NCBI RefSeq assembly: GCF_000346505.1 | Contig: NZ_ANOH01000003.1 | Coordinates: 1 to 64,000, forward strand | DNA length: 64,000 nt | Direction of reading: 5' to 3' | Source of the DNA: Aporhodopirellula sallentina SM41 | GTDB lineage: Bacteria > Planctomycetota > Planctomycetia > Pirellulales > Pirellulaceae | Position numbers and translations under genes: made by a program | The notes under the pieces: model-generated | Databases searched by the model: none | The model's input: only the letters and a program-made list of their open reading frames with translations | Told to the model about the DNA's origin: nothing | Part shown: piece after piece, positions 1 to 64,000 of the stretch | Layout of the letters: the number at the start of each line of letters is the position of its first letter | Numbering within the stretch: position 1 is the stretch's first letter

Positions 1-2466
1 GGGACCGTCGAGGTTGCAAACCTGCTCACCGAAGCGACACTTCCGTTTGATATTTCGAAGTACGACAACTTCTTCTTTGAGAGCGAATTTCGCTCCAATA
101 CCGTTCCGACCATGCCGGGCGGATCGGACGTGCAGTTTACCATCGACGAAAACCCTGCAGCCGGTTCCGTCATCGCTACCGTGGAGGCGTTTGACGCTGA
201 CAACGCCGGTTTGACGTATGAGTTCATCGGTGGCGACAGTACCGGGCTCGAACTCGTGCCTCTTCCTGACTTCACTGCGGAAATTCGCGTCGCAGAGGGG
301 GCGGATCTCAACTTCGAAGCCGAACAGGAACGCGTGCTTTTGGTTCGTGCGACTGATTCTGTCGGTGCGAGCGTGACCGCTCGGGTGACATTGCAACTTC
401 GCGACATCAACGAACCACCGGTCGTTCCGGACAACGAACTCGCCGTTCCTGAAGGGGCGATCGCGGGACCGGTTATCGGAACCGTGATCGGACGAATCGA
501 TGCGGTCGACCCTGACGCCGGATCAAGCCAACAACTGACCTACACCGTCATTCCAAGTACACCGGAAGCGCCGTTTGAGCGAGACGCGTCACCGTATCTT
601 TCAGTCAATGAAACGACTGGTGTGGTGCGGTTGATCGCGCCGTTGGATTTCGAAACGACTGATTTCTTGGTGCTTCGCGTTCAGGTCGATGACAACAATA
701 CGGCTGCTGGAGAATCACGCGGGATTGCGATTGTTGAAAAGATCATTCGAATTTCGGACGAGAACGACGCACCTGAGATTGTCACGAAAACTTTCGACGT
801 TGATGAAGATCACGAACCCGGTGAACTATTCACGTTCGACGTGAACGATCCTGATGAAGGTCAGATGCACCGATTCGGACTCATCCAACCGCATCCGCTG
901 TTGGAGGTCACCTTTGATGGAACTGTATTGCTGAAGTCGGGCAAGTCGCTCGACTTTGAGGCGTCGCCGACAATCACGCTTCAGGTGTCGGTTAGCGACA
1001 ACGGCAGTCCGTCGCTGGCGAAGACGGAAGTCGTCACGATCAACGTTGGAGACATTGACGAACCTGCTAGGTTGTCGAGGACAGACAACTTGAATAGTCC
1101 AGCGAGTGAAAACCAGGCGGGCCTTCTAATCACAACCTTAGGTCTCGTGGATCCGGAAGGTGACCACGATGACTACGCGTTCGATATGTTGCCTGGACCT
1201 AGCTCGGATCTGTTTGTGTTCTCGCCGGAATCGGGCGAGTTGCGCCTCGCGGACGGTGTGGAGCTCGACTACGAGATGGCGGCTCTGCACGAACTGACGT
1301 TTGAGATTGTCGATAACACCGGGCAGCTTCCGACCGAAACGCAGACCTTCCGTGTGATCGTCAACAATGTCAATGAACCTGCTTTTGTGACGACGGAGAA
1401 GATCTTCGTCTCAGAAGTTCCTCGTCCAGGCGATGCGGTCGGGCGAGTTCGAGTGGCCGATCCCGACAAAGATATTCCTGGTGCGATGTTGTCGGTCGAA
1501 ATCATCGGCGGAAGTGCGCAGCCGTTCTTCGAATTTGAATCTGCCACGAACAGTCCTGGCAAACCGCTTTCACAGATCGATCCGTTTGTGTTGAAGGTGC
1601 GAGGTGATTTCGATTTTGCAGCGTTCCGAGCGATCGATCCGAACGAACTCAACCTGCAACTGAGAGTTTTCGATGGGAACAGTTCCACGACCGACCCGAT
1701 CGAGCTGAAGATTGAACTCAACCAAGTCAACGAAGCTCCGGTTTTGAATCGGACGGTCTTGGAAAATGTCTTTAGTAATCGGAAGATCACGGTTGGATCC
1801 AAGTTCGAAATCCAAATCCCTGACAACATTGCTACTGACCCTGAGGGGGAACCCTTTTTGATTCGTGTGGGTAAGAGGGTTCGCGATGCCAACGGAGATT
1901 TCGTCCGGGACGAGGACGGGAAGATCAAATTGGAGTTGCCGTCGTGGCTGACGTTTGATGCCGAAACCCGTACCTTGGTCGGTCGCCCCGGTGCGGGAGT
2001 TTCCACTGAGAATCTGGAACTGACTGTTCGGGCACTTGAGTTTGGGCCGTTCCGTTTGTCAGACGATTTCGATTTCCAAATCAACGTGTCGCCGTTGACC
2101 AACCCGACGAGAACGTTTGACGTGAATGATGATGGAGTCACCAGCGCGGTTGATGCACTGCGAATCATCAATTTCCTGGTTCAAAATGGTGGACAAACCG
2201 CATCGATCGATAGTCTCGCCGACGTTCCGGTCTATCTGGATGTCTCCGGTGACGGGCTTGTCACATCACTTGATGCGTTGCAGGTGATCAATCAATTGAA
2301 CGGCACGAACGACAATGTTGGATCGGCGCCTGCGAGTGAACCTCTCGGTACTACAGAGTCCAATGTCGGGGTGCTCGAAGAGGGTGAGGAGATCTGGGTG
2401 AGCGACGATCAGCGTCGACGTGAAGACGCGATTGATTTGGTGCTCAGCGATTCTCAATTGTTCTGA
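1..2466 (+). CDS. Cadherin-like repeat protein with C-terminal dockerin (5' partial)
   Basis: The frame is open from the first base with no start codon, so this is the C-terminal part (821 residues visible) of a larger secreted or surface protein. Cadherin-type beta repeats end in calcium-linker motifs DINEPP, DENDAP, DIDEPA, NVNEPA and QVNEAP near visible residues 137, 253, 352, 457 and 577. A putative Ig segment (PSWLTFDAETRTLVGRP) follows near 645-665. The end holds two dockerin type I calcium loops, DVNDDGVTSAVDAL and DVSGDGLVTSLDAL (about 706-770). Such proteins are abundant in planctomycetes and probably mediate calcium-dependent adhesion or extracellular assembly. No cohesin partner is visible in the window. 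The tail after the dockerin is acidic and ends in LSDSQLF. Function beyond the domain level is inference. Confidence 0.9.
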   Translation, partial: GTVEVANLLTEATLPFDISKYDNFFFESEFRSNTVPTMPGGSDVQFTIDENPAAGSVIATVEAFDADNAGLTYEFIGGDSTGLELVPLPDFTAEIRVAEGADLNFEAEQERVLLVRATDSVGASVTARVTLQLRDINEPPVVPDNELAVPEGAIAGPVIGTVIGRIDAVDPDAGSSQQLTYTVIPSTPEAPFERDASPYLSVNETTGVVRLIAPLDFETTDFLVLRVQVDDNNTAAGESRGIAIVEKIIRISDENDAPEIVTKTFDVDEDHEPGELFTFDVNDPDEGQMHRFGLIQPHPLLEVTFDGTVLLKSGKSLDFEASPTITLQVSVSDNGSPSLAKTEVVTINVGDIDEPARLSRTDNLNSPASENQAGLLITTLGLVDPEGDHDDYAFDMLPGPSSDLFVFSPESGELRLADGVELDYEMAALHELTFEIVDNTGQLPTETQTFRVIVNNVNEPAFVTTEKIFVSEVPRPGDAVGRVRVADPDKDIPGAMLSVEIIGGSAQPFFEFESATNSPGKPLSQIDPFVLKVRGDFDFAAFRAIDPNELNLQLRVFDGNSSTTDPIELKIELNQVNEAPVLNRTVLENVFSNRKITVGSKFEIQIPDNIATDPEGEPFLIRVGKRVRDANGDFVRDEDGKIKLELPSWLTFDAETRTLVGRPGAGVSTENLELTVRALEFGPFRLSDDFDFQINVSPLTNPTRTFDVNDDGVTSAVDALRIINFLVQNGGQTASIDSLADVPVYLDVSGDGLVTSLDALQVINQLNGTNDNVGSAPASEPLGTTESNVGVLEEGEEIWVSDDQRRREDAIDLVLSDSQLF

Positions 2467-2479
2467 TGTTCTCTGGTTG

Positions 2480-2510
2480 CTCGATCGCTGCGACCTCCGC
2501 AGCGATCGAG
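2480..2510 (+). terminator. Strong hairpin after the dockerin gene
   Basis: A perfect 13-bp inverted repeat (CTCGATCGCTGCG / CGCAGCGATCGAG) with a 5-base loop starts 13 bases after the stop codon. No T-run follows, so it may end or stabilise the transcript without being a classic intrinsic terminator. Confidence 0.5.
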
Positions 2511-2626
2511 AGGGTTCAATGCTTCACTTGGCGGAGTGCGTGTTGAATCGTCTATCAGTCTGGGAGAAAGACGTCCGGATACAGAGTCATTAAACTAGTT
2601 GTTGTTCACTTCGAAGGATGATTTAG

Positions 2627-3652
2627 ATGAAGGGGCCACAGGCAATCTTTTGGTTTATTGTCGGATTGTTGATCGTCTTGCCAGAGATGGGATCGGCTGA
2701 GTCGCCACGGCGTATTGGTCGTGTAGAAGCGTTCGATAGTCGTTTGAACGAACTGTTCTCCTCCGGCGAAAAATTTGAAGTGCTCGCGAGTGGTTTCACC
2801 TGGGTCGAAGGACCGTTGTGGGTGCCCGCCGATTCAAAAGTGGATGGATGTGATTCCGAACCGGGGTGTTTGCTTTTTTCAGACATCCCTCGCAACACCA
2901 TCTTTCGCTGGCGTCCCGGTATGGGCGTCGACAAGTTCATGTCACCGAGTGGATACACGGGGGTGACGTACTATGGACTCGAACCGGGCAGCAATGGATT
3001 GGCCCTCGATCCCCAAGGACGACTTATCATGTGCGAACATGGGGATCGTCGTGTAACGCGCCTGAGCGTCGGTGGTGGGAAATTGACCTTGGTAGATAAC
3101 TATGAAGGCAAACGTTTGAATAGCCCGAACGACCTGACGATAGATCGGGAGGGCAATCTGTATTTTACGGACCCGCCTTATGGGTTGCCTGATCGGGAGA
3201 ATGACGTTCGGCGTGAACTTGATTTTTTTGGAGTGTATCGACTTTCCAACACCGGTGATTTGACGTTACTAACCACCGAGTTGGTGCGGCCCAACGGGAT
3301 CGGATTGTCTCCAGATGGGAAGACCCTCTACGTTGCTCAGAGTGACGGAGAACGGCCGATATGGGCGGCGTTGCCAATCGAGGATGACGGAAAAGCCGGC
3401 CCCTTGCGTGAATTAGCGGACGCTCGACGTTATAGGAAGGAATTTCCGGGCGCACCCGATGGATTGACTGTCCATTCGAGTGGTACATTGCTGGGAAGTG
3501 GGCCGGGCGGTGTGTATGTGATCACGCCCGAAGGTGACGTAATCGGTCGTTTGTTGACCGGAGGTCGTGTTAGTAATTGTGCGTTGGATGCTGATGAAAA
3601 ATGGTTGTACATCACCGCAGATAAACTGCTTTGTCGAATCCGTTTGCGCTAA
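2627..3652 (+). CDS. SMP-30/gluconolactonase/LRE family protein, secreted
   Basis: A 341-residue six-bladed beta-propeller of the SMP-30/gluconolactonase family, expected to hydrolyse sugar lactones with a bound divalent metal. An N-terminal signal peptide (MKGPQAIFWFIVGLLIVLPE, mature end near ESPRR) suggests export. Family landmarks are in order: WVEGPLW with the metal-ligand Glu near residue 62, LNSPNDLT near 165, NGIGLSPDGKTLYVA near 225 and PDGLTV near 280. The gene ends 12 bases before moaA on the same strand, so the two may be cotranscribed, although no functional link to molybdopterin is known. The natural substrate cannot be told from sequence. Confidence 0.88.
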   Translation: MKGPQAIFWFIVGLLIVLPEMGSAESPRRIGRVEAFDSRLNELFSSGEKFEVLASGFTWVEGPLWVPADSKVDGCDSEPGCLLFSDIPRNTIFRWRPGMGVDKFMSPSGYTGVTYYGLEPGSNGLALDPQGRLIMCEHGDRRVTRLSVGGGKLTLVDNYEGKRLNSPNDLTIDREGNLYFTDPPYGLPDRENDVRRELDFFGVYRLSNTGDLTLLTTELVRPNGIGLSPDGKTLYVAQSDGERPIWAALPIEDDGKAGPLRELADARRYRKEFPGAPDGLTVHSSGTLLGSGPGGVYVITPEGDVIGRLLTGGRVSNCALDADEKWLYITADKLLCRIRLR

Positions 3653-3664
3653 CGGAAGATCGTC

Positions 3665-4645
3665 ATGTTGATTGATCGATTCGGACGCGCCCATCGTAGT
3701 TTGCGGATCAGCGTGACGGATCGTTGTAACCTGCGTTGCACGTACTGCATGCCCGAGTCCACGCCGGATTACCAACCACGTCAAGAAATTTTGACGTTCG
3801 AGGAAATCGTCAGGTTTACGAAGATCGCAGTTTCGCTCGGTGTCGATGATGTTCGCCTGACCGGCGGCGAGCCTTTAGTGCGGTCGCAGTTGCATCGGTT
3901 GGTGGAACAGCTCGTCGCGATCGATGGGCTGAGAAAAGTCTCGCTGACAACCAACGGTGTTTTGCTGAAGGAGCAACTCCCCGCACTGTTAGCCGCTGGT
4001 CTTCGTTTCGTGAACGTCAGTCTGGATGCTCTCGACGAAGAAACATTTCGCAGTGCTACTCGGCGCGGAGGCTTGGCAAAAGTTCTCGACGCAATTGACG
4101 CTGCAAAACAGGCGGGCATGTTGGTGAAGGTCAACTCCATTGCAATGCGAGGTTTGACCGACCGGCAAATCTTGGCTTTCGGTGAGTTCGCCAGGCGCAC
4201 CAACATTCCAATTCGGTTTATCGAATTCATGCCGCTCGATAGCGACGGGAATTGGAACACGTCCGCGGTATTGTCCGGCGACGAGATTATTGAAATGTTC
4301 TCGAAGCAAATACGACCTCTCGTTCCCTTGGATCGGGCCGGATCCTCACCGTCAGCGGACTACCAATTTGATGATGGTGTGGGGACGGTCGGTGTCATCT
4401 CTTCGGTGACGAAGCCGTTTTGTCAGTCATGTGACCGGTTTCGGTTGACGGCCGATGGTCAACTGCGCAATTGCCTGTTTGGGGAAGATTCGGGCGATGT
4501 TCGAGCCTTGTTGCGTAGCGACTCCACTGACGACGCGATTGGACAGTTGATTCAAAACGCCATCGCGCAGAAGAAACTCGGGCACGGAACGGACGATCTG
4601 ACTTTTTTGCGGCCGTCTCGTCCTATGCATGCGATTGGAGGCTAG
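3665..4645 (+). CDS. moaA: GTP 3',8-cyclase MoaA
   Basis: A 326-residue radical-SAM enzyme that converts GTP to 3',8-cyclo-GTP, the first committed step of molybdopterin synthesis. The N-terminal cluster motif CNLRCTYC (CxxxCxxC) sits near residues 22-29 and LTGGEPL near 62. The C-terminal cluster motif CQSC-x13-C is intact near residues 251-268, and the protein ends in the expected double glycine (HAIGG). Length is typical. The start ATG follows the lactonase by 12 bases. moaD begins 2 bases after the stop, giving a compact moaA-moaD-moaE unit. moaC, moaB and moeA are not in the window. Upstream cotranscription with the SMP-30 gene is plausible. Confidence 0.96.
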   Translation: MLIDRFGRAHRSLRISVTDRCNLRCTYCMPESTPDYQPRQEILTFEEIVRFTKIAVSLGVDDVRLTGGEPLVRSQLHRLVEQLVAIDGLRKVSLTTNGVLLKEQLPALLAAGLRFVNVSLDALDEETFRSATRRGGLAKVLDAIDAAKQAGMLVKVNSIAMRGLTDRQILAFGEFARRTNIPIRFIEFMPLDSDGNWNTSAVLSGDEIIEMFSKQIRPLVPLDRAGSSPSADYQFDDGVGTVGVISSVTKPFCQSCDRFRLTADGQLRNCLFGEDSGDVRALLRSDSTDDAIGQLIQNAIAQKKLGHGTDDLTFLRPSRPMHAIGG

Positions 4646-4647
4646 AG

Positions 4648-4932
4648 ATGCAACCCACGCCGTCGGATCACCCGAGTGTTGCCGGTGAATTACGCGTGTT
4701 GGTCTTTGGCCCGCAGGCGAAGACTGCCGGAGTGGATTGCCTGCGTCTCGGTACGATTAATTTTCCGATCCGAGCCGATGAAGTACTTTCAATGATCGCA
4801 GAACAATACCCCGAGATTGCTCCCACGCTCGGTGTGAGCCGAGTGGCGATCAATCACGAGTTTGCTGAATCGGGTTCTGTCATTAAGCCGAGCGATGAAG
4901 TTGCGTTGATCGGACTGATTAGCGGTGGGTGA
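4648..4932 (+). CDS. moaD: Molybdopterin synthase sulfur carrier subunit MoaD
   Basis: A 94-residue ubiquitin-fold protein ending in LISGG. The C-terminal Gly-Gly is the residue pair that is adenylylated and converted to a thiocarboxylate, which donates sulfur to precursor Z within the MoaD-MoaE complex. It lies directly after moaA and abuts or overlaps moaE, as expected for subunits of one enzyme. Sequence similarity outside the tail is modest, but length, tail and context agree. Confidence 0.92.
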   Translation: MQPTPSDHPSVAGELRVLVFGPQAKTAGVDCLRLGTINFPIRADEVLSMIAEQYPEIAPTLGVSRVAINHEFAESGSVIKPSDEVALIGLISGG

Positions 4933-4933
4933 A

Positions 4934-5383
4934 ATGGCTGACCAATCGCTTAGTCCGACCGTGCGTGTTCGCTTAACACGCGGTCCGATTGTCTCGGAAA
5001 ACTCGATGTCGCTATCAGCCTCGCAGAGGGCTAATTCCGGTGCGGTGGTAACATTTCGCGGATGCGTACGTGATTGCGAAACCGATGAAAGTGAAATGAC
5101 TCGGCCAATCCTTGGGTTGAAGTATGAAATCTACGAGCCGATGACGTCTCGGGAGCTTCACCGTTTGGCGAGTGAGTATGCAACAACCCATGGAGTGATC
5201 GCCGTCGAAGTCGAGCACAGCTATGACTTTGTCGCCAACGGCGAGTGTTCTTTTGTGCTGCAGGTAGCCGCACGTCATCGACGTGAAGCGATCACGTTCA
5301 TGGATGAATTCATTAGTGCCATGAAGAGACATGTTCCGATTTGGAAGGTACCCCATTGGCAGGCAACCGATCGAAAATCTTGA
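4934..5383 (+). CDS. moaE: Molybdopterin synthase catalytic subunit MoaE
   Basis: The large subunit of molybdopterin synthase, which inserts two MoaD-carried sulfurs into cyclic pyranopterin monophosphate. GAVVTFRGCVRD near residue 37 and the segment through RREAITFMDEF and VPIWKVPHW are family hallmarks; the Lys of PIWK is the conserved active-site lysine. I chose ATG 4934 (149 residues), one base after the moaD stop. An in-frame GTG at 4925 would add three residues and overlap moaD. It is the last gene of the moa cluster. Confidence 0.93.
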   Translation: MADQSLSPTVRVRLTRGPIVSENSMSLSASQRANSGAVVTFRGCVRDCETDESEMTRPILGLKYEIYEPMTSRELHRLASEYATTHGVIAVEVEHSYDFVANGECSFVLQVAARHRREAITFMDEFISAMKRHVPIWKVPHWQATDRKS

Positions 5384-5555
5384 TCCAACGCGGCGGGTTG
5401 TGCAGGGGTGTTGCGATCGCGTTTCCTAAGCGGTTGTGCTCAATAAAGGCGATGATTGTGGCACGGTGATCGTCGACGTGCTACAAAGTTTGTCTAGAAC
5501 ATGACGGCGTCCATCGTCGTTGATTCTCCTGGTTCCATCTCGAAGGGTCCGTAGG

Positions 5556-7004
5556 ATGAATTTGGATGCAGAGTTTGTGAACTCACAGGCACCCAACGCC
5601 GCCGCAATCAATAACGGACGGAGTTTGGTCGTCAAAGGCAAGTTTGTTTCGCTCTGCCGCAGCGAAGATGGCACACTGCTGTTTGCCGAATGTCAGGGAA
5701 GCGGTCGATCGAATTACCACTGTTCATGCGACTTCGTACGGCCGAGTCAGCCAACGTACAGGTGCAGTTGTCCGTCTCGTCAATTCCCGTGCAAGCACTG
5801 CTTGGGTTTGATGTTCGCCTATGTCGATGGAAAGGAGTTCACGGTTGCGGAGGTGCCGGACGATCTCAGCGAGAAACGTGAGAAGCTGTCGCGGCGGAAG
5901 GAGCCGGCGAAATCTGCCAAACCAAAGAAAGTAAACGTATCCGCACTGAAGAAAAAAATCGCTGCTCAGTTGCAGGGACTCGACCTACTCGAAGCCCTCA
6001 CGTTTGATTTAGTCTCAAAAGGAATGGCGGCGATGAATGCCACATCGGCACGCCGGGTTCAAGAACAGGCAAAGCAACTAGGAGACGCGTATCTGCCGGG
6101 CGCGCAGTCAGCGTTGCTCGCGTACACGAACCTCTTTATTGATGACACCGGTCGATTTGATGGCGAACTGCCGCCTCAAAAACGAGAGTCGATTTACACA
6201 GGCGCTCTCGACCAACTGACGCGTCTTTCAACGTTAGTGAAACACGGAAGGCGGGTCTTGCAAGCTCGATTAGATGAACCGACTGCGCCCCCGGAGACGG
6301 ATTCACCGATTGCCGCATGGCTTGGCCACGCCTGGCAACTGCAGGAATTGAGGGACGCGGGGCTGACTCAGAACAACGTGGAACTGGTCCAACTCGCATT
6401 CCACAACTATGACGATGCTGCTCGGAAGGAATTCGTCGAAACCGGGATCTGGATGAACCTGAACAACGGTGAGATTCAGCTCACACAGAATTATCGACCG
6501 TATCGAGCGGCGAAGCATATCCGCGAACAGGACAGCTTTTTCAAAGTCGCTATCGTTCCTGAACTCTGCGTTTATCCAGGCAAAACGAATGTCCGTGTGC
6601 GTTGGGATGAGTTTGACCAACGGGCATTAACACGTGCGGATTTGAGCACGATCCGGTCGCATGCAGAAACGCAGTTCGATGTGTTGGTTAAGAATGTACG
6701 AACGGCATTGAAGAATCCGCTCGCGGACAAGCGTCCAATCGTTGCGATTGCTTTTCAGCGAATGGGGACTCTTTGCGGAGGTGAATTGGTCATCGAGGAC
6801 GCAGCGGGTGCGCGTATTGAAATGACCGAGTGCGGGTTGAAGGATGAACCGCTGAGTTGTCACCTGATGCCGATGTTGCCGCCGGAATTGACTGAAGACC
6901 AATTGATTATCGGCCGGGTGCATCAGGACCTCGATAAGAAGACGCTCAAGATCAAGCCTCTGTCGATCGTTACGGAGAAACAGATCTTTCGTCTGACCTT
7001 ATAA
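5556..7004 (+). CDS. SWIM zinc-finger domain protein
   Basis: A 482-residue protein with an N-terminal SWIM zinc motif of CxC-x6-CxH form (RCSCPSRQFPCKHC, near residues 72-85). SWIM domains bind nucleic acids or proteins in ATPases, transposases and DNA-repair partners. A basic linker rich in Lys (KKVNVSALKKK, near 125-140) follows, then a helical region and a C-terminal beta-rich part. I chose the ATG at 5556; the frame opens earlier at a TTG (5520), but that would add an Arg-rich stretch of no family resemblance. The gene converges on the hybrid histidine kinase with a 14-base gap. In other bacteria similar proteins sit by AAA ATPase/VWA pairs, which are absent here. Molecular role unknown. 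Confidence 0.82.
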   Translation: MNLDAEFVNSQAPNAAAINNGRSLVVKGKFVSLCRSEDGTLLFAECQGSGRSNYHCSCDFVRPSQPTYRCSCPSRQFPCKHCLGLMFAYVDGKEFTVAEVPDDLSEKREKLSRRKEPAKSAKPKKVNVSALKKKIAAQLQGLDLLEALTFDLVSKGMAAMNATSARRVQEQAKQLGDAYLPGAQSALLAYTNLFIDDTGRFDGELPPQKRESIYTGALDQLTRLSTLVKHGRRVLQARLDEPTAPPETDSPIAAWLGHAWQLQELRDAGLTQNNVELVQLAFHNYDDAARKEFVETGIWMNLNNGEIQLTQNYRPYRAAKHIREQDSFFKVAIVPELCVYPGKTNVRVRWDEFDQRALTRADLSTIRSHAETQFDVLVKNVRTALKNPLADKRPIVAIAFQRMGTLCGGELVIEDAAGARIEMTECGLKDEPLSCHLMPMLPPELTEDQLIIGRVHQDLDKKTLKIKPLSIVTEKQIFRLTL

Positions 7005-7018
7005 ACGAGGCCGTCGTT

Positions 7019-10000
7019 TCAAAAGAGAGGTGGCGAACCGGTGGGCAGGGAGGTTTTCGGTTGTTTGCGTGACTCTTTGACACGCGAAACCCAGAGCTTG
7101 CCGATGGATTGGACGTCTCTCATTTGTTGAATCTCTTTGCCTTCAACATTCGATTTCATGTCTTCGTGGAGTTGATTGAACCAATCAGAATCGTCGCAAC
7201 TTTTTTCTAGATCGGCAGCGAGTTGGTTATGTGCAGGTGCAGCGATGTATCGCAGGCATGACTTTAACGTGTGCGCAGCGGTCTTAAACGTCTTGGCGTT
7301 TCCGTCTTTCGCGGATCGATCGAGTCTTCGGATAAGGTCGGGAACTTCCATGGTGATCGCATCGCAGACCGACTCGATTGTTGACTCATCGCCGCCACAA
7401 TGTTTTGACAGACGTTTCCGCCATTCGTCTTTCGGTTCGTCGTCGATCTCGTTTGGGGCAGGTTCCGGCATGGGGGACTCGATCTTTGCGGGGACATCGA
7501 TGGAGGTGGGAGCAGGTTGAGGAACTTGTGATGTTGCTTCAGATGACGGTGGTTCTGACGTGTGGACAGCTTCGCTTTGGATAGTGGTGCCATCGTGAGA
7601 CGCGATAGTTTGGGCTTGGACCACGCGTTCGATTTCGAGCAGAAGTGGTTTTAAATGGATCGGTTTGGTGATGTATCCGATCATGCCCGCATCTCGACAC
7701 ATTTTGCGATGTTGGTCCGTGACATGGGCCGTTAACGCGATGACGGGTGGAGCGGGGCATCCGATGTGTTGAGCGAGTTCGATGATTTGGGAGGTTACCT
7801 CGGTGCCGTCCATTCCTGGCATTTGAAGGTCCATAAGAACGCAATCAAATCGTTCGCGTTTAAAGTGTGCGATTGCCGTTTTTCCACCATCGGCGGTCGT
7901 CACAAAGTGTCCAGCAGAAACGAGTTGGTCGTGGATGACGAGTCGGTTGGTGGGACTGTCGTCAACAACGAGTAGGTGATAGCGTCTTGCAGTATTATCC
8001 GCTTTTTGGCTCGATCCGTCCGAGTTGGAATCGGACGGCGATTGGGTCAGTGTGGTATCCGACGCGACGGAAGACGAAGGGCTCGTTGTGAGTGAACCGA
8101 TCGTGTTGGCGCGTGCGGTTTGACGCAGCGGTTTTCCTGCGAGCCAGCGACGAAGTTCGTCAGGGTGCACGGGTTCGATGATGATTGTGTCTTCTTTCTT
8201 CGCACGGCGTGGAGTCGATTCACCGGTCCGAGTTAACCAGAGAACACGATCATTGGTTTTTCGAGCCCGAACTCGCCACGCGGCATCAGCGGTCTGGTTT
8301 GTCAGGACCCATGCGATTGGTTGGATGGTGTGATCTGTATCGCGTGATTTCGACGACGCTTGTTTAGAGAAGGTTCCAATTTGATCGGGGTGAAACACTT
8401 TCCATCCATCGTGAAGAAGCGTTTCTTTGATCGCGTTTTCGATCGTCTCATTGTTGACCGAAACGACCACGGATTGTTTGGGTTCGTTGTCTTCCTGTTG
8501 AGATCGAGAAGGGAGTTCAAGAACGTTGCCGATTCGTTTGGGGATCCATCGTTTGGCCGGGAGGGTCTCTTCAGCGAGTTTGAGTCGCAGGCGCACATGG
8601 AAACTGCTACCCACACCGACTTCGCTTTCTAATTCGATTCCGCCTCCCATTCGTTCGGCGAGGCCTCGTGCGATAGCAAGTCCGAGACCTGTGCCTCCGA
8701 ACTGCTTGTTGGTGCCACGATCGGCCTGCTCGAAGGCATCGAAGATTCTTGCTTGGTTTTCAGGGGCGATCCCGATGCCCGTGTCCGTGATGGAAATTTT
8801 GAACAACCGAGAGTTTTCGTTGGTGACGTGTTCGCCTTTGGCTCGATCGGGAATCGCCAGGAACCGGTCGCGGTGCTCATTTTGTCTGCGTTGTGTCATT
8901 GAACCAGTTTCATCTTCGGCCATCGCGAGACGCAGACACACCAATCCGTTCGGGGTGAATTTAATCGCGTTGCCAACCAAGTTGACAATGATTTGGCGAA
9001 GGCGTTTCGGGTCGGCGACCACACGCCGCGGGACCGCCGGATCGATGGAGAGACAGAGACGTACCGGCTTGTCAGCGACACGAATCGCTAGACAGCCGAA
9101 TGCATCACCGATGGTCTCATGGAGATCAATGGGCGTCGGGTCGATGGCGACCCGCCCGGCTTCGATAGCGGAGAAATCGAGAATGTCTTCAATAGCGTCA
9201 TGAAGCAGTTCGGTGTTCTGAGCAATAAGATTGACATATCTCCGTGCCAGCGCAGGAAGCGTTTGAGCGGCGAGAAGTTCTGTCAGTCCGCGGATGCCAC
9301 CGAGTGGAGTTCTCAACTCGTGCGAGATCCCGGCCATGAATTGTGTCTTGGTGCGGTTCGCTTGCTCGGCCACTGCCTTGGCTTCCCGCATCGCTTCAAA
9401 CGCTTGTTGCTGCAGTGTAATGTCGCGAATGATGACCGCTCGTCCGTCTCGATCACCCAGCGGAATCGGGTGAATCGAAACTTCGCTATCGAACGCAACG
9501 CCGTTGCCTCGTCGCAGTCGCAGTTCATGTCGTTGGGTGAACGGGAGCGTTTTCCATGTCAGTTTATCTTCATCGAGAACGGTCGATGTGGTCGTGGTTT
9601 GCTCGGTGATCGCAACGGGCATGATAAGGTCTTCGAGCGGACGCCCAACTAACCTGCCGCCTCCCGCCTGCAACATGGTGACCGCAGCTGGGTTGGCTTC
9701 CATGATGACTCCGCGATCGTCGACGAGCAGGACGGCGTCGCCCGCAGCATCAAACAGTGCTCGCTTGCGGGTTTCGCTGTTTTGCAATTCCATCGCACCA
9801 CGATGCTTTTCCGTCACATCCCAGAAGATCGCTTGGATGCCGATGCATTTGCCGTGTTGATCGTATTCAGGTGCTTTAAAGACCTGCACGAAACCGGTGC
9901 GTCCGTCGACTCCCGGATGTTCTTCGACCTTATCCACGTGCAGACCCGTCGTCATGACGTTGAGGTCGTCGGCACGGTAGCGAGCTGCGAGAGCCGGCGC

Positions 10001-10705
10001 GTAGAGATCCGCGTCGGTACTGCCGATGACGTCGATCGGTTGCAGTCCAAGCTCCTTGCAGAACGGATCATTGGCATAGGTGAATACGCCTTCTGAGTTC
10101 TTGCGTGCGACTTGCAAATGCATCCGATCCATGATGGACTGAAACGTCGTCTCGCTTTGGTCGAGTCGATGTTGCGTCGCTTGTCGTCGGGCGACCTCAT
10201 CGCGAAGGGCATGGTTGACGCGTGCTACTTCTTGCGACCGACGGCGAACACCTTGTTGCAGGTATTGTTGGTGCTTCAGACGTAGCCGCAATCTGCTGCG
10301 AAGGTAGACGTGGAAATAGCCTGCGGCGACTAACGCCAACAACGTCCACAGACGCACCGGATCAAAGTAGGGCGACACAATGGTGTGATCGACTCGGCTG
10401 ATCGAGTCCTCACCCCAAAAGTGTTGAAGCCACGACGTGTCGATCCCGAACGCATGCAGCAACGGACCATAGAACGCGTGCCATACTCCGGCAAGGACAA
10501 CCGCGGTGGCTTGTAAGGCAGTGATCCGAGTAATGACGCGTCGATGTAGAAAACGCCAAATAAGCGGCAACAGAAGTAGTTGGAGAACGCAAAGCCCCCA
10601 ATAAGGTGGTGCGAGGATGTCCGCCGCCATCAGCACTACAATGGAAAGCATCCACCACAACGGGCGTCGCTTCTGTAACGTCAGTGTTTCAGGAAAGCTC
10701 TTCAT
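7019..10705 (-). CDS. Hybrid sensor histidine kinase with PAS, HATPase, receiver and HPt domains
   Basis: A 1228-residue membrane-anchored phosphorelay protein. From the N-terminus: hydrophobic segments in about the first 140 residues; two PAS domains (near 188-290 and 315-430); a HisKA box with phospho-acceptor His in SHELRTPLGG near 458; a HATPase with DTGIGI and GGTGLGLAI (about 570-695); a receiver-like region near 745-865 that I read as degenerate; a full receiver with VVDDSPTN and phospho-site Asp in CVLMDLQMPG (about 910-1030); and an HPt domain with AHTLKSCLR near 1148. All modules of a phosphorelay are thus in one chain. I chose ATG 10705; an in-frame GTG at 10786 would add 27 residues without a visible ribosome site. 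No separate response regulator lies beside it, so the output is unknown. Confidence 0.93.
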   Translation of the reverse strand: MKSFPETLTLQKRRPLWWMLSIVVLMAADILAPPYWGLCVLQLLLLPLIWRFLHRRVITRITALQATAVVLAGVWHAFYGPLLHAFGIDTSWLQHFWGEDSISRVDHTIVSPYFDPVRLWTLLALVAAGYFHVYLRSRLRLRLKHQQYLQQGVRRRSQEVARVNHALRDEVARRQATQHRLDQSETTFQSIMDRMHLQVARKNSEGVFTYANDPFCKELGLQPIDVIGSTDADLYAPALAARYRADDLNVMTTGLHVDKVEEHPGVDGRTGFVQVFKAPEYDQHGKCIGIQAIFWDVTEKHRGAMELQNSETRKRALFDAAGDAVLLVDDRGVIMEANPAAVTMLQAGGGRLVGRPLEDLIMPVAITEQTTTTSTVLDEDKLTWKTLPFTQRHELRLRRGNGVAFDSEVSIHPIPLGDRDGRAVIIRDITLQQQAFEAMREAKAVAEQANRTKTQFMAGISHELRTPLGGIRGLTELLAAQTLPALARRYVNLIAQNTELLHDAIEDILDFSAIEAGRVAIDPTPIDLHETIGDAFGCLAIRVADKPVRLCLSIDPAVPRRVVADPKRLRQIIVNLVGNAIKFTPNGLVCLRLAMAEDETGSMTQRRQNEHRDRFLAIPDRAKGEHVTNENSRLFKISITDTGIGIAPENQARIFDAFEQADRGTNKQFGGTGLGLAIARGLAERMGGGIELESEVGVGSSFHVRLRLKLAEETLPAKRWIPKRIGNVLELPSRSQQEDNEPKQSVVVSVNNETIENAIKETLLHDGWKVFHPDQIGTFSKQASSKSRDTDHTIQPIAWVLTNQTADAAWRVRARKTNDRVLWLTRTGESTPRRAKKEDTIIIEPVHPDELRRWLAGKPLRQTARANTIGSLTTSPSSSVASDTTLTQSPSDSNSDGSSQKADNTARRYHLLVVDDSPTNRLVIHDQLVSAGHFVTTADGGKTAIAHFKRERFDCVLMDLQMPGMDGTEVTSQIIELAQHIGCPAPPVIALTAHVTDQHRKMCRDAGMIGYITKPIHLKPLLLEIERVVQAQTIASHDGTTIQSEAVHTSEPPSSEATSQVPQPAPTSIDVPAKIESPMPEPAPNEIDDEPKDEWRKRLSKHCGGDESTIESVCDAITMEVPDLIRRLDRSAKDGNAKTFKTAAHTLKSCLRYIAAPAHNQLAADLEKSCDDSDWFNQLHEDMKSNVEGKEIQQMRDVQSIGKLWVSRVKESRKQPKTSLPTGSPPLF

Positions 10706-10845
10706 GGGATCATTGGAATCAGGCCAAAACCGATCCTTTTCAGATTTACTGCTGGGGTGGAATCCGTTCAGTTTAACAGACCGCACGTCGGTGCAAGATT
10801 TGTATTCCGGTTCACTTGTCTCGTAAGAGGGTGATTTCCATTTCT

Positions 10846-12279
10846 ATGAAAAAAGCATGCGTTTCGGTTCGCGCTCTCGTCGCAACTCTTGTCGTATGGA
10901 CCCTCGCTGAATTGCCCGGGATGGCGGTTTGTGTGTTTGCAGACGACCTCAAGACCGCGGCGGATTGGCCGAGATTCCTCAATGTGGACTTCAGTGGGAC
11001 GGCAAAGCTAGCCAACCCAACCGGTGGAAGCGTCACGCACTGGGACTGGAGCAACGAGCCTAGCTGCCGGTGGAGTTTATCGGTGGGAGATGGCTACGGT
11101 CTTGGGGTTATCCAAGATGGCGCTTACTTCCATTTTGATGCCGACGCAGGCGAAGAGCGTTTGCGGAAAATCGACATGACCACCGGCGAGGTGCTTTGGT
11201 CCCAAACGAGTGACCTGTCGTATCGCGATCTGTACGGATATGAGTCCGGCGCACGTTGCAGCCCAACCATTGAACAAGATCAAATTTTCACCCACGGTGT
11301 TGCGGGCATGGTGACCGCCCGTGATCGAGACAGCGGTGAAGCTCAGTGGCGAGTCGATACCAACGATCGATACCACGTTGTGCAAAATTTCTTCGGTGCT
11401 GGTTCGGCTCCGTTGATCGTTGACGGGGCGGTTTTGGTCATGGTCGGTGGCAGTCCGATCGCAGACCAGTCGATTGCGCCGGGCCGGCTAGACCGTGTTT
11501 CACCAGACGGGTCTCTTCTGGTCGCTTTTGATAGGCACACAGGAGAAGAGTTGTGGAAATCCGGGGATGATCTGGCGAGCTACAGCAGCCCGCGAACGAT
11601 GCGAATCGATGGCAAGGAATACGTGTTGGTCCTAGGCAGAGAGTTCTTGCACGTGATTGATCCGGTCGACGGAAGAAGTTCCGGCAGGATCCGCTTCCGA
11701 GCAGACATCCTGGAGAGCGTGAATGCGATGGTACCGGTCGTTGATGGACAACGGGTTTTGGTAAGCGATTGTTATCAACTCGGTGCGACTTTGTTTGAAA
11801 TCGAACATGATCAAACGGGGCTGGAGTTTACGCCGATCTGGCAAGACCCAGATCGAAGACGACGCGATCAGTCGTTGCGTTCGCATATGTCGACGCCGGT
11901 TTTGCATGAAGGCTTCTTGTACGCGTGCAGTGGCCGCAACGCACCCGACAGTGATTTTCGCTGTGTTGATTTCTTGACCGGTGAAGTGCAATGGACCGCG
12001 ATGCAACGTCGACGCAGTTCAGCGACCCGGTTGTCCGATGTGTTGCTAGTCCAAACTGAAAGAGGGACACTGCATATCGTCAGGTGTGATCCCGAGCAAT
12101 TTGATGAGATCGCTGTCTGGGAGTTGAACGAACCTTCTTCCGAAGAGGGAAGCTCCCGTCCGGCGATACGTTTTCCTTGTTGGTCGGCGCCCGTCGTCTC
12201 TGGGAACAGTGTCCTCGTACGGGGAGACAAGACGGTGTTGTGCCTTGAGTTGCCTCGTTCCGAACAAACGACAAAGTAG
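10846..12279 (+). CDS. Secreted PQQ-like beta-propeller repeat protein
   Basis: A 477-residue propeller related to PQQ-dependent dehydrogenases and BamB, common in planctomycete secretomes and usually of unknown substrate. A signal peptide occupies roughly the first 32 residues (MKKACVSVRALVATLVVWTL, then a short A-x-A-like end before DDLK). Repeats such as GEVLWSQ, GEAQWRVD, GEELWKS and GEVQWTA, each following a D-x-x-T/S-G turn, mark successive blades. Start: ATG 10846, preceded by AAGAGGG; the open frame begins earlier at TTG 10816. It is divergent from the histidine kinase. A paralogue of the same architecture lies at 34674-36041. No heme or clear quinone-binding signature was recognised, so enzymatic activity is doubtful. 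Confidence 0.85.
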   Translation: MKKACVSVRALVATLVVWTLAELPGMAVCVFADDLKTAADWPRFLNVDFSGTAKLANPTGGSVTHWDWSNEPSCRWSLSVGDGYGLGVIQDGAYFHFDADAGEERLRKIDMTTGEVLWSQTSDLSYRDLYGYESGARCSPTIEQDQIFTHGVAGMVTARDRDSGEAQWRVDTNDRYHVVQNFFGAGSAPLIVDGAVLVMVGGSPIADQSIAPGRLDRVSPDGSLLVAFDRHTGEELWKSGDDLASYSSPRTMRIDGKEYVLVLGREFLHVIDPVDGRSSGRIRFRADILESVNAMVPVVDGQRVLVSDCYQLGATLFEIEHDQTGLEFTPIWQDPDRRRRDQSLRSHMSTPVLHEGFLYACSGRNAPDSDFRCVDFLTGEVQWTAMQRRRSSATRLSDVLLVQTERGTLHIVRCDPEQFDEIAVWELNEPSSEEGSSRPAIRFPCWSAPVVSGNSVLVRGDKTVLCLELPRSEQTTK

Positions 12280-12301
12280 TCCGCCATAGAGAACATGCAG
12301 C

Positions 12302-12323
12302 GAACCAGATCGAGATCTGGTTC
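12302..12323. terminator. 22-bp perfect hairpin between convergent genes
   Basis: GAACCAGATC and GATCTGGTTC form a 10-bp perfect stem with a 2-base centre, 23 bases after the PQQ-propeller stop and 40 bases from the xthA stop. No long T-run flanks it on either side. Position between convergent genes suggests a bidirectional transcription end or RNA-stabilising structure. Confidence 0.45.
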
Positions 12324-12362
12324 ACCCGATAGAAAAGATCTGCGTTGCAGTTCTTACTGTCT

Positions 12363-13170
12363 TCACGCGGTTTGTGAATCCATCGAGACGGTGATCTCAA
12401 CCGGGCAATGGTCTGAACCATGGATGTCGTTGCGAATGGTCGACGATGTAACTCGTAGCATAAATCGGCGAGCGACCCAAAAGTAGTCTAACCGCCATCC
12501 AATATTCCGCTCGCGAGCATTGTTGCGATAGGTCCACCACGAGTACTGATGCGGTGACGGATCGAAGTGCCGGAAGGAATCAACAAACCCGGCGGCTTCA
12601 ATCGTGCTCAGGCCCGTGCGTTCTTGCTCGGTGAACCCAGCGTTCTTGCGATTCGCTTTCGGATTGGCAAGATCGATTTCGTGGTGGGCACAATTGAGAT
12701 CGCCACAGAAAATGACCGGTTTGCGACGATTCAGCTTCTTCAAATAGGCAAGGAAGTCAGCGTCCCAGGTCTCTCGATAGTCGAGACGCGTGAGGCCTCG
12801 TTGCGAGTTGGGAGTGTAGACGTTGACGAGATGAAAGTCGTCGTACGTCGCCGTGATGACGCGTCCCTCCCGATCGTGGTCCTTTATTCCGATACCCAGA
12901 GTGTGCTTTTTAACCGGGATTTTTCGACCAAATCGCCGTGCCGCTGTACCCGGCTTTTTCGGCGCAATTCCACAACTGTTCGTAGCCCAGTTCATCCGCC
13001 CAAGAAGTGTCGACCTGTTCGGGCCGAGCTTTCGTCTCCTGCAAACACACGATAGTCGGTTGTTCGCTCTCAAGATAATCGCGAAACCCTTTGTCCATCG
13101 CGGCTCGAATCCCGTTAACGTTCCAAGAGACGAGCTTGACATCATCCGATGAAGTGGGCGATTGTGGCAT
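12363..13170 (-). pseudogene. xthA: Exodeoxyribonuclease III (xthA), interrupted by one frameshift
   Basis: Exonuclease III/AP endonuclease acts in base-excision repair, cutting 5' of abasic sites. The reading frame breaks in two. The first part (from ATG 13170) holds the start, SWNVNGIRA and LQETK, and stops at 12910. The second part, one frame over, resumes with VKKHTLGIG and carries FCGDLNC, the RLDYFWV region and GSDHCPV to the stop at 12363. Removing one base in 12910-12927 gives a 268-residue protein, the same length as E. coli XthA, with every catalytic motif. The break lies among short homopolymers (five T, GGG, CC on the plus strand). It may be a real inactivation, an assembly error, or less likely a +1 shift at the proline codon CCC, since CCC-G lets tRNA-Pro re-pair with CCG. 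No other damage is visible. Confidence 0.9.
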
Positions 13171-13294
13171 TCAAAAAAGGGGGCAAGCATGTTTCGTTGG
13201 GCATCGAACTGGAAACAAACGTTACCAGACAAGGTACGTTTGGACCGAGCAATGAATTCGCTCGTTTGTTCGATACGGGTAGGACATGCATAAC

Positions 13295-14359
13295 CTAGGG
13301 GTTCGGAACGATTGGTGCTACCGACCCAGGGTTCGCAGCACCGGTCGCGACTGCGTAAACGTCAATCGTACCTGAGACGAGTTGATCGCCGGGGGGTAAT
13401 ATGAAACGCCCAACACCCACGCCCTGCACGTTGATGTCTTCGATTTCGTTGGGGCTCTTTCCGGTTCGGTCTATCGCTATGGACTGAATTCGCAGTCGAT
13501 GAACGATGACTTCGTATCGAGGTTCGGGCGCGAGGGCAACTCGGTGTTCACGTTGCACGGGATTGCCGAGTGGATCGAACGATTCATACAGGTCGATCCG
13601 CACCTGCCCCGCGTCTCGTGGCAACCGAACGCGTTGGCTACCACCTGGTTCGAGACGGTATTCGGGTTCCCGGCCAGGATGCCGAACATCAGTCAGCGTA
13701 ACGATCAGAGTCTCGTTATGCGTGTTGACGAATTCTATCTCGACAGGTTTAAGTCGCCCGACTTCCACGATGCGAGATTCAGAGACCGTCGATTGCAACT
13801 GTGCGTTTGGGAATCGCGAGATTAGCGGAGATGGGCCGAGGCCGATGGCAGGCCCGATCGGGCCAACACTGAGCGTTGTTCCGGATGAGTAGTAGCCACT
13901 TACGACCGGTGGAACACCGTACGGAGTGATGCCTGGGTAGGCGGGGACGACGGGCCGTGGCGCGAGCCACACGTCGATATACGGTGCGAACCCCGGACCA
14001 CTGCCGATTGGCCGGACTGAAACACTGGCGGGAACAAATTGTGGATACGGAGTGTTCAGATCGGCTCTCTCAACCGGTCCACGCCCACTGCGAGGGAATC
14101 GAATGATCCGGTTGAGTCCTTGATTGTAGAAACCGAGATACCTTCCACCGAGAAGATCGTAGTCACGTGCACGTCGATAGAAGAATCGATCGCCTGTGTT
14201 TTCAATGACAGTCAACCCGTCTCTTGCTACGTCGACGACACCGGTAATGTTGCCATATCCGTCGACCATTTCGAGGTCCGCGGCACTCAAAGTGACGCTC
14301 GCCAATAGGATCGCCGCCAACGCGCCAGGGATAGAACGGCAGTGTTTTGTTCGGCACAT
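13295..14359 (-). CDS. Secreted protein of unknown function
   Basis: A 354-residue protein with a signal peptide ([20 protein letters not shown], cleavage near residue 27). I do not recognise the family. The middle is rich in Pro, Gly and Val ([19 protein letters not shown]), suggesting a flexible surface segment. The C-terminal half looks beta-rich, with [16 protein letters not shown] and repeated charged strands. Start ATG 14359 is chosen because the signal peptide begins there and GGAAAGAG lies upstream; the longer frame from 14425 adds residues that look non-coding. It is on the same strand as tmk, which lies upstream of it. An envelope role is inference. Confidence 0.75.
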
Positions 14360-14453
14360 GAGAATGATCTCTTTCCAACACGGGCATTTGGTGTACGAGG
14401 AGACACTGCCCGGATTGTACCGCACCTACCGTCCGTATCGCATTAGATTCCGA

Positions 14454-15083
14454 TTATTCACCGTTGGATAGGACTGCATCGGCAATCCGAGATGCCACCT
14501 CGTCCACGCTTCCTTCCGCTGAAATGACGACGCCCTTGCCACCTGTGTGTGGTAGTTGTTCGAGAAATGCGGAGCGGACACGATCAAGATATTCAGGCCC
14601 GCGAGACTCCATTCGATCGGTTTCTGCACCGAGTCTCGCGAAGGCTGTTTCGACGGGCATATCGAGTAGCAGCGTCAGATCGGGATTGAGATTTCCGCAA
14701 GCCAACCGACCCAGCTTCCATAACTCCTCCGGTGTCACCGGAGCAACGCCGCCGCGATCGCAGGTGCTTTGGTATACGACATTCGCTAGCAAGAATCGGT
14801 CGGAAATTACCGTTTTCCCAGCTTTCAACGCCGGCCGAAGAACCGATTCAATCATTTCGCAGCGGCTGGCCATGAACAGCATTGCCTCGGTTCGCCGATG
14901 CATTTGCATTTCGCCGCCGAGCAAAATTTCGCGCAGCCGTAATCCGATCTCGGTAGATCCAGGATCTCGTACCACGAGAACGTCGCGTCCTTGTTGACGA
15001 AGCAAGTCAGCGAGCCGATCGATTTGGGTTGACTTTCCGACCCCGTCAATTCCGTCGAAGGCGAAGAAGTATGGGATGGTCAT
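14454..15083 (-). CDS. tmk: Thymidylate kinase
   Basis: A 209-residue dTMP kinase that phosphorylates dTMP to dTDP for DNA synthesis. The P-loop GIDGVGKSTQ lies near residues 11-20, the DR-type motif SDRFLLANVVYQ near 93-104, and the LID region follows RLGAETDRMESRG. Length matches the family. Its ATG overlaps by 4 bases the stop of the small membrane-protein gene upstream, so the pair is translationally coupled. Confidence 0.95.
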   Translation of the reverse strand: MTIPYFFAFDGIDGVGKSTQIDRLADLLRQQGRDVLVVRDPGSTEIGLRLREILLGGEMQMHRRTEAMLFMASRCEMIESVLRPALKAGKTVISDRFLLANVVYQSTCDRGGVAPVTPEELWKLGRLACGNLNPDLTLLLDMPVETAFARLGAETDRMESRGPEYLDRVRSAFLEQLPHTGGKGVVISAEGSVDEVASRIADAVLSNGE

Positions 15084-15685
15084 TGATTCAGGCCTTTTCC
15101 ACCGAGTGGACCTGCAGAAGTGGAAAACCCATCCGGTCCGCCGACGACCGGAAGATGTTGGTAACTAACGACTACCCAACCGCCGCTGGTTTTGTTCCTG
15201 TTTGTGCTGCGTTTTTCAAACGTCAGTAACAACCGACGAGGAACGCGGATGTTTTGCAGGCCTCCTCGTTTGCTGCTCACTTCCACCTTCACGATCATGT
15301 CGACGTCCGCTTGCTCGGGAGCCGTATTCTCGATCACGCGAATGCGGCGGATGCTGCCAACGTCGGCCTGCGTGAATATCCACTGGGGCAATTCTGCCGC
15401 GGCTTGCTGACGTGTTGACGGATCCCCAATGACTGCCAACGCTTTCTCGTGATCGTTCGCTTCGATTGCGTCGGCTGTTTCGTGAATCAAGCGAGCGATC
15501 TGTTCGCGATCGGTTACCCACCAATCGGACACAAACCACGCGACCGGAATTAGCAGCAGGCACACCAGGCCGATGATAGCGAGTTGCTTTCGTCCCGTTT
15601 GAAGCCAGCCGAACAAGAGTGCCGCCGCGAGCACCGCGAGCATCAAGGCGGTGATCATCGGCTGTTCGGCGATCAGTTGGAGCAT
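15080..15685 (-). CDS. Small two-pass membrane protein coupled to tmk
   Basis: A 201-residue protein with two N-terminal membrane segments (ITALMLAVLAAALLFGWL near 11-28 and LAIIGLVCLLLIPVAWFV near 35-52), then a soluble domain of about 145 residues. The soluble part begins with a helical stretch (IARLIHETADAIEANDHEKA) and continues beta-rich, resembling an NTF2-like or SnoaL-type fold in layout only; I have no family assignment. The stop overlaps the tmk start by 4 bases, which suggests one mRNA. Possible function unknown. Confidence 0.78.
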   Translation of the reverse strand: MLQLIAEQPMITALMLAVLAAALLFGWLQTGRKQLAIIGLVCLLLIPVAWFVSDWWVTDREQIARLIHETADAIEANDHEKALAVIGDPSTRQQAAAELPQWIFTQADVGSIRRIRVIENTAPEQADVDMIVKVEVSSKRGGLQNIRVPRRLLLTFEKRSTNRNKTSGGWVVVSYQHLPVVGGPDGFSTSAGPLGGKGLNQ

Positions 15686-15729
15686 TTCACTTTCCGTCGG
15701 CAGGATTAGACGACGTCAGGTGAAGGCAC

Positions 15730-17826
15730 TTACGCCGACATCGACTCGTCGGCGAGAGATTTTTCATGCATCTCGTCGTCGGTTTCGTCTTGGATATATG
15801 TCTTCTCTTTATACAGGTATCCAACGGGAACAAAAACAATGGCTGTGAACAAAATGCACTTCGTCCAGAACCAGAAATAATCGGCTCCCTCGAGCAAAAC
15901 TCGACCGCCAATGGCGTAGTCACGCGAAAAGCTCGTTTCGCCACCTCCCCCGCGGTCGTTCTCGATCTTAGCCTTTGCGGCTGCGATCTTTTCGGGATCT
16001 CCTTCCCCGATGAGTTTGATGCGTTGGCGTTCGAGCCAACTGTAGTACGGTTCTCCTTCTGCCGCGTTTTCATCGCGAGTGACGCGTTGCAGGATGCCGG
16101 TTAGCGTTTCGTCCCACTTCGTACCATCGATCCCGTCGGCACCCTCGGAAACCAGTTGGTATCGGTCACGCGAGATCAATTTGTAGCGAATCGCGTTTCC
16201 GTGTGCGTCCTTGAGGTCGCCTAGCAGTGCTTCAATTTGTTCGATACTCGGTAGCGTATCACCGGACGATTCTGCCGAGTCGAAAAACGCTTTCTCGATT
16301 TGGTCGGCTGCCTCTTCAAAGATCGGCTTGGAGGCGTTCGAGATTGATTCAACAACTCCATCAGAATCTAACGTTAGCACCACATCGTCGTCGGTTCCTT
16401 TTTGATCGTCGGGGCCGGTGACAAGAAGCTGCATCGTTTGCGGTTTGCTCTCGCTCACGTCGAGAAATGTCCCGCTGAAGTCGCCATTGCTGACCGACTC
16501 GCCGGTAGACATTTTCTCAGGTTCGACTTGCGCTACCAATCCGGTAACCGTGGGCGTCTGAATGAAGTGATTGACAATGGCGGTGAAGGCGTTACCCAAC
16601 GACACCGACAAAAGGAACACTGCCATCACTACAGACTTCATGCTCTTGGGAGCCTGGGTGTAGGCAAACTCCAGACAGGTGATCGAAACCATCACCTCGG
16701 ACGCCGTGAGAACCGCATACGCTAAGAACTGCCACGCGATCGAGGGTTCGAGACCGGAATCAATTTTCTCTTGCAGCATCGAAACAATCGCGAATCCACC
16801 GACCATGACAAAGAGGCCGATCGAAATCTTGCGAATTGGTGTCAACGTGAAGACACGATTCACGAGCGGATAGATAGCGAATTGAAAGACAGGAATCAGA
16901 GTGAGAATCAGAATCGGATTGATCGCCTGGATCTGTGACTCCAGCCAAGTCATGCCGAGCCAAGTCCGGTTGAGGCTTTTCGTTTGAAGTACCCACGACG
17001 ATCCTGTCTGATCGAACAAGGCCCAGAAAACAGCAACGAACGAGAAGATAATCATCAACTTTGCGATCGCCGCGATGCCGGTCGCGCTGAACGTCTCTTT
17101 GATGAAAGTGGTGCCGCCCGGTGGGATGTGAATGAACTTGTTTCGTCCTAACCAGAACAAAAACGTTGCCAGGGCCATCAGGACACCGGGTATCCCGAAT
17201 GCCCAGTGCGGACCGTAGTGCTGTAGGACCCACGGGGTAAGTAGCGTCGAGAGAAACGCGCCGAAGTTAATGCTGAAGTAAAACCACTGGTAAACTTTCG
17301 TCAGCATGTGTTGGTTTGATTTTCCGAACTGATCGCCGACGTGGGCGGACACGCACGGTTTGATCCCACCGGATCCGACTGAAATGAGGAAGAGTCCTGC
17401 AAACAGCCACCAACCGGCACTCATCGGTGGAGAGCCCATGAACGCCAATGCGGCGTGGCCGAAGCAGTAAACGATGGATAGATAGAGGATCGTCTTGTAC
17501 TTACCGAGAAAGACGTCGGCCAAGAGTGCCCCGAGCACCGGAAAGAAATAGGCCGCCATCGTAAACGAGTGATAGTGTTCGGTCGCTTCCGCGTTACTCA
17601 TTCCTGTGCCGGTGGCGGACGTGCCCATCCAGTGCAGGTAATCGGTCATGAAGATCGTTAGAATCGATTTCATGCCGTAGAAACTGAAACGCTCGGCGGC
17701 TTCGTTTCCGATGATGTAGGGAATACCACCAGGTAGACCGCTCGAACCGGATGGCCGCGTTTGGTACGCCGCAGGCTTCTCGGCACTGGTTTCCAATTCG
17801 GTCTGGTCAATACTGGATGACGACAT
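15730..17826 (-). CDS. POT/PTR2 family proton-coupled peptide transporter with a large inserted domain
   Basis: A 698-residue major-facilitator protein of the proton-dependent oligopeptide transporter family. The proton-coupling motif E-x-x-E-R is visible in NEAAERFSFYGM near residue 37, and a PTR2-type signature, GSGGIKPCVSAHVGDQFG, near 150. About 12 or more membrane helices are spread over the chain. Usual members have 450-600 residues; here about 220 polar residues (about 425-645) are inserted before the last membrane helix (FWFWTKCILFTAIVFVPVGY). The insert has segments such as VTGPDDQKGTDDDVVLTLDS and SWLERQRIKLIGEGDPEKI and I cannot assign it. ATG 17826 has GAGAG upstream. Di- and tripeptide uptake is the likely role. 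Confidence 0.9.
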   Translation of the reverse strand: MSSSSIDQTELETSAEKPAAYQTRPSGSSGLPGGIPYIIGNEAAERFSFYGMKSILTIFMTDYLHWMGTSATGTGMSNAEATEHYHSFTMAAYFFPVLGALLADVFLGKYKTILYLSIVYCFGHAALAFMGSPPMSAGWWLFAGLFLISVGSGGIKPCVSAHVGDQFGKSNQHMLTKVYQWFYFSINFGAFLSTLLTPWVLQHYGPHWAFGIPGVLMALATFLFWLGRNKFIHIPPGGTTFIKETFSATGIAAIAKLMIIFSFVAVFWALFDQTGSSWVLQTKSLNRTWLGMTWLESQIQAINPILILTLIPVFQFAIYPLVNRVFTLTPIRKISIGLFVMVGGFAIVSMLQEKIDSGLEPSIAWQFLAYAVLTASEVMVSITCLEFAYTQAPKSMKSVVMAVFLLSVSLGNAFTAIVNHFIQTPTVTGLVAQVEPEKMSTGESVSNGDFSGTFLDVSESKPQTMQLLVTGPDDQKGTDDDVVLTLDSDGVVESISNASKPIFEEAADQIEKAFFDSAESSGDTLPSIEQIEALLGDLKDAHGNAIRYKLISRDRYQLVSEGADGIDGTKWDETLTGILQRVTRDENAAEGEPYYSWLERQRIKLIGEGDPEKIAAAKAKIENDRGGGGETSFSRDYAIGGRVLLEGADYFWFWTKCILFTAIVFVPVGYLYKEKTYIQDETDDEMHEKSLADESMSA

Positions 17827-18002
17827 CGAGGTTCTCTCAGATGAAGGTGGTGGTGGGACGCGGCGGTTTCGCGATGCGGGACAAGTGCGGATGCATCGAT
17901 CAACTCGGAAAACCGCAATCTTTCCGCGAGCTAGCGTAACTTAACAAAAACCAGGCTCGTGTACGTACACCGGTGTAGGGCGAATTCGTGTAAATTGGGC
18001 TC

Positions 18003-18998
18003 ATGCCGACCACGACTAATTCTGACGACCGAATCTCCACCTCTAAAGGGACGCCTGCTTCCGAGCCACGAGCGCGAGCGAATCGCGATGTGCGCCGTGA
18101 ACGTAATTCACGGCCATTGGATACCACGATCGAAGTGGTGACACCGGAGAATATCGCGTTTGAATATCAATTGGCAGGACCATTTCGCCGATTGCCTGCG
18201 TACCTGGTGGATGTTTTTGTGCGCTACGCTGTCATTGCGATTGTGGCGCTAACGCTGACCTTTGTAGTCGGCATGATCAATATCGACATCCTCGGCTCAT
18301 TCGCATTCGGGGCAGGACTGGTCGGGTATTTCCTGATCAGTTGGTTCTATGGTGCGGCGATGGAAACCTATTTCAACGGCCGAACCGTTGGTAAATGGAT
18401 GTTCGGAATTCGGGTGATCGATGTCGACGGCTGTCCGATCACCGGTCGGCGAGCGATCATCCGAAATTTGCTTCGGATTGCGGATCTCGCCCCGATGTCA
18501 ACGCTGCCCGCTGCCGCGATGGACATGCCACCGATGCTCTTCATTCCAACTGGCATCATTGGAATGATTAGCGTTGTCTGCACACGGAGGATGCAACGGC
18601 TCGGCGATATTGCGGCGGGGACGATGGTGATTGTCGATGAGAAAACGTGGAGGTTGCCGATCGCCAACATCGACGATCCACGCGTGGCACCTTTGGCCTC
18701 TTTCATCCCCGGTGATTACCAAGTCTCACGCAGCATGGCTCGCACGCTCGCAGTTTACGCCGAGCGTCGACATTACCTGACGCCGGGGAGAAGAACCGAG
18801 ATCGCACGTCACCTAGCAATCCCACTGATCGAGCGATTCGATTTCGTTTCGGACGTGGACTTCGATTTGTTGATGCTCGCGTTGTACTACCGTACGTTTC
18901 TTGCCGACCCGTCGAGTGAATCGGTAGATCTCGGACCGCTCGCCGGATACAGCCCTCTTCGGCGCGACCAGAATCGAGCACTGCCGGCGACTGGTTAG
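18003..18998 (+). CDS. RDD family membrane protein
   Basis: A 331-residue inner-membrane protein. The RDD domain begins with AGPFRRLPAYLVDVFVRYAV near residue 60, whose Arg and Asp give the family its name, followed by membrane helices near 75-95, 100-120 and a third around 165-190. The first ~50 residues are polar and Arg-rich; the C-terminal ~110 residues are soluble and contain TPGRRTEIARHLAIPL. Transport or stress roles are proposed for the family, but none is established here. Its last 4 bases overlap convergently the end of the TonB-anchored barrel gene. Confidence 0.88.
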   Translation: MPTTTNSDDRISTSKGTPASEPRARANRDVRRERNSRPLDTTIEVVTPENIAFEYQLAGPFRRLPAYLVDVFVRYAVIAIVALTLTFVVGMINIDILGSFAFGAGLVGYFLISWFYGAAMETYFNGRTVGKWMFGIRVIDVDGCPITGRRAIIRNLLRIADLAPMSTLPAAAMDMPPMLFIPTGIIGMISVVCTRRMQRLGDIAAGTMVIVDEKTWRLPIANIDDPRVAPLASFIPGDYQVSRSMARTLAVYAERRHYLTPGRRTEIARHLAIPLIERFDFVSDVDFDLLMLALYYRTFLADPSSESVDLGPLAGYSPLRRDQNRALPATG

Positions 18999-20557
18999 AG
19001 AGGGAACTCGTCTTCCTCTGTTTGCTCGGCATATAGCGGCATGTGCCGGTAGTAGACTTCGAGGATCATTGTGGCAAAGGACGTGATGCAAAGCCGTCCT
19101 GCCCCTGACACGTGTTTGCTTCGGAAGAACCAACTTCCCTTGGCGCCTCCTTCTTTCGCTTGCGTGTCGACCAACCAGTCTCGCAGTTCCGTGTTGAACT
19201 TTTCCCACTCGGGGCCGCCTGTTTGCCGAAGAACCTGAGCGGCATAGTAGTTGTAATAGATGTCGTTCTTGAGCACGCCAGTCTCAGCGAGACCTTCGAC
19301 GCCTTTTTGCAGTGCTCGGTTGTTGATGTCCCAACCCGTGTACATCCGGCAGAGCAAGCCGACAGCGGTTGTGGCGGGTCTCAGTTCGGTTTCCGGCCGG
19401 GCGTATCCGTACCAGGCGCCGCCGTTAGATTGGACCTTATCGAGGAATCGCATGGATCCCATGATCGTCTGAGGTGGCACGGTCAGATGTCCCATGTAAC
19501 CACTTTTGAGTGCCATGATTTGCCATCCAACGACAGAGGTGTCGCCGCCTCGAGCGTCTTGGAATGCGTATCGCCATCCACCGTCACGGCACTGAGCCGC
19601 GACGATGTAGTTGATCGCCGCCTGCGTTGGCGCAGCGAGCGTCGGGTCCTCTGTCATCGCATAGGCCTCGCTCAGCGCGATGGTCGCTAGGCCGTGTGAG
19701 TACATATTGCCGTCGCGTTCACTCAGGTCTAGCACTGGAAGCCCTGACTTCACGCCCGGTCTGCCAGAGCGAATGAGATACTTCAATCCTCGTCTGACAA
19801 CGGATTGGAAGTCACCTGATTTGTGAGTTTGTCCTGCGCCGAGGAACGGCAACAACGCCATCGCTGTCGCCCCATTGAATGCGGTCGATCGTTTCTCTTC
19901 GCAACCGTTTCCACACCGATTGTTGCAAACGAGGTTATGAGCAAACGTCCATCGCCCGTCTCGCATTTGATGCAAGGAAATCCATTTCAGCGCGTTGGTG
20001 ACTGCGGCTTCGCTAGCGGAGTTCCCGCCGTATTCACGCAACAGCTTTTTCTTCATCTTGTCCGAGCGACTGTCCATTGCAGACGTCTGTACTGACGCGA
20101 GCGTTTGCAAAGTTGCTGCGGTGGGCGCCATCTCGGATGCAAAATCAGATACGTCGAGCGGTACGGCGGCAATGTCCAGAGGAACGTCGAGAGGGATTGG
20201 TTCCGCCATGTCAAACGACTCGGTCATCTCGACCGGCTCAGATGTATCTTCAACGACCTCCATCTCGCCTGGATCAATCTGCTCAATCGAGAACTCTTCG
20301 ATCTCCGGACCTTCCTCGCCGGTCGCAGTTGCAGAGAGCACGTTGACCATGCGAACCGGATCGGTCAATGAAACAAGTCCGAGGGCAAGCAGGATTCCGA
20401 CGTGCAGCAGTGTGCTGATCAACCAAGCGGGTGCGTCTTTCAGGAACCCGAATCGACTCGATGGATATAGTTCGTCGTTGTTGTCGTCTTCATCGACTCT
20501 AAAGTCGGTAAGTAGTCTGTCGAGTTCGGGACGCAGCTGTTCCGTCGTTGACGACAT
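18995..20557 (-). CDS. Prenyltransferase/squalene-cyclase-like barrel with TonB-like N-terminal anchor
   Basis: A 520-residue protein. A cytoplasmic acidic start is followed by one membrane helix, AWLISTLLHVGILLALGLV, near residues 45-62, in which Ser48 and His52 are spaced as Ser16 and His20 of TonB. An acidic, Pro/Glu-rich linker (about 75-150) follows, as in energy-transducing anchors. The rest is an alpha-alpha barrel with QxxDGxW-like repeats (HQMRDGRWTF, AAQCRDGGWRYAF, QAKEGGAKGSWFF) of the prenyltransferase/squalene oxidase superfamily. No DxDD catalytic motif was noticed, so it may be non-enzymatic. Start ATG 20557; a TTG at 20581 opens the frame earlier. Its likely location is the inner membrane facing the periplasm. 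Confidence 0.85.
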   Translation of the reverse strand: MSSTTEQLRPELDRLLTDFRVDEDDNNDELYPSSRFGFLKDAPAWLISTLLHVGILLALGLVSLTDPVRMVNVLSATATGEEGPEIEEFSIEQIDPGEMEVVEDTSEPVEMTESFDMAEPIPLDVPLDIAAVPLDVSDFASEMAPTAATLQTLASVQTSAMDSRSDKMKKKLLREYGGNSASEAAVTNALKWISLHQMRDGRWTFAHNLVCNNRCGNGCEEKRSTAFNGATAMALLPFLGAGQTHKSGDFQSVVRRGLKYLIRSGRPGVKSGLPVLDLSERDGNMYSHGLATIALSEAYAMTEDPTLAAPTQAAINYIVAAQCRDGGWRYAFQDARGGDTSVVGWQIMALKSGYMGHLTVPPQTIMGSMRFLDKVQSNGGAWYGYARPETELRPATTAVGLLCRMYTGWDINNRALQKGVEGLAETGVLKNDIYYNYYAAQVLRQTGGPEWEKFNTELRDWLVDTQAKEGGAKGSWFFRSKHVSGAGRLCITSFATMILEVYYRHMPLYAEQTEEDEFPL

Positions 20558-20914
20558 ATCGAATCCGAAGTCTCGGTGCAAAGTGTTTACTTGGTTGGCT
20601 AGCTGCCGTTTAAGAGATTTGCGTGTTTAGGTCGCGCAGCCTTTCTCTAGCTTCCTATTATAGGAGCGATGTCATCCTTTCACAGCGAACACCGGTGGTG
20701 CTTCTGCTAAACGGCCATGAACGGCAGTTGTACTCAGCAAGACTGGTTCCGAATCCTGCCTCAATCGGATTAAAATCCGCCGGTCTCCACCACAACCAGT
20801 ATCGGTCATGCCGGCCTACGAATGGTCTCGAATGCCGATGTTGTTGATTGTTACACCTATTTCAGATACACCCGCCGCAACGCACCTCCAAAGAGCTAGA
20901 AGGAAACTCCTCAC

Positions 20915-21193
20915 ATGAACGTGAACGAATATTTCGACGGTAAGGTCAAGTCAATCGGTTTCACGAACAGTGAAGGACGCGTTACGTCTGGCGTGATGCA
21001 AGAGGGTGAATATGAATTCGGCACCACCGAGAAAGAGTTGATGAAGGTGGTTTCCGGAACGATGCAGGTAAAACTGCCAGGCGAGGGGAGCTTTCGAGAG
21101 GTTCCCGCAGGGCAAGAATTCCGAGTCGACGCCAATGAGAAGTTTCAAGTTCGCGTGGACGAACCGACCGCTTACCTGTGCTTCTATAGCTGA
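20915..21193 (+). CDS. ppnP: Pyrimidine/purine nucleoside phosphorylase PpnP
   Basis: A 92-residue cupin of the PpnP (YaiE, formerly DUF1255) family, which phosphorolyses diverse nucleosides to base and ribose-1-phosphate. Characteristic runs are visible: MNVNEYFDGKVKSIGF at the start, GVMQEGEYEFGT near 27, VVSGTMQVKLPG near 45, VPAGQEFRV near 63 and AYLCFYS at the end. Length is standard. AGAAGGAAA lies about 10 bases upstream of ATG. It ends 3 bases before the convergent sugar-phosphate transferase. Confidence 0.93.
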   Translation: MNVNEYFDGKVKSIGFTNSEGRVTSGVMQEGEYEFGTTEKELMKVVSGTMQVKLPGEGSFREVPAGQEFRVDANEKFQVRVDEPTAYLCFYS

Positions 21194-21196
21194 AGG

Positions 21197-22768
21197 CTAG
21201 GACATTTTGGCCAAGGCGTCGTTGTCGACGGGAACCGAAACCCCCTGGTCGACCACTTTCTTCCCTTTTCGCGATCGAGATTCTTGCAGGTCTTCGATTT
21301 TCTTCACGACGTATTCGACTTGCGTCTGCAGTTCACCTGCATGTTCAAGGAAGTCTCCGAGTCGGTTTAGTGAGTCTTCGCTAGATGTGGCAATAATCTC
21401 AATACGTCCGATTGGTACTCGTTCAGAGTCTTCGCCTACGCCGCGCGTAACGAACAAAGGGACACGAACCAGACTCTGCATTGCAGGTTCGGGAAGCCGG
21501 ATGCTTCGCCATGTGGCATGGTAGCTCTCATGGAGCCAAGCCATGTTGACGTCAATCTTGACGCTGGCGAGACCCTGACGATCAGCGAAGTCGACCAGAG
21601 GTTCCCAAACGTCCTGCCAAGGACCATCGCCTTGAACTTTCACTGCTCGTTCGTGCTTCTTGGTTTCACAAACTTGCGGACGGACCATGAATGAGTTCGC
21701 AAAATGTCGAGCTCGCCCAGCGATAAGCCGGAATTCGGAGTAGCCAAAGGTTCGCGTGCCTACCATCGCAGCAAGCACGGCAATTGCTCCGAGAGGAGCG
21801 ATCCACGGTTGGTGCAGCCAGGTCGACGCTATCGCTGCAGCCGAACTAACCGAGCAGGCTACGGCGACGATCCATAGGGTGCCAGCCCTGCCAAACTTCT
21901 CATTGAGCAGATGGTGCATGTGGCCACGGTCGGTCGCGTAAATGCTCCGTCCAGTCAAACGCCGGCGGACGATTGCCGCAAGGGAATCGAATAGTGGCAG
22001 GACGAGAATGGCGAGCGGCGCGGCAGCGAATGCGGTTGTTTCCTTGTGCGAACACCACATGGACAACACGCCCACGAGAAGCCCAATCATCATGCTGCCC
22101 GCGTCGCCGAGAAAAATGGATGCGGGAGGACGGTTGTAAATCAGAAAGCCAGCGAGTGCTCCACACAACGCAAACGCGGCAACCACGTTGAGCACTGCGT
22201 TTCCATTGAGCAAACTAACGATGGCCAAACTGCCTGAAACGAAAATGCCAACAGTTGTCGCCATTCCGTCCGCACCGTCGAGGAGGTTCAGTGCGTTGAT
22301 GCAAAGTAGTAGCCAAAGAACGCTAACCGGAATGGCGAAGATTCCCAACGGAACATCGATTCCCATCAAGCCGACCACGTTCAAGACTGTGCCGCTACCC
22401 ACAATTACCATCGCAATGACACATTGGGCGAGCAGCTTTTGTCGTCCGCGCAGCGTCCATTTGTCGTCGACCAAACCGAGTACAAGAATTGCTACAGCTG
22501 ATCCGAGTAGGACAGACCAGGGTTTGTTGAACTCGTCCAAGACGGACGAAATGTCCCAGCTGTTTTGAAAACCAATCACCACGGCCATTGCGATGACCAT
22601 GCTGAGGAATACCGCGACACCGCCAGCAAGCGCGATTGGCCGACTATGCAGCTTTCGTTCAGCGTCCGGTTTGTCTACCAAACCGATCCGAATTGCGAGG
22701 GCTCTGATGACCGGTACTAGTAGTACTGCGACGAAAAACGCGGTCAAAAATGCTGAAAAGGTATTCAA
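21197..22768 (-). CDS. WecA/MraY-type undecaprenyl-phosphate sugar-1-phosphate transferase with cytosolic extension
   Basis: A 523-residue polytopic glycosyltransferase family 4 member that would transfer a sugar-1-phosphate, probably a HexNAc-1-phosphate, to undecaprenyl phosphate to start glycan synthesis. Seen in order: GLVDDKWTLRGRQKLLAQ near 100, ALNLLDGADG near 160, ASIFLGDAGSMM near 217 and the His loop RGHMHHLL near 283. About 10 membrane helices fill the first 340 residues. A soluble C-terminal extension of about 180 residues follows, with a predicted helical end (LEHAGELQTQVEYVVKKIED), which WecA lacks. The start is a TTG at 22768, the only obvious start before the first helix, so it is tentative. 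The polysaccharide export pair lies divergently upstream. Confidence 0.88.
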   Translation of the reverse strand: MNTFSAFLTAFFVAVLLVPVIRALAIRIGLVDKPDAERKLHSRPIALAGGVAVFLSMVIAMAVVIGFQNSWDISSVLDEFNKPWSVLLGSAVAILVLGLVDDKWTLRGRQKLLAQCVIAMVIVGSGTVLNVVGLMGIDVPLGIFAIPVSVLWLLLCINALNLLDGADGMATTVGIFVSGSLAIVSLLNGNAVLNVVAAFALCGALAGFLIYNRPPASIFLGDAGSMMIGLLVGVLSMWCSHKETTAFAAAPLAILVLPLFDSLAAIVRRRLTGRSIYATDRGHMHHLLNEKFGRAGTLWIVAVACSVSSAAAIASTWLHQPWIAPLGAIAVLAAMVGTRTFGYSEFRLIAGRARHFANSFMVRPQVCETKKHERAVKVQGDGPWQDVWEPLVDFADRQGLASVKIDVNMAWLHESYHATWRSIRLPEPAMQSLVRVPLFVTRGVGEDSERVPIGRIEIIATSSEDSLNRLGDFLEHAGELQTQVEYVVKKIEDLQESRSRKGKKVVDQGVSVPVDNDALAKMS

Positions 22769-23416
22769 TGTTAAATGGGGGCAAGAGAGAACAATGAATG
22801 CAATTTCGTGCAGACGAGAATTGAAGGGTAATTGAACACGGCGATTCTTTCCACCGACGCCAACGAAGTCTACCTCTGTTTCCTGGCGTTCTTCGCCTGG
22901 GCGTGCTCGGAAACCTCTCTTAACAAGTAATCACGCTCGTTTTCCCCTGTCAGTTCTATCAAATGCTTAGCTAAACCTAGCTACCAGAACGATTTTTGGC
23001 ATTGTGAAAACCCTTTTTTCTGAAGAACTTGCGAGGTACGAGTTCCGGATTTCCCAAAAAGGGAGCAAATGTATACGTTCTGGTCGATGGTTGCTGAATG
23101 GTGATGAGGTGTCTGCTCAAAACTATGCTTCTGCGAATCCTGTTTCTCCATCTTGGGGGCTTCTTGGAGTAATTGTTGCGGCCGTTAATATCCGAACGAA
23201 AGGCAGGATTCGGATTTCGGGCTCATTTGGTTAAACCGTGCGCCTTGAACAGGCGATAAGTAACCAAGGAAGATTCCAGAGGCGTTGTAATCGCTTCAGG
23301 TCGTATTTTCCGAATTCTGGACGCCGTTGTAGCCTATGGGGGGCGAGATGGTGGCAGGAGCTGTTTTGCGCGACTTTCGCGCGAAGTTGACTAATCCGCC
23401 GCGAGGGGAACCGGCT
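22769..23416. other. Long AT-richer intergenic region between divergent polysaccharide genes
   Basis: 648 bases separate the sugar-phosphate transferase and the lipoprotein gene. The stretch around 22920-23220 has more A/T runs than its surroundings. A 76-codon open frame (23004-23234) is present but has no family resemblance or ribosome site. I found short hairpins such as CGCC-TTGAACA-GGCG near 23240 but no promoter or riboswitch I can name. It most likely holds regulatory sites for both genes. Confidence 0.5.
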
Positions 23417-24421
23417 ATGATGCCCGTGTTGAACAACAATGAAACAGGGCTCCCGAAGGAGTCCTTATCTGCTACCGCCACAGCGACTCGACGCTTTCGC
23501 TCGTTGAAACGTTTGGCACTCGGATTGGCCCTAGGAGTGACCGCGTCTGGATTCGCCGGTTGCACGATGTGGAGTGGGCTTCAAATGAAGCTCAATAACA
23601 ATGAGTGCATCGACGACTTCATGATCAGTCATCGCAACAAAGTGATGGCGACTCGGGCTTGGCTTCGAATCAGGCACTGCTATCGAGGTCATCGCTATGC
23701 CAAAGACCTGCGGGCCGGATTCATTGCCGGATATCTCGAGGTTGCCACCGGCGGCTCAGGGTGCACGCCCACTGTGGTTTCTCCACAGTATTGGGGATGG
23801 CGTCACCAATCGGGTAACGGTCAGGCCGCTGTGAACGCTTGGTTTGAAGGATTCCCGCTGGGGGTCAAAGCAGCCGAGGAAGACGGGATCGGTCACTACA
23901 ACATGATCCGTCTGAACGCCGTTCCGCATATGACATCGAACATGACCGGAACAGCGGCACCAACTCCAGCAGTGCCGGCACCAATGCCGATGCAGGCTGG
24001 TTTGCCAGCAGGAATCGTTCTCGAAGAAGGAGAAACTTTGGTTCCTGGGAAAGTCACGCTCGAGGATATTGATGCGGACCCAAGCGAGAACATCTCGCCA
24101 GCTCCAAAAGTGGACGCGATTGAAGTGATCCCGGGTGCAGCAGAGCCGACGCCCGATGTTCCACAACTGAAAGACGATCCGTTCTTAGACGAACTCGGCC
24201 GGCGTCCTGTGAAACAGTCAACTACCGAGTTGTCCTTTAGCGACAGCGGTGCGACTAGCGAAGCCAGCCTTGAGGTTGATGCGAATCCGGCCATGGAATT
24301 GGTGCCTGTATCGTCACCAATGTCGATGCCAACGGAGACCAGTGCTGTGAATGATCCGAGTCAAGAAGAAATCGACATGGTGATCGAGGAGATCTTCGGA
24401 AAGCCGTCACCCAACTCGTAA
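23417..24421 (+). CDS. Putative lipoprotein, first copy of paralogous export-linked pair
   Basis: A 334-residue protein of unrecognised family. A signal segment LALGLALGVTASGFAGC near residues 36-52 ends in a lipobox-like Cys. The conserved core (about 60-160) contains HRYAKDLRAGFIAGYLEVA, GGSGCTP and WFEGFPLGVKAAEEDG. The same elements recur in the protein at 39602-40648 (VKDIRTGFVDGFVDTCLGG, GDGCPP, WFQGYPLGVAAAES). The C-terminal half is Pro/Glu-rich and low in complexity. I chose the ATG pair at 23417; the frame from 23336 adds an unlikely N-terminus. It is followed after 152 bases by a Wza-like exporter on the same strand, so an outer-membrane accessory role in polysaccharide secretion is inferred. 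Confidence 0.8.
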   Translation: MMPVLNNNETGLPKESLSATATATRRFRSLKRLALGLALGVTASGFAGCTMWSGLQMKLNNNECIDDFMISHRNKVMATRAWLRIRHCYRGHRYAKDLRAGFIAGYLEVATGGSGCTPTVVSPQYWGWRHQSGNGQAAVNAWFEGFPLGVKAAEEDGIGHYNMIRLNAVPHMTSNMTGTAAPTPAVPAPMPMQAGLPAGIVLEEGETLVPGKVTLEDIDADPSENISPAPKVDAIEVIPGAAEPTPDVPQLKDDPFLDELGRRPVKQSTTELSFSDSGATSEASLEVDANPAMELVPVSSPMSMPTETSAVNDPSQEEIDMVIEEIFGKPSPNS

Positions 24422-24573
24422 GTCATCACCTTCCGCTTCGTCGGGAGACACCTACCTAACGCGATCGGCCATGGTGTCGTCGCCCAATGGTTCTTTCTGT
24501 TGGTCTGAACCACTTTCATCTCAATCAATCACGGGCGTAAAGTCACCCGATCGTTTTTCTGGAGAGTTCAAGG

Positions 24574-25923
24574 ATGAACACCAACTTCATACATTCCAAA
24601 GTCTGGCGGAAACTCCGCTCGACCATTGGGTGCAGTCTCGCACTCGCGATAGTGGCTTCCTTTACCGGATGTTCGACGCTGACCCAGCCAATCAACGGGA
24701 TTCCTGCGCATCGACTGTCACCGGATTTCTTTCCACCACCGAAAAACGATCTTGTACCGGTCGATATTGCTCTGCTTTCCCTCGAACCACCGCGTGACTA
24801 TCAGCTCGGTCCGGATGACATTCTCGGTGTTTACATTGAAGGCGTGTTGCCGTTCAATCCGCCAAATGCACCACCGGAACCGCCACCGGTTAACTTCCCT
24901 GAAGAGAACAGTACGCTGCCTCCATCGATCGGGTACCCGATCGCCGTTCAAGATGACGGGACGTTGGCACTGCCGCTGATCGAGCCGCTTCAGGTAGAAG
25001 GCCTGACTCTCGAGCAGGTTCGAGAGAAGATTCGCCAGTCTTACATCGAGAATGACATTCTTCGCGCAGAGAAGGCTCGCCCGATCGTTACCTTGATCAA
25101 GGAACGTACGTTCGACGTGATCGTGGTGCGGGAAGACGCAAGCAGTGGCCTAGCTGGAGGGCGCGGTGACCAGACGCTACGAGGCAGCGACAAAGCAGCC
25201 TCTGGCGGTTTGGTAAAGCTCCCTGCATACAAGAACGACGTTCTTCATGCACTCGTGGAAACGGGCGGGCTTCCAGGTCTTACCGCAAAGAACGAAGTGT
25301 TGGTCCTTCGTGCATCGGAAGCAGATAAGCGTAAGCGTGCCGACTTCCTTCGCAAGTACTGGGCACAACAACGCGTAGCGATGTCCGATCCTTGCTATTG
25401 CCCACCAGAACTTCCGGAAGATCCTTCGATCTTGCGAATTCCACTGCGAGTGCGTCCAGGAGTCATTCCAAACATCGCGGAATCTGACATCACGCTGCAG
25501 GATGGTGACATCGTCTACATTGAAAACCGTGAGACGGAAGTGTTCTACACCGGAGGTCTGCTTCCAGGTGGCGAGCACCTGCTGCCTCGCGACTACGATC
25601 TCGATGTACTTGGAGCGATGGCACTTGCTGGCCAAGGTGTCGGTTCAACTGCAGGACGATCTGGAGGCGGAGGTTTCGGCGGTGCATCCAGCGTCGGTGG
25701 CGTGCCACCGGGAATGCTGTACATCCTTCGTAAGACGCCGTGCAACGGTCAAATCGCTATCGAAGTCGACCTAGCGAAAGCTGTGAACGATCCACGAAGT
25801 CGTCCTTTGGTGCAGCCTGGCGACACGCTGATCTTGCAGTACAAGTGTGAAGAAGAACTTCTGAACTTCGGATTGGGAACCTTCTTTACCTACGGCATCC
25901 AAGAGTTGTTGAGAGACAACTAA
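24574..25923 (+). CDS. Polysaccharide export (Wza-like) lipoprotein, first copy
   Basis: A 449-residue outer-membrane polysaccharide export protein of the Poly_export/SLBB class. The signal peptide ends at the lipobox TGCSTL near residue 29. The Poly_export domain starts with LGPDDILGVYIEGVLP near 72 and includes DDGTLALPLIEPLQVEGL near 128. SLBB-type segments lie in the C-terminal half (DGDIVYIENRETEVFYTGG near 310; LVQPGDTLILQYK near 412). A glycine-rich loop (GRSGGGGFGGASSVGG, near 362) is unusual. AAGG lies directly before the ATG. It forms a unit with the preceding lipoprotein gene and ends in a good terminator. A paralogue is at 38094-39467. Confidence 0.9.
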   Translation: MNTNFIHSKVWRKLRSTIGCSLALAIVASFTGCSTLTQPINGIPAHRLSPDFFPPPKNDLVPVDIALLSLEPPRDYQLGPDDILGVYIEGVLPFNPPNAPPEPPPVNFPEENSTLPPSIGYPIAVQDDGTLALPLIEPLQVEGLTLEQVREKIRQSYIENDILRAEKARPIVTLIKERTFDVIVVREDASSGLAGGRGDQTLRGSDKAASGGLVKLPAYKNDVLHALVETGGLPGLTAKNEVLVLRASEADKRKRADFLRKYWAQQRVAMSDPCYCPPELPEDPSILRIPLRVRPGVIPNIAESDITLQDGDIVYIENRETEVFYTGGLLPGGEHLLPRDYDLDVLGAMALAGQGVGSTAGRSGGGGFGGASSVGGVPPGMLYILRKTPCNGQIAIEVDLAKAVNDPRSRPLVQPGDTLILQYKCEEELLNFGLGTFFTYGIQELLRDN

Positions 25924-25947
25924 GACAGCCACGCGAGAACATGAACG

Positions 25948-25982
25948 AAAAGCCGCTGGTCGATGATCAGCGGCTTTTTTCG
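25948..25982 (+). terminator. Intrinsic terminator after the first export gene
   Basis: AAAAGCCGCTG pairs with CAGCGGCTTTTTT around a 9-base loop, 25 bases after the stop codon. Stem, GC-rich base and T-run make a textbook Rho-independent terminator for the lipoprotein/export pair. The A-run on the other arm lets it also act for the opposite strand. Confidence 0.9.
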
Positions 25983-26055
25983 TGGTTTCGCGATACTGAG
26001 GCAAAAGCAGTTGCGGTTGTCTTTCTCATCTTTCAGGATTGATCCCGCTTCGGCA

Positions 26056-27228
26056 TCACGCGGCTTGATTGCCTCTCTGTTGGACCGGTGCGAGCCAGTT
26101 TTGGATCGACTGCAGATCCTTCGACCAAGTTTCATTGGTCCGGCGTTCACAGAAGGTGTGGAACATTCCGTCAACGGTATCGCAGAGTGTTCGTACAGCT
26201 TCGATGCGGTCTTCGTTCTCGAACTCAGCGTCATCATCGAGAATGATTTTCGCACCGCTGATTCCAAACGTTTCAGCTTGCAGGGTGAGGTCGAATTGTT
26301 GTCCGTCCCGAACAATGATCATTCCCGACTTGCGTGGCAGCTTGCCATGCTGAATCGCTTGCATGGCTTCCGGCAATTTGACGGGTGACTCGGCCGTGAT
26401 TGTTTCTTTGCCTGATTCACCAACAGGACATTCGAGAGTCAGCGTCTTCGACAGCATGACGGTGACCTCTGAACCGTCGGGGATGGTAATGGTGTCTGTC
26501 TGGGTTTCTAGCGTCCACCACAACCAAAGTAGGAACTCATTGCCAAGAAAATCGGGAGCCTGCGAGTGTTCATTCGCCCAGGCGACGCTCCCATGGACCG
26601 GTCCGGGACAAAAACCTGCCGGCACAACATCGTCCATCTCAGCGTATCGATCTGCCTCGATCGCCCAAGCCTGAGCAATCGTGCCGGCGCTGACATGTCC
26701 GAGTTCAACTTGAAAAACACGTTCGAGCAAATCCGCGCAGTGCCCACTGGCCGTTCCAGCGGTTCCCCCGAAGTAGAGCATTTTATAGCCGTAGTCCCAT
26801 AGAAGGGAAAACGGTTGAAACTTGCGATACTTGCCGGTCGCTGCTTCTACCTCACAGCGTTGTTCGACGGCTTCTTTCGCTTCCTTTCGTTGGGCTTTTG
26901 TTGCCACGCCGCTCGGGTTGTCTTTCGCTCGTGCCGCCAACTCCATTTGCAACCAGGCATTCTTGATTGCGGACGGGATTTGGTTCGTGTCAATGCGGAT
27001 TCCGAAGTGAACCGCATCGTTGATTACGTTCTTGTCGAGGTCGAAGTCCTGGTCAAAAAGATGCGCTCCACCGAGAAAACCGGTATGCACGTTTTCGGTT
27101 GAATTGGTTTCGAACTTGCCCGCCGCATACTTGGCCATCAGGTCGACATGTTCCTGGTCGAAACTATCAGCGTCAAAATTCTCTACGCGAAATCTTTCAA
27201 ACGACAGGCTACCAGACAGGAATGGCAT
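26056..27228 (-). CDS. RdgC-like protein (tentative)
   Basis: A 390-residue protein, no signal peptide. Segments MPFLSGSLSFERFRV, LDKNVINDAVHFGIRIDTNQ (near 62-82), KAQRKEAKEAVEQRC and FLGNEFLLWLWWTLETQ (near 218-234) resemble, from memory, a group annotated as recombination-associated RdgC in several phyla. RdgC forms a DNA-encircling ring that limits RecA action. Length exceeds E. coli RdgC (303 residues), and I could not line up the whole chain, so the name is provisional. ATG 27228 is used rather than the TTG at 27240. It is on the same strand as rtcR, 231 bases downstream of it, so joint regulation with the RNA-repair genes is possible but unproven. Confidence 0.5.
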   Translation of the reverse strand: MPFLSGSLSFERFRVENFDADSFDQEHVDLMAKYAAGKFETNSTENVHTGFLGGAHLFDQDFDLDKNVINDAVHFGIRIDTNQIPSAIKNAWLQMELAARAKDNPSGVATKAQRKEAKEAVEQRCEVEAATGKYRKFQPFSLLWDYGYKMLYFGGTAGTASGHCADLLERVFQVELGHVSAGTIAQAWAIEADRYAEMDDVVPAGFCPGPVHGSVAWANEHSQAPDFLGNEFLLWLWWTLETQTDTITIPDGSEVTVMLSKTLTLECPVGESGKETITAESPVKLPEAMQAIQHGKLPRKSGMIIVRDGQQFDLTLQAETFGISGAKIILDDDAEFENEDRIEAVRTLCDTVDGMFHTFCERRTNETWSKDLQSIQNWLAPVQQRGNQAA

Positions 27229-27391
27229 GTAGGTTTCCAATCATGCAGTTGGTGGGAAACGGTTGAAGCATTGGTAGAGTGACTTATCGTCGAAAGGCAA
27301 TCTCGTATTTGCCTGACGTGGGTTTGCGTGTCTTCAACACACCGCCGCAGAGGAAACGTTTTGATTCTCGCAACTGTTTCATCCGGAATCT

Positions 27392-27411
27392 CTTTCCATT
27401 TTCATGGAAAG
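27392..27411. other. Perfect 8-bp hairpin between rtcR and the RdgC-like gene
   Basis: CTTTCCAT-TTTC-ATGGAAAG forms a hairpin with a 4-base loop, 48 bases downstream of the rtcR stop on the minus strand. There is no T-run, so it is not a clear terminator. It may mark the end of the rtcR message or a protein site. Confidence 0.4.
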
Positions 27412-27459
27412 CATCATCTTGCGACGAGCCTGCACTAGCGATCAAGGCACTAAAAAATT

Positions 27460-29094
27460 CTAGCTCGATTGCTGCACGTCTTCCCACTGAAGTCCGAAGC
27501 GGGCTAAGTATTTGCGTAGGCGATCAGCATCATTGGGGCGCGTCTTTAGCAGACGTGAAGCTTGGAACAGTTCTCTTCCGGCGGCCGAGAGTGATTTGTG
27601 CTTTCGACAAACGTGTATGACCTCGGAAAGTTGAGCCTGGTCAAACCGATCGATCTGTTCGATTGCCACATCATCCAGACATTCCGTCAGGAGGGGGGCC
27701 GAGAGATCGTTTGGATTCGATGAAGTCCATCCGGCGCGGAGTCGAACGATTTCTTCCGAGACGAGCTTTTTCGTAATGCGCCCGTTGTCGGAAAGTGTCG
27801 CCATTCGTGTGATTGCGGCGTTCAAATCGCGGAAGTTGGCTTTCCATTTGGTGGATGGATCTGTGGCGAAGCGTAAGAACGCTTTTCTAGCATCCTGGTT
27901 GAAGGTGACCTTGTCCCCGCTGCTGACTGCATACTGATGAAGTTCGAAATCGATGTTCGGGTCGATGTCGGAGCGTCGCTCAGCCAACCCTGGCAATCGG
28001 AACGTCCAGAGATTGATTCGACTGAGTAGATCTTCGCGGAACTTCCCACCGGCCACATCCGCAAGAAGATCGCGATTGGATCCGGCAATGAGTTGAAAGT
28101 CGCTGCAGGTCGGGCGGTCAGAGCCAACCGGCATGAACGTCTTGTCTTCGATTGCTCGCAACAGCATCGCCTGTTCGTCCATTCCGAGTTCCCCAATTTC
28201 GTCGAGGAATAGCATGCCGGTGTCTGCGGTTTTGAGTAACCCAGCACGAGCTTGGTTGGCTCCGGTGAACGCTCCTTTGATGTGTCCAAACAACGTCGAC
28301 ATCGCTTGATCGCCACGAATGGTGGCGCAGTTCACTTCCACGAAAGGCCCATCGACTTGTCGGCGGTTCCGTTTGAGTTCGTAGATTCGCTTGGCGAGTC
28401 GTGTTTTGCCGGCTCCGGTGGGACCGGTCATCAGAATCGGAGCCTTCGTAGCAAGCGACACTCGCTCGATGCGGTCGATCATCGCATTGAATGCAGGATC
28501 CCTCGTCTTAATACCGCTTTTCAGAATCGAGGCCGCCTCGTCGTGTTCTTGTTTGAATCGTTTTGCGAGGTCGTCGTATCGCGACAGATCTAGGTCCACG
28601 ATCTGATACGTACCTACAGAATGTCTTTCGACCGACTTCGGCGAGTTGCGACGGGATTGACGCTGCGTAGTAGGAGGTGAAGACTGCAAGAGTCGGGCAG
28701 GAAAATGACGTGACTCTGTTAAAAGGAACAGGCAGATTTGTGCGACATGGGTTCCCGTTGTGATGTGAACAAGGTACCGCTCATGTTCCGGCTCAAACGG
28801 GTACTGCCGGCAAAAGCCGTGCAGCGTCGCGTACACTTCTTCAAAATCCCAGGGATCGTTTAACGAGATGTCGTGACGCTGGACACGGGTCTCAGGAGAA
28901 ACCGTCGTGATATCACCGATGACCTGTTCTGCTAGCTTTGAGTAGCGACGCTCCACGAGCAGATCGAATCGGTCAACGATAAGATCGTCCTGTTGGCAGA
29001 CGGCGACCGAAGGACGCCAGTGGTTCCAGCGGTCACGCGACTTGCGAGGTTGATCGAGTTGTACGCCGAGAAGTCCAATGACGACTGTTTTCAT
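27460..29094 (-). CDS. rtcR: Sigma54-dependent activator RtcR with N-terminal CARF-type sensor
   Basis: A 544-residue transcription activator of the RNA-repair operon. The N-terminal ~180 residues begin KTVVIGLLGVQLDQPRKSR and form the RtcR sensor, a CARF-fold domain thought to bind RNA-derived ligands. The central AAA+ domain has the Walker A GPTGAGKT near 220, the sigma54-contact loop GAFTGA near 270, and FLDEIGEL near 290. The C-terminus has a weakly conserved DNA-binding helix region ending KYLARFGLQWEDVQ. ATG 29094 begins the sensor domain exactly; the longer frame from 29262 runs through the intergenic promoter. The gene is divergent from rtcB-rtcA, as in E. coli. Confidence 0.95.
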   Translation of the reverse strand: MKTVVIGLLGVQLDQPRKSRDRWNHWRPSVAVCQQDDLIVDRFDLLVERRYSKLAEQVIGDITTVSPETRVQRHDISLNDPWDFEEVYATLHGFCRQYPFEPEHERYLVHITTGTHVAQICLFLLTESRHFPARLLQSSPPTTQRQSRRNSPKSVERHSVGTYQIVDLDLSRYDDLAKRFKQEHDEAASILKSGIKTRDPAFNAMIDRIERVSLATKAPILMTGPTGAGKTRLAKRIYELKRNRRQVDGPFVEVNCATIRGDQAMSTLFGHIKGAFTGANQARAGLLKTADTGMLFLDEIGELGMDEQAMLLRAIEDKTFMPVGSDRPTCSDFQLIAGSNRDLLADVAGGKFREDLLSRINLWTFRLPGLAERRSDIDPNIDFELHQYAVSSGDKVTFNQDARKAFLRFATDPSTKWKANFRDLNAAITRMATLSDNGRITKKLVSEEIVRLRAGWTSSNPNDLSAPLLTECLDDVAIEQIDRFDQAQLSEVIHVCRKHKSLSAAGRELFQASRLLKTRPNDADRLRKYLARFGLQWEDVQQSS

Positions 29095-29221
29095 AGTGTA
29101 TCCAGAGATATAAAAAGGCATCTGTGAGTATACAGGATATCGGGATGCAACTTGGGGTAGGAATTGTCGATCTAGTCGTAAGTCTAACCGTGGTAGTGTG
29201 TTATGGAATGTTGATGTGAGT

Positions 29222-29237
29222 CGGCACAGCGAATGCG
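29222..29237 (+). promoter_or_regulatory. Sigma54 (-24/-12) promoter of rtcBA
   Basis: CGGCACAGCGAATGCG holds the invariant GG (29223-29224) and GC (29235-29236) separated by exactly 10 bases, with GGCAC matching the -24 consensus. The transcript should start near 29247, leaving a leader of about 37 bases before the rtcB ATG. Placement between rtcR and rtcB is exactly what an RtcR-driven promoter needs. RtcR upstream sites were not identified. Confidence 0.8.
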
Positions 29238-29283
29238 TTGTAACCGGAAACAAATCCGTCAACCGTTCCTATTGGGAAATCAA

Positions 29284-30816
29284 ATGAATACAGCAGCGAC
29301 GACCGAATCTCGAGCACGCGCCCACGAAACGAACACGCCGTCTCGTATGATCCCAACAGGTGAGGCAACCGCGATGTTGCCGACGAAGACCACTCCTCCG
29401 ATCAAGGTCTTTGGAACGCCAGCGATTCGTGAGACCTTTGACGACCTTTGTCTACAACAGGCCGTGAATTCACGACTCGCTCCAGGTGTTACCGATCTGG
29501 TGCTCAATCCCGATGCGCATTGTGGATACGGTGCACCAGTAGGCTGTGTGATGGTATCGCCAACGCATATCTATCCAGGTCCGGTGGGAGTGGACATCAA
29601 ATGTTCGATGAGTTTGTTGCAACTTGATCTTCCCGCCGAAGCGATCACGGATCGAAAGGTTCGGCGTGAACTCATTTCGCAAATTTGTCGGCGTACACCC
29701 ACCGGTGCTGGGAAAGGTCAGCGTCATGCGGAAAAGTCACGTCACGTAAACCGTACGCTAGGTCGACAACTGGTCGTCGAGGGTGCAAGCGAGGATGTTT
29801 GCCGTGCCTTGGGGATACCGACATCGTGGACATACCGTTGCGAAGATGCTTTCCATCTCGGGCACGATGAAACAGGTAGTGCGCTCGAAACGCGATTGGA
29901 GAGATTGTTGACGCGCCGCGACATGAGCAACTTCAACGACAAGATGAAGCAACTCGGCTCTTACGGTGGAGGAAATCACTTCGGAGAGTGCGAGGTAGTT
30001 CACGTCGCCGAGAACGAGCGGGCCAGAAAGGTCGCTGGTGCGTTTGGGCTAGAGGATGGAAAGGTCGCGTTCCTATCGCACTGTGGGTCGCGAGGCTTCG
30101 GACACAACCTCGCATCGGGACAGTTCCGTCAACTGCAAGGTAAGTTTGAGCAATGGGGAATTCCGTTTCCGGCGGGTGACCGCCAACTCGTTTATGCGCC
30201 GTTGGGAAGCGATGAAGCAAACGACTATCTGGACGATATGGCTCTCGGAGCCAACTTTGCAACAGTGAACCATTTGCTGATCAATGCACTCGTATTAGAG
30301 GCCTTTCAGGAAGTTTTTCCGGGCACCAAGGGCAACCTCGTGTACTTCATTAGTCATAACATCGCGCGGAAAGAGATTATGGATGATCGACCTGTGTGGG
30401 TGCACCGCAAAGGGGCGACTCGAGCGATCCCTGGTGGGCATCACGCGTTGGCGGGAACTCCGTTTGCAAAAACGGGACACCCGATTTTGTTGCCGGGGAA
30501 TCCGCGAGATGGTTCGGTGGTGATGGTCGCGAACGAAGGTGCGGAGGCCTCCTGCTACAGCGTCAATCACGGTGCGGGGAGAGTTCTCGGAAGGCGACAT
30601 GCCAAACGTGTGCTCGATCAATCCGCCGTTGATAGCGAGTTCGATGACGAGGATATTCTCAGCAATTGCCGACGTTACCCGATCGATGAAGCCCCCGCGG
30701 CTTATAAGAATTTCAACGAGGTTCTACGATCCGTCGAGTCGGCGGGGCTGGCGAGCGAAGTCGCACGACTGAAGGCTCGGTTTGTTATTAAAGACGCGAG
30801 CAAGGCGGATGACTAA
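29284..30816 (+). CDS. rtcB: RNA-splicing ligase RtcB
   Basis: A 510-residue GTP- and Mn-dependent ligase that joins RNA 2',3'-cyclic phosphate or 3'-phosphate ends to 5'-OH ends. Motifs in order: DAHCGYGAPVG near 78, VGVDIKCSMS near 102 (metal-binding Asp and Cys), GGNHFGECEV near 228, SHCGSRGFGHNL near 262, and the C-terminal NEGAEASCYSVNHGAGR near 420-436 with the guanylylated His in HGAGR. The first ~40 residues are a poorly conserved extension. ATG 29284 is preferred because the earlier in-frame ATG at 29233 lies inside the -12 region of the sigma54 promoter. rtcA follows without a gap. Confidence 0.95.
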   Translation: MNTAATTESRARAHETNTPSRMIPTGEATAMLPTKTTPPIKVFGTPAIRETFDDLCLQQAVNSRLAPGVTDLVLNPDAHCGYGAPVGCVMVSPTHIYPGPVGVDIKCSMSLLQLDLPAEAITDRKVRRELISQICRRTPTGAGKGQRHAEKSRHVNRTLGRQLVVEGASEDVCRALGIPTSWTYRCEDAFHLGHDETGSALETRLERLLTRRDMSNFNDKMKQLGSYGGGNHFGECEVVHVAENERARKVAGAFGLEDGKVAFLSHCGSRGFGHNLASGQFRQLQGKFEQWGIPFPAGDRQLVYAPLGSDEANDYLDDMALGANFATVNHLLINALVLEAFQEVFPGTKGNLVYFISHNIARKEIMDDRPVWVHRKGATRAIPGGHHALAGTPFAKTGHPILLPGNPRDGSVVMVANEGAEASCYSVNHGAGRVLGRRHAKRVLDQSAVDSEFDDEDILSNCRRYPIDEAPAAYKNFNEVLRSVESAGLASEVARLKARFVIKDASKADD

Positions 30817-31851
30817 GTGAAGGTGATCAAAATCGATGGTAGCGCCGGCGAGGGTGGCGGACAAATTGTTCGATCCTCGCTGGCGTTGGCGGCGGTCACC
30901 GGTACTGCTGTTGAGATCGATCAAATTCGCGGAGGACGCACAAAACCTGGTCTCTTGCGACAGCATCTTGCTGGAGTGAAAGCGATCCAGGCAATTACCC
31001 GTGCCGATGTCGTCGGTGCCGAGTTGCGTTCGTCAAGTCTTCGGCTCGTCCCGCATACGTTGGAAGGGGGCGAGTACGCGTTCGAGGTTGGCTCAGCAGG
31101 CAGTGCCGTGTTGGTTGCTCAAACGGTTTTGCCAGCTTTGTTGTTTGCGAATAGGGAGTCGATTGTGACGATTCAAGGTGGCACTCATGCGCAGTGGGCG
31201 CCGCCATTTGATTTTTTCGCGAATTGCTTTTTGCCGCTGCTTGCCAGAATGAATGCGAGCGTGAATGCGTCCATCGAATCGCATGGGTTTTATCCGGCAG
31301 GTGGTGGCAAGATCGAACTGCGCATCAAGCCTACCGAAGGCCTCAAAGGATTGTCATTGGTTGAGCGAAAAGGTGAACTGCGAACCGAGGTGCGGTCATT
31401 AGTGGCAGACATCCCAATGTCTGTCGGCGAACGTGAATGCGATATTATTCGTCGGAAAACCGGGTGGCATCCGGACTGCTTCGAGACTCGTCCGATCGAA
31501 AAGTCAGGCGGTCCCGGGAACGTTGTTATGATTCAATGTGGTTTCGACAATGTGACAGAGATGGCGACGGGGTTTGGTCGCGTCGGTGTCCGCGCTGAAA
31601 GAGTGGCACGTTCCGCACTGCGTGAAGCAAAAGCCTATCTCGCTAGCGGTGTGCCCGTGGGCAACTATCTCGCGGACCAGCTTTTGCTACCGAGCGGAAT
31701 TGCCGTTCTGTCGAATGAGCGAAGTGAGTTTCGGACAACGAAGCTCTCGCTACATTGCCAGACACACATCGAAGTTCTGCGACGCTTTCTTGACCTCGAC
31801 ATTCAGGTGCGAGAAAATGAAGACGATTCCGTCAGCGTAAAATTGTCGTAG
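30817..31851 (+). CDS. rtcA: RNA 3'-terminal phosphate cyclase RtcA
   Basis: A 344-residue enzyme that converts RNA 3'-phosphate ends to 2',3'-cyclic phosphates using ATP. The N-terminus IDGSAGEGGGQIVRSSLAL near 5-23 is diagnostic, and TKPGLLRQHLAGVKA and the region SHGFYPAGGGKIEL near 151-164 also match. The GTG start immediately follows the rtcB stop. The C-terminal catalytic-His region is present as KLSLHCQTHIEVLR. Together with RtcB and RtcR this is a complete E. coli-style RNA repair operon. It converges on polX with 4 bases between the stops. Confidence 0.95.
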   Translation: MKVIKIDGSAGEGGGQIVRSSLALAAVTGTAVEIDQIRGGRTKPGLLRQHLAGVKAIQAITRADVVGAELRSSSLRLVPHTLEGGEYAFEVGSAGSAVLVAQTVLPALLFANRESIVTIQGGTHAQWAPPFDFFANCFLPLLARMNASVNASIESHGFYPAGGGKIELRIKPTEGLKGLSLVERKGELRTEVRSLVADIPMSVGERECDIIRRKTGWHPDCFETRPIEKSGGPGNVVMIQCGFDNVTEMATGFGRVGVRAERVARSALREAKAYLASGVPVGNYLADQLLLPSGIAVLSNERSEFRTTKLSLHCQTHIEVLRRFLDLDIQVRENEDDSVSVKLS

Positions 31852-31855
31852 GCGA

Positions 31856-33592
31856 TCAAATCTGGCCCATGTTTTTACGAAGTTTGGTGAACGATTCGAC
31901 ATCGAGCGTGTTTGCGACGTCGGCTGCTGTCAGCCCACCACGGCGTGCTTGGAGGATGCCAAACCGCATCACATCGAGCCCCTCGATCCGATGCGCATCG
32001 GTGTTGATCACGATCGGAATTTCCAACCGTTTGGCGGCCGCGAGATGAATATCGTTGAGGTCCAGGCGAGCCGGATTGGCGTTGAGTTCTAGAAACTTCC
32101 CGTGCTGTTTCGCGGCTTTCATCACCGCGTCCATGTCGACCTCGTAAGGGTCACGGCGATTGATGAGCCGCCCCGTAGGGTGCGCGATGCAGTGGACGTG
32201 AGGGTTTTCAATCGCGCCGAGGATGCGATCGGTGATTTGGTCCCGTGGTTGTTTCTGCCCGAAATGCACACTCGCTAGCACCCAGTCGCCTTGGCCGAGC
32301 ACTTCGTCGGGGAGGTCCATTCCGCCCGCTTCCAGGATGTCACATTCAATACCCTTGTAGATTGTCAGGCGATCGGAGTACTCGTCACGAATCTCGTCGA
32401 TAATCTTCCATTGTTCGAGCAGACGGTCTTCGTCTAAACCCCCTGCGACCGTCACACGTTTGCTGTGGTCGGTGATGGCGATGTAGGTCAGGCCTCGATC
32501 GATCGCGGCATCAGCCATTTCACGGATCGTGTTGTGCCCATCGGTCGCCGAGGTGTGCATGTGAAGATCACCTCGCATATGGGCGGGTTCGATCAACTCC
32601 GGTAGCGTCTGGTTTGCCGCCCACTCGAATTCGTGCCGGTCTTCTCGCAACTCCGGTGCAATGACTGGCAATCCGATTGACGCGTAGACTTCTTCTTCGG
32701 TCGTTCCAGCTACGCGAGTCTCGTCGTCGATGCGGAAGACGCCATACTCGTTGACTTTGAGTCCATGTTCCTTGGCAATTCTGCGGACATGAATGTTGTG
32801 TGCTTGGCTGCCGGTAAAGTACTGCAGTGCTGCTCCGAATTGATCCGCCTCGACGAGCCGCATGTCGACCTGGAAAGACTTCTCAACCCTGATCGAAATC
32901 TTCGTATCACCGCGAAGGATGGTGGACGCGCGGCCTGGATAGGATTCCAAAAAGTCCATTGCTTTTGTTCGATCGCTCGCGACGGCGAGCAGGTCGAGAT
33001 CGCCGACGGTCTCACGGCATCGTCGATAACTGCCTGCCCATTGCATCTGCGAGATTGTCTCGCAGTTCTTCATGTGTTCAGTGAGGTTGGCGACGATCAC
33101 ATCTGCGTTGGCCCAGTAGATTCTCTCTGACGCAGCTTTGGCGATGGCAAGGCCGTCAAGAATTGAGCTCTCCGTTTTTTTGCCGAATCCTTTGATCGCG
33201 GCGACTTTGCCTTCGCGGCATGCGGCGGCAAGATCGTCGAGAGAGTTCAGGTCGAGTTCCTCATGCAGCTTGGCTGCTTTCTTGGCACCCAGACCTGGGA
33301 TTCGTGACATCGCGATTACCACTTCAGGAACCGATTCGCGCAGTTCAACGAGTTGGGGTAGCGAGCCTGTTTCGAGCAGAACGCCAATTTTTTCGGCGAG
33401 TGTTTTGCCAATTCCAGAGAGTTTTGACAAATCACGCTCGGGATCTTGGGCGATTTCTCGGATGGGTTCGTCGAGATCTCGGATCGCGCGTGCGCCGTTC
33501 TGGTAGGCACGAATGCGAAACGGGTTTTCGCCGCGGAATTCAAGCAGTTCGGCGAGTTCTTCAAAGACGGCTGCGATCTGGGGGTTGTCCAT
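31856..33592 (-). CDS. polX: DNA polymerase/3'-5' exonuclease PolX
   Basis: A 578-residue bacterial family X polymerase for gap filling in repair. Domain order: helix-hairpin-helix segments near 45-150 (LSGIGKTLAEKIG, IPGLGAKKAAKL); a nucleotidyltransferase palm with GSYRR and GDLDLLAVA near 185-205; then a C-terminal PHP nuclease domain from about 340 with DLHMHTSATDG, ITDHS, GIECDIL, HPTGRL and NTDAH metal-ligand motifs. All PHP motifs appear intact, so exonuclease activity is expected. Both ATG and length agree with the family. Confidence 0.95.
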   Translation of the reverse strand: MDNPQIAAVFEELAELLEFRGENPFRIRAYQNGARAIRDLDEPIREIAQDPERDLSKLSGIGKTLAEKIGVLLETGSLPQLVELRESVPEVVIAMSRIPGLGAKKAAKLHEELDLNSLDDLAAACREGKVAAIKGFGKKTESSILDGLAIAKAASERIYWANADVIVANLTEHMKNCETISQMQWAGSYRRCRETVGDLDLLAVASDRTKAMDFLESYPGRASTILRGDTKISIRVEKSFQVDMRLVEADQFGAALQYFTGSQAHNIHVRRIAKEHGLKVNEYGVFRIDDETRVAGTTEEEVYASIGLPVIAPELREDRHEFEWAANQTLPELIEPAHMRGDLHMHTSATDGHNTIREMADAAIDRGLTYIAITDHSKRVTVAGGLDEDRLLEQWKIIDEIRDEYSDRLTIYKGIECDILEAGGMDLPDEVLGQGDWVLASVHFGQKQPRDQITDRILGAIENPHVHCIAHPTGRLINRRDPYEVDMDAVMKAAKQHGKFLELNANPARLDLNDIHLAAAKRLEIPIVINTDAHRIEGLDVMRFGILQARRGGLTAADVANTLDVESFTKLRKNMGQI

Positions 33593-33787
33593 CGAGGAAT
33601 TTCGCGGTCAGGTGGAAAACGGGTTGATAGGGTCGACGTCGCTGAGGCGTCGCATTTTGTCACGAAGTCTCGGGGTTCGCCATTGGATGGTGGGTTCCAC
33701 CGGACAATATTTGACCGCTCGGCGATTTGTCGACAAGATTGGTGATCGCGTTTGGTATTGACCGAAGAATAGCAGTTCAGTCTTGAG

Positions 33788-34282
33788 TTGGTGGGTTGGT
33801 TCGTTTTGCAAGTTTTCCCTCAGTACGGTTTGATACCACGTTGGCCTGAAAACGGAACGGGGTTCATCCATCCCGACGACGTCCAACTCGTCGAACGGCT
33901 GATACCGAGTGAACGCGTGCTGCGTCGTGATGGGTTTGATGGTACGTACTATCAGTACCGGTACGGTGAGTTTTCGTTTCGATTGCGTCCCTGCATGTGG
34001 TTGCCTATCGCCGGCGAGGGGATCGATATCGGAGACGAGGTCGAAACGATCGGTACGGGGATGGAACGCGAGCTATTTGTCGGCGTCGTTACCGGGATGT
34101 ACTACGTACGCCGGAAAGGCAGAATTTTGTACCGGCTTCGTCGCGCAGAACAGACTCAAAAGCGTTTGTATCTTTCAGAGCATTTGAGACTGTTGACCGA
34201 CAAGCAGCGTGTTCGTCCGGGGGAGATCAAACACCCGACACCGACATGGAACGGTGCCGGAGAACGGATCACCGATTGGTAG
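33788..34282 (+). CDS. Conserved small protein of unknown function
   Basis: A 164-residue soluble protein I cannot assign with confidence. The chain has a consistent composition typical of real genes: FPQYGLIPRWPENGTGFIHP at the start, GTYYQYRYGEFSFRLRP near 47-63, a short beta-rich core and a basic C-terminus (YVRRKGRILYRLRRAEQ). The start is a TTG at 33788 or the adjacent GTG at 33791. It lies between polX (divergent) and a 391-base gap. The hydrophilic profile suggests a cytoplasmic protein. Confidence 0.65.
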   Translation: MVGWFVLQVFPQYGLIPRWPENGTGFIHPDDVQLVERLIPSERVLRRDGFDGTYYQYRYGEFSFRLRPCMWLPIAGEGIDIGDEVETIGTGMERELFVGVVTGMYYVRRKGRILYRLRRAEQTQKRLYLSEHLRLLTDKQRVRPGEIKHPTPTWNGAGERITDW

Positions 34283-34673
34283 AGTGCGTGGTCGCCACCA
34301 TCGAGAGGTCGCCGGAATGGTTGACTTTGATGGTTGCGTTCGCTTTGCCGCCCCGGGGATTTTCTTACAGATTTGTTGTAGCGGAATGCCGATATCTAAC
34401 CATGCGGCGTCGGATGCGCCGCATGGAAATAGATGCAACTGTGTCGATACCGACGCAGCGCACTCAGGCCAGGGAAACGGCCCCACTGTCTCCGTTCCCG
34501 ATAGGCTCCGATTCGTATCCGAACGAATCAGCGAGCCGTTTCTAATTGCCTGAGGTTGCCGCCATGAATGTCGACGCAGTACACACCGCATTCGGAGTGA
34601 CTTTCACCTTTGTTTGGTTACTCGTGGGCCAAATTATTGTGGGTGGCCGGTAACGCAGGATAGTGACGATCGT
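34283..34673. other. Gene-poor gap containing a perfect hairpin
   Basis: No convincing gene on either strand. A 9-bp perfect stem CATGCGGCG/CGCCGCATG with a 7-base loop lies at 34401-34425, without a T-run. It sits between two convergent genes and may serve as a transcription end for either. Confidence 0.4.
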
Positions 34674-36041
34674 TCAGTTCGACGGTGCTTCGAGGCTAAC
34701 CGCGATCACTTCTTTGTCGTTGCGGATGAACGCGGTTCGATGAGCGTAGGCGGGATGGGTCCAGACCACATCGCGTCCGAAGGCTTCGCCGGTCGGTTCA
34801 ATCACGTGGTCGCGGCCGAGTTCTTCGTATCCATCACGCGTCATTCGGGCGATGATCAAATCGCCGATCTCACTGAAGAGGAAATAGCGGTCGGTATCAC
34901 CAATTCGTGTGACGAACGCTGTTCCGTGCTTGATGAAACGTTTTTCATCGGGACGAGTTGGTTGGAAGGTGGACCACAATCGATCGCCAGTTTTGGCATC
35001 AACCGCGATCATCTTGCCATCGTTGCAATCCGTTCCGTAGATCACTCCGTCGACAAATGCGGGCGTGCTGTTGCTGCAATAAACGGCGGACTTGCGTTCG
35101 CCACGCCAAACTTCAGACGCGCCGGGTTTTTGCGAATCGAGTTTGATCATGACGGCTTCGTTCTTGATGCCGCTCGCGAAGAGCAGGTCGCCGTCTCGCA
35201 TCGGTCGTGCGATGGACATTTCATACATAGGGCTGATGTCGATATGCCAATACGATTCACCGGAGATCGGATCGAGTGAGTCGACACCTTCTGGGTTGAA
35301 CGAAATCAATTGCCGTTTGCCGGCGTAGTTCATGATGATCGGTGGGCAGTATCCGGCGGCGGTATCGAGAGCTTTCCAGCGAATTTCGCCGGTCATCTTG
35401 TCGAACGCGACGAGCCCTTGGCCGTTCCCGCCGACCATGGTGTAGAGAAGATCGCCTTCGATGAGTGGATGAGAAGCGAAGCCCCAGATGGGCGGCTCGG
35501 CAGAAAGATCACGTTTGAATGATCGTGCCCATTTGACCTCGCCGGTAGCGACGTCGAGGCAATGAAGGTCACCTTCGCTACCGAGCGTGTAGACGCGGTC
35601 ACCGTCGACGGTCGGTGTGCAACGTGGGCCGGCCGGATACGAAATGCTGTACGGGCAATCGTATTCGAACCGCCAAAGCTCCTTGCCGTTGTCAACATCG
35701 AATACGAGAAGGCGTTCTTTTCCGTAGATGTTGGCCCGCTTGTTGGGAGCGTTGAATGCCTCTCCCGAACTCTTTTCATAGTCGAACACGAACACCCGGT
35801 TGCCATCGACCGATGGCCCGGCGTAACCGCCCGCGATCGGAGCCCGCCATTTGACAGTCAGCCCTGAGTCAGGGATCTCATCGATAATTCCAGTCTCGCG
35901 ATAAACATCGTCGCGTGCATCGCCCAACCACCCGCTCCAGTCATCTGCGGAAGCGATGGACTGCAAGGATGCAGAGAGAACGACTAGACTGATCGTGGCT
36001 ACGACCAAGCTCGGTTTGCGGCGATGGAGATTTTTGGACAT
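34674..36041 (-). CDS. Secreted PQQ-like beta-propeller repeat protein, second copy
   Basis: A 455-residue propeller of the same family as the protein at 10846-12279. A signal peptide (SLVVATISLVVLSASLQSIASA) ends near residue 31 before DDWSGWLG. Blades are marked by GKELWRFEYDC, GEVKWARSF, GEIRWKALD, GESYWHIDIS and GDRLWSTF. The WSGWLGDARDDVYRETGI start is typical of planctomycete members of unknown function. I chose ATG 36041 over the longer frame from 36137, which would overlap the divergent phosphatase region and put residues ahead of the signal peptide. Substrate and cofactor unknown. Confidence 0.86.
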   Translation of the reverse strand: MSKNLHRRKPSLVVATISLVVLSASLQSIASADDWSGWLGDARDDVYRETGIIDEIPDSGLTVKWRAPIAGGYAGPSVDGNRVFVFDYEKSSGEAFNAPNKRANIYGKERLLVFDVDNGKELWRFEYDCPYSISYPAGPRCTPTVDGDRVYTLGSEGDLHCLDVATGEVKWARSFKRDLSAEPPIWGFASHPLIEGDLLYTMVGGNGQGLVAFDKMTGEIRWKALDTAAGYCPPIIMNYAGKRQLISFNPEGVDSLDPISGESYWHIDISPMYEMSIARPMRDGDLLFASGIKNEAVMIKLDSQKPGASEVWRGERKSAVYCSNSTPAFVDGVIYGTDCNDGKMIAVDAKTGDRLWSTFQPTRPDEKRFIKHGTAFVTRIGDTDRYFLFSEIGDLIIARMTRDGYEELGRDHVIEPTGEAFGRDVVWTHPAYAHRTAFIRNDKEVIAVSLEAPSN

Positions 36042-36158
36042 TTCGTATTCCGAGTCGAGAAGTAAGTGTGCCGGCAACTGTATCGCCCACGCAGGCGGTT
36101 TCAAGTGTGGCAGCCGATTTGATCGTGCTTGTTGCATCCATTCCTATCTGACGAACGC

Positions 36159-36734
36159 ATGTCGCAAACCCCTGATTCCAACCCCGAGTCGAGCATTGAG
36201 CCCGAGGTGTCCTTGAAGTTGCTGTTGATGCGACACGCGAAAAGCGATTGGTCGGGGGAAAGCGTCGCGGATCATGATCGACCGTTGAATCCGCGCGGGC
36301 GTCGTGACGGACCGGCGATGGCGCGTTGGTTCGCGGATTCAGGCCACGTTCCCGATTGTATTTTATGTTCATCCGCGAAACGCACCGAGCAGACTGCGGC
36401 ATTGATGGAGTCGTACTGGCGGCATTTGGACGTGCCGACACCGGCCATTATTATTCGGCCGGAACTGTATCTGGCACGCGCCGAAACGATTTTTGATTGC
36501 GTCTCGATAGCCGGAACATTGACGGATGAAAAAGGCGTGAATTTCCCGCGAACCGTGATGGTGCTTGGGCACAATCCGGGGATCAGCCACGCGGCGTCTT
36601 GGTTGGCGGAATCGGCGATCGGATTGCCGACCGCTGCGGTTGCGGTCTATCAATGTGAATTGTCCGATTGGTCGAATTTCATGGATCATGCAGCGGCGAC
36701 GTTGATTGAAATGATGAAGCCGAAAGCTCTCTAG
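36159..36734 (+). CDS. SixA-like histidine phosphatase
   Basis: A 191-residue phosphoglycerate-mutase-fold phosphatase. The catalytic RHA motif (LMRHAKSDWSG) is near residue 25 and the second His is in VLGHNPG near 133. The compact size and RHAKSDW form match SixA, which removes phosphate from HPt domains, while other small phosphatases share the fold. A hybrid kinase with an HPt domain is encoded at 7019-10705, but no direct link is shown. ATG 36159 is chosen over the TTG at 36129. The metallophosphoesterase follows after one base. Confidence 0.88.
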   Translation: MSQTPDSNPESSIEPEVSLKLLLMRHAKSDWSGESVADHDRPLNPRGRRDGPAMARWFADSGHVPDCILCSSAKRTEQTAALMESYWRHLDVPTPAIIIRPELYLARAETIFDCVSIAGTLTDEKGVNFPRTVMVLGHNPGISHAASWLAESAIGLPTAAVAVYQCELSDWSNFMDHAAATLIEMMKPKAL

Positions 36735-36735
36735 A

Positions 36736-37932
36736 ATGGATTTTGAGAACCTGATGAGTTGCATCCTTGTGATCCTCACACTGATCGCCCACTTCGGTCT
36801 TCGTTTGACTTTTTACAACCGTGTCAACTCGCTGGGGTGGCCAAGAAAGCGGATCAAGTTGGTCGAAAAAATCGCGTTCGTGGAAACATGGATGACCCCT
36901 TTGGTCATTTTCGCGGTCTTCTTTCCTGCGGTTTCCGAATTCGCCTTTACAAATGGCTCTTGGAGAGAGTTACCCGCCGGCCTCGTAATCTATAGCGTTC
37001 TTTGCTTGTTCTTAGGTGGTGTGTTCTTCGCACTGTGGCTTCTTTGGCGCCCGATATTTGGCGTTCAACACGCGGACGTGTCTCGAACGTCGAGGTGTAT
37101 CGCGGCCGATGCGAACGCGACTCAGCGTTATGCGCAAACGCGGAAATGTCAGTGGTCGTCGCGGGTTCCGTGCAACCAGATGTTCGACCTCGCGATTGAA
37201 AATGTGGAGGTGCGATTGCCTGGTCTTCCCGAATCGCTCGAGGGATACCGTATCGCACATCTGTCCGACATTCACCTGACCGGTCACTTCACACCCAACT
37301 TCATGACCGACGTGATCGGGCACGCTTTGGATTGGCAACCCGAGTTGTTTGCGTTGACGGGTGACATCGTCGATGTTCAGCAGTGTATCGGTTGGCTCAA
37401 GCAGATTTTTGCTCCGGCGAGAGCATCGGACGGTAGTCTGTTTATCCTCGGCAACCATGACACTCGTGTTTCGGAGCCAGATGAAGTCCGCCGCGAGATG
37501 ATTGAGGCGGGGTGGACCGATGTTGGTGGAAGTGCGTTGAAGCACTCGCTTCGTCAAACAGACGTGCTGATGGTTGGAAATGAGGCTCCATGGTTCGGCC
37601 GTCCGTCAGACAGCGATATGACAGCGATCGCGTCTGATCTGCCGACCGACACATTGAAGATCTGCCTTAGCCACAGCCCTGATCAATACGACTGGGCCCG
37701 TCGACATGAGATCGACTTCATGATGTGCGGGCATACCCACGGGGGCCAAGGGCGATTGCCACTTGCAGGACCGATCTTGAGCCCGAGTTGGCACGGCAGT
37801 CGTTGGGCATCGGGTGACTTTTACCGGGCACCGACCACGATGCATGTTTCGCGTGGGCTCGGTGGTGTGCACCTACTGCGGATCAATTGTCGACCGGAGT
37901 TGTCGTTGATAACACTGCGTCGGTCGAATTAA
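36736..37932 (+). CDS. Membrane-anchored metallophosphoesterase
   Basis: A 398-residue protein with N-terminal hydrophobic segments (SCILVILTLIAHFGLRLTF near 8-26; PLVIFAVFFPAVSEFAF near 55-71; GLVIYSVLCLFLGGVFFALW near 82-101) and a calcineurin-like domain from about 170. Metal-binding motifs are in order: HLSDIHLTGHF, LTGDIVD, LGNHDTR and CGHTHGGQ. The layout resembles YaeI/YkuE-type phosphoesterases that act on lipid or nucleotide substrates. It starts one base after the phosphatase stop. Substrate unknown. Confidence 0.9.
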   Translation: MDFENLMSCILVILTLIAHFGLRLTFYNRVNSLGWPRKRIKLVEKIAFVETWMTPLVIFAVFFPAVSEFAFTNGSWRELPAGLVIYSVLCLFLGGVFFALWLLWRPIFGVQHADVSRTSRCIAADANATQRYAQTRKCQWSSRVPCNQMFDLAIENVEVRLPGLPESLEGYRIAHLSDIHLTGHFTPNFMTDVIGHALDWQPELFALTGDIVDVQQCIGWLKQIFAPARASDGSLFILGNHDTRVSEPDEVRREMIEAGWTDVGGSALKHSLRQTDVLMVGNEAPWFGRPSDSDMTAIASDLPTDTLKICLSHSPDQYDWARRHEIDFMMCGHTHGGQGRLPLAGPILSPSWHGSRWASGDFYRAPTTMHVSRGLGGVHLLRINCRPELSLITLRRSN

Positions 37933-37971
37933 GATTGAACAGTGTTGGGCGTTTCGAGCGACAGATCCAAC

Positions 37972-38038
37972 AAAAAAACTCGCCGCTTTCTCCGTGGCGT
38001 CTTCGATTGAAGATGGCCTGCGGAGAAAGCGGCGAGTT
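37972..38038 (-). terminator. Intrinsic terminator of the second export gene
   Basis: A perfect 17-bp inverted repeat (AACTCGCCGCTTTCTCC and its complement, 37977-37993 and 38022-38038) encloses a 28-base loop that can form a smaller hairpin. On the minus strand it is followed by seven T (A-run at 37972-37978), making a strong Rho-independent terminator 56 bases after the export gene stop. Confidence 0.9.
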
Positions 38039-38093
38039 GTGTTTGCACTCGAGTCGTCGTTGACAAGTTTGAATTCGTCAACGGTTACAAGAG

Positions 38094-39467
38094 TTAGTTG
38101 AACAGTTCGCGGATACCGTAGGTGAAGAACGCGACGATACCGAAGTTCAACGCTTCTTCGTGTGGTTTGTAGCGAAGGATCAGAGTGTCACCAGGCTGAA
38201 CCAGAATCTTTTCGTTCGGGTTGTTGTACGCCTTCTTCAGGTCGACAGCGATCGTGAACTCCTGTCCGCAAGGACCTTTTCGCATGACGTAGAGCTGTGT
38301 TGGGGTGGCACCGCCGAAGCCGCCGCCGAGCAACGCACCTGCTGCACCGCCACCGCTTCCGGAGCCTTGCACCGAACCGCCGAGGCCTGTACCTGCGACC
38401 GACATTGCACCGATCACGTCGAGGTCATAGTCGCGTGGCAGCGGATACTGACCGCCAGGGAGCAATCCACCGGTGTAGAACACTTCCGTGTCGCGGGCTT
38501 CGATGTAGACGATGTCGCCATCTTCGAGGATCACGTCAGCCGGATCGATTTGTGGCATTTCGCCTGGACGAACACGCAGAGGGATCGTCACGCTGAAGGG
38601 GTCTTCGACCATGCCTTCGACGCCAACCATACCGCAACCACCGCACATGTCGAAGCAGCAACCGTCCATCGGTCCACGACCGGCGAAGAGTTGCATCATC
38701 ATCTCTTCGCGGTTCTTACCTTTAAAGCGTGAAGCTTTGAGGACTTTCACTTCGCTTTTGGCGTTAAGGCCTGGCAATCCACCGGTTTCTGCCAATGCGT
38801 GCATCAAGTCGTTCTTGTATGCAGGCATATCGAGTGTGTATCCGGCACCCTGACGCTCGGTTCCGCTGATCACTTCTTGAGCGTTACCGAATTGACGGCT
38901 ACCACCGGCGATTGCGGCGTCGTTCGATCCGCCGTCTTCGCGGATGACGATCACGCGTTGGGTGCGTTCCCGCATCAGCGAGACTAAGATCCGGTCGCGA
39001 CCTTTGCGAAGAATCTTTTCATCGTCGACGTAGGCCTTGCGAACCATGTTCTCGACTTCGGTGATTGTCTTACCACGTACGTCGAGGGGCTCGATCAAAG
39101 GCAACGGCAATGTGCCATCGTCACGAACCGGGATCGGGAAACCGACGCTCGGTGGCAGGTCGCTGCCTTCCTCGGGGAAGTGAACCGGTGGGATGGCAAC
39201 GGGTTGATCTTCGTTGGCCTGAGGTGGCATCACACCTTCGATGTAGATACCGAGAATGTCTCCCTCATCGATCAAGTAGTCTTCGGGTTGTTCCATTCTC
39301 AACAACGCCAAGGGGACGTTGATGTAGTCAGCCCGTTTTTCACCTAAGAGTTGAGGTGGAATCTGGTTGACGGGGACCCCACTGATCGGGGCAAAAAACG
39401 AGGTGCATCCCGTGAGCATCGGTGTCAAAACCGCCGCGAGCAGAACGCCCTTCCAATTGAAGTTCAT
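38094..39467 (-). CDS. Polysaccharide export (Wza-like) lipoprotein, second copy
   Basis: A 457-residue paralogue of the exporter at 24574-25923. The lipobox LTGCTS is near residue 18 and the GVPVNQIPPQLLGEKRADY lead resembles the first copy. Poly_export core: EGDILGIYIEGVMP near 65, DDGTLPLPLIEPLDVRGK near 117. SLBB-type segments: DGDIVYIEARDTEVFYTGG near 315 and LVQPGDTLILRYKP near 420. A cysteine cluster (DGCCFDMCGGCG, near 270) replaces the DPCYCPPEL region of copy one and is unusual for an outer-membrane exporter. ATG 39467 begins the signal peptide. It follows the second lipoprotein gene on the same strand. Confidence 0.9.
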   Translation of the reverse strand: MNFNWKGVLLAAVLTPMLTGCTSFFAPISGVPVNQIPPQLLGEKRADYINVPLALLRMEQPEDYLIDEGDILGIYIEGVMPPQANEDQPVAIPPVHFPEEGSDLPPSVGFPIPVRDDGTLPLPLIEPLDVRGKTITEVENMVRKAYVDDEKILRKGRDRILVSLMRERTQRVIVIREDGGSNDAAIAGGSRQFGNAQEVISGTERQGAGYTLDMPAYKNDLMHALAETGGLPGLNAKSEVKVLKASRFKGKNREEMMMQLFAGRGPMDGCCFDMCGGCGMVGVEGMVEDPFSVTIPLRVRPGEMPQIDPADVILEDGDIVYIEARDTEVFYTGGLLPGGQYPLPRDYDLDVIGAMSVAGTGLGGSVQGSGSGGGAAGALLGGGFGGATPTQLYVMRKGPCGQEFTIAVDLKKAYNNPNEKILVQPGDTLILRYKPHEEALNFGIVAFFTYGIRELFN

Positions 39468-39601
39468 GGCTATAGTTCCAATGATTCGATCCGTGAATTG
39501 TCGTGCCGCTTGCACCAGTGCTTGCGGTCGCTGCCCAACCTTGGGCTCGAACTAAACAGTCGTCTTGTCTGTATCAGTTCAATGTTATGTCTGTGCAACG
39601 A

Positions 39602-40648
39602 TCAGTGTGAATTGACTGCTCGAGTGATGATCGCTCGTTTCACGATCGACTTCGCTTCGTTCTCCGAGGAGGTCGTAGCGTCGGCGACCACACGATTGGT
39701 GCGTGTCGAAACAGTGCGAGTTGGAACTACGGACGACCAGTCGATCGGCTTTGCCACTTCAATCCGGCTTTCTTCGGAAACGACGTCCGTGAAAGGAACC
39801 AATGGTGTTGGTTCTTCGACTGTATCCACTGGGGTCGATTCGATCATCTCAGCTTCGTCGTTTGACGATGCCGAGTGATCAGGGGTTGGTGCCGGCATGG
39901 GTTCCGCTGGGGCGACCTCAGGAATGTCGCTCGGCGAAGGTGGGACATCGTTGAACTGCATCTCGATGGATCCAGGGATGATTGACTCACCCGGAGCAAC
40001 GTGCGGCATGTTCATGGGCTGTAAGTTGGACTCGAGCGGAGCAGCGTCGTCGAAGTGTGTGGTGACGCCACACCCACAGGATGCTGTTGGTTGACCGCAG
40101 GTGTTGCATCCGCCGACGTTGCCGGTGCATGGTTCGCAGCCTGGGTTGCAAGCCGGTTCGCCACACGAAAGCAAAGCAGGGTTCACACGACTGTGTTTCA
40201 GCAAGCGACCGCAACCGCATGATTCAGCCGCGGCGACACCGAGGGGATAGCCTTGGAACCATGCAGCGGCACATTGGTCACGAAGACCGAGTCCGCAGGA
40301 ACCGTTGGGTGCGAACAATGGAGGGCATCCGTCGCCTCCCAAGCATGTGTCCACGAAACCGTCGACGAAACCAGTTCGGATGTCTTTCACGTTACAGTGT
40401 TTGGCGTAGCATTTGGCATACTTCGATGCCCAAATGGAACGTGCCCGAACACGTGCGCGAAACTCGGTAATTGCTTCGCAGTGGATGTTTTCGTAGGGCG
40501 AAACGGCGGCGCAGAAAGCGTTTCCGTAGTAGGAACATCCAGACGTCGTTACCGTGGCTACCACGGCAAGCGAAGTGCAGAGGAGTAGTCCCCAGACGCA
40601 ATTGCTCCCAGACTTCCGCGGCCCTATCGGCTGCTGTGGTCGTTTCAT
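39602..40648 (-). CDS. Putative Cys-rich lipoprotein, second copy of paralogous export-linked pair
   Basis: A 348-residue paralogue of the protein at 23417-24421. The signal peptide VWGLLLCTSLAVVATVTTSG ends at a lipobox Cys (SGCSYY) near residue 38. Shared core elements are KDIRTGFVDGFVDTCLGG, GDGCPP and WFQGYPLGVAAAES. This copy has a Cys-rich insert (about 165-200) with CNPGCEPCTG, CNTCG and CGCG, absent from the first copy. The C-terminus is Pro/Ser/Glu-rich. AGGAAGAG precedes the ATG by 6 bases, supporting start 40648 over 40735. The order lipoprotein-exporter matches the first pair. Confidence 0.82.
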   Translation of the reverse strand: MKRPQQPIGPRKSGSNCVWGLLLCTSLAVVATVTTSGCSYYGNAFCAAVSPYENIHCEAITEFRARVRARSIWASKYAKCYAKHCNVKDIRTGFVDGFVDTCLGGDGCPPLFAPNGSCGLGLRDQCAAAWFQGYPLGVAAAESCGCGRLLKHSRVNPALLSCGEPACNPGCEPCTGNVGGCNTCGQPTASCGCGVTTHFDDAAPLESNLQPMNMPHVAPGESIIPGSIEMQFNDVPPSPSDIPEVAPAEPMPAPTPDHSASSNDEAEMIESTPVDTVEEPTPLVPFTDVVSEESRIEVAKPIDWSSVVPTRTVSTRTNRVVADATTSSENEAKSIVKRAIITRAVNSH

Positions 40649-41039
40649 TTGCTCTTCCTTAAGTAAGGCTGATGGGCCCGAATCGTGCCACACATCTTCT
40701 TTGAACCAAGTGGTTAAGAAGTCTTGTGACCGCAAAGCAGCACTCCGGCTGCTCCGTGAGGTGTATATCCGTGAAAGAGACTGAATGTCCCAACTCGGTT
40801 GGAATGTTCAGTCCTTTCACCCGTGAACGAAAGAAGCGGCACATGAATCCAAAGCAGATGCATGTACAGCTACACTACCGTCCAACCGTTAGATCGACTC
40901 AACGGAGGGGGAACTCGGGGAAGATCGGTGGAGCCGATTCAAGCGGCAGAAGCGAGATTATCCGGTCGACACGACTAGTTGCCGTGGTCGGGTGGGTTTG
41001 CTTAACCGGTAAGGTCGGTCTCGGAGATCGGCTCTGATG
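40649..41039. other. Intergenic region, no gene recognised
   Basis: 391 bases between the second lipoprotein gene (leftward) and the end of the DnaA-family gene (leftward). It should hold the promoter of the lipoprotein/export pair. I recognise no coding region, strong terminator or named RNA in it. Confidence 0.4.
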
Positions 41040-42245
41040 TTAGCCGGCGAGCTTTTCGCTGATTTGATCCGCGGCTCGGCGAAGGTCGGCGTCGTCATCA
41101 AACGATCCTTCCATCTTTCGGATCGCATGAAGTACCGTCGAGTGGTCGCGCCCGCCAAACGCGTCACCGATATGCGTTAGGCTCGAGTCAGTCAGTTTTC
41201 TCGAGAGCCACATGGCCAACGATCGGGCGCGGACAATATTCTGACGACGAGACCCGCTGCGCATTTCGGATGACTTCACGCCTAATTGCCGTGCGACCGC
41301 CGACGTGATGGATTTGATTGAGATCTTCTCTGATTTGTCGTTGTCGCCAACAACCGATTGCAGGGCTTCGGGACACACCGGTGCATCGTTCATCCGGCAC
41401 CACATGGCGACTTGTTTGACGCCGGCTTCCAGTTCGCGCACCGTCACGCAGGATTGAAGACCGCCGTCTAGCAGTGACCAAGTATCCGGATCGGCATCCG
41501 GCAAGTGAGCGAGTACCAGTTCGCGGATGATCGCCTTCCGCGTTTCCCCTTCAGGCGGGCGGAGTTCCACAGTCAGCCCCGGTAGCGTTCGGCTCACTAG
41601 AGGCGGACGCAGCCCTCGTATTTCCGAAGGTAGTCGTCGGCACGTCACGATTGTGATTCGACCAGCGGCATCGCGCGCTTCTAGCCTCGCGGCGAGTTCT
41701 TCCTGTGCCGGCGTTTTATCCGCGATCAGATGCAGGTCATCGATCACCCACACGCAGGCTTCGTCGAGTTTCTTGCGAAGTCGGGGCATGTCCTTCGAGT
41801 CGATCGAAGACGCAAACTCACGAGCGAAATCCACCGCCGGCTGGTAGAGAACACGTGTCGAGAGAACTTTGCTAGTCGTCGTCGAGGTGGGCGACGTTCT
41901 ACCGGAAGCGGTATCGCTCATCCGCAGGGGATCGTCATCGGGCGACTCGGAATCGCCCGGTTCGGTCAACCTGTCCCAAATCGAATCGATTCCGATTCGT
42001 TGGGCCAAATGAAGAGCCAACGCGGTTTTCCCAACACCCGACGGGCCGACTAGCAGCAGCGGACGGGCGATTTCCAACAGCGGCGAAACCGACTGATCGC
42101 AAACGTACCCGGCCAGCCGATTTTCCAGGCCGTAGTAGAACAACGGCGTGACGGCCCGCACCACCGGAGGTTCTCGGCGGCGTCGGCGGAGAGTCGGACG
42201 CTCAAGAGCGAACGACGAAACGGCTGGAGGAGAGGCAGCGACCAC
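41040..42245 (-). CDS. DnaA-family ATPase with DnaA-type DNA-binding domain
   Basis: A 401-residue protein with an AAA+ domain (Walker A GPSGVGKTALALH near 65, Walker B VWVIDDLHLIA near 165, sensor-type ITIVTCRRLP near 200) and a C-terminal helix-turn-helix ending in the DnaA signature GGRDHSTVLHAIRKME near 365-380. This is domain III plus IV of the replication initiator. Domain I, which loads the helicase and recruits partners, is not recognisable; only ~55 Arg-rich residues precede the AAA+ domain. The GTG start at 42245 is bounded by an in-frame stop 6 bases upstream. No dnaN or gyrB lies nearby, so I keep the family name without a gene symbol. Could be the main or a divergent initiator. 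Confidence 0.88.
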   Translation of the reverse strand: MVAASPPAVSSFALERPTLRRRRREPPVVRAVTPLFYYGLENRLAGYVCDQSVSPLLEIARPLLLVGPSGVGKTALALHLAQRIGIDSIWDRLTEPGDSESPDDDPLRMSDTASGRTSPTSTTTSKVLSTRVLYQPAVDFAREFASSIDSKDMPRLRKKLDEACVWVIDDLHLIADKTPAQEELAARLEARDAAGRITIVTCRRLPSEIRGLRPPLVSRTLPGLTVELRPPEGETRKAIIRELVLAHLPDADPDTWSLLDGGLQSCVTVRELEAGVKQVAMWCRMNDAPVCPEALQSVVGDNDKSEKISIKSITSAVARQLGVKSSEMRSGSRRQNIVRARSLAMWLSRKLTDSSLTHIGDAFGGRDHSTVLHAIRKMEGSFDDDADLRRAADQISEKLAG

Positions 42246-42416
42246 GGGGGGTTAACAACAGGGATCGTCCAGGCTTTGTTTGTGATTGTGCTTCCACAAC
42301 CAGAATCGTGTCGGGCAGGTGGGCTCGTCTTGATTGGGGCAGGCGAGCCACTCGTGAGGCCACGTGTGGGTTGCGACATTCTATCCAGAGAAGTGACAAA
42401 AAGCCAACTTTCCCAC

Positions 42417-43589
42417 TTAGTTTTCCACATGTGTAAAACGATTTCTCGCCAGCAGTTTTCGGGAAATTATCTCGATCGCACGAGCAATTTCTTCGTCCGT
42501 GGAAAACTTTGACACGCCAAACCGCAGTGCGGACTCCAGAGCGGCTTTATCGGCACCCATAGCGGTGAGCACATGGCTCGGGGGGCTGCTGCCGCTGCTG
42601 CAGGCCGACCCGCTGCTGCAGGCAACGCCCGCTAGATCCAACGCCATCAGGACGGTCTGCCGGTTCGTTCCGGGTAGCGACACACAGGTGGTCGACGCCA
42701 GCCGTTCGGCCGATTTCCCGTGTATTTGCAGGGATGGATGCCGTTCAAGCAAACCGTTTTCTAGCGAATCTCGCAGTCGTTTCATCCGCGATACCGACTC
42801 CTCTTGCTCTGCCACGGCGAGTGCGGTGGCTTCGGCAGCCGCGGTTACCAATGCGACCGGTTCGGTACCTGGGCGGGTGCCGAGCTGCTGTTCACCACCG
42901 TAAATCGAAGGGCGAATCGAGATTCCCGGGGCCAGCCACAGAAATCCGACCCCCGCCGGCCCGTGGAATTTGTGGGGTGTGAACGTCACGCTCGAGGCGC
43001 CGCATTGGCTTAACTGCAACGGGACCTTCCCAATCGATTGCGTGGCGTCAACGTGCAGGAGAACGCCATGTTTGCGACAAATTTCTGCTGCCCCGGCGAT
43101 CGGTTGAATCACGCCGGTTTCATTGTTGGCCGACATGATGGCGGCAAGTTTTGCGGGTTTTCCCAGTCGAATCGTCTCTGCGATTAAATATTCGAGATGA
43201 TCGAGTCGAACGGTGCCTTCCGGGCTGACATCGATCTTTAAGACCAAGTGTCCCCTTCGTTCCATCATTCCCGCTGCGGAAAGAACGCTGGGATGTTCAA
43301 TCGAACTGACCAGGATTGTGCCTTCCTCGGGGCCCAAACCCGCGATCGCGAGGTTATTGGCCTCCGTTCCGCCGCTGGTGACGACCAATCGTGCCGCATC
43401 GACGCGGGTCAGGTCGCTGCCGAGGCTCTGGCCGATACGGTCCAAGGCGGATTCCATCGCGGCCCGGGCTCGACGCCCGAATTGATGCTGGCTCGATGGG
43501 TTAATCGGACCCGCTTCCAACGCTTTGGTCAGCACCGTGGCGACCCGCGTGTCCATGGACGTTGTTGCGTTGTTGTCGAGGTAAATCAT
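42417..43589 (-). CDS. Cysteine desulfurase (NifS/IscS family)
   Basis: A 390-residue PLP enzyme that takes sulfur from cysteine for Fe-S clusters and thiolated cofactors. Motifs in order: DNNATT near 5, SGGTEANNLAI near 72, HVDATQSIGK near 177, the PLP lysine in TFTPHKFHGPAGVGF near 206, and the active-site Cys loop ACSSGSACSSGSSPPSHVL near 325. The short SGSACSSGS loop is of NifS/IscS type. The ATG overlaps the stop of the membrane-protein gene upstream by 4 bases. It could also feed sulfur to MoaD made by the moa genes in this window, but that is inference. Confidence 0.95.
   Translation of the reverse strand: MIYLDNNATTSMDTRVATVLTKALEAGPINPSSQHQFGRRARAAMESALDRIGQSLGSDLTRVDAARLVVTSGGTEANNLAIAGLGPEEGTILVSSIEHPSVLSAAGMMERRGHLVLKIDVSPEGTVRLDHLEYLIAETIRLGKPAKLAAIMSANNETGVIQPIAGAAEICRKHGVLLHVDATQSIGKVPLQLSQCGASSVTFTPHKFHGPAGVGFLWLAPGISIRPSIYGGEQQLGTRPGTEPVALVTAAAEATALAVAEQEESVSRMKRLRDSLENGLLERHPSLQIHGKSAERLASTTCVSLPGTNRQTVLMALDLAGVACSSGSACSSGSSPPSHVLTAMGADKAALESALRFGVSKFSTDEEIARAIEIISRKLLARNRFTHVEN
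42421..42438. promoter_or_regulatory. Back-to-back DnaA boxes upstream of the dnaA-like gene
   Basis: TTTTCCACA followed at once by TGTGTAAAA (reverse of TTTTACACA). Both match the consensus TTWTNCACA and face each other without a gap. They sit 176 bases upstream of the dnaA-like start, inside the last codons of the cysteine desulfurase gene. Autoregulation of the dnaA-like gene is the simplest reading. Confidence 0.6.
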
Positions 43590-44326
43590 GAGGGTGAGTC
43601 AACGGTCGGCGGGGATTCTTGGGCGTCTTCGGCGGCCTCCGCCGCTAGCGAATCGGCCAGATCGTTTTGGCCAGCCGCTCGCATGTCGCGTATGAGAGCA
43701 TCGTATTCATCGGCGAGATAGCCAGAAATCGTTGATTGCAGATAGGGAACGCTGTCGATCCGGCGTGCCATTTCCAAGAGACGTGGCATGAGTATGTAGA
43801 GTTCTCGATCGGCTAGCTTTGCAATCGCCGGCCAAAGAACACCGGCCAAATCAGGGTGATCTTGGCTCCATTTACGCCAGACGGCCGAACCATCCACCTG
43901 CAAACGAAGCTGGCTGACCAGCAACGCTGCATCATCGTCATTGCTCTGTTCCAATCCTCGGCGGAGGGACACCAAGTGCCAGACGCGAGGTTCACCGCTG
44001 GGCGGCGAAACCCATTTCTTTTGTCTTAGCAGGACTGCGGTCGATGGAGTCGTTGATTTCCGTTGAATGGGGGTGATTTGCCAATGAATCAGAGGTATCT
44101 CATAGAACGAAAACGTCCGCGTACGGAAATGCGATGGAGCGAACTCCTCGCCCTGCACGTAGCCCATTGATCGGATCACCACGACCAGCAAACCGCCTAG
44201 AACGATCGTGGAGATAAGAGAAATCCAGATTTGCGATCCGGTGATTCCACGTCGATGTGAAGAAACTGTGGGTTTGGCGAGTTTCGCTGCGGTATCGGAT
44301 GAGGGTGGACGATCAGGCGATGACAA
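43586..44326 (-). CDS. Single-pass membrane protein of unknown function
   Basis: A 246-residue protein with one N-terminal membrane helix (IWISLISTIVLGGLLVVVI near 32-50) and a mostly helical, probably periplasmic domain. The C-terminus is Ala/Asp-rich (DLADSLAAEAAEDAQE). No family recognised. It is translationally coupled to the cysteine desulfurase (4-base overlap) and divergent from scpB with a 143-base gap. Confidence 0.75.
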   Translation of the reverse strand: MSSPDRPPSSDTAAKLAKPTVSSHRRGITGSQIWISLISTIVLGGLLVVVIRSMGYVQGEEFAPSHFRTRTFSFYEIPLIHWQITPIQRKSTTPSTAVLLRQKKWVSPPSGEPRVWHLVSLRRGLEQSNDDDAALLVSQLRLQVDGSAVWRKWSQDHPDLAGVLWPAIAKLADRELYILMPRLLEMARRIDSVPYLQSTISGYLADEYDALIRDMRAAGQNDLADSLAAEAAEDAQESPPTVDSPS

Positions 44327-44469
44327 GGGAATTTCCGGAAGATTGCGTTGCGAAAAGCGACGGATTCCATTCTAACCGGTCTGGTGACCATTGAACCACT
44401 TGGCCATGATGCCGCCTGTCCGGCGTGCCGCTGCACATCAGCGTATGAAGTTTCCATTTTGAATTCGCG

Positions 44470-45777
44470 ATGACTCCTTATTGTGCCCCTTGGCAACGAG
44501 CGACCGGTCGAGGTCGAGCATCACGCCCTGGCCGATCATTGACGGCCAATGATGTCGCACCCAGGCGGCGTGGCGGTTGGTCCACGCTCGGTGATGCGAT
44601 CGAGGCGAACTCTCAACACGGCGGTGGCGATGTTCTGCGCATCGCTGCCGGTAGCGAGACTGCCCATCATGTGGCTTCGCAGGAGGACACGGGTGCCGAT
44701 TCGAAAGCCGAGCCGCTCGATCCCGCGATTGCCCGGAGCCGCGTCGAAGCACTGCTGTTGATCGCCAAATCACCGCTAAATTACAGGAAAATTGCCTCCC
44801 TCGCGGGTCTCGAGGACGCGACGCAGGCGAGGACTTTGGTCAATGAGTTGAACGAACTCTACGATTCGCTGGGTCGAGGATTTCGCATCGAACAGCTCGC
44901 CGGTGGCAGCAGGATGGTGACGCGATCGGTTGTCGCACCCTGGTTGAGAAGACTCGGCGTTTTAGCTCCAGCGATCCGTTTGAGTTGGCCGATGATGGAA
45001 ACGCTCGCGGTCGTAGCCTATCGGCAGGATGTGACGCGGGCGGATGTTGAAAGTGTTCGGGGTGTGGCTTGCGGTGAAATCCTGCGACAACTGATGCAAC
45101 TTGATTTGGTGCGAATCAGTGGCCGCAGCGAAGATCTCGGTCGACCCTACCTTTACGGAACCACCAAACGTTTTTTAAAAATCTGCGGATTGGCTTCCAT
45201 AAACGCCTTGCCAGCGATTGACTCACGGGGATTCTGTGATGATGTTTCTGGTTCCCAGGATGTCGCCCCAGTTCGCGGCGATGATGAAAATTCCAAGTCT
45301 CATGAATCGGCGGACCCCGCCGCTTCCCAAGTCCCCAAGGAGTCCGACGTGAGTCTCGCTGTGACCGACGCTCTCGCCACCGATTCGGTGTTGTCCACTT
45401 TCACGACCGGCATTGATGATGCAACCGGTGAGGCGATCGAAGGTACAGGCATTGCTATGCCAACCGCCGACGCAACGGATGAAGGTAATCCCGTCGCCGT
45501 GATCGAAGACGAAGAAGACGACTTGTACGAACGAGGTCTCGATGACGACGACGACGATGAAGACTACGTCGACGATGATGACTGGGACGACGAAGACGAA
45601 GACGAAGACGACGACGAGGAGGACGAAGACGACGATGATCTCGACGTCGATGAAGATGATAGCTGGGAAGAAGTCGACGACGACGAAGCCGATGAAGATT
45701 GGGACGACGACGATGAAGACGAAGACGACGATGATGACTGGGACGACGACGATGATGAAGATGACGACGAAATCTAG
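44470..45777 (+). CDS. scpB: Chromosome segregation protein ScpB with long acidic tail
   Basis: A 435-residue ScpB, the winged-helix partner of ScpA and SMC in chromosome condensation. The ScpB core spans about 78-245: RVEALLLIAKSPLNYRKIA, the first winged helix, MMETLAVVAYRQDVTRADVE near 177 and GRPYLYGTT near 223. Typical ScpB proteins have about 180-220 residues. The last ~90 residues (about 345-435) are almost only Asp and Glu, with few Tyr and Trp (DDDDWDDEDEDEDDDEEDED). The N-terminal ~75 residues are not conserved and the true start may be later, for example near the GTG at 44671. No scpA or smc is in the window. Confidence 0.88.
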   Translation: MTPYCAPWQRATGRGRASRPGRSLTANDVAPRRRGGWSTLGDAIEANSQHGGGDVLRIAAGSETAHHVASQEDTGADSKAEPLDPAIARSRVEALLLIAKSPLNYRKIASLAGLEDATQARTLVNELNELYDSLGRGFRIEQLAGGSRMVTRSVVAPWLRRLGVLAPAIRLSWPMMETLAVVAYRQDVTRADVESVRGVACGEILRQLMQLDLVRISGRSEDLGRPYLYGTTKRFLKICGLASINALPAIDSRGFCDDVSGSQDVAPVRGDDENSKSHESADPAASQVPKESDVSLAVTDALATDSVLSTFTTGIDDATGEAIEGTGIAMPTADATDEGNPVAVIEDEEDDLYERGLDDDDDDEDYVDDDDWDDEDEDEDDDEEDEDDDDLDVDEDDSWEEVDDDEADEDWDDDDEDEDDDDDWDDDDDEDDDEI

Positions 45778-45782
45778 TGCAT

Positions 45783-45808
45783 CATCGAGTCATCGAGTCA
45801 TCGACTCG
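45783..45808 (+). repeat. Short tandem repeat with hairpin after scpB
   Basis: ATCGAGTC occurs twice in tandem and is followed by ATCGACTCG, so CGAGTC-ATC-GACTCG makes a 6-bp hairpin just after the scpB stop. It may act as a weak transcription end. The remaining sequence to 45970 shows nothing I can name. Confidence 0.4.
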
Positions 45809-45972
45809 GAGCATGACGGACCATTAGGTCGGTCATGTCACAACGGCGGTCGTGTCGAAACAAGGCCGCCGAAGCGAACACATTCAATCACGGCCACACA
45901 AGCTATTTTCGTGCGGCAGGAAGTCATTATTCGTGTAGCACGATGTGTTCGGAAAGAAGCTACACACCAATG

Positions 45973-46010
45973 AAAAAAGGCATCGATGTCTGTTATGAAC
46001 ATCGATGCCT
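45973..46010 (-). terminator. Intrinsic terminator of recA
   Basis: AGGCATCGATGT and ACATCGATGCCT form a perfect 12-bp stem with a 9-base loop. On the minus strand six T follow (A-run 45973-45978). It lies 133 bases beyond the recA stop. Confidence 0.85.
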
Positions 46011-46142
46011 CAAATGTGGGATAAGTGCGATGGTGGTCGAACCACGTTGACGAACGTCACGCGGAAGGGGTCACAAATTATGTGAGCATTGCCGCGTGTT
46101 AAATTCGTCGCGATCTCGACAGTCGCGTGCGATCGGATTCGA

Positions 46143-47261
46143 CTAGCTGTTTCCAACCTTCGAATCGGCTTCTTTCTCGTCGGTTCCTTCTTCGTCGAGT
46201 GGAGCGGCATAGCCTCCTGCGGCGAGCACTTTCTGTTTGATCTCGTCCCGCACGTCGGGATTCTCGATCAAGAAGTTGCGTGCTTTCTCTTTTCCTTGGC
46301 CGAGATAGGTATCACCGTATTTGAACCACGCACCACTGCGGTTGACCACTTTGTGCTCAGTACCAAGGTCCAGGAGGTCGCCTTCGAAGCTGATCCCGTT
46401 GCTGTGCATCATGTCAAACTCGGCGATGCGGAACGGAGGTGCCACTTTGTTCTTGACGATCTTCGCCTTCACTCGCTGGCCGACTTGTTCCTCGCCGTCC
46501 TTGAGTGCGCCGATGCGACGAACGTCGATACGGCACGAGCAATAGAACTTCAACGCACGTCCGCCGGGGGTGGTTTCGGGGCTACCGAACATCACACCGA
46601 CTTTCTCGCGGATCTGGTTAATGAACACGACCGCAGATTTGCTCTTGGCGATCGCACCGGTGAGTTTCCGCATCGACTGGCTCATCAAACGCGCCTGCAA
46701 ACCGACGTGGCTGTCTCCGATTTCACCTTCGAGTTCCGCTTTCGGAACGAGGGCGGCGACCGAGTCGACGATAATCACGTCCACCGCGTTACTCTTTACC
46801 AACATCTCGCAAATCTGCATCGCCTCCTCACCGCTGCTCGGTTGGCTGACGAGCAGGCTGTCGAGTTCCACACCGAGCTTCTTCGCCCAACTCGGGTCGA
46901 ACGCGTGTTCGGCGTCGATGATCGCCGCGATGCCGCCCATCTTTTGAGCCTCCGCACCGATGTGCAGAGCGAGCGTTGTTTTACCGCTCGATTCCGGGCC
47001 GAAGACTTCGATGATTCGACCGCGCGGAATCCCCTGCCCACCGAGGGCCATGTCGAGGCTGAGTGAGCCGGTAGGAATGCCGTCGATCGTCAATTTGTGC
47101 GACGCACCGAGAGGCATGATCGCACCCTCGCCGAACGTCTTGTCGATCTGTTGCAGCGTGGTTTTGAGCCCCGGTTCCTTCTCGAGGATCCGTTTCATGC
47201 CCGGATCGAGTTTGACGCTTTTGGATGCTGCTGCCGTCGCCATGCGTGGTTGTTTTGCCAT
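46143..47261 (-). CDS. recA: Recombinase RecA
   Basis: A 372-residue RecA, which forms the strand-exchange filament and triggers LexA cleavage where an SOS system exists. Walker [14 protein letters not shown] near 90, [16 protein letters not shown] near 162, the L2 loop region [13 protein letters not shown] near 217 and the tail of acidic residues ([13 protein letters not shown]) fit the family. The N-terminus [15 protein letters not shown] is slightly longer than in E. coli. Downstream lies a strong terminator. No recX was seen next to it. Confidence 0.97.
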
Positions 47262-47357
47262 ATCCCTGTAATCCTTCGTTTATTCTTTCCCTGTCCAAAT
47301 GCGACGACGAAACAGAAACGTCGTGTACTGAACAACACCGTACGAATTTGCCGGATG

Positions 47358-47386
47358 ATCGTATCGCTAAAAAATTAAGCAGACAA
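47358..47386 (-). promoter_or_regulatory. Possible sigma70-type promoter of recA
   Basis: On the minus strand TTGTCT and TACGAT are 17 bases apart, each matching 4 of 6 consensus bases, about 97 bases upstream of the recA ATG. An inverted repeat ACGACG-N9-CGTCGT lies downstream at 47304-47324 and could be an operator. No LexA site of a known type was found. Confidence 0.35.
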
Positions 47387-47492
47387 TGAATTTTGTGAAG
47401 GAAACCTCGATTTCATCAAGGAATTCCGATCAAAAACACCAAATTGTCAGACAGATTTTCAACAATGACTTTTGGTCAACAACGACTCTTAG

Positions 47493-48020
47493 TTACCGGG
47501 CGAGCCTCGTTGGCTCACGAAAGAAGTATCGCCCGGGGTGTGGACACCTTTGGTCACCCCGTCGACGCGAAAGAACAAATAGCGTCCCGGCCGCCAAAAT
47601 CTGGCCGAGGGCAAAGTAACTCGGGTGGATGCCACGAAGCACCCGCGCTGCGTTTCGCAACCAGATCGGTTCGGCGTCACGCTGGGCAATGATGTGATCG
47701 TTCAACGTGACCGTTCGAGTCGGAAGGGTGGACCATGTCGACACGTGTTCCCACCCGTTGGACGTTCGTCGCCACCCGCGTGGCGGAACCGCTCGGGGAG
47801 CAGATTGAGCGGACCGCATGTCGTCGCTCGTCATTTGGGCCGCGTTTGCGGTCGCATGGGAGGCTTTGCTGATTTCGGCTGTTTCGACCTGCCGTGACTC
47901 GGTGGTGGACCCGTTTGGATCCGCGACATCTTTCCTCGACACAGCCGAACCGCTCTGAATCACCATCAGAATCAACGCGAACCCCAGCGTCGTCCGCAGC
48001 CTACGGACCGTCCATGCCAT
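47493..48020 (-). CDS. Small secreted or membrane protein of unknown function
   Basis: A 175-residue protein with an N-terminal signal or anchor (LRTTLGFALILMVIQSGSA near 8-26), a polar stretch, the segment PRGWRRTSNGWEHVSTW near 72-88 that resembles motifs seen in other planctomycete proteins, and a C-terminal membrane helix (SYFALGQILAAGTLFVLS near 135-152) followed by Arg-rich residues. I chose ATG 48020; the frame opens earlier at 48119. No family name is known to me. Confidence 0.65.
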   Translation of the reverse strand: MAWTVRRLRTTLGFALILMVIQSGSAVSRKDVADPNGSTTESRQVETAEISKASHATANAAQMTSDDMRSAQSAPRAVPPRGWRRTSNGWEHVSTWSTLPTRTVTLNDHIIAQRDAEPIWLRNAARVLRGIHPSYFALGQILAAGTLFVLSRRRGDQRCPHPGRYFFREPTRLAR

Positions 48021-48594
48021 CGGGTCTTCCCACACCGAGAGCGGGCGTGCACAGCGATTGCCGTTGAGACGGCCAGCGGGAGAGATTCGCAAGATTGGCA
48101 TCCAGGCGAACAATCGCAATCAACGCACCAAACGTCGAAATGATGAACCCTGTTGCAGGCGGTAAGTGTTTGTTCGGCAAGATGTTACATACGCAATTTG
48201 GCAGCAAACGGAGGCTGGCGTTGTTGTCGATGGAAAACCTCCTTTGTCGCAAAAATACAACGTTTGTCGCGTCGGGGACTCATCCACCGGAGGTGCCGAT
48301 TGACGGCTTTGGGAAGACCACTCTGGACCGACGCAAAAAGGGGGCAGGCAATCATGAATGGACACCCGTTCTCCCTCTTTCCCGCGAGCCGTGTTGTCCC
48401 ACCGATGGGCCTGTTCGGTTCCCGCTTGCGTAACCCGCAGATCCGGCGCGACTGCTCAGGTTGATGGGATGTTGTGACTGTGAGTCGGATTAAGGGACGC
48501 TCCGACTCGTCCTCCGGAGATTTCCCGTTCTAAGTTTCGTTGACCGCCCACCGTGATCGCGTGTCACCGAATCCGTTTGTCCGTCCATCGAGTC
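48021..48594. other. Divergent intergenic region with an unpaired strong ribosome site
   Basis: 574 bases between a leftward unknown gene and the rightward HDOD gene. On the minus strand a perfect AGGAGG (48238-48243) lies six bases before ATC (48229-48231), not a normal start; the frame then runs 76 codons through a hydrophobic stretch to a stop at 48001, overlapping the next gene by 20 bases. Two GCGACAAA copies flank it. I do not call a gene here. Confidence 0.35.
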
Positions 48595-49497
48595 ATGAGT
48601 TCTATGAGTACTGTCGCAGAAAAAACTAGTTTGGAAGAAGTTTTTCACACCGACGTTCTTCCCGCGTTGCCGCACTCCGCAATCAGTTTGTTGCAATTGT
48701 CGCAGCGTGAGGATGTCGGACCCAACGATTTCGCTCGTCCGATCGAAGCGGATCCTGGGTTGATGGGTCAGGTGCTGCGTTTCGTCAACTCGTCGTATTT
48801 TGGTTTCAGCCGCGAGATCATGAGCGTCCCCCAGGCGATCACTTTGGTGGGATCGCGGGCGATCACCAACTTTGCACTTTGGAACGCGGTCTTTTCCGTG
48901 ATCCCGAACCCAACCTTTGGCCCATTTGATTTGAAGTCGTTGTGGCAGGATTCGCTGCGTCGTGCGATTTTCGCTCGCAAGGCAGGCCGGACTCTGAAGC
49001 TCGCCGAAGCCGAAGATTTGTTCGCCGGTGCGTTGCTGCAGGACATGGCCGTCCCGCTGCTGCTCAAAGAATTGCCCGAGCAGTACGAACCGTTGGTCGA
49101 GAAGCGGGCCGCCGAAGGTTTGCGTCTGAGCGGTTTGGAACAGGAAATGTTCGGTTGGGATCACGCCGATGCGGCGGCCCTGTTGGCGAAGCGTTGGAAC
49201 CTTCCCGAAGAGTTCGTGACCCTGATCGCACAGCACACGCAGATGGAAGATCTGCTCAGCAAGGGCGAAGTGTCCCGTGGACCCGCCTGTGTCGCGTTGG
49301 CTTCTTTGCTGCCGTCCTGTCAGGACGCCGAATGGCACGAGCAGCTTGATTTTCTGTCCGCGTTCCAACGGCTGGTCGACCCGTCCGATGAAGTATTGCA
49401 ATCCATTCTGGTCGAAGTAGACGAACAAACCGCGGAATTCGCTCCACTACTGAAACTGCCGGTTCCCGAGCGGACTTTGGTCGATTTCATGAAGTAG
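48595..49497 (+). CDS. HDOD domain protein
   Basis: A 300-residue single HDOD-domain protein. The domain starts LPALPHSAISLLQLSQRED near residue 20 and includes ADPGLMGQVLRFVNSSYFG near 50 and ITLVGSRAITNFALW near 80, typical of HDOD proteins that act in signalling, chemotaxis and post-transcriptional control. There is no linked GGDEF or receiver domain. ATG 48595 or the ATG nine bases later are equally possible. The gene ends in a direct repeat and a hairpin. Confidence 0.9.
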   Translation: MSSMSTVAEKTSLEEVFHTDVLPALPHSAISLLQLSQREDVGPNDFARPIEADPGLMGQVLRFVNSSYFGFSREIMSVPQAITLVGSRAITNFALWNAVFSVIPNPTFGPFDLKSLWQDSLRRAIFARKAGRTLKLAEAEDLFAGALLQDMAVPLLLKELPEQYEPLVEKRAAEGLRLSGLEQEMFGWDHADAAALLAKRWNLPEEFVTLIAQHTQMEDLLSKGEVSRGPACVALASLLPSCQDAEWHEQLDFLSAFQRLVDPSDEVLQSILVEVDEQTAEFAPLLKLPVPERTLVDFMK

Positions 49498-49516
49498 ATC
49501 GATTTCATGCAGCAGA
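49481..49516 (+). repeat. 18-bp tandem duplication across the HDOD stop codon
   Basis: TCGATTTCATGAAGTAGA and TCGATTTCATGCAGCAGA lie in tandem with 2 mismatches. The first copy contains the TAG stop; the second has CAG at the same place. Reading on in frame would add a dozen residues, so the duplication may have shortened or lengthened the C-terminus. Confidence 0.75.
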
Positions 49517-49540
49517 TCATTGTGATCTGCAGATGAAATC
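49501..49540 (+). terminator. Two-part hairpin after the HDOD gene
   Basis: GCAGATCA-TTG-TGATCTGC forms the inner 8-bp stem, and GATTTCAT with ATGAAATC forms an outer 8-bp stem separated by a small bulge. No T-run follows at once. It probably ends the HDOD transcript. Confidence 0.5.
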
Positions 49541-49679
49541 CGAGTGATGTTAGGCACAACGCAAAGTTTGTGTCTTTTCAGCCTGCCCCTCGGAAGAGAG
49601 AATGAGGGACTTAGGCGGTTTCTACCTTCGTCCCTCTTTATGAAATGTTCGGCCAACCGAGCCGAACTTAGGAAACACT

Positions 49680-50582
49680 GTGCTTTCTCTCTCTGATTCC
49701 GGTCGTCAAACCGTCAACGACCTCGCCGCTCGATACGGCGTCACTCCGGACGGTGTCACCCATATGCTTATCGCCGTGCATAACGGCAACGGCACCATGG
49801 CCCAATTCAATCACCCTGATTTCGGCGGGTCCGGCCAATGGATGCAGGGTGGAATGACTATGGTCAGTGATCTGTTCAATTACCAATTGAAAGATTTGGT
49901 GAATAACCTCTGCAGCGAACTGGCTGCGGTTCTGGCCAATAACCAGACCGGCACGTTCTCCGGTTCGTTCCAATCACAGAGCCAAAACGGCGTGGACTCG
50001 CAAGCGCAAGCCAACGGCCAATTTGGCGGCCAAAACAGTCTCTTCGTTCCTGATCCCTCATCGCAGTGGTGGCCGAAGCATCTAGGCACTCCCACGGCGA
50101 CCGGCAATCAGAACCAAACCAAGTACGCTTACTTTGCCAATTCCAATCGCTTGGCAGTGACGACAGGCGGACCTGCTTGGGTCTACGACACCCTCGACCA
50201 TCAAATCGGAGGCTTCGGGCAACAACAAGGCGGCGGAGCTTCGATCACGTTCACCAGCCAATACGGCACTGTCGATCTCGGCTCATTGCCTGTCGTTTGG
50301 CGAGACGGTGCGCCGGTAACGCCCGTCAAGGACAACCCACCACAGGCTGTTGCCAACGACTCGGTGCCAAACGATTCATGGAACCAACCGAGCAGTATCA
50401 CGCCGTCGGACAGCGGCACGCCCGATGTGGGTGTGTCACATGGGGGTATGTCGGGCGATCCGAGCGACGCCGTCGGCCAACTCGAACGGTTGGGTCAGCT
50501 CAAAGAGAAAGGGTTGTTGACCGACCAGGAATTCAGCGACGCCAAGCGAGCGTTGCTCAACCAGATCGGCTCCGGCGTTTAG
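49680..50582 (+). CDS. SHOCT-domain protein
   Basis: A 300-residue protein starting at GTG 49680. The N-terminal part (DSGRQTVNDLAARYGVTPDG) reads like a helix-turn-helix or helical domain. The middle is Gln/Gly/Ser/Asn-rich and of low complexity. The last ~30 residues (LERLGQLKEKGLLTDQEF) form a SHOCT motif, a short C-terminal oligomerisation helix pair common in bacterial proteins. Overall function is unknown. It converges on the large LPS-transport-like gene with a 20-base gap. Confidence 0.78.
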   Translation: MLSLSDSGRQTVNDLAARYGVTPDGVTHMLIAVHNGNGTMAQFNHPDFGGSGQWMQGGMTMVSDLFNYQLKDLVNNLCSELAAVLANNQTGTFSGSFQSQSQNGVDSQAQANGQFGGQNSLFVPDPSSQWWPKHLGTPTATGNQNQTKYAYFANSNRLAVTTGGPAWVYDTLDHQIGGFGQQQGGGASITFTSQYGTVDLGSLPVVWRDGAPVTPVKDNPPQAVANDSVPNDSWNQPSSITPSDSGTPDVGVSHGGMSGDPSDAVGQLERLGQLKEKGLLTDQEFSDAKRALLNQIGSGV

Positions 50583-50602
50583 CCACGCGGCGAGAAGGCC
50601 GA

Positions 50603-53600
50603 CTACTTGTTTTTCGGGAAGTCGCTCGGTCGCAATCCCGTGCTCAGACTCTCAACCTGTGATGAAACAAGTTCAAAAGGTTTCAGTCGCAACGTCATGC
50701 TGATGATGGCAAGGTTCACGACTGGTTTACCGGATGGGTCGGTTTGTTGAAATCTCGCCGACCGGCCGGGAATGCCTTCAATCGTGACGAGGTCTTTCGC
50801 GACAGCGTATCCGCATCGATCCGCGGTCGCTTCGGAGAGCCCTCGGTCGGTGCGACTGCGGAAGACGATGCCGCCGGAGGCCTCGAGTTCGAACGCTGGG
50901 CTCGAGCCACCGGTTTTCGCGCTGAAGCGAGACTGCTGCGCCGATTCGGCCGGGTCGATGGACAATCTGATTTGATCACAGTCCAACGTGAGTTCGTCCT
51001 GTGACAACAGATTCATGTCAGCAGCGTTGAAGCGGGTGTGGAAATCCTCGACGATCTTCCGCCCGATCCGAACGCCTCGTTGGAATGTAAGCGATCGGCC
51101 GACGAGGTCGCCTTTCATGCCGTCTTGATACAGCAGGTGCACGCCGGTGATGTATGTTTCTCCGGGAGGTTTGTTGCCCTGACCGCCAGGGAACGCACCG
51201 CGTTGATCCTCGATCATGCCTTCGACGTATACCGATGCCTCTTGGCTGCGGTCGTTGTTCGCGCGGTCCCGTGCGGCTTGCTTGGAATCGTCGCCATCTT
51301 TCTTGGCGGTCGTCCGAATCCAACCTCGGTACGATCCAGGACCTGGTGCAAAAACTTGTCCGGCGATGGGTGATGGCGTTTGGCGAGTCGAGCCCAACGC
51401 GTAGGTCACTGGTGTCACCGATGGCTGGTTTGCCGGTTCGACGCCAGGGATCCACGTCAATTCGGATACGAGCATTTCATGACGTGACGTGCGACTACCG
51501 TCGGCCGCAAACTGGTTCACGTGGACAGCCACCGGTTGTTGCGTGGTTTGTTTGAGTGAGATCTGTGCCAACCGCGTCGCTTTGAACGTTGCAGGTGTTC
51601 GCAGGTCGACTGGGGTTTCGAGTGTGAACGACAACTCGTCGCCTTGCATCGTCACGTCGCTGGGTTCGCGTCCTTGGACAATCCCGGCTTCGAGCAGGAC
51701 GCCGCCGCTCAGTTTGGCGATGTGCCCATCAAACGTCATCGAACCGCCGAAACGTCCTTGAGGATTTTGGGTCCACCGCATCGGTTCGGACGATGAGTTT
51801 CCTGCGCCGGAGCCGCCGAGTCCGTTTCGTCCGAGCGGCGGAAGGAACGCGGTCGGAACAACAAACTCACCTGCCGACGGGATCCAAATGTAGTTGTCAT
51901 CGGGGCGGACTTGGATTTCAGGTCCGATGAAATAACCATCACCGAGTTCGAGACGGGCTGGCACAGTCGATTGGCTGCCCAACTGCAAAACGTCACCTCC
52001 ACCCTGGCTGTCGCGTAGCCGTAGGTGATCGCCGGTCATGACGGCGAGCATTGTTTGCGTTGGGCCGGCTCCGCCATTGCTCGCCAAGGAGAAAGCGTTG
52101 CCGCCCGTGTTATTGGAAACAGCCTTCTTGCGTAGCGACAAGGAGTGCGTCACCTCGACATTCCCGATCACACTCAGGTCCGTCGCCGCGAGTTCGCCAT
52201 CGCCAAAGGTCAGTTTCGCGGTGACCTGATCCCCACGAATCGTGGCCGGAGGTTGTGCGGGCTTTGCGTCGGTGGCACCGCCCATGCCCGGTTGTGACGA
52301 CAGTTGGGTGTCCCTTTTTGGTTGACTCACCCATTGGCGTAAACCTGTTGCCTCACTTTGGCCATTTTGGGTGGATCCGAGTGAGTCTATTTGTTCGAAG
52401 AACAGATTCATCTGCGGCGTGCTCGCCTGCAACGTGGTCGAGTTCACACGCACATTGCCAATTGCCGAGAATCGGTCCGGGAACCAACGATGATCGAGTG
52501 ATTCGTCGCTCGACCGTGCGGGGCCCTCGGAGGCGACCGGTTTCAACACGCCCTCGATGCGGTCCGTTTGAAAGGTTCCGCCATCGGCGAGTCGCGAACG
52601 AATGTCTCCGTCGCACCAGACTCCAAACCGAACATCCATTGCGTCGGGTGTCGCAACCTCCAATGGGGACACCCGCAAACTGTCACGCCACGAGAATGAT
52701 TTGATCGCGGACTCCACCGATCGATAGTCGAGTCGACCGTTCCCGTCCACTTCCACGGTGCCGAGTTGTTTGGGGTGTTTCGGGTCGAACCGATAGACAA
52801 TTCGCGACAACGTCGCATGCATGTCGCCTCGACTCAGTTGCACGAACTGAGTCAGTCGTGGGTCGGCGTTTGCAACCGTGGGCATGCCGACAGGCAACGG
52901 CCCGGCGATCAGCCATCCTTCCAAGGGGTCAAACATCACTTGACCGGCCGTCAGGTCGAGCTGTTGCGACCGCACGGATAGTTGTACCGGTCGGCCGGTC
53001 GCTTCGATGCGGTCAATCCAGTCCACCGCCGAGGCGCGTTCACGTTCCGAGTTCAGCGGATCCCGCAGTGTCAGACGCAACGAGTCACAGGCGAAATGAT
53101 CCAGGGCGGATATGTCTGCGGTGTGTGTGGGGCGAACGCCGCTCGAGGCATGATGGACCAAGCGAACGTTGCGATCGAGCAGCAGTTGATCCATTGCGAA
53201 GTCATACTCAATCCGTCCGTCACACTGCACCTCAATCAGACCGCGATCCTCTTGGGGTGTGGTGGATTGTGGATCCGCAGGCTCTCCAAGGGGGAGGGTC
53301 AGTTCGCGAAGATAAATCAGTTCCATGCGGTCGAGCGATCTGGCGAGGTTCGAGCTCGACGAGGCCGATCCGGTGGACGCCGCTAGATGCAACGTCAAGT
53401 CACGGCCAACCATGACCGCGCGACCCACATGCATTTCAATCGCTTCGGTGGTCCAAATTTTGCGGCGATCAATGCCCACGTTCGCCGTGCGAATGTCGAG
53501 TACCTGATCCTCACTGACACCGCCGGCGTTCGGATGAACCCGGTATGCGGACTCGGGAGGCGCCGTGTTCGCATCGGCGGATTCATTTGCGAAGTGATTC

Positions 53601-54073
53601 GGGGCGACGCGCTGGATGTGCACTTTACCTAGCAGTTGGCCCCGTTGGATCGTGGGTGCCACACCGCTCATCACGTCGAGCGCCGCATCGAATTCGATCA
53701 CCGCGCCTTCAGCCGCTTCGATGAGGATCGGCTCACGGGAGTCGTCCGCTGACAAGCCGCGACCGATGATCATCGTGATCGGCCACAGTCGCCATTTCTT
53801 ACCGCCGTCGCGTTCGTCTTTGTTTTGCTCCCAGTTTTGAAACAGGAGCATGCCGTCTTGGGTCTTGAGGCGGATCGCTCTACCACGCTGCCACGCATCT
53901 TCCGGGTACAAATCGACCAGCGAAGCGTCGTTGTCGCTCAGGACGCGTACCGCGATCGGCGCGTGTTCAATCTCGGGCGGCGTGAGCCACTTGGCCGCGG
54001 TCACTTGGTAACCGCCCATCGCGACGAGTATCAAACTCAATCCGACGAAGTAATCGCGAACCGAACCCGCCAT
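50603..54073 (-). CDS. Very large LptC/LptA-like envelope protein in the kds operon
   Basis: A 1156-residue protein. One N-terminal membrane helix (YFVGLSLILVAMGGYQVTA near 8-26) anchors a long beta-rich periplasmic chain without catalytic motifs. Segments such as GDQVTAKLTFGDGELAATDL and SVIGNVEVTHSL recall the OstA/LptA and LptC folds, where short beta strands carry LPS. Its ATG overlaps the kdsC stop (TAATG), matching the kdsD-kdsC-lptC order of proteobacteria. LptC and LptA are each about 190 residues, so this one is five- to six-fold longer. The OstA-like reading rests on pattern and context, not a certain alignment. It ends 20 bases from the SHOCT gene. Confidence 0.72.
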   Translation of the reverse strand: MAGSVRDYFVGLSLILVAMGGYQVTAAKWLTPPEIEHAPIAVRVLSDNDASLVDLYPEDAWQRGRAIRLKTQDGMLLFQNWEQNKDERDGGKKWRLWPITMIIGRGLSADDSREPILIEAAEGAVIEFDAALDVMSGVAPTIQRGQLLGKVHIQRVAPNHFANESADANTAPPESAYRVHPNAGGVSEDQVLDIRTANVGIDRRKIWTTEAIEMHVGRAVMVGRDLTLHLAASTGSASSSSNLARSLDRMELIYLRELTLPLGEPADPQSTTPQEDRGLIEVQCDGRIEYDFAMDQLLLDRNVRLVHHASSGVRPTHTADISALDHFACDSLRLTLRDPLNSERERASAVDWIDRIEATGRPVQLSVRSQQLDLTAGQVMFDPLEGWLIAGPLPVGMPTVANADPRLTQFVQLSRGDMHATLSRIVYRFDPKHPKQLGTVEVDGNGRLDYRSVESAIKSFSWRDSLRVSPLEVATPDAMDVRFGVWCDGDIRSRLADGGTFQTDRIEGVLKPVASEGPARSSDESLDHRWFPDRFSAIGNVRVNSTTLQASTPQMNLFFEQIDSLGSTQNGQSEATGLRQWVSQPKRDTQLSSQPGMGGATDAKPAQPPATIRGDQVTAKLTFGDGELAATDLSVIGNVEVTHSLSLRKKAVSNNTGGNAFSLASNGGAGPTQTMLAVMTGDHLRLRDSQGGGDVLQLGSQSTVPARLELGDGYFIGPEIQVRPDDNYIWIPSAGEFVVPTAFLPPLGRNGLGGSGAGNSSSEPMRWTQNPQGRFGGSMTFDGHIAKLSGGVLLEAGIVQGREPSDVTMQGDELSFTLETPVDLRTPATFKATRLAQISLKQTTQQPVAVHVNQFAADGSRTSRHEMLVSELTWIPGVEPANQPSVTPVTYALGSTRQTPSPIAGQVFAPGPGSYRGWIRTTAKKDGDDSKQAARDRANNDRSQEASVYVEGMIEDQRGAFPGGQGNKPPGETYITGVHLLYQDGMKGDLVGRSLTFQRGVRIGRKIVEDFHTRFNAADMNLLSQDELTLDCDQIRLSIDPAESAQQSRFSAKTGGSSPAFELEASGGIVFRSRTDRGLSEATADRCGYAVAKDLVTIEGIPGRSARFQQTDPSGKPVVNLAIISMTLRLKPFELVSSQVESLSTGLRPSDFPKNK

Positions 54074-54636
54074 TAATCCTCTTTCGTGAGATGTTCGTTC
54101 CAACGGTCGCCGCCGCGCAGCAGTCGCTCAACGACTTCACGAACGACTCCCTGTCCGCCGTGGGCACGCGTTGTCCAGTGAGCAAACTCGCGCGCGTCGG
54201 TTGCCGCATCGTCAGGGACGGCGGCGAGTGCGACACGGCGCATCACGCAAAGATCCGGTAAGTCATCGCCGACGTAGCATACCTGTTCGGGAGTCACTCC
54301 CATGGCCGCCATCATCGTTTGCGCGGCCGCCCACTTATCGCCGACGCCTTGGCTGAGATGCTCGATGCCGAGTTCTTTTGCTCGGTGCGCGACCAACGGA
54401 CTTTTCCGTGCCGTGATGATCCCGAAGTGGAAACCCGACCGCATCCACAGTTTGATTCCCAATCCATCGCGCACGCTGAACGATTTGGTCTCACGGCACG
54501 ATTGGTCGGGTTCGACGGTGTAGGTGATCCGACCATCGGTCAGTACCCCGTCGACATCACTCAAGATGCACTTGATTTCAGTGGCGATTTCGCCGTCGCT
54601 ACGCAAACGACTTTCGATAGGAACATGCGAAGTCAC
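54073..54636 (-). CDS. kdsC: 3-deoxy-manno-octulosonate-8-phosphate phosphatase KdsC
   Basis: A 187-residue HAD-family phosphatase that removes phosphate from Kdo-8-phosphate, making the Kdo used in lipid A-core LPS. The nucleophile motif SDVDGVLTDG near residue 27 and GDDLPDLCVM near 134 are the HAD I and IV signatures of KdsC. ITARKS near 75 is motif II. It overlaps kdsD by 4 bases and the next gene by 1 base, so all three are coupled. kdsA and kdsB are not in the window. Confidence 0.94.
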   Translation of the reverse strand: MTSHVPIESRLRSDGEIATEIKCILSDVDGVLTDGRITYTVEPDQSCRETKSFSVRDGLGIKLWMRSGFHFGIITARKSPLVAHRAKELGIEHLSQGVGDKWAAAQTMMAAMGVTPEQVCYVGDDLPDLCVMRRVALAAVPDDAATDAREFAHWTTRAHGGQGVVREVVERLLRGGDRWNEHLTKED

Positions 54637-55766
54637 GGTGTGTGTTTTCCCGTTGTTGGTTGAGCCATGGGGAGGACCGTCGCCGCGGTTTCAGGGGCCG
54701 CGATGTCACCGGCTGCAATAAGATCGGTGATATCGATCATCCCAACCGGCCGGCCGCAGTCATCGATGACCGGCAGTTCACTGATATGGCGTTGCGATAG
54801 GATGGCGACTGCGGATCCGAGAGAACTGCCACTCGTGGAGCAAATCGGGGTCCGAGTCATCACCTCTTCGATCGGTCGATCGAGACTGTTTTCTTGGCGG
54901 TGTTGAAGAAGCTTCACAAGGTCACTGTCGGTGAAGATCCCCGTTAGTTTGTTCTCGGAATCGACTAGCATGACCGCGCCGCTGCGTCGTTCCGGCGAAC
55001 TCGTTGCGATGGCGTCTCGCACCGGCAGTGTTTCGCTAGCGATACGGCATTCATGCAACCCACGCATGACGTCGTCGACGCTCGAGAGTTTTCGTCCGAG
55101 CGCACCACCGGGATGGAAACGTGCGAAATCTTGAGGTCCAAAACCACGAATCTGCGACGCGAGCATGGCGATCGCGTCACCGATCGCGAGCATGACCGAC
55201 GTGCTCGTCGTCGGTGCCAACCCGTTCGGGCAGGCTTCCCGGTGACGGCCCATGGGGACGACTAGGTCCGACAGGTTCGCCAGTGGGTTGGCGCTATCGG
55301 CGGTGATGGCGATCAAGCAATCCGCTTGTGTTTTAATAAACTCGCAAGCCCGGACGACTTCTTCGCTGCGTCCGGAATTGGAGAACGCGATCACGATGTC
55401 ATTCGCCTGCACGCGGCCGAGGTCACCGTGAATCGCTTCGCTCGGGTGCAGGAAATGCGACGGCGAACCGGTGCTCGCGAGTGTCGCGACGATTTTCTGT
55501 GCGATCCATCCCGCTTTACCCACACCGGTCAGGACAACGGAGCCTGTGCATTGGGCAATACGAGTTCCGGCTTCCACCGCCGCAGTGGAGGCAAACGACG
55601 CCGCCTCGCGAATGGCGTCAGACTCCGCAAACATCGTGTCACGGATAATGCGAACGCATTCGACCTGCGATAAAGATTCGGCGACAGAACGCGAGTCGAG
55701 CGTGCGTTGAGAGGCAAAATTGCCGTCTCCACGCGACGAGGCGGGCTGGGCAGACACGGGCAGCAT
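54633..55766 (-). CDS. kdsD: Arabinose-5-phosphate isomerase KdsD
   Basis: A 377-residue isomerase making D-arabinose 5-phosphate from ribulose 5-phosphate for Kdo synthesis. The SIS domain (LTGVGKAGWIAQKI near 76, HPSEAIHGDLGRV near 103, IAFSNSGRSEEV near 124) is followed by two CBS domains in the C-terminal third (SSVDDVMRGLHECRI, then EVMTRTPICSTSGSSLG). This is the KdsD/GutQ layout. ATG 55766 has a ~40-residue N-terminal extension over E. coli KdsD. It heads the kdsD-kdsC unit, about 100 bases downstream of the sulfatase. Confidence 0.94.
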   Translation of the reverse strand: MLPVSAQPASSRGDGNFASQRTLDSRSVAESLSQVECVRIIRDTMFAESDAIREAASFASTAAVEAGTRIAQCTGSVVLTGVGKAGWIAQKIVATLASTGSPSHFLHPSEAIHGDLGRVQANDIVIAFSNSGRSEEVVRACEFIKTQADCLIAITADSANPLANLSDLVVPMGRHREACPNGLAPTTSTSVMLAIGDAIAMLASQIRGFGPQDFARFHPGGALGRKLSSVDDVMRGLHECRIASETLPVRDAIATSSPERRSGAVMLVDSENKLTGIFTDSDLVKLLQHRQENSLDRPIEEVMTRTPICSTSGSSLGSAVAILSQRHISELPVIDDCGRPVGMIDITDLIAAGDIAAPETAATVLPMAQPTTGKHTP

Positions 55767-55868
55767 CCATGCAAAACGTGCGTAATCGGCTTCGCAAACG
55801 ACGCGAAGAGGACCGATCCCAAAACTACCGGAACCGGCCCAGCGGTCGCAAGATGAACCCGAAGTTCG

Positions 55869-57626
55869 CTATTTTCTCATCCCCGGCACCACGAACGCTC
55901 GTTCGGCGTACTCCTGCCACATCGCGGCGAGCTTTTCGACCATTTCTGGCATTTGCTGGCTTAGGTCGTTTTGTTCACTGCGATCTTTGGCCAAGTCATA
56001 CAACTCCCAGAGCCCCTTCCCGCCTTTGGCCACCAGTTTGTAGTCGCCAACGCGTATTGCCCGGTTCCCTTCATGTTCCCAGTAGATCGCTTCTCGCTGG
56101 ATCGTGTTCCCCTCGAAAAGAGGACGCAAACTTTGCCCTTCCATCGGATGAATCGAATTGCCATCGTGAAAAGTTTTGGGGTATTCAGCCCCCGACAAAT
56201 CGACAGCGGTCGCCATCAGGTCAACCAAATGTCCCGGCGTCGGTTCGATCTCACCGTGACGAGCAATCCCGCGAGGCCAGTGTGCGATCAACGGAGTCGA
56301 GATGCCACCCTCGTGCACCCAGTGTTTGTATTCGCGAAACGGAGTGTTGGACACCGTTGCCCATCCTCTTCCGTAGGCAACATAGGTGTCCTCCGGACCA
56401 GCCATTGCCTCCGGGCCGCCTCGCACAGGCCGACCGTCACGGGTTTGTTTGGGAACCATATCCATTTGCAAATGGTCGCTCGGCAGGGGATCGAAAGTTT
56501 GATTTGTGTTTTCGACGTTGTGTTTGCTGCTGCGTCCTAGCGTTTCGGCGCATCCGCCGTTGTCTTGCAAGAAACAGATCAACGTGTTGTCGTACTGCCC
56601 TGTTGATTTGAGCGAATCAACAATCTTTCCGATCCCTTGGTCCATCGAATCGATCATCGCCGCATACACTTCCATGTTGCGTTTGTCCCATTCCCAATGC
56701 TTTTGCGTTTTCCATTTGTCCGGAATCGGCCAATTCACGGTCGCCTCCGCATCGATTACCCCGAGGTCAATCATCCGTTGATAGCGAGCGTTTCGAATCG
56801 CATCGTAACCTGCGTCGTAGCGTCCCTCGTACTTCGCAATGTCACGTTCGCGTGCATGCATCGGCCAGTGCGCAGCCGTGTACGCCACGTAGAGAAAGAA
56901 CGGTTCATCGGAAGAGCCTTCTTGATGTTCTCGGATGAAACGTGTGGCGTGATCGGTGATCGCGTCGGTGTAGTAGAACTTTCCGTCAACCTGTGATTCG
57001 ATCGGATACTCAGGATCGGTAACCGGTGAGATGCGTGTGTTTTCCCGAGTGAGCGAATTCGGATCCCAGAAACTACCTGCTCCATGGATGGTCCCGTAGA
57101 ACCGGTCAAAGCCTCGCTGTCGGGGCCAATTCGATTTGTCCGCATCAGGAGATTTCGGTTGGAAAGGTGTCACATGCCATTTACCCGACATGTACGTCCG
57201 GTAGCCAGCCGTCTGCAACACTTCCGCGATCGTCACGCAGCGGCGATTGAGTTGCCCGCGATAGCCGTCGTGGCCTCGATCTTCCATCATGTGTCCGACG
57301 CCGGCCTGGTGCGGATATAACCCCGTCAGCAGGCTCGCTCTCGTCGGGCAGCATCTCGCGGTGTTGTAGAACTGAGTAAACCGAATCCCGTTTTCCGCGA
57401 GCGAATCCAGCACCGGGGTCTCGATTTCGCTGCCGTAGCAACCAATGTCCGAATAGCCCATATCGTCCGAGAGGATGTAGATGATGTTCGGTCGTTCATC
57501 CTCAGCCGCGTGGGAATTGTCGCACGTGAAAACAATTGACATCCCAATCATGAACAGCACGATGAAAGTTCGTATGAATGCGGTTGTCAATCGGCGGGGA
57601 GGTAAGAGGTGTCTCAGGTTTTGCAT
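55869..57626 (-). CDS. Type I sulfatase (arylsulfatase family), secreted
   Basis: A 585-residue sulfatase, one of the families that planctomycetes carry in large numbers to desulfate algal polysaccharides. The signal region AFIRTFIVLFMIGMSIVFTC is near residues 16-35. Metal-binding SDDMGYSDIGCYG lies near 55, and the formylglycine site reads CCPTRASLLTG near 94, where the first Cys of C-x-P-x-R would be oxidised by a maturase not seen here. ATG 57626 gives the signal peptide; the frame from 57698 starts at GTG. Divergent from the His/Cys-rich gene with a 237-base gap. Substrate unknown. Confidence 0.93.
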   Translation of the reverse strand: MQNLRHLLPPRRLTTAFIRTFIVLFMIGMSIVFTCDNSHAAEDERPNIIYILSDDMGYSDIGCYGSEIETPVLDSLAENGIRFTQFYNTARCCPTRASLLTGLYPHQAGVGHMMEDRGHDGYRGQLNRRCVTIAEVLQTAGYRTYMSGKWHVTPFQPKSPDADKSNWPRQRGFDRFYGTIHGAGSFWDPNSLTRENTRISPVTDPEYPIESQVDGKFYYTDAITDHATRFIREHQEGSSDEPFFLYVAYTAAHWPMHARERDIAKYEGRYDAGYDAIRNARYQRMIDLGVIDAEATVNWPIPDKWKTQKHWEWDKRNMEVYAAMIDSMDQGIGKIVDSLKSTGQYDNTLICFLQDNGGCAETLGRSSKHNVENTNQTFDPLPSDHLQMDMVPKQTRDGRPVRGGPEAMAGPEDTYVAYGRGWATVSNTPFREYKHWVHEGGISTPLIAHWPRGIARHGEIEPTPGHLVDLMATAVDLSGAEYPKTFHDGNSIHPMEGQSLRPLFEGNTIQREAIYWEHEGNRAIRVGDYKLVAKGGKGLWELYDLAKDRSEQNDLSQQMPEMVEKLAAMWQEYAERAFVVPGMRK

Positions 57627-57863
57627 GGGGAGGTGCCAATGAACAATTGCAAAAGTTCTGGAATGTGTGGGATAGTCGCGAACGTGTTGTCCTGCCACGA
57701 TAGTCTATTTCCATGGTCACCAAGAATGTGTCGTGCCGTTGACGCCGACTGCAAATATTTTTGATCCGATCGCGAACTGTTTGGCTGTGCCTCGCGTATG
57801 GCGGGCTCAGTCTTTGGTCGGACCTGAACTCCCTCTCGAAACCGTTTCCCGTCTGGGCGATTT

Positions 57864-58349
57864 GTGGTTCCTTCGATCCGTCCACTAACGACATTCTTGC
57901 TCAGCGTAACGCTGGCATTGGGGCATGCCCCTGCTTGGTTGCACGTTGCTACGTGTCACCATGCTACCTGCGGTCAATCCGTCTGTGGGCACCCTGGGCA
58001 TCGCGATGCCGTTTCGCCCTTCGATGCCTCTGCTCACCGGCATGTTTCGCACCAAAGTTCTGCGTGCGATCATTGCCATTCCTGTGCGGGGCCGCATCAG
58101 TCTGAATGCGAGAGCGAAGCGCCGTCTGACCCTTCCTTGCAATCGCGCGATAACTCTTCGCAACATGACTCTCACACGTGTTGGATCTGCCAGTCGCTGG
58201 CCAGTCCGAATGGATTGCAACACACCAATGACGGCTTCGTTGAATGCACACGCGTTGTCGCAGCGGAAATTCCGCGATGCGTGTCCGCTGACGTAGAGTC
58301 GTCCTGCATTCTGCCGCCTCTTCGCGGCCCGCCTGCGATCTCTCTCTGA
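57864..58349 (+). CDS. His/Cys-rich secreted protein (DUF2946-like)
   Basis: A 161-residue protein with a signal peptide (SIRPLTTFLLSVTLALGH, cleavage near 22-26) and a mature chain carrying 15 His and 12 Cys. Clusters include LHVATCHHATCGQSVCGH, RHVSHQ, ACDHCHSCAG, HDSHTCWICQSLASP and RCVSAD. The C-terminus ends LPPLRGPPAISL; a Pro-rich RGPP end and a CxxC/SLA segment recall DUF2946-type proteins linked to metal uptake. The GTG start is forced by an in-frame stop 39 bases upstream and no other start between. It is the first gene of a forward cluster with a DUF1559 protein, a lipoprotein and an AztD-like propeller. Metal binding is inferred from composition. Confidence 0.7.
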   Translation: MVPSIRPLTTFLLSVTLALGHAPAWLHVATCHHATCGQSVCGHPGHRDAVSPFDASAHRHVSHQSSACDHCHSCAGPHQSECESEAPSDPSLQSRDNSSQHDSHTCWICQSLASPNGLQHTNDGFVECTRVVAAEIPRCVSADVESSCILPPLRGPPAISL

Positions 58350-58649
58350 TTCGTTGCTGTTTGGTTCTCGCGAACGCGTTTGTTAACACGCTCGCGGTGC
58401 GCGCCGACTGATCGCAGGCGTTGCGTTGGTCGGGCTCATGGTGAGTCCGCCCAAACGCCCGCGTGTTTGCAGTCGGACGCGTAGTCTGATCCAGCATCAA
58501 TCGGCTCATCGGTATCGCTTTTACCATCTTGCTCCGCGTGCGCGTGTGCGGTTGTTCGACGCCCGGTCCGACCAACCTGTGTTGATCGATGCGCGCGCCG
58601 CGCGGAGCTCTTTCATTCTTCCTACGCAGTCTCTTGCGACAACAAAAAT
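58350..58649. other. Intergenic region before the DUF1559 gene
   Basis: 300 bases with no convincing gene. An imperfect inverted repeat CGCGAACGCGT ... ACACGCTCGCG lies near 58369-58396. I see no promoter, terminator or riboswitch that I can name. Confidence 0.35.
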
Positions 58650-59708
58650 ATGAACAAACCATTTTTTCCAATACACCGCGGACGACCCAAGCCCGCGTTT
58701 ACACTGATCGAGCTCCTGGTGGTGATTGCCATCATTGGGATTCTCGTCGGTCTACTGCTGCCCGCCGTTCAGTCTGCTCGCGAAGCGGCTCGTCGGATGT
58801 CATGCAGCAATCGAATGAAGCAAATCGCGCTCGCGACCCACAACTACGAAAACACTTTTCGTGTGATTCCGGCGATGACCGGATCGAGCAGCTTTTCAGT
58901 CCAAGCTCGCGTCTTGCCATACATCGAACAGGCTGGGCTCAGTGAGCTGATCAATTTCGAACAACCGTTGCTTGTTGGGCCTCCGTGGGCGGCCCAGTAC
59001 AACACCGAACTCCGAGACGCTATTGAAACGATTGTTCCTACATTTCTCTGCCCGAGCGATGTTGGTGATCCTCAGTTCTCAACAACGTTCGCGGATTCGT
59101 CGGATGGCTACTCTGCGGGTCTGAGCTACATGTTCAGCTACGGCAGTGGCACCGATACTCACTACGACGATCGATATCGCACCGACGGGATGGTGTGGAC
59201 CGATTCATGGGCGAAGTTCCGCGACTGTTTGGACGGTACGAGCCAGACCGTGCTGCTCGCCGAAACGGTCCTGGGTGACCAAACCAGCGGCATGACGGAA
59301 GCGACACCGAGCGGACCGCACCGCCGAATCGCGAACTGGAGCGGCACGTCTGGGAATGTCGCTCCAAACCCGGGTTTTCTCGATGGGGGAACCTTGATTT
59401 CAAACCCCGATCTGAAAACGCTGTTCCCGTCGAAGATCAGTTCCTACACAGGAAATCGCGGAGCGAGTTGGATTCGCGGCGTGCCTTATGCGACGGTGAT
59501 CAATGGTTACATGACCCCCAACGCGTCCATACCTGATGTGGGGATGCATGGACGCGGGTTTTATTCGTCTCGCTCGTATCACACCGGTGGTTCGATGCAT
59601 GCGATGCTCGATGGCAGCGTTCACTTCATTACCGATTCCATTGACCAGGACACGTATCACGCCTTGTTCTCTCGCGACGGGAAGGAGGTTGTGCAGTGGC
59701 CTCAGTAA
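58650..59708 (+). CDS. DUF1559 protein with type IV pilin-like N-terminus
   Basis: A 352-residue protein of the DUF1559/SBP_bac_10 type found in large numbers in planctomycetes. The pilin-like start FTLIELLVVIAIIGILVG near residues 15-32 is followed by SAREAARRMSCSNRMKQI, which is typical. The C-terminus has YHTGGSMHAMLDGSVHFITD, the family's closing motif. Proteins are thought to be processed by prepilin peptidase and displayed in the envelope; function is unknown. The following lipoprotein gene starts 13 bases before its stop. Confidence 0.95.
   Translation: MNKPFFPIHRGRPKPAFTLIELLVVIAIIGILVGLLLPAVQSAREAARRMSCSNRMKQIALATHNYENTFRVIPAMTGSSSFSVQARVLPYIEQAGLSELINFEQPLLVGPPWAAQYNTELRDAIETIVPTFLCPSDVGDPQFSTTFADSSDGYSAGLSYMFSYGSGTDTHYDDRYRTDGMVWTDSWAKFRDCLDGTSQTVLLAETVLGDQTSGMTEATPSGPHRRIANWSGTSGNVAPNPGFLDGGTLISNPDLKTLFPSKISSYTGNRGASWIRGVPYATVINGYMTPNASIPDVGMHGRGFYSSRSYHTGGSMHAMLDGSVHFITDSIDQDTYHALFSRDGKEVVQWPQ
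59682..59689 (+). promoter_or_regulatory. Strong ribosome binding site inside the DUF1559 gene
   Basis: AAGGAGGT lies six bases before the GTG at 59696, within the last codons of the DUF1559 gene. It fixes the start of the small lipoprotein and shows the two genes are translated from one message. Confidence 0.85.
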
Positions 59709-60115
59709 AACAGACGTCGCTCTGGCTCACGACGGCTTGTGCGATCGTCACATTTGGATGCGAGGCTGCTTCGCACACGGAATCCGCCAATCCGACCGCA
59801 TCGGTGCAGGTCGTCTACGAAAGCGAGCCGTTAGCCAATGTGCAAATCATGTTGAAGCAGACCGCGGACGGACCGGCGTTGACTCACGCAATCTCTGACC
59901 GTCTCGGCGTAGCCCGGTTCAAGGAAATGCCTGAGCCCGAACCTGCGGAATACGTCATCGCGATGGAATCTCTCAGCGATGGCGGATGGATCTTGGATAG
60001 GAAGGTGGTCGGCAAATTCTGCGACTCGCTGCGGCTGAAACCTTTCTCGCAATCACCCAATCAAATCATTGAACTGCCCAAACGTGCCGTTCAATTGCTC
60101 TCACCTACAAACTGA
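59696..60115 (+). CDS. Small lipoprotein with possible Ig-like fold
   Basis: A 139-residue protein. The signal LWLTTACAIVTFGC near 9-22 ends at a lipobox Cys. The rest looks like a single beta-sandwich of carboxypeptidase-regulatory/transthyretin type (VYESEPLANVQIMLKQTADG, then ISDRLGVARFKEMPEPEP and PAEYVIAMES), a layout often seen next to DUF1559 genes in planctomycetes. The GTG start is set by the AAGGAGGT site. It overlaps the DUF1559 gene by 13 bases and precedes the AztD-like gene by 17 bases. Confidence 0.85.
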   Translation: MASVKQTSLWLTTACAIVTFGCEAASHTESANPTASVQVVYESEPLANVQIMLKQTADGPALTHAISDRLGVARFKEMPEPEPAEYVIAMESLSDGGWILDRKVVGKFCDSLRLKPFSQSPNQIIELPKRAVQLLSPTN

Positions 60116-60132
60116 AATCAGGAACAATAATT

Positions 60133-61473
60133 ATGTTAGTACGATTCCATTGCACGCTGTTGGCGGTCGCCACGCTATTGGGAGGAACGAGCCTTCATGC
60201 TCAGGGCCGCACGGTCGCGCGTTTGTTTTGGCAAGACCATCAGAATGCCAAGATGATGTGGGGCGACCTGCAGAAGACGAGCGAAGGGTACGCACTCGCA
60301 GAACACGAAGTCGAGGGCTTTCCGGCTCTCGATGTTGATGATCAATCACTAGTTCAAATGCAAACCGATGAAGGTTTGATTGTTGTCGGCGTTCGCGATG
60401 AAGCGGGTGGTGAGATCGGCAGCGGTTGGGTGGCGATCGAATCCGGTGCCTTCCAGGAAACGCATGGCGACCACTACCACTGGCGTTTCACGTCCGCTCC
60501 GTCGATTCACACGACACGCGTCGATGCGTCCCAAGGGAATCCGGCACACGTCTATCGCTACGACAACGCGTTTGTGATGGCGAACGACCAGAAGAACGGA
60601 TTTACTATGTTGACGGCAAAATCGATTCGTGAGGCGGAGTCTCCCGAAGCGTCCGGCAGCTTTTTCGAGGGGGGCGGGAATCATATCACGTTGGCCGTGG
60701 CGGAGGGGAGAGTTGCCTACAGCACGTGGATCGATCGTGAAGGTGAAAACGCGGGACGTGTCGACGTGGTCGGGTTGGGCAACTGGGCCGGAAAGCGTTA
60801 CCACGTTCATTGCCCATCGGGCGGCCTGCACGGTGCGACCTACAATTCGGGCAAGGTCTTCTTAGCACCGGCCGACGGTATCTGCTGGGTTGAGGCGGAT
60901 CTCGACGTGAACCGGCATCCGGACTCGGTTGTCGTTCATCATTTACCGATCGGTACTGACGAGGAAGACAACCCGCTGCGCACCGGCGCGTTCCAGAATG
61001 TCGGTAGCTATGTGGTGTTCTCGAGCGGTAAAGGCGAGCAGTCTCGACTGTGTTTCGTCGATGCTTCGAAGAGCGAACCGACGATCGAGTCGTTGTCGCT
61101 GCAGATGGACGAGGGACAATCGATGCTCACTCCGATCGTCGGAAAAGGCATCGACGGCAGTCCGATTGCGTTGTGCTTTGCCGAGTCCAAGGATGCTCCT
61201 GAGAACGATCGACTCTATGTCGTCAATCTCGATCCTGATCGCAACGGCAGCTTTTCAGATGCGGTTGCGGGCGAGCCGATCGCGGTGGGACGCAGTCAAA
61301 TCGAAGGTCATTTTGGTCACCACGACGCAGTCTTCCTGCCACGTGGTCGTCAAATGGCGATTACGAATCCCGGTGACTCGAGCATTTGGGTGATTTCACT
61401 TCGCGACCAAAGCGTGGCCGGAAAATTCGACTGCACCGGAACACCCACGGCACTACTTTCGATTTCCGACTGA
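60133..61473 (+). CDS. AztD-like periplasmic beta-propeller (putative metallochaperone)
   Basis: A 446-residue secreted propeller. Signal peptide: FHCTLLAVATLLGGTSLHAQ, cleavage near 24-25. Features recalling zinc metallochaperone AztD are the His cluster ETHGDHYHWRF near 110, GNPAHVYRYDNAFVMANDQK near 135, and the Cys-containing strand CPSGGLHGATYNSG near 226 with a second Cys at GICWVE near 251. In AztD a similar CP-LHGE segment and a later Cys form a disulfide. No azt ABC transporter is nearby, so the zinc role is inference and other propeller functions are possible. ATG 60133 lies 17 bases after the lipoprotein stop. A possible terminator follows. Confidence 0.62.
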   Translation: MLVRFHCTLLAVATLLGGTSLHAQGRTVARLFWQDHQNAKMMWGDLQKTSEGYALAEHEVEGFPALDVDDQSLVQMQTDEGLIVVGVRDEAGGEIGSGWVAIESGAFQETHGDHYHWRFTSAPSIHTTRVDASQGNPAHVYRYDNAFVMANDQKNGFTMLTAKSIREAESPEASGSFFEGGGNHITLAVAEGRVAYSTWIDREGENAGRVDVVGLGNWAGKRYHVHCPSGGLHGATYNSGKVFLAPADGICWVEADLDVNRHPDSVVVHHLPIGTDEEDNPLRTGAFQNVGSYVVFSSGKGEQSRLCFVDASKSEPTIESLSLQMDEGQSMLTPIVGKGIDGSPIALCFAESKDAPENDRLYVVNLDPDRNGSFSDAVAGEPIAVGRSQIEGHFGHHDAVFLPRGRQMAITNPGDSSIWVISLRDQSVAGKFDCTGTPTALLSISD

Positions 61474-61602
61474 GCGAATGATTCGGTCTTTGGCGTTCTC
61501 GTTGCCGAGTCGACAGACCGAGATAGGAAGTGCCTATCTGCGTACCGCGGCTAACGCCGATCGGCTGATGAGTTTTCGGATCGATTCCAAGTTCACGGGA
61601 AT

Positions 61603-61630
61603 GCCGCAGTCGACTCGGCTGCGGCGTTTT
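61603..61630 (+). terminator. Hairpin and short T-run after the AztD-like gene
   Basis: GCCGCAG and CTGCGGC form a 7-bp GC-rich stem around a 9-base loop, followed by GTTTT. It lies about 130 bases after the AztD-like stop, ending the forward cluster, and is also close to the end of the leftward small membrane gene. Confidence 0.5.
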
Positions 61631-61646
61631 CGTCGGACGGTCCGTA

Positions 61647-61940
61647 TCAAGACGTGAATAAACTCAGAGCAACGACAAACGTGATCGCTTCTTGATATGC
61701 GACCATGCGTACGTCGAAGATATCCGCGATGAGTCGATTCCAAATCTCCCTTGCAAACCAACTCGTCACAAACATCACAATAACGAAGCGGACGAAATCT
61801 AGTAACGATGTGAGAATGATTCCTTGCAGTGGAACGTCCGCCGCCGCATCCGATAAAGCAAATCGGAAGATGCCGTATGCGGCTGAAAAAAGCACCAGGA
61901 GTAAATTGAATTTTGGGGTGATTTGAAGTTTGCGTTTCAT
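61647..61940 (-). CDS. Small membrane protein of unknown function
   Basis: A 97-residue protein with hydrophobic segments KFNLLLVLFSAAYGIFRFAL near 11-30, LLDFVRFVIVMFVTSWF near 48-64 and a C-terminal ITFVVALSLF. The proposed start is ATG 61940. No family recognised; likely an inner-membrane protein of two to three helices. It is on the same strand as, and downstream of, the SDR gene with a 54-base gap. Confidence 0.6.
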   Translation of the reverse strand: MKRKLQITPKFNLLLVLFSAAYGIFRFALSDAAADVPLQGIILTSLLDFVRFVIVMFVTSWFAREIWNRLIADIFDVRMVAYQEAITFVVALSLFTS

Positions 61941-61994
61941 CGTGACCAATAGCAGTGAGGAGAATGGAGAGAAGGGCGTCTATCTACGGGCGAG

Positions 61995-62750
61995 TCACGT
62001 CAGCATTTGGCCCCCGTCAACCGCGAGCAGTTGGCCGGTGGTAAGTTTGGTGCCTGTTGCAAAGAACAGGACCGCGTCGGCAATGTCATCCGGTTGCGAT
62101 GGTTGCGGTATGGGATAGTTGGCAACCATTTCGTCGAGATCCCAGTTCGGGTTTCCCTCGCGAATCCATCTGCTGTCGATCGGCCCTGGGCAAACCGCAT
62201 TCACTCGGATTTTCGGACCGAGGGCCCGGGCGAGCGATTTGGTCATCGTATTGAGGCCCCCTTTGCTGGCGCAGTAGGCGATGCACGAACCGGCACCGGT
62301 GAAGCCGGCGACTGAGCTGACGTTGACGACACTGCCACCCTCACCGTCGGCCAGCAATTTCGCGGCGGCTCGGGTAACGAACCAAGGCCCTTTAAGATTG
62401 ACGCCTAATATCCGGTCCCAGGCATCTTCATTCATCGCCTCAAGATTTGCGTGTTCAATGAACTCGGTGGTAGCCGCATTGTTGACCAAACAGTCGAGGC
62501 GACCATGTTCATTTTCGATCTGGTTTAACATCGACAGGACTTGTTTTTCGTCCGAAACATCGGCTTGACACAACATCAAAGGGATGTTGAGTGATTCGAT
62601 TTCTTTCGCCGTTTGTTTTGCCTCGGCTTCGCTGCGCGAATAGTTCACGATGACGCCATATCCGAGCTTTGCGAACTGAATCGCGCAGGCTTTTCCCACT
62701 CCGGTGGCTGCTCCGGTAACCAAAGCAATGGGGCGATTCGAAGAATTCAT
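61995..62750 (-). CDS. Short-chain dehydrogenase/reductase
   Basis: A 251-residue NAD(P)-dependent oxidoreductase of the classical SDR fold. The nucleotide motif TGAATGVGKA near 11-20, VNNAATT near 90, catalytic Ser in NVSSVAG near 140 and YCASKGG (YxxxK) near 156 are all present. C-terminal PGPIDSRWIREG fits FabG-like or glucose dehydrogenase-like members. ATG 62750 is used because the conserved chain starts there; the longer frame from 62975 runs through the tandem repeat. Substrate unknown. Confidence 0.92.
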   Translation of the reverse strand: MNSSNRPIALVTGAATGVGKACAIQFAKLGYGVIVNYSRSEAEAKQTAKEIESLNIPLMLCQADVSDEKQVLSMLNQIENEHGRLDCLVNNAATTEFIEHANLEAMNEDAWDRILGVNLKGPWFVTRAAAKLLADGEGGSVVNVSSVAGFTGAGSCIAYCASKGGLNTMTKSLARALGPKIRVNAVCPGPIDSRWIREGNPNWDLDEMVANYPIPQPSQPDDIADAVLFFATGTKLTTGQLLAVDGGQMLT

Positions 62751-62762
62751 GTGGAGGTCCGG

Positions 62763-62792
62763 TTGAATAGAGAGGGGTTGGATAGAGAGGGG
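62763..62792. repeat. 15-bp tandem repeat upstream of the SDR gene
   Basis: TTGAATAGAGAGGGG and TTGGATAGAGAGGGG lie in tandem with one mismatch, directly upstream of the SDR start. The rest of the gap to 63062 shows no gene or named element. Confidence 0.8.
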
Positions 62793-63062
62793 CAAATGAA
62801 TGAGTTTCAGAAGCGGCATTACAAGCCAAATCGCCGGGCGTCGCAAGCAAACGTCACGCTGCAGTCGTGGTCGTCGGTGTTTGGATCGGAGGTTCTGGTT
62901 GGAACGTTCGTCGCGGCCGCTTCGATCGCACGGGTTGTGAGGGGGCCAAAATGACAGATTCGACCCGGCGCGCACTTCAGCGGCAACCTAGTTTTAGTTG
63001 CCAAGAACCGCGCTGGCTGCTGCGCGCTGAGTCACCCCCATCGAAAAACGCCTCATTCGGTT

Positions 63063-64000
63063 ATGTCACACGATCAAGCCAACTCGTCGTCGTCAGAGCA
63101 TACGCGTGTTGTCGGTCCATTGTCAGAAGATCAGTCGAGTGAATCGAAAAGGTCACGGCGGAAAGGACGATCCAGTGCTCGGGCAGTTCGCCGACAGCGA
63201 TCCAGCGAGATTGCAACAACCTCAAAACCCTCGACCTCTTCGGAAGGTTCACCGGAGGAACTGCCGCGAGACTCTGCATCTCGGTATCAAGTTGTTGGCG
63301 AACTCGGACGAGGAGGATGGGGGGTTGTTCAAAGTGCCATCGACGGTCACCTCCAACGTCCCGTTGCGATCAAGCGAATCAGTGGGCCAGCCAACCCGTC
63401 GGACGGAGTGCGTGGTCGGTTCTTGCATGAAGCCGTCGTCACCAGCCAACTGCAACATCCCGGGATCGTTCCGGTTCACGAGCTGAGTGAGGACGATAAC
63501 GGGAACGCGTATTACGTGATGAAACTTCTCGATGGGAAACCGTTTCATTACTTGATCCGCCAAGTACATGAATCTCAACGGAGCCATTCGGCGACCACTG
63601 GAGACGCTGAACTCGATCACAGTCTCACGGCGCATCAGGATCATGGGCATCAACAATTGTCCGAGGCGATTCTGCCATTGCTCGAACGTTTCATCGATAT
63701 TTGCAATGCGGTGGCCTATGCCCACAACCGAGGTGTTCTGCATCGAGACCTCAAACCTGCCAACGTGATGGTTGGCGCGTTTGGCGAAACGATCATCGTC
63801 GACTGGGGGTTGGCAAAGCGTCTCCGCGACGATTCTACCGTTCGTGATGAGACAGCGATTGAGTGCGAATTGGATCGAGCAACACACTGTGCCGACGAAG
63901 CATTCGATGATTCGCAATCGGACCACACATCAGCAGGTTCAATCATTGGGACACCTGCATATATGTCCCCCGAGCAAGCGTTGGGAAACACCGATTCGCT
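63063..64000 (+). CDS. Serine/threonine protein kinase (3' partial)
   Basis: The frame starts at ATG 63063 and runs open to the window end (312 codons plus 2 bases). After ~75 Ser/Arg-rich residues the kinase domain begins: glycine loop ELGRGGWGVVQSA near 80, VAIK with the catalytic Lys near 102, HRDLKPANVMVG near 228, DWGLAKRL (DWG for the usual DFG) near 246, and GTPAYMSPEQA near 297. Loop insertions near 180-200 and in the activation loop (ATHCADEAFDDSQSD) are longer than usual. This Hanks-type architecture is common in planctomycetes, often with sensor repeats beyond the kinase, which here lie outside the window. Confidence 0.93.
   Translation, partial: MSHDQANSSSSEHTRVVGPLSEDQSSESKRSRRKGRSSARAVRRQRSSEIATTSKPSTSSEGSPEELPRDSASRYQVVGELGRGGWGVVQSAIDGHLQRPVAIKRISGPANPSDGVRGRFLHEAVVTSQLQHPGIVPVHELSEDDNGNAYYVMKLLDGKPFHYLIRQVHESQRSHSATTGDAELDHSLTAHQDHGHQQLSEAILPLLERFIDICNAVAYAHNRGVLHRDLKPANVMVGAFGETIIVDWGLAKRLRDDSTVRDETAIECELDRATHCADEAFDDSQSDHTSAGSIIGTPAYMSPEQALGNTDS

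Follow-up and report, generated by a model that had tools for sequence, protein, structure and literature searches.

The gene that follows kdsD and kdsC in Aporhodopirellula sallentina SM41 very probably codes for LptC together with three or more LptA-type β-jellyroll modules in one chain, here designated LptCA, which would work as a one-chain periplasmic bridge for lipopolysaccharide (LPS). The gene lies in a 64,000-nucleotide stretch (contig NZ_ANOH01000003.1, positions 1 to 64,000; hereafter the window). The open reading frame (ORF), the gene order, the family membership, the predicted fold, the other Lpt parts, and the lack of a separate LptA or LptC match were all obtained by computation.

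Organization of the kdsD-kdsC-lptCA cluster

All three genes are encoded on the minus strand. kdsD (54633-55766) encodes a 377-aa arabinose-5-phosphate isomerase of the KpsF/GutQ family (TIGR00393, over the cut-off), in which a Pfam scan found one SIS and two CBS domains, and kdsC (54073-54636) encodes a 187-aa Kdo-8-phosphate phosphatase (TIGR01670, over the cut-off); both identities agree with those given in the first-pass annotation. The putative LptC-LptA(n) fusion gene lptCA (50603-54073 including the stop codon) encodes a single chain of 1156 aa from an ATG start. A longer form in the ORF list begins with TTG at 54103 (1166 aa), and the ATG at 54073 agrees with the possible start positions in close relatives. 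The overlaps of 4 bases and 1 base that had been claimed for the cluster were read directly from the sequence: the GTG start of kdsC overlaps the TGA stop of kdsD by 4 bases (caccGTGActt), and the ATG of lptCA shares 1 base with the TAA stop of kdsC (gattaATGgcg). These GTGA and TAATG overlaps have the form expected for translationally coupled genes and may reflect such coupling.

The neighbor of lptCA is a convergent gene on the plus strand (49680-50582), the stop codons being 20 bases apart, and its 300-aa product has a C-terminal SHOCT-like motif (E = 3.4e-5, below the cut-off). Elsewhere, the window contains a gene for a 1255-aa hybrid histidine kinase that has a receiver and an Hpt domain besides several PAS domains (7022-10786, minus strand) and a 446-aa ORF with no Pfam match at E ≤ 0.001 (60133-61470, plus strand).

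The gene order was compared among planctomycete loci. In 36 of the 39 testable loci of the order, kdsC immediately preceded the long gene on the same strand; kdsD was within 1.5 kb, likewise in 36 of 39. The same position of kdsC was found at all 11 loci of the genus and at 12 of 13 loci from other planctomycete classes. In one family of the same class (L123-L137), the cluster lacked kdsC, and in all 15 loci it was kdsD that immediately preceded the long gene. The kdsD-kdsC-long gene order exceeds chance, as it is conserved across loci. In E. coli, the order is kdsD-kdsC-lptC-lptA-lptB, which agrees with the order given for proteobacteria in the first-pass annotation; together with the conserved position after kdsD-kdsC, it indicates that the long gene occupies the lptC-lptA slot. 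In contrast to the E. coli cluster, the cluster here lacks lptB: no such gene was detected by ATPase motifs near the long gene in 40 loci of the order, indicating that lptB is located elsewhere.

Distribution of the long protein

The nearest named relatives of the long protein were found in Rhodopirellula rubra (79% identity), Aporhodopirellula aestuarii (74%), Rhodopirellula solitaria (64%), and Neorhodopirellula pilleata (60%), which places the window in the Rhodopirellula group of Planctomycetes; relatives from the remaining families of the order shared only about 20% identity with it. A search with the single sequence detected the protein in 52 of 147 genomes of the order, and a profile constructed from 53 sequences of the order detected it in 144 of 147. 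This order profile matched in all 129 sampled genomes with a completeness of 90% or higher; with few exceptions, the match either covered the full length at once or was split into parts of a single gene. The family was present in all 13 genomes of the genus, and a phylum-wide draw gave a match in every listed genome of the class (21 genomes). Its members are approximately 950 to 1310 aa long in the order and approximately 635-665 aa in another family (f62) and related lineages; in most members of the order, a hydrophobic stretch at the start precedes a P-x-(I/L)-E-P-like motif.

Homology to LptC and LptA

The window protein alone matched no Pfam family at E ≤ 1 and gave no NCBIfam match; hence, its homology was examined through its family. 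When a set of 41 members from the class was scanned against Pfam, PF03968 (LptA/LptD_N) was matched by 26 of them, with a best E-value of 9.1e-10 and several matches over the curated cut-off. PF06835 (LptC) was matched weakly by 7 of the 41; the best E-value was 0.0035, and in at least three of them the score did not reach the curated cut-off. No other family recurred among the Pfam matches of these 41 members. The profile search with the LptA and LptC families proposed in the first-pass annotation was therefore negative for the protein itself and positive for its relatives. Among the matches listed with positions, LptC was always N-terminal to LptA in the same protein, with LptC at about 155-215 and LptA at about 270-400, 700-730, or 830-960. 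Furthermore, when a profile of 77 relatives was searched against 177,635 PDB sequences, LptA chains were the only matches at E ≤ 1 (best 4.3e-4).

A link to LptC was provided by ORFs of other planctomycete classes. The order profile matched fused ORFs in these classes, mostly at 1e-10 to 6e-26, and in the fused set, both PF06835 and PF03968 matched in 14 of the 14 scanned proteins (best 4.1e-20 and 2.3e-26, respectively). Alignment of the order profile with that of the fused set by hhalign gave 98.7% over 558 columns. Five sub-regions of the window family gave 83-96% against the fused set, whereas reversed or column-shuffled controls gave at most 0.6%. E. coli LptC did not match the order profile, so that the case for homology to LptC depends on the fused proteins of other classes and on the structural model. 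More generally, homology to both LptC and LptA was established by way of relatives and profiles; the window protein does not reveal it by itself. Taken together, these results indicate that the family of the long protein is clearly an LptC-LptA fusion.

Two of the fused ORFs from other classes, of 664 aa (L168:1957-3948) and 1112 aa (L179:4412-7747), resemble the window protein in having LptC at the N-terminus and LptA modules after it, and they are linked to it by profiles. The former and most other fused ORFs also share the kdsD-kdsC slot with the window protein. Unlike the window protein, the 664-aa protein is shorter and exceeds the Pfam cut-offs, with LptC at 53-200 followed by three LptD_N (PF03968) stretches. 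At this locus (L168:1957-5746) and similar loci with fusions of about 660 aa, the downstream neighbor is a protein of about 600-670 aa that appeared glycerophosphodiester phosphodiesterase-like by eye; in these lineages, the cluster may thus include a gene of membrane-lipid metabolism.

A search of the phylum with PF06835 gave matches in 59 genomes. Of these 59 matches, 52 fall within open frames that are 500 aa or longer, and for 22 the frame reaches 900 aa or more. PF03968 was also found in many of these ORFs, and most ORFs of the fused set lay directly after kdsC. Separate genes were observed in two genomes: one has a stand-alone 174-aa LptC right after kdsD-kdsC (G192, L173:5507-6031, minus strand), and the other has LptC and LptA matches in two separate, neighboring ORFs (246 and 175 aa; G200:C333:6091-6926), in a phylum whose other members almost all have the fused form. 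Given these unfused genes, the fusion may have originated inside the phylum, or some members may have lost it; they could represent the ancestral state or misassigned genomes. In Methylacidiphilum of the sister phylum Verrucomicrobia, LptA and LptC are listed as two loci, Mfum_1152 and Mfum_1153 (PMC10542722).

Anatomy and predicted fold of LptCA

Two AlphaFold models were obtained from different alignments of 53 and 77 sequences, with pLDDT of 77.8 and 80.1 and pTM of 0.60 and 0.65, respectively, and their secondary structures agreed. The AlphaFold helix and hydropathy placed a predicted membrane anchor at residues 2-30 (53984-54070), as in LptC. The most hydrophobic 19-residue stretch starts at residue 9 (mean 1.64), and every such stretch past residue 40 has a mean of at most 1.31; the long protein is thus predicted to have a single N-terminal transmembrane helix and a periplasmic remainder, like LptC. 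Past this helix, the model consists of 48% strand and 5% helix, so that the earlier description of a long, single-anchor, β-rich product holds for the 1156-aa chain.

The LptC-like region was assigned to residues ~50-235 (53369-53926) from PF06835 matches of relatives and hhalign. The matches of three relatives (L064, L122, and L123; E = 0.0038-0.033) lie at residues ~155-215, that of L064 mapping to residues 147-228 of the window protein, and hhalign to the fused proteins gave 95.7% for residues 186-310. LptA-like module 1 (residues ~280-433; 52775-53236) was placed by hhalign (95.8%), an LptA PDB chain, and the PF03968 match of a relative (L062, 3.6e-07) that maps to residues 325-433. It is followed by a middle β region (residues ~434-650; 52124-52774) with strands in the model and weak hhalign scores; residues 434-650 have no sequence match of their own. 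Here, strand pLDDT is mostly above 85 up to residue 561, and confidence is then low to residue ~609. Module 2 (residues ~740-880; 51434-51856) was recognized by an LptA PDB chain match and hhalign, which gave 95.0% to the fused set and 40.7% to E. coli LptA residues 42-75. The C-terminal module 3 (residues ~970-1145; 50639-51166) was supported by the PF03968 match of L064 (9.1e-10), which maps to residues 1027-1105, and by alignment of the C-terminal part with E. coli LptA residues 103-150 (31% identity over 48 aligned columns).

In total, about 60 strands of at least 3 residues were predicted in the long protein. Since LptA has 16 strands, the chain corresponds to approximately three to four jellyroll equivalents. 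The best Foldseek matches of the model included LptD, LptA, LptH, and LptC. For LptA, the predicted model gave a TM (target) of up to 0.76, a probability of 1.00, and an rmsd down to 2.6 over ~170 columns (2r1a), and for LptC a TM of 0.55. The whole-chain alignments with LptD had low TM and an rmsd near 40, indicating a shared module type only and saying little on overall shape. These results suggest that the long protein has the LptA β-jellyroll fold. Low-confidence loops, e.g. at residues 162-185, 589-598, 657-668, 885-900, and 927-967, break the modelled chain into separate modules and count against one continuous groove. A fold without jellyroll repeats, which would have refuted the first-pass reading, was not observed: both models show one anchor helix and about 60 strands, and their Foldseek matches include LptA, LptC, LptH, and LptD.

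Other components of the Lpt machine

The genome (8.19 Mb in 491 contigs, 99.99% complete) was searched for the other Lpt components, which the first-pass annotation had suggested looking for, and lptB (C439; 322.9 bits, cut-off 240), two lptF/G permeases (C283 and C456, both over the cut-off), and additionally lptE (C285; 45.8 bits, cut-off 23) were found. A 1252-aa LptD homologue (C217; L090:5681-9439, minus strand) was borderline, with 21.6 bits against the Pfam cut-off of 22.4, and reached 25.8 bits with neighboring pieces in frame. This homologue was present in 60 of 60 relatives, the LptD family was matched by 10 of 24 homologues, and its profile gave no match in the PDB. With some 750 residues preceding the barrel match, it is much longer than E. 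coli LptD (784 aa). LptD has been reported in all planctomycete genomes examined (PMC3422733).

No match to PF03968 or PF06835 was detected anywhere in this genome; thus, the separate normal lptC and lptA genes that would have spoken against a fusion were not found by these profiles, and a very divergent additional LptA-like gene could have been missed by the search. Judged by sequence, LptB, LptF, LptG, LptD, and LptE are present, with LptC and LptA only in the form of the long protein.

Comparison with known systems and proposed mechanism

Like E. coli LptC and LptA, LptCA has the slot after kdsD-kdsC, a predicted N-terminal anchor followed by β-jellyrolls, an LptA-type sequence signature, and the corresponding predicted fold. 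In E. coli, however, these are separate proteins (191 and 185 aa, in line with the ~190 residues stated in the first-pass annotation) that are joined non-covalently, LptA being able to self-assemble, whereas here there is one chain of 1156 aa. Standard LptA is a small soluble periplasmic protein with a cleaved signal peptide, from which the long protein differs in its size and its predicted LptC-like anchor. The long protein belongs to the LptC/LptA superfamily through its orthologues, yet its size, its single-chain make-up, and its failure to match either Pfam profile set it apart from the standard forms of both LptC and LptA. The N-terminal domain of LptD (PF03968) is also of the jellyroll family and was matched by Foldseek, but LptD is an outer-membrane barrel, and the long protein has a predicted inner-membrane anchor and no barrel family match.

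We infer the membrane placement of LptCA, its docking to LptB2FG and LptD, its LPS cargo, and the spanning of the periplasm by one chain. Like LptC, LptCA would be held in the inner membrane by its N-terminal helix, next to the LptB2FG ABC transporter. The LptC-like module would take up LPS and hand it along the fused LptA-like modules to LptD. The covalent fusion would stand in for both the E. coli LptC-LptA joint and LptA self-assembly, and the length of the bridge would then be set by the gene. The idea that a one-chain LPS bridge replaces several small subunits is supported by homology, predicted fold, and slot for two of them, LptC and LptA; the rest of the machine is retained, and LPS transport by a spanning chain is presumed. 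A distinct Lpt architecture, as first proposed, is supported by the single fused chain in the lptC-lptA slot. A broader statement, that in Planctomycetia the entire LPS bridge between LptB2FG and LptD in the periplasm is one covalent chain of gene-fixed length without an LptA oligomer, has in our estimation about an even chance of being correct.

The length of the LptD homologue bears on this statement, since the ~750 residues before its barrel domain might complete a bridge that the long protein does not span alone. In such a case, the long protein would be an LptC with an extended LptA-like tail, supplemented by this LptD region or by undetected small LptA-like subunits. The variation in family length noted above is compatible with this explanation, as one chain of only ~635-665 aa may not always reach, and the LptA profile can miss divergent members, the window protein itself being one. 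On the other hand, PF03968 has no match elsewhere in the genome, and module 3 is similar to the C-terminal half of E. coli LptA, which is the end meeting LptD. We therefore regard a partial bridge as possible but rather unlikely.

A long, β-rich protein with a single N-terminal anchor would also be expected of an AsmA/TamB/YhdP-type phospholipid bridge standing beside kdsDC by chance. By analogy, these proteins and the eukaryotic bridge-like lipid transfer proteins are likewise long single chains that may connect two membranes, and Foldseek indeed gave the eukaryotic bridge-like protein complex LPD-3 (9cap, probability 0.93). However, they differ in their expected fold family and cargo. AsmA, DUF490, and TamB were absent from the Pfam matches of the window protein and of the 41 relatives, and none of them was among the best 50 Foldseek rows, for which reasons an AsmA/TamB-like origin was rejected; LptA and LptC recurred in both Pfam and Foldseek, and the gene slot is that of lptC-lptA. 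This explanation is highly improbable. The lack of any Pfam match in the window protein alone and the identity of only ~20% across families of the order would also suit an unrelated β-rich surface or scaffold protein, whose resemblance to LptA would be a low-complexity β-sheet artefact. The near-zero scores of the reversed and shuffled profiles and the strong PF03968 match among relatives argue against it, as does occurrence in every good genome of the order, unlike typical surface proteins, and we consider it extremely improbable. The fused LptC-LptA chain accordingly remains the preferred reading.

Implications for the planctomycete envelope

In a survey of 16 genes, the planctomycete Lpt system was described as "largely reduced" (PMC8871954), and the biomarker study that argued for a planctomycete outer membrane used only LptD, BamA, and TonB (PMC3422733). 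The essential-gene paper on P. limnophila reported lpx genes as essential, its main text naming no Lpt gene (PMC10632474). A search of the open-access literature, with subscription papers and preprints outside its scope, gave no description of an LptC-LptA fusion. The long gene offers the missing LptC and LptA of planctomycetes as one protein at the expected place, and the fusion may explain why these bacteria seemed to be without part of the standard Lpt transport machine. The peptide thanatin is described as targeting the LptC-LptA joint in E. coli (PMC7237710), and the long protein would represent a natural, stabilised version of this joint. With LptA self-assembly in E. coli and a fused chain here, the length of a trans-envelope bridge becomes a testable question. 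If one covalent chain is indeed the whole bridge, the variation in its length within the phylum (~635 to 1310 aa) would follow the spacing of the unusual envelopes that these bacteria have.
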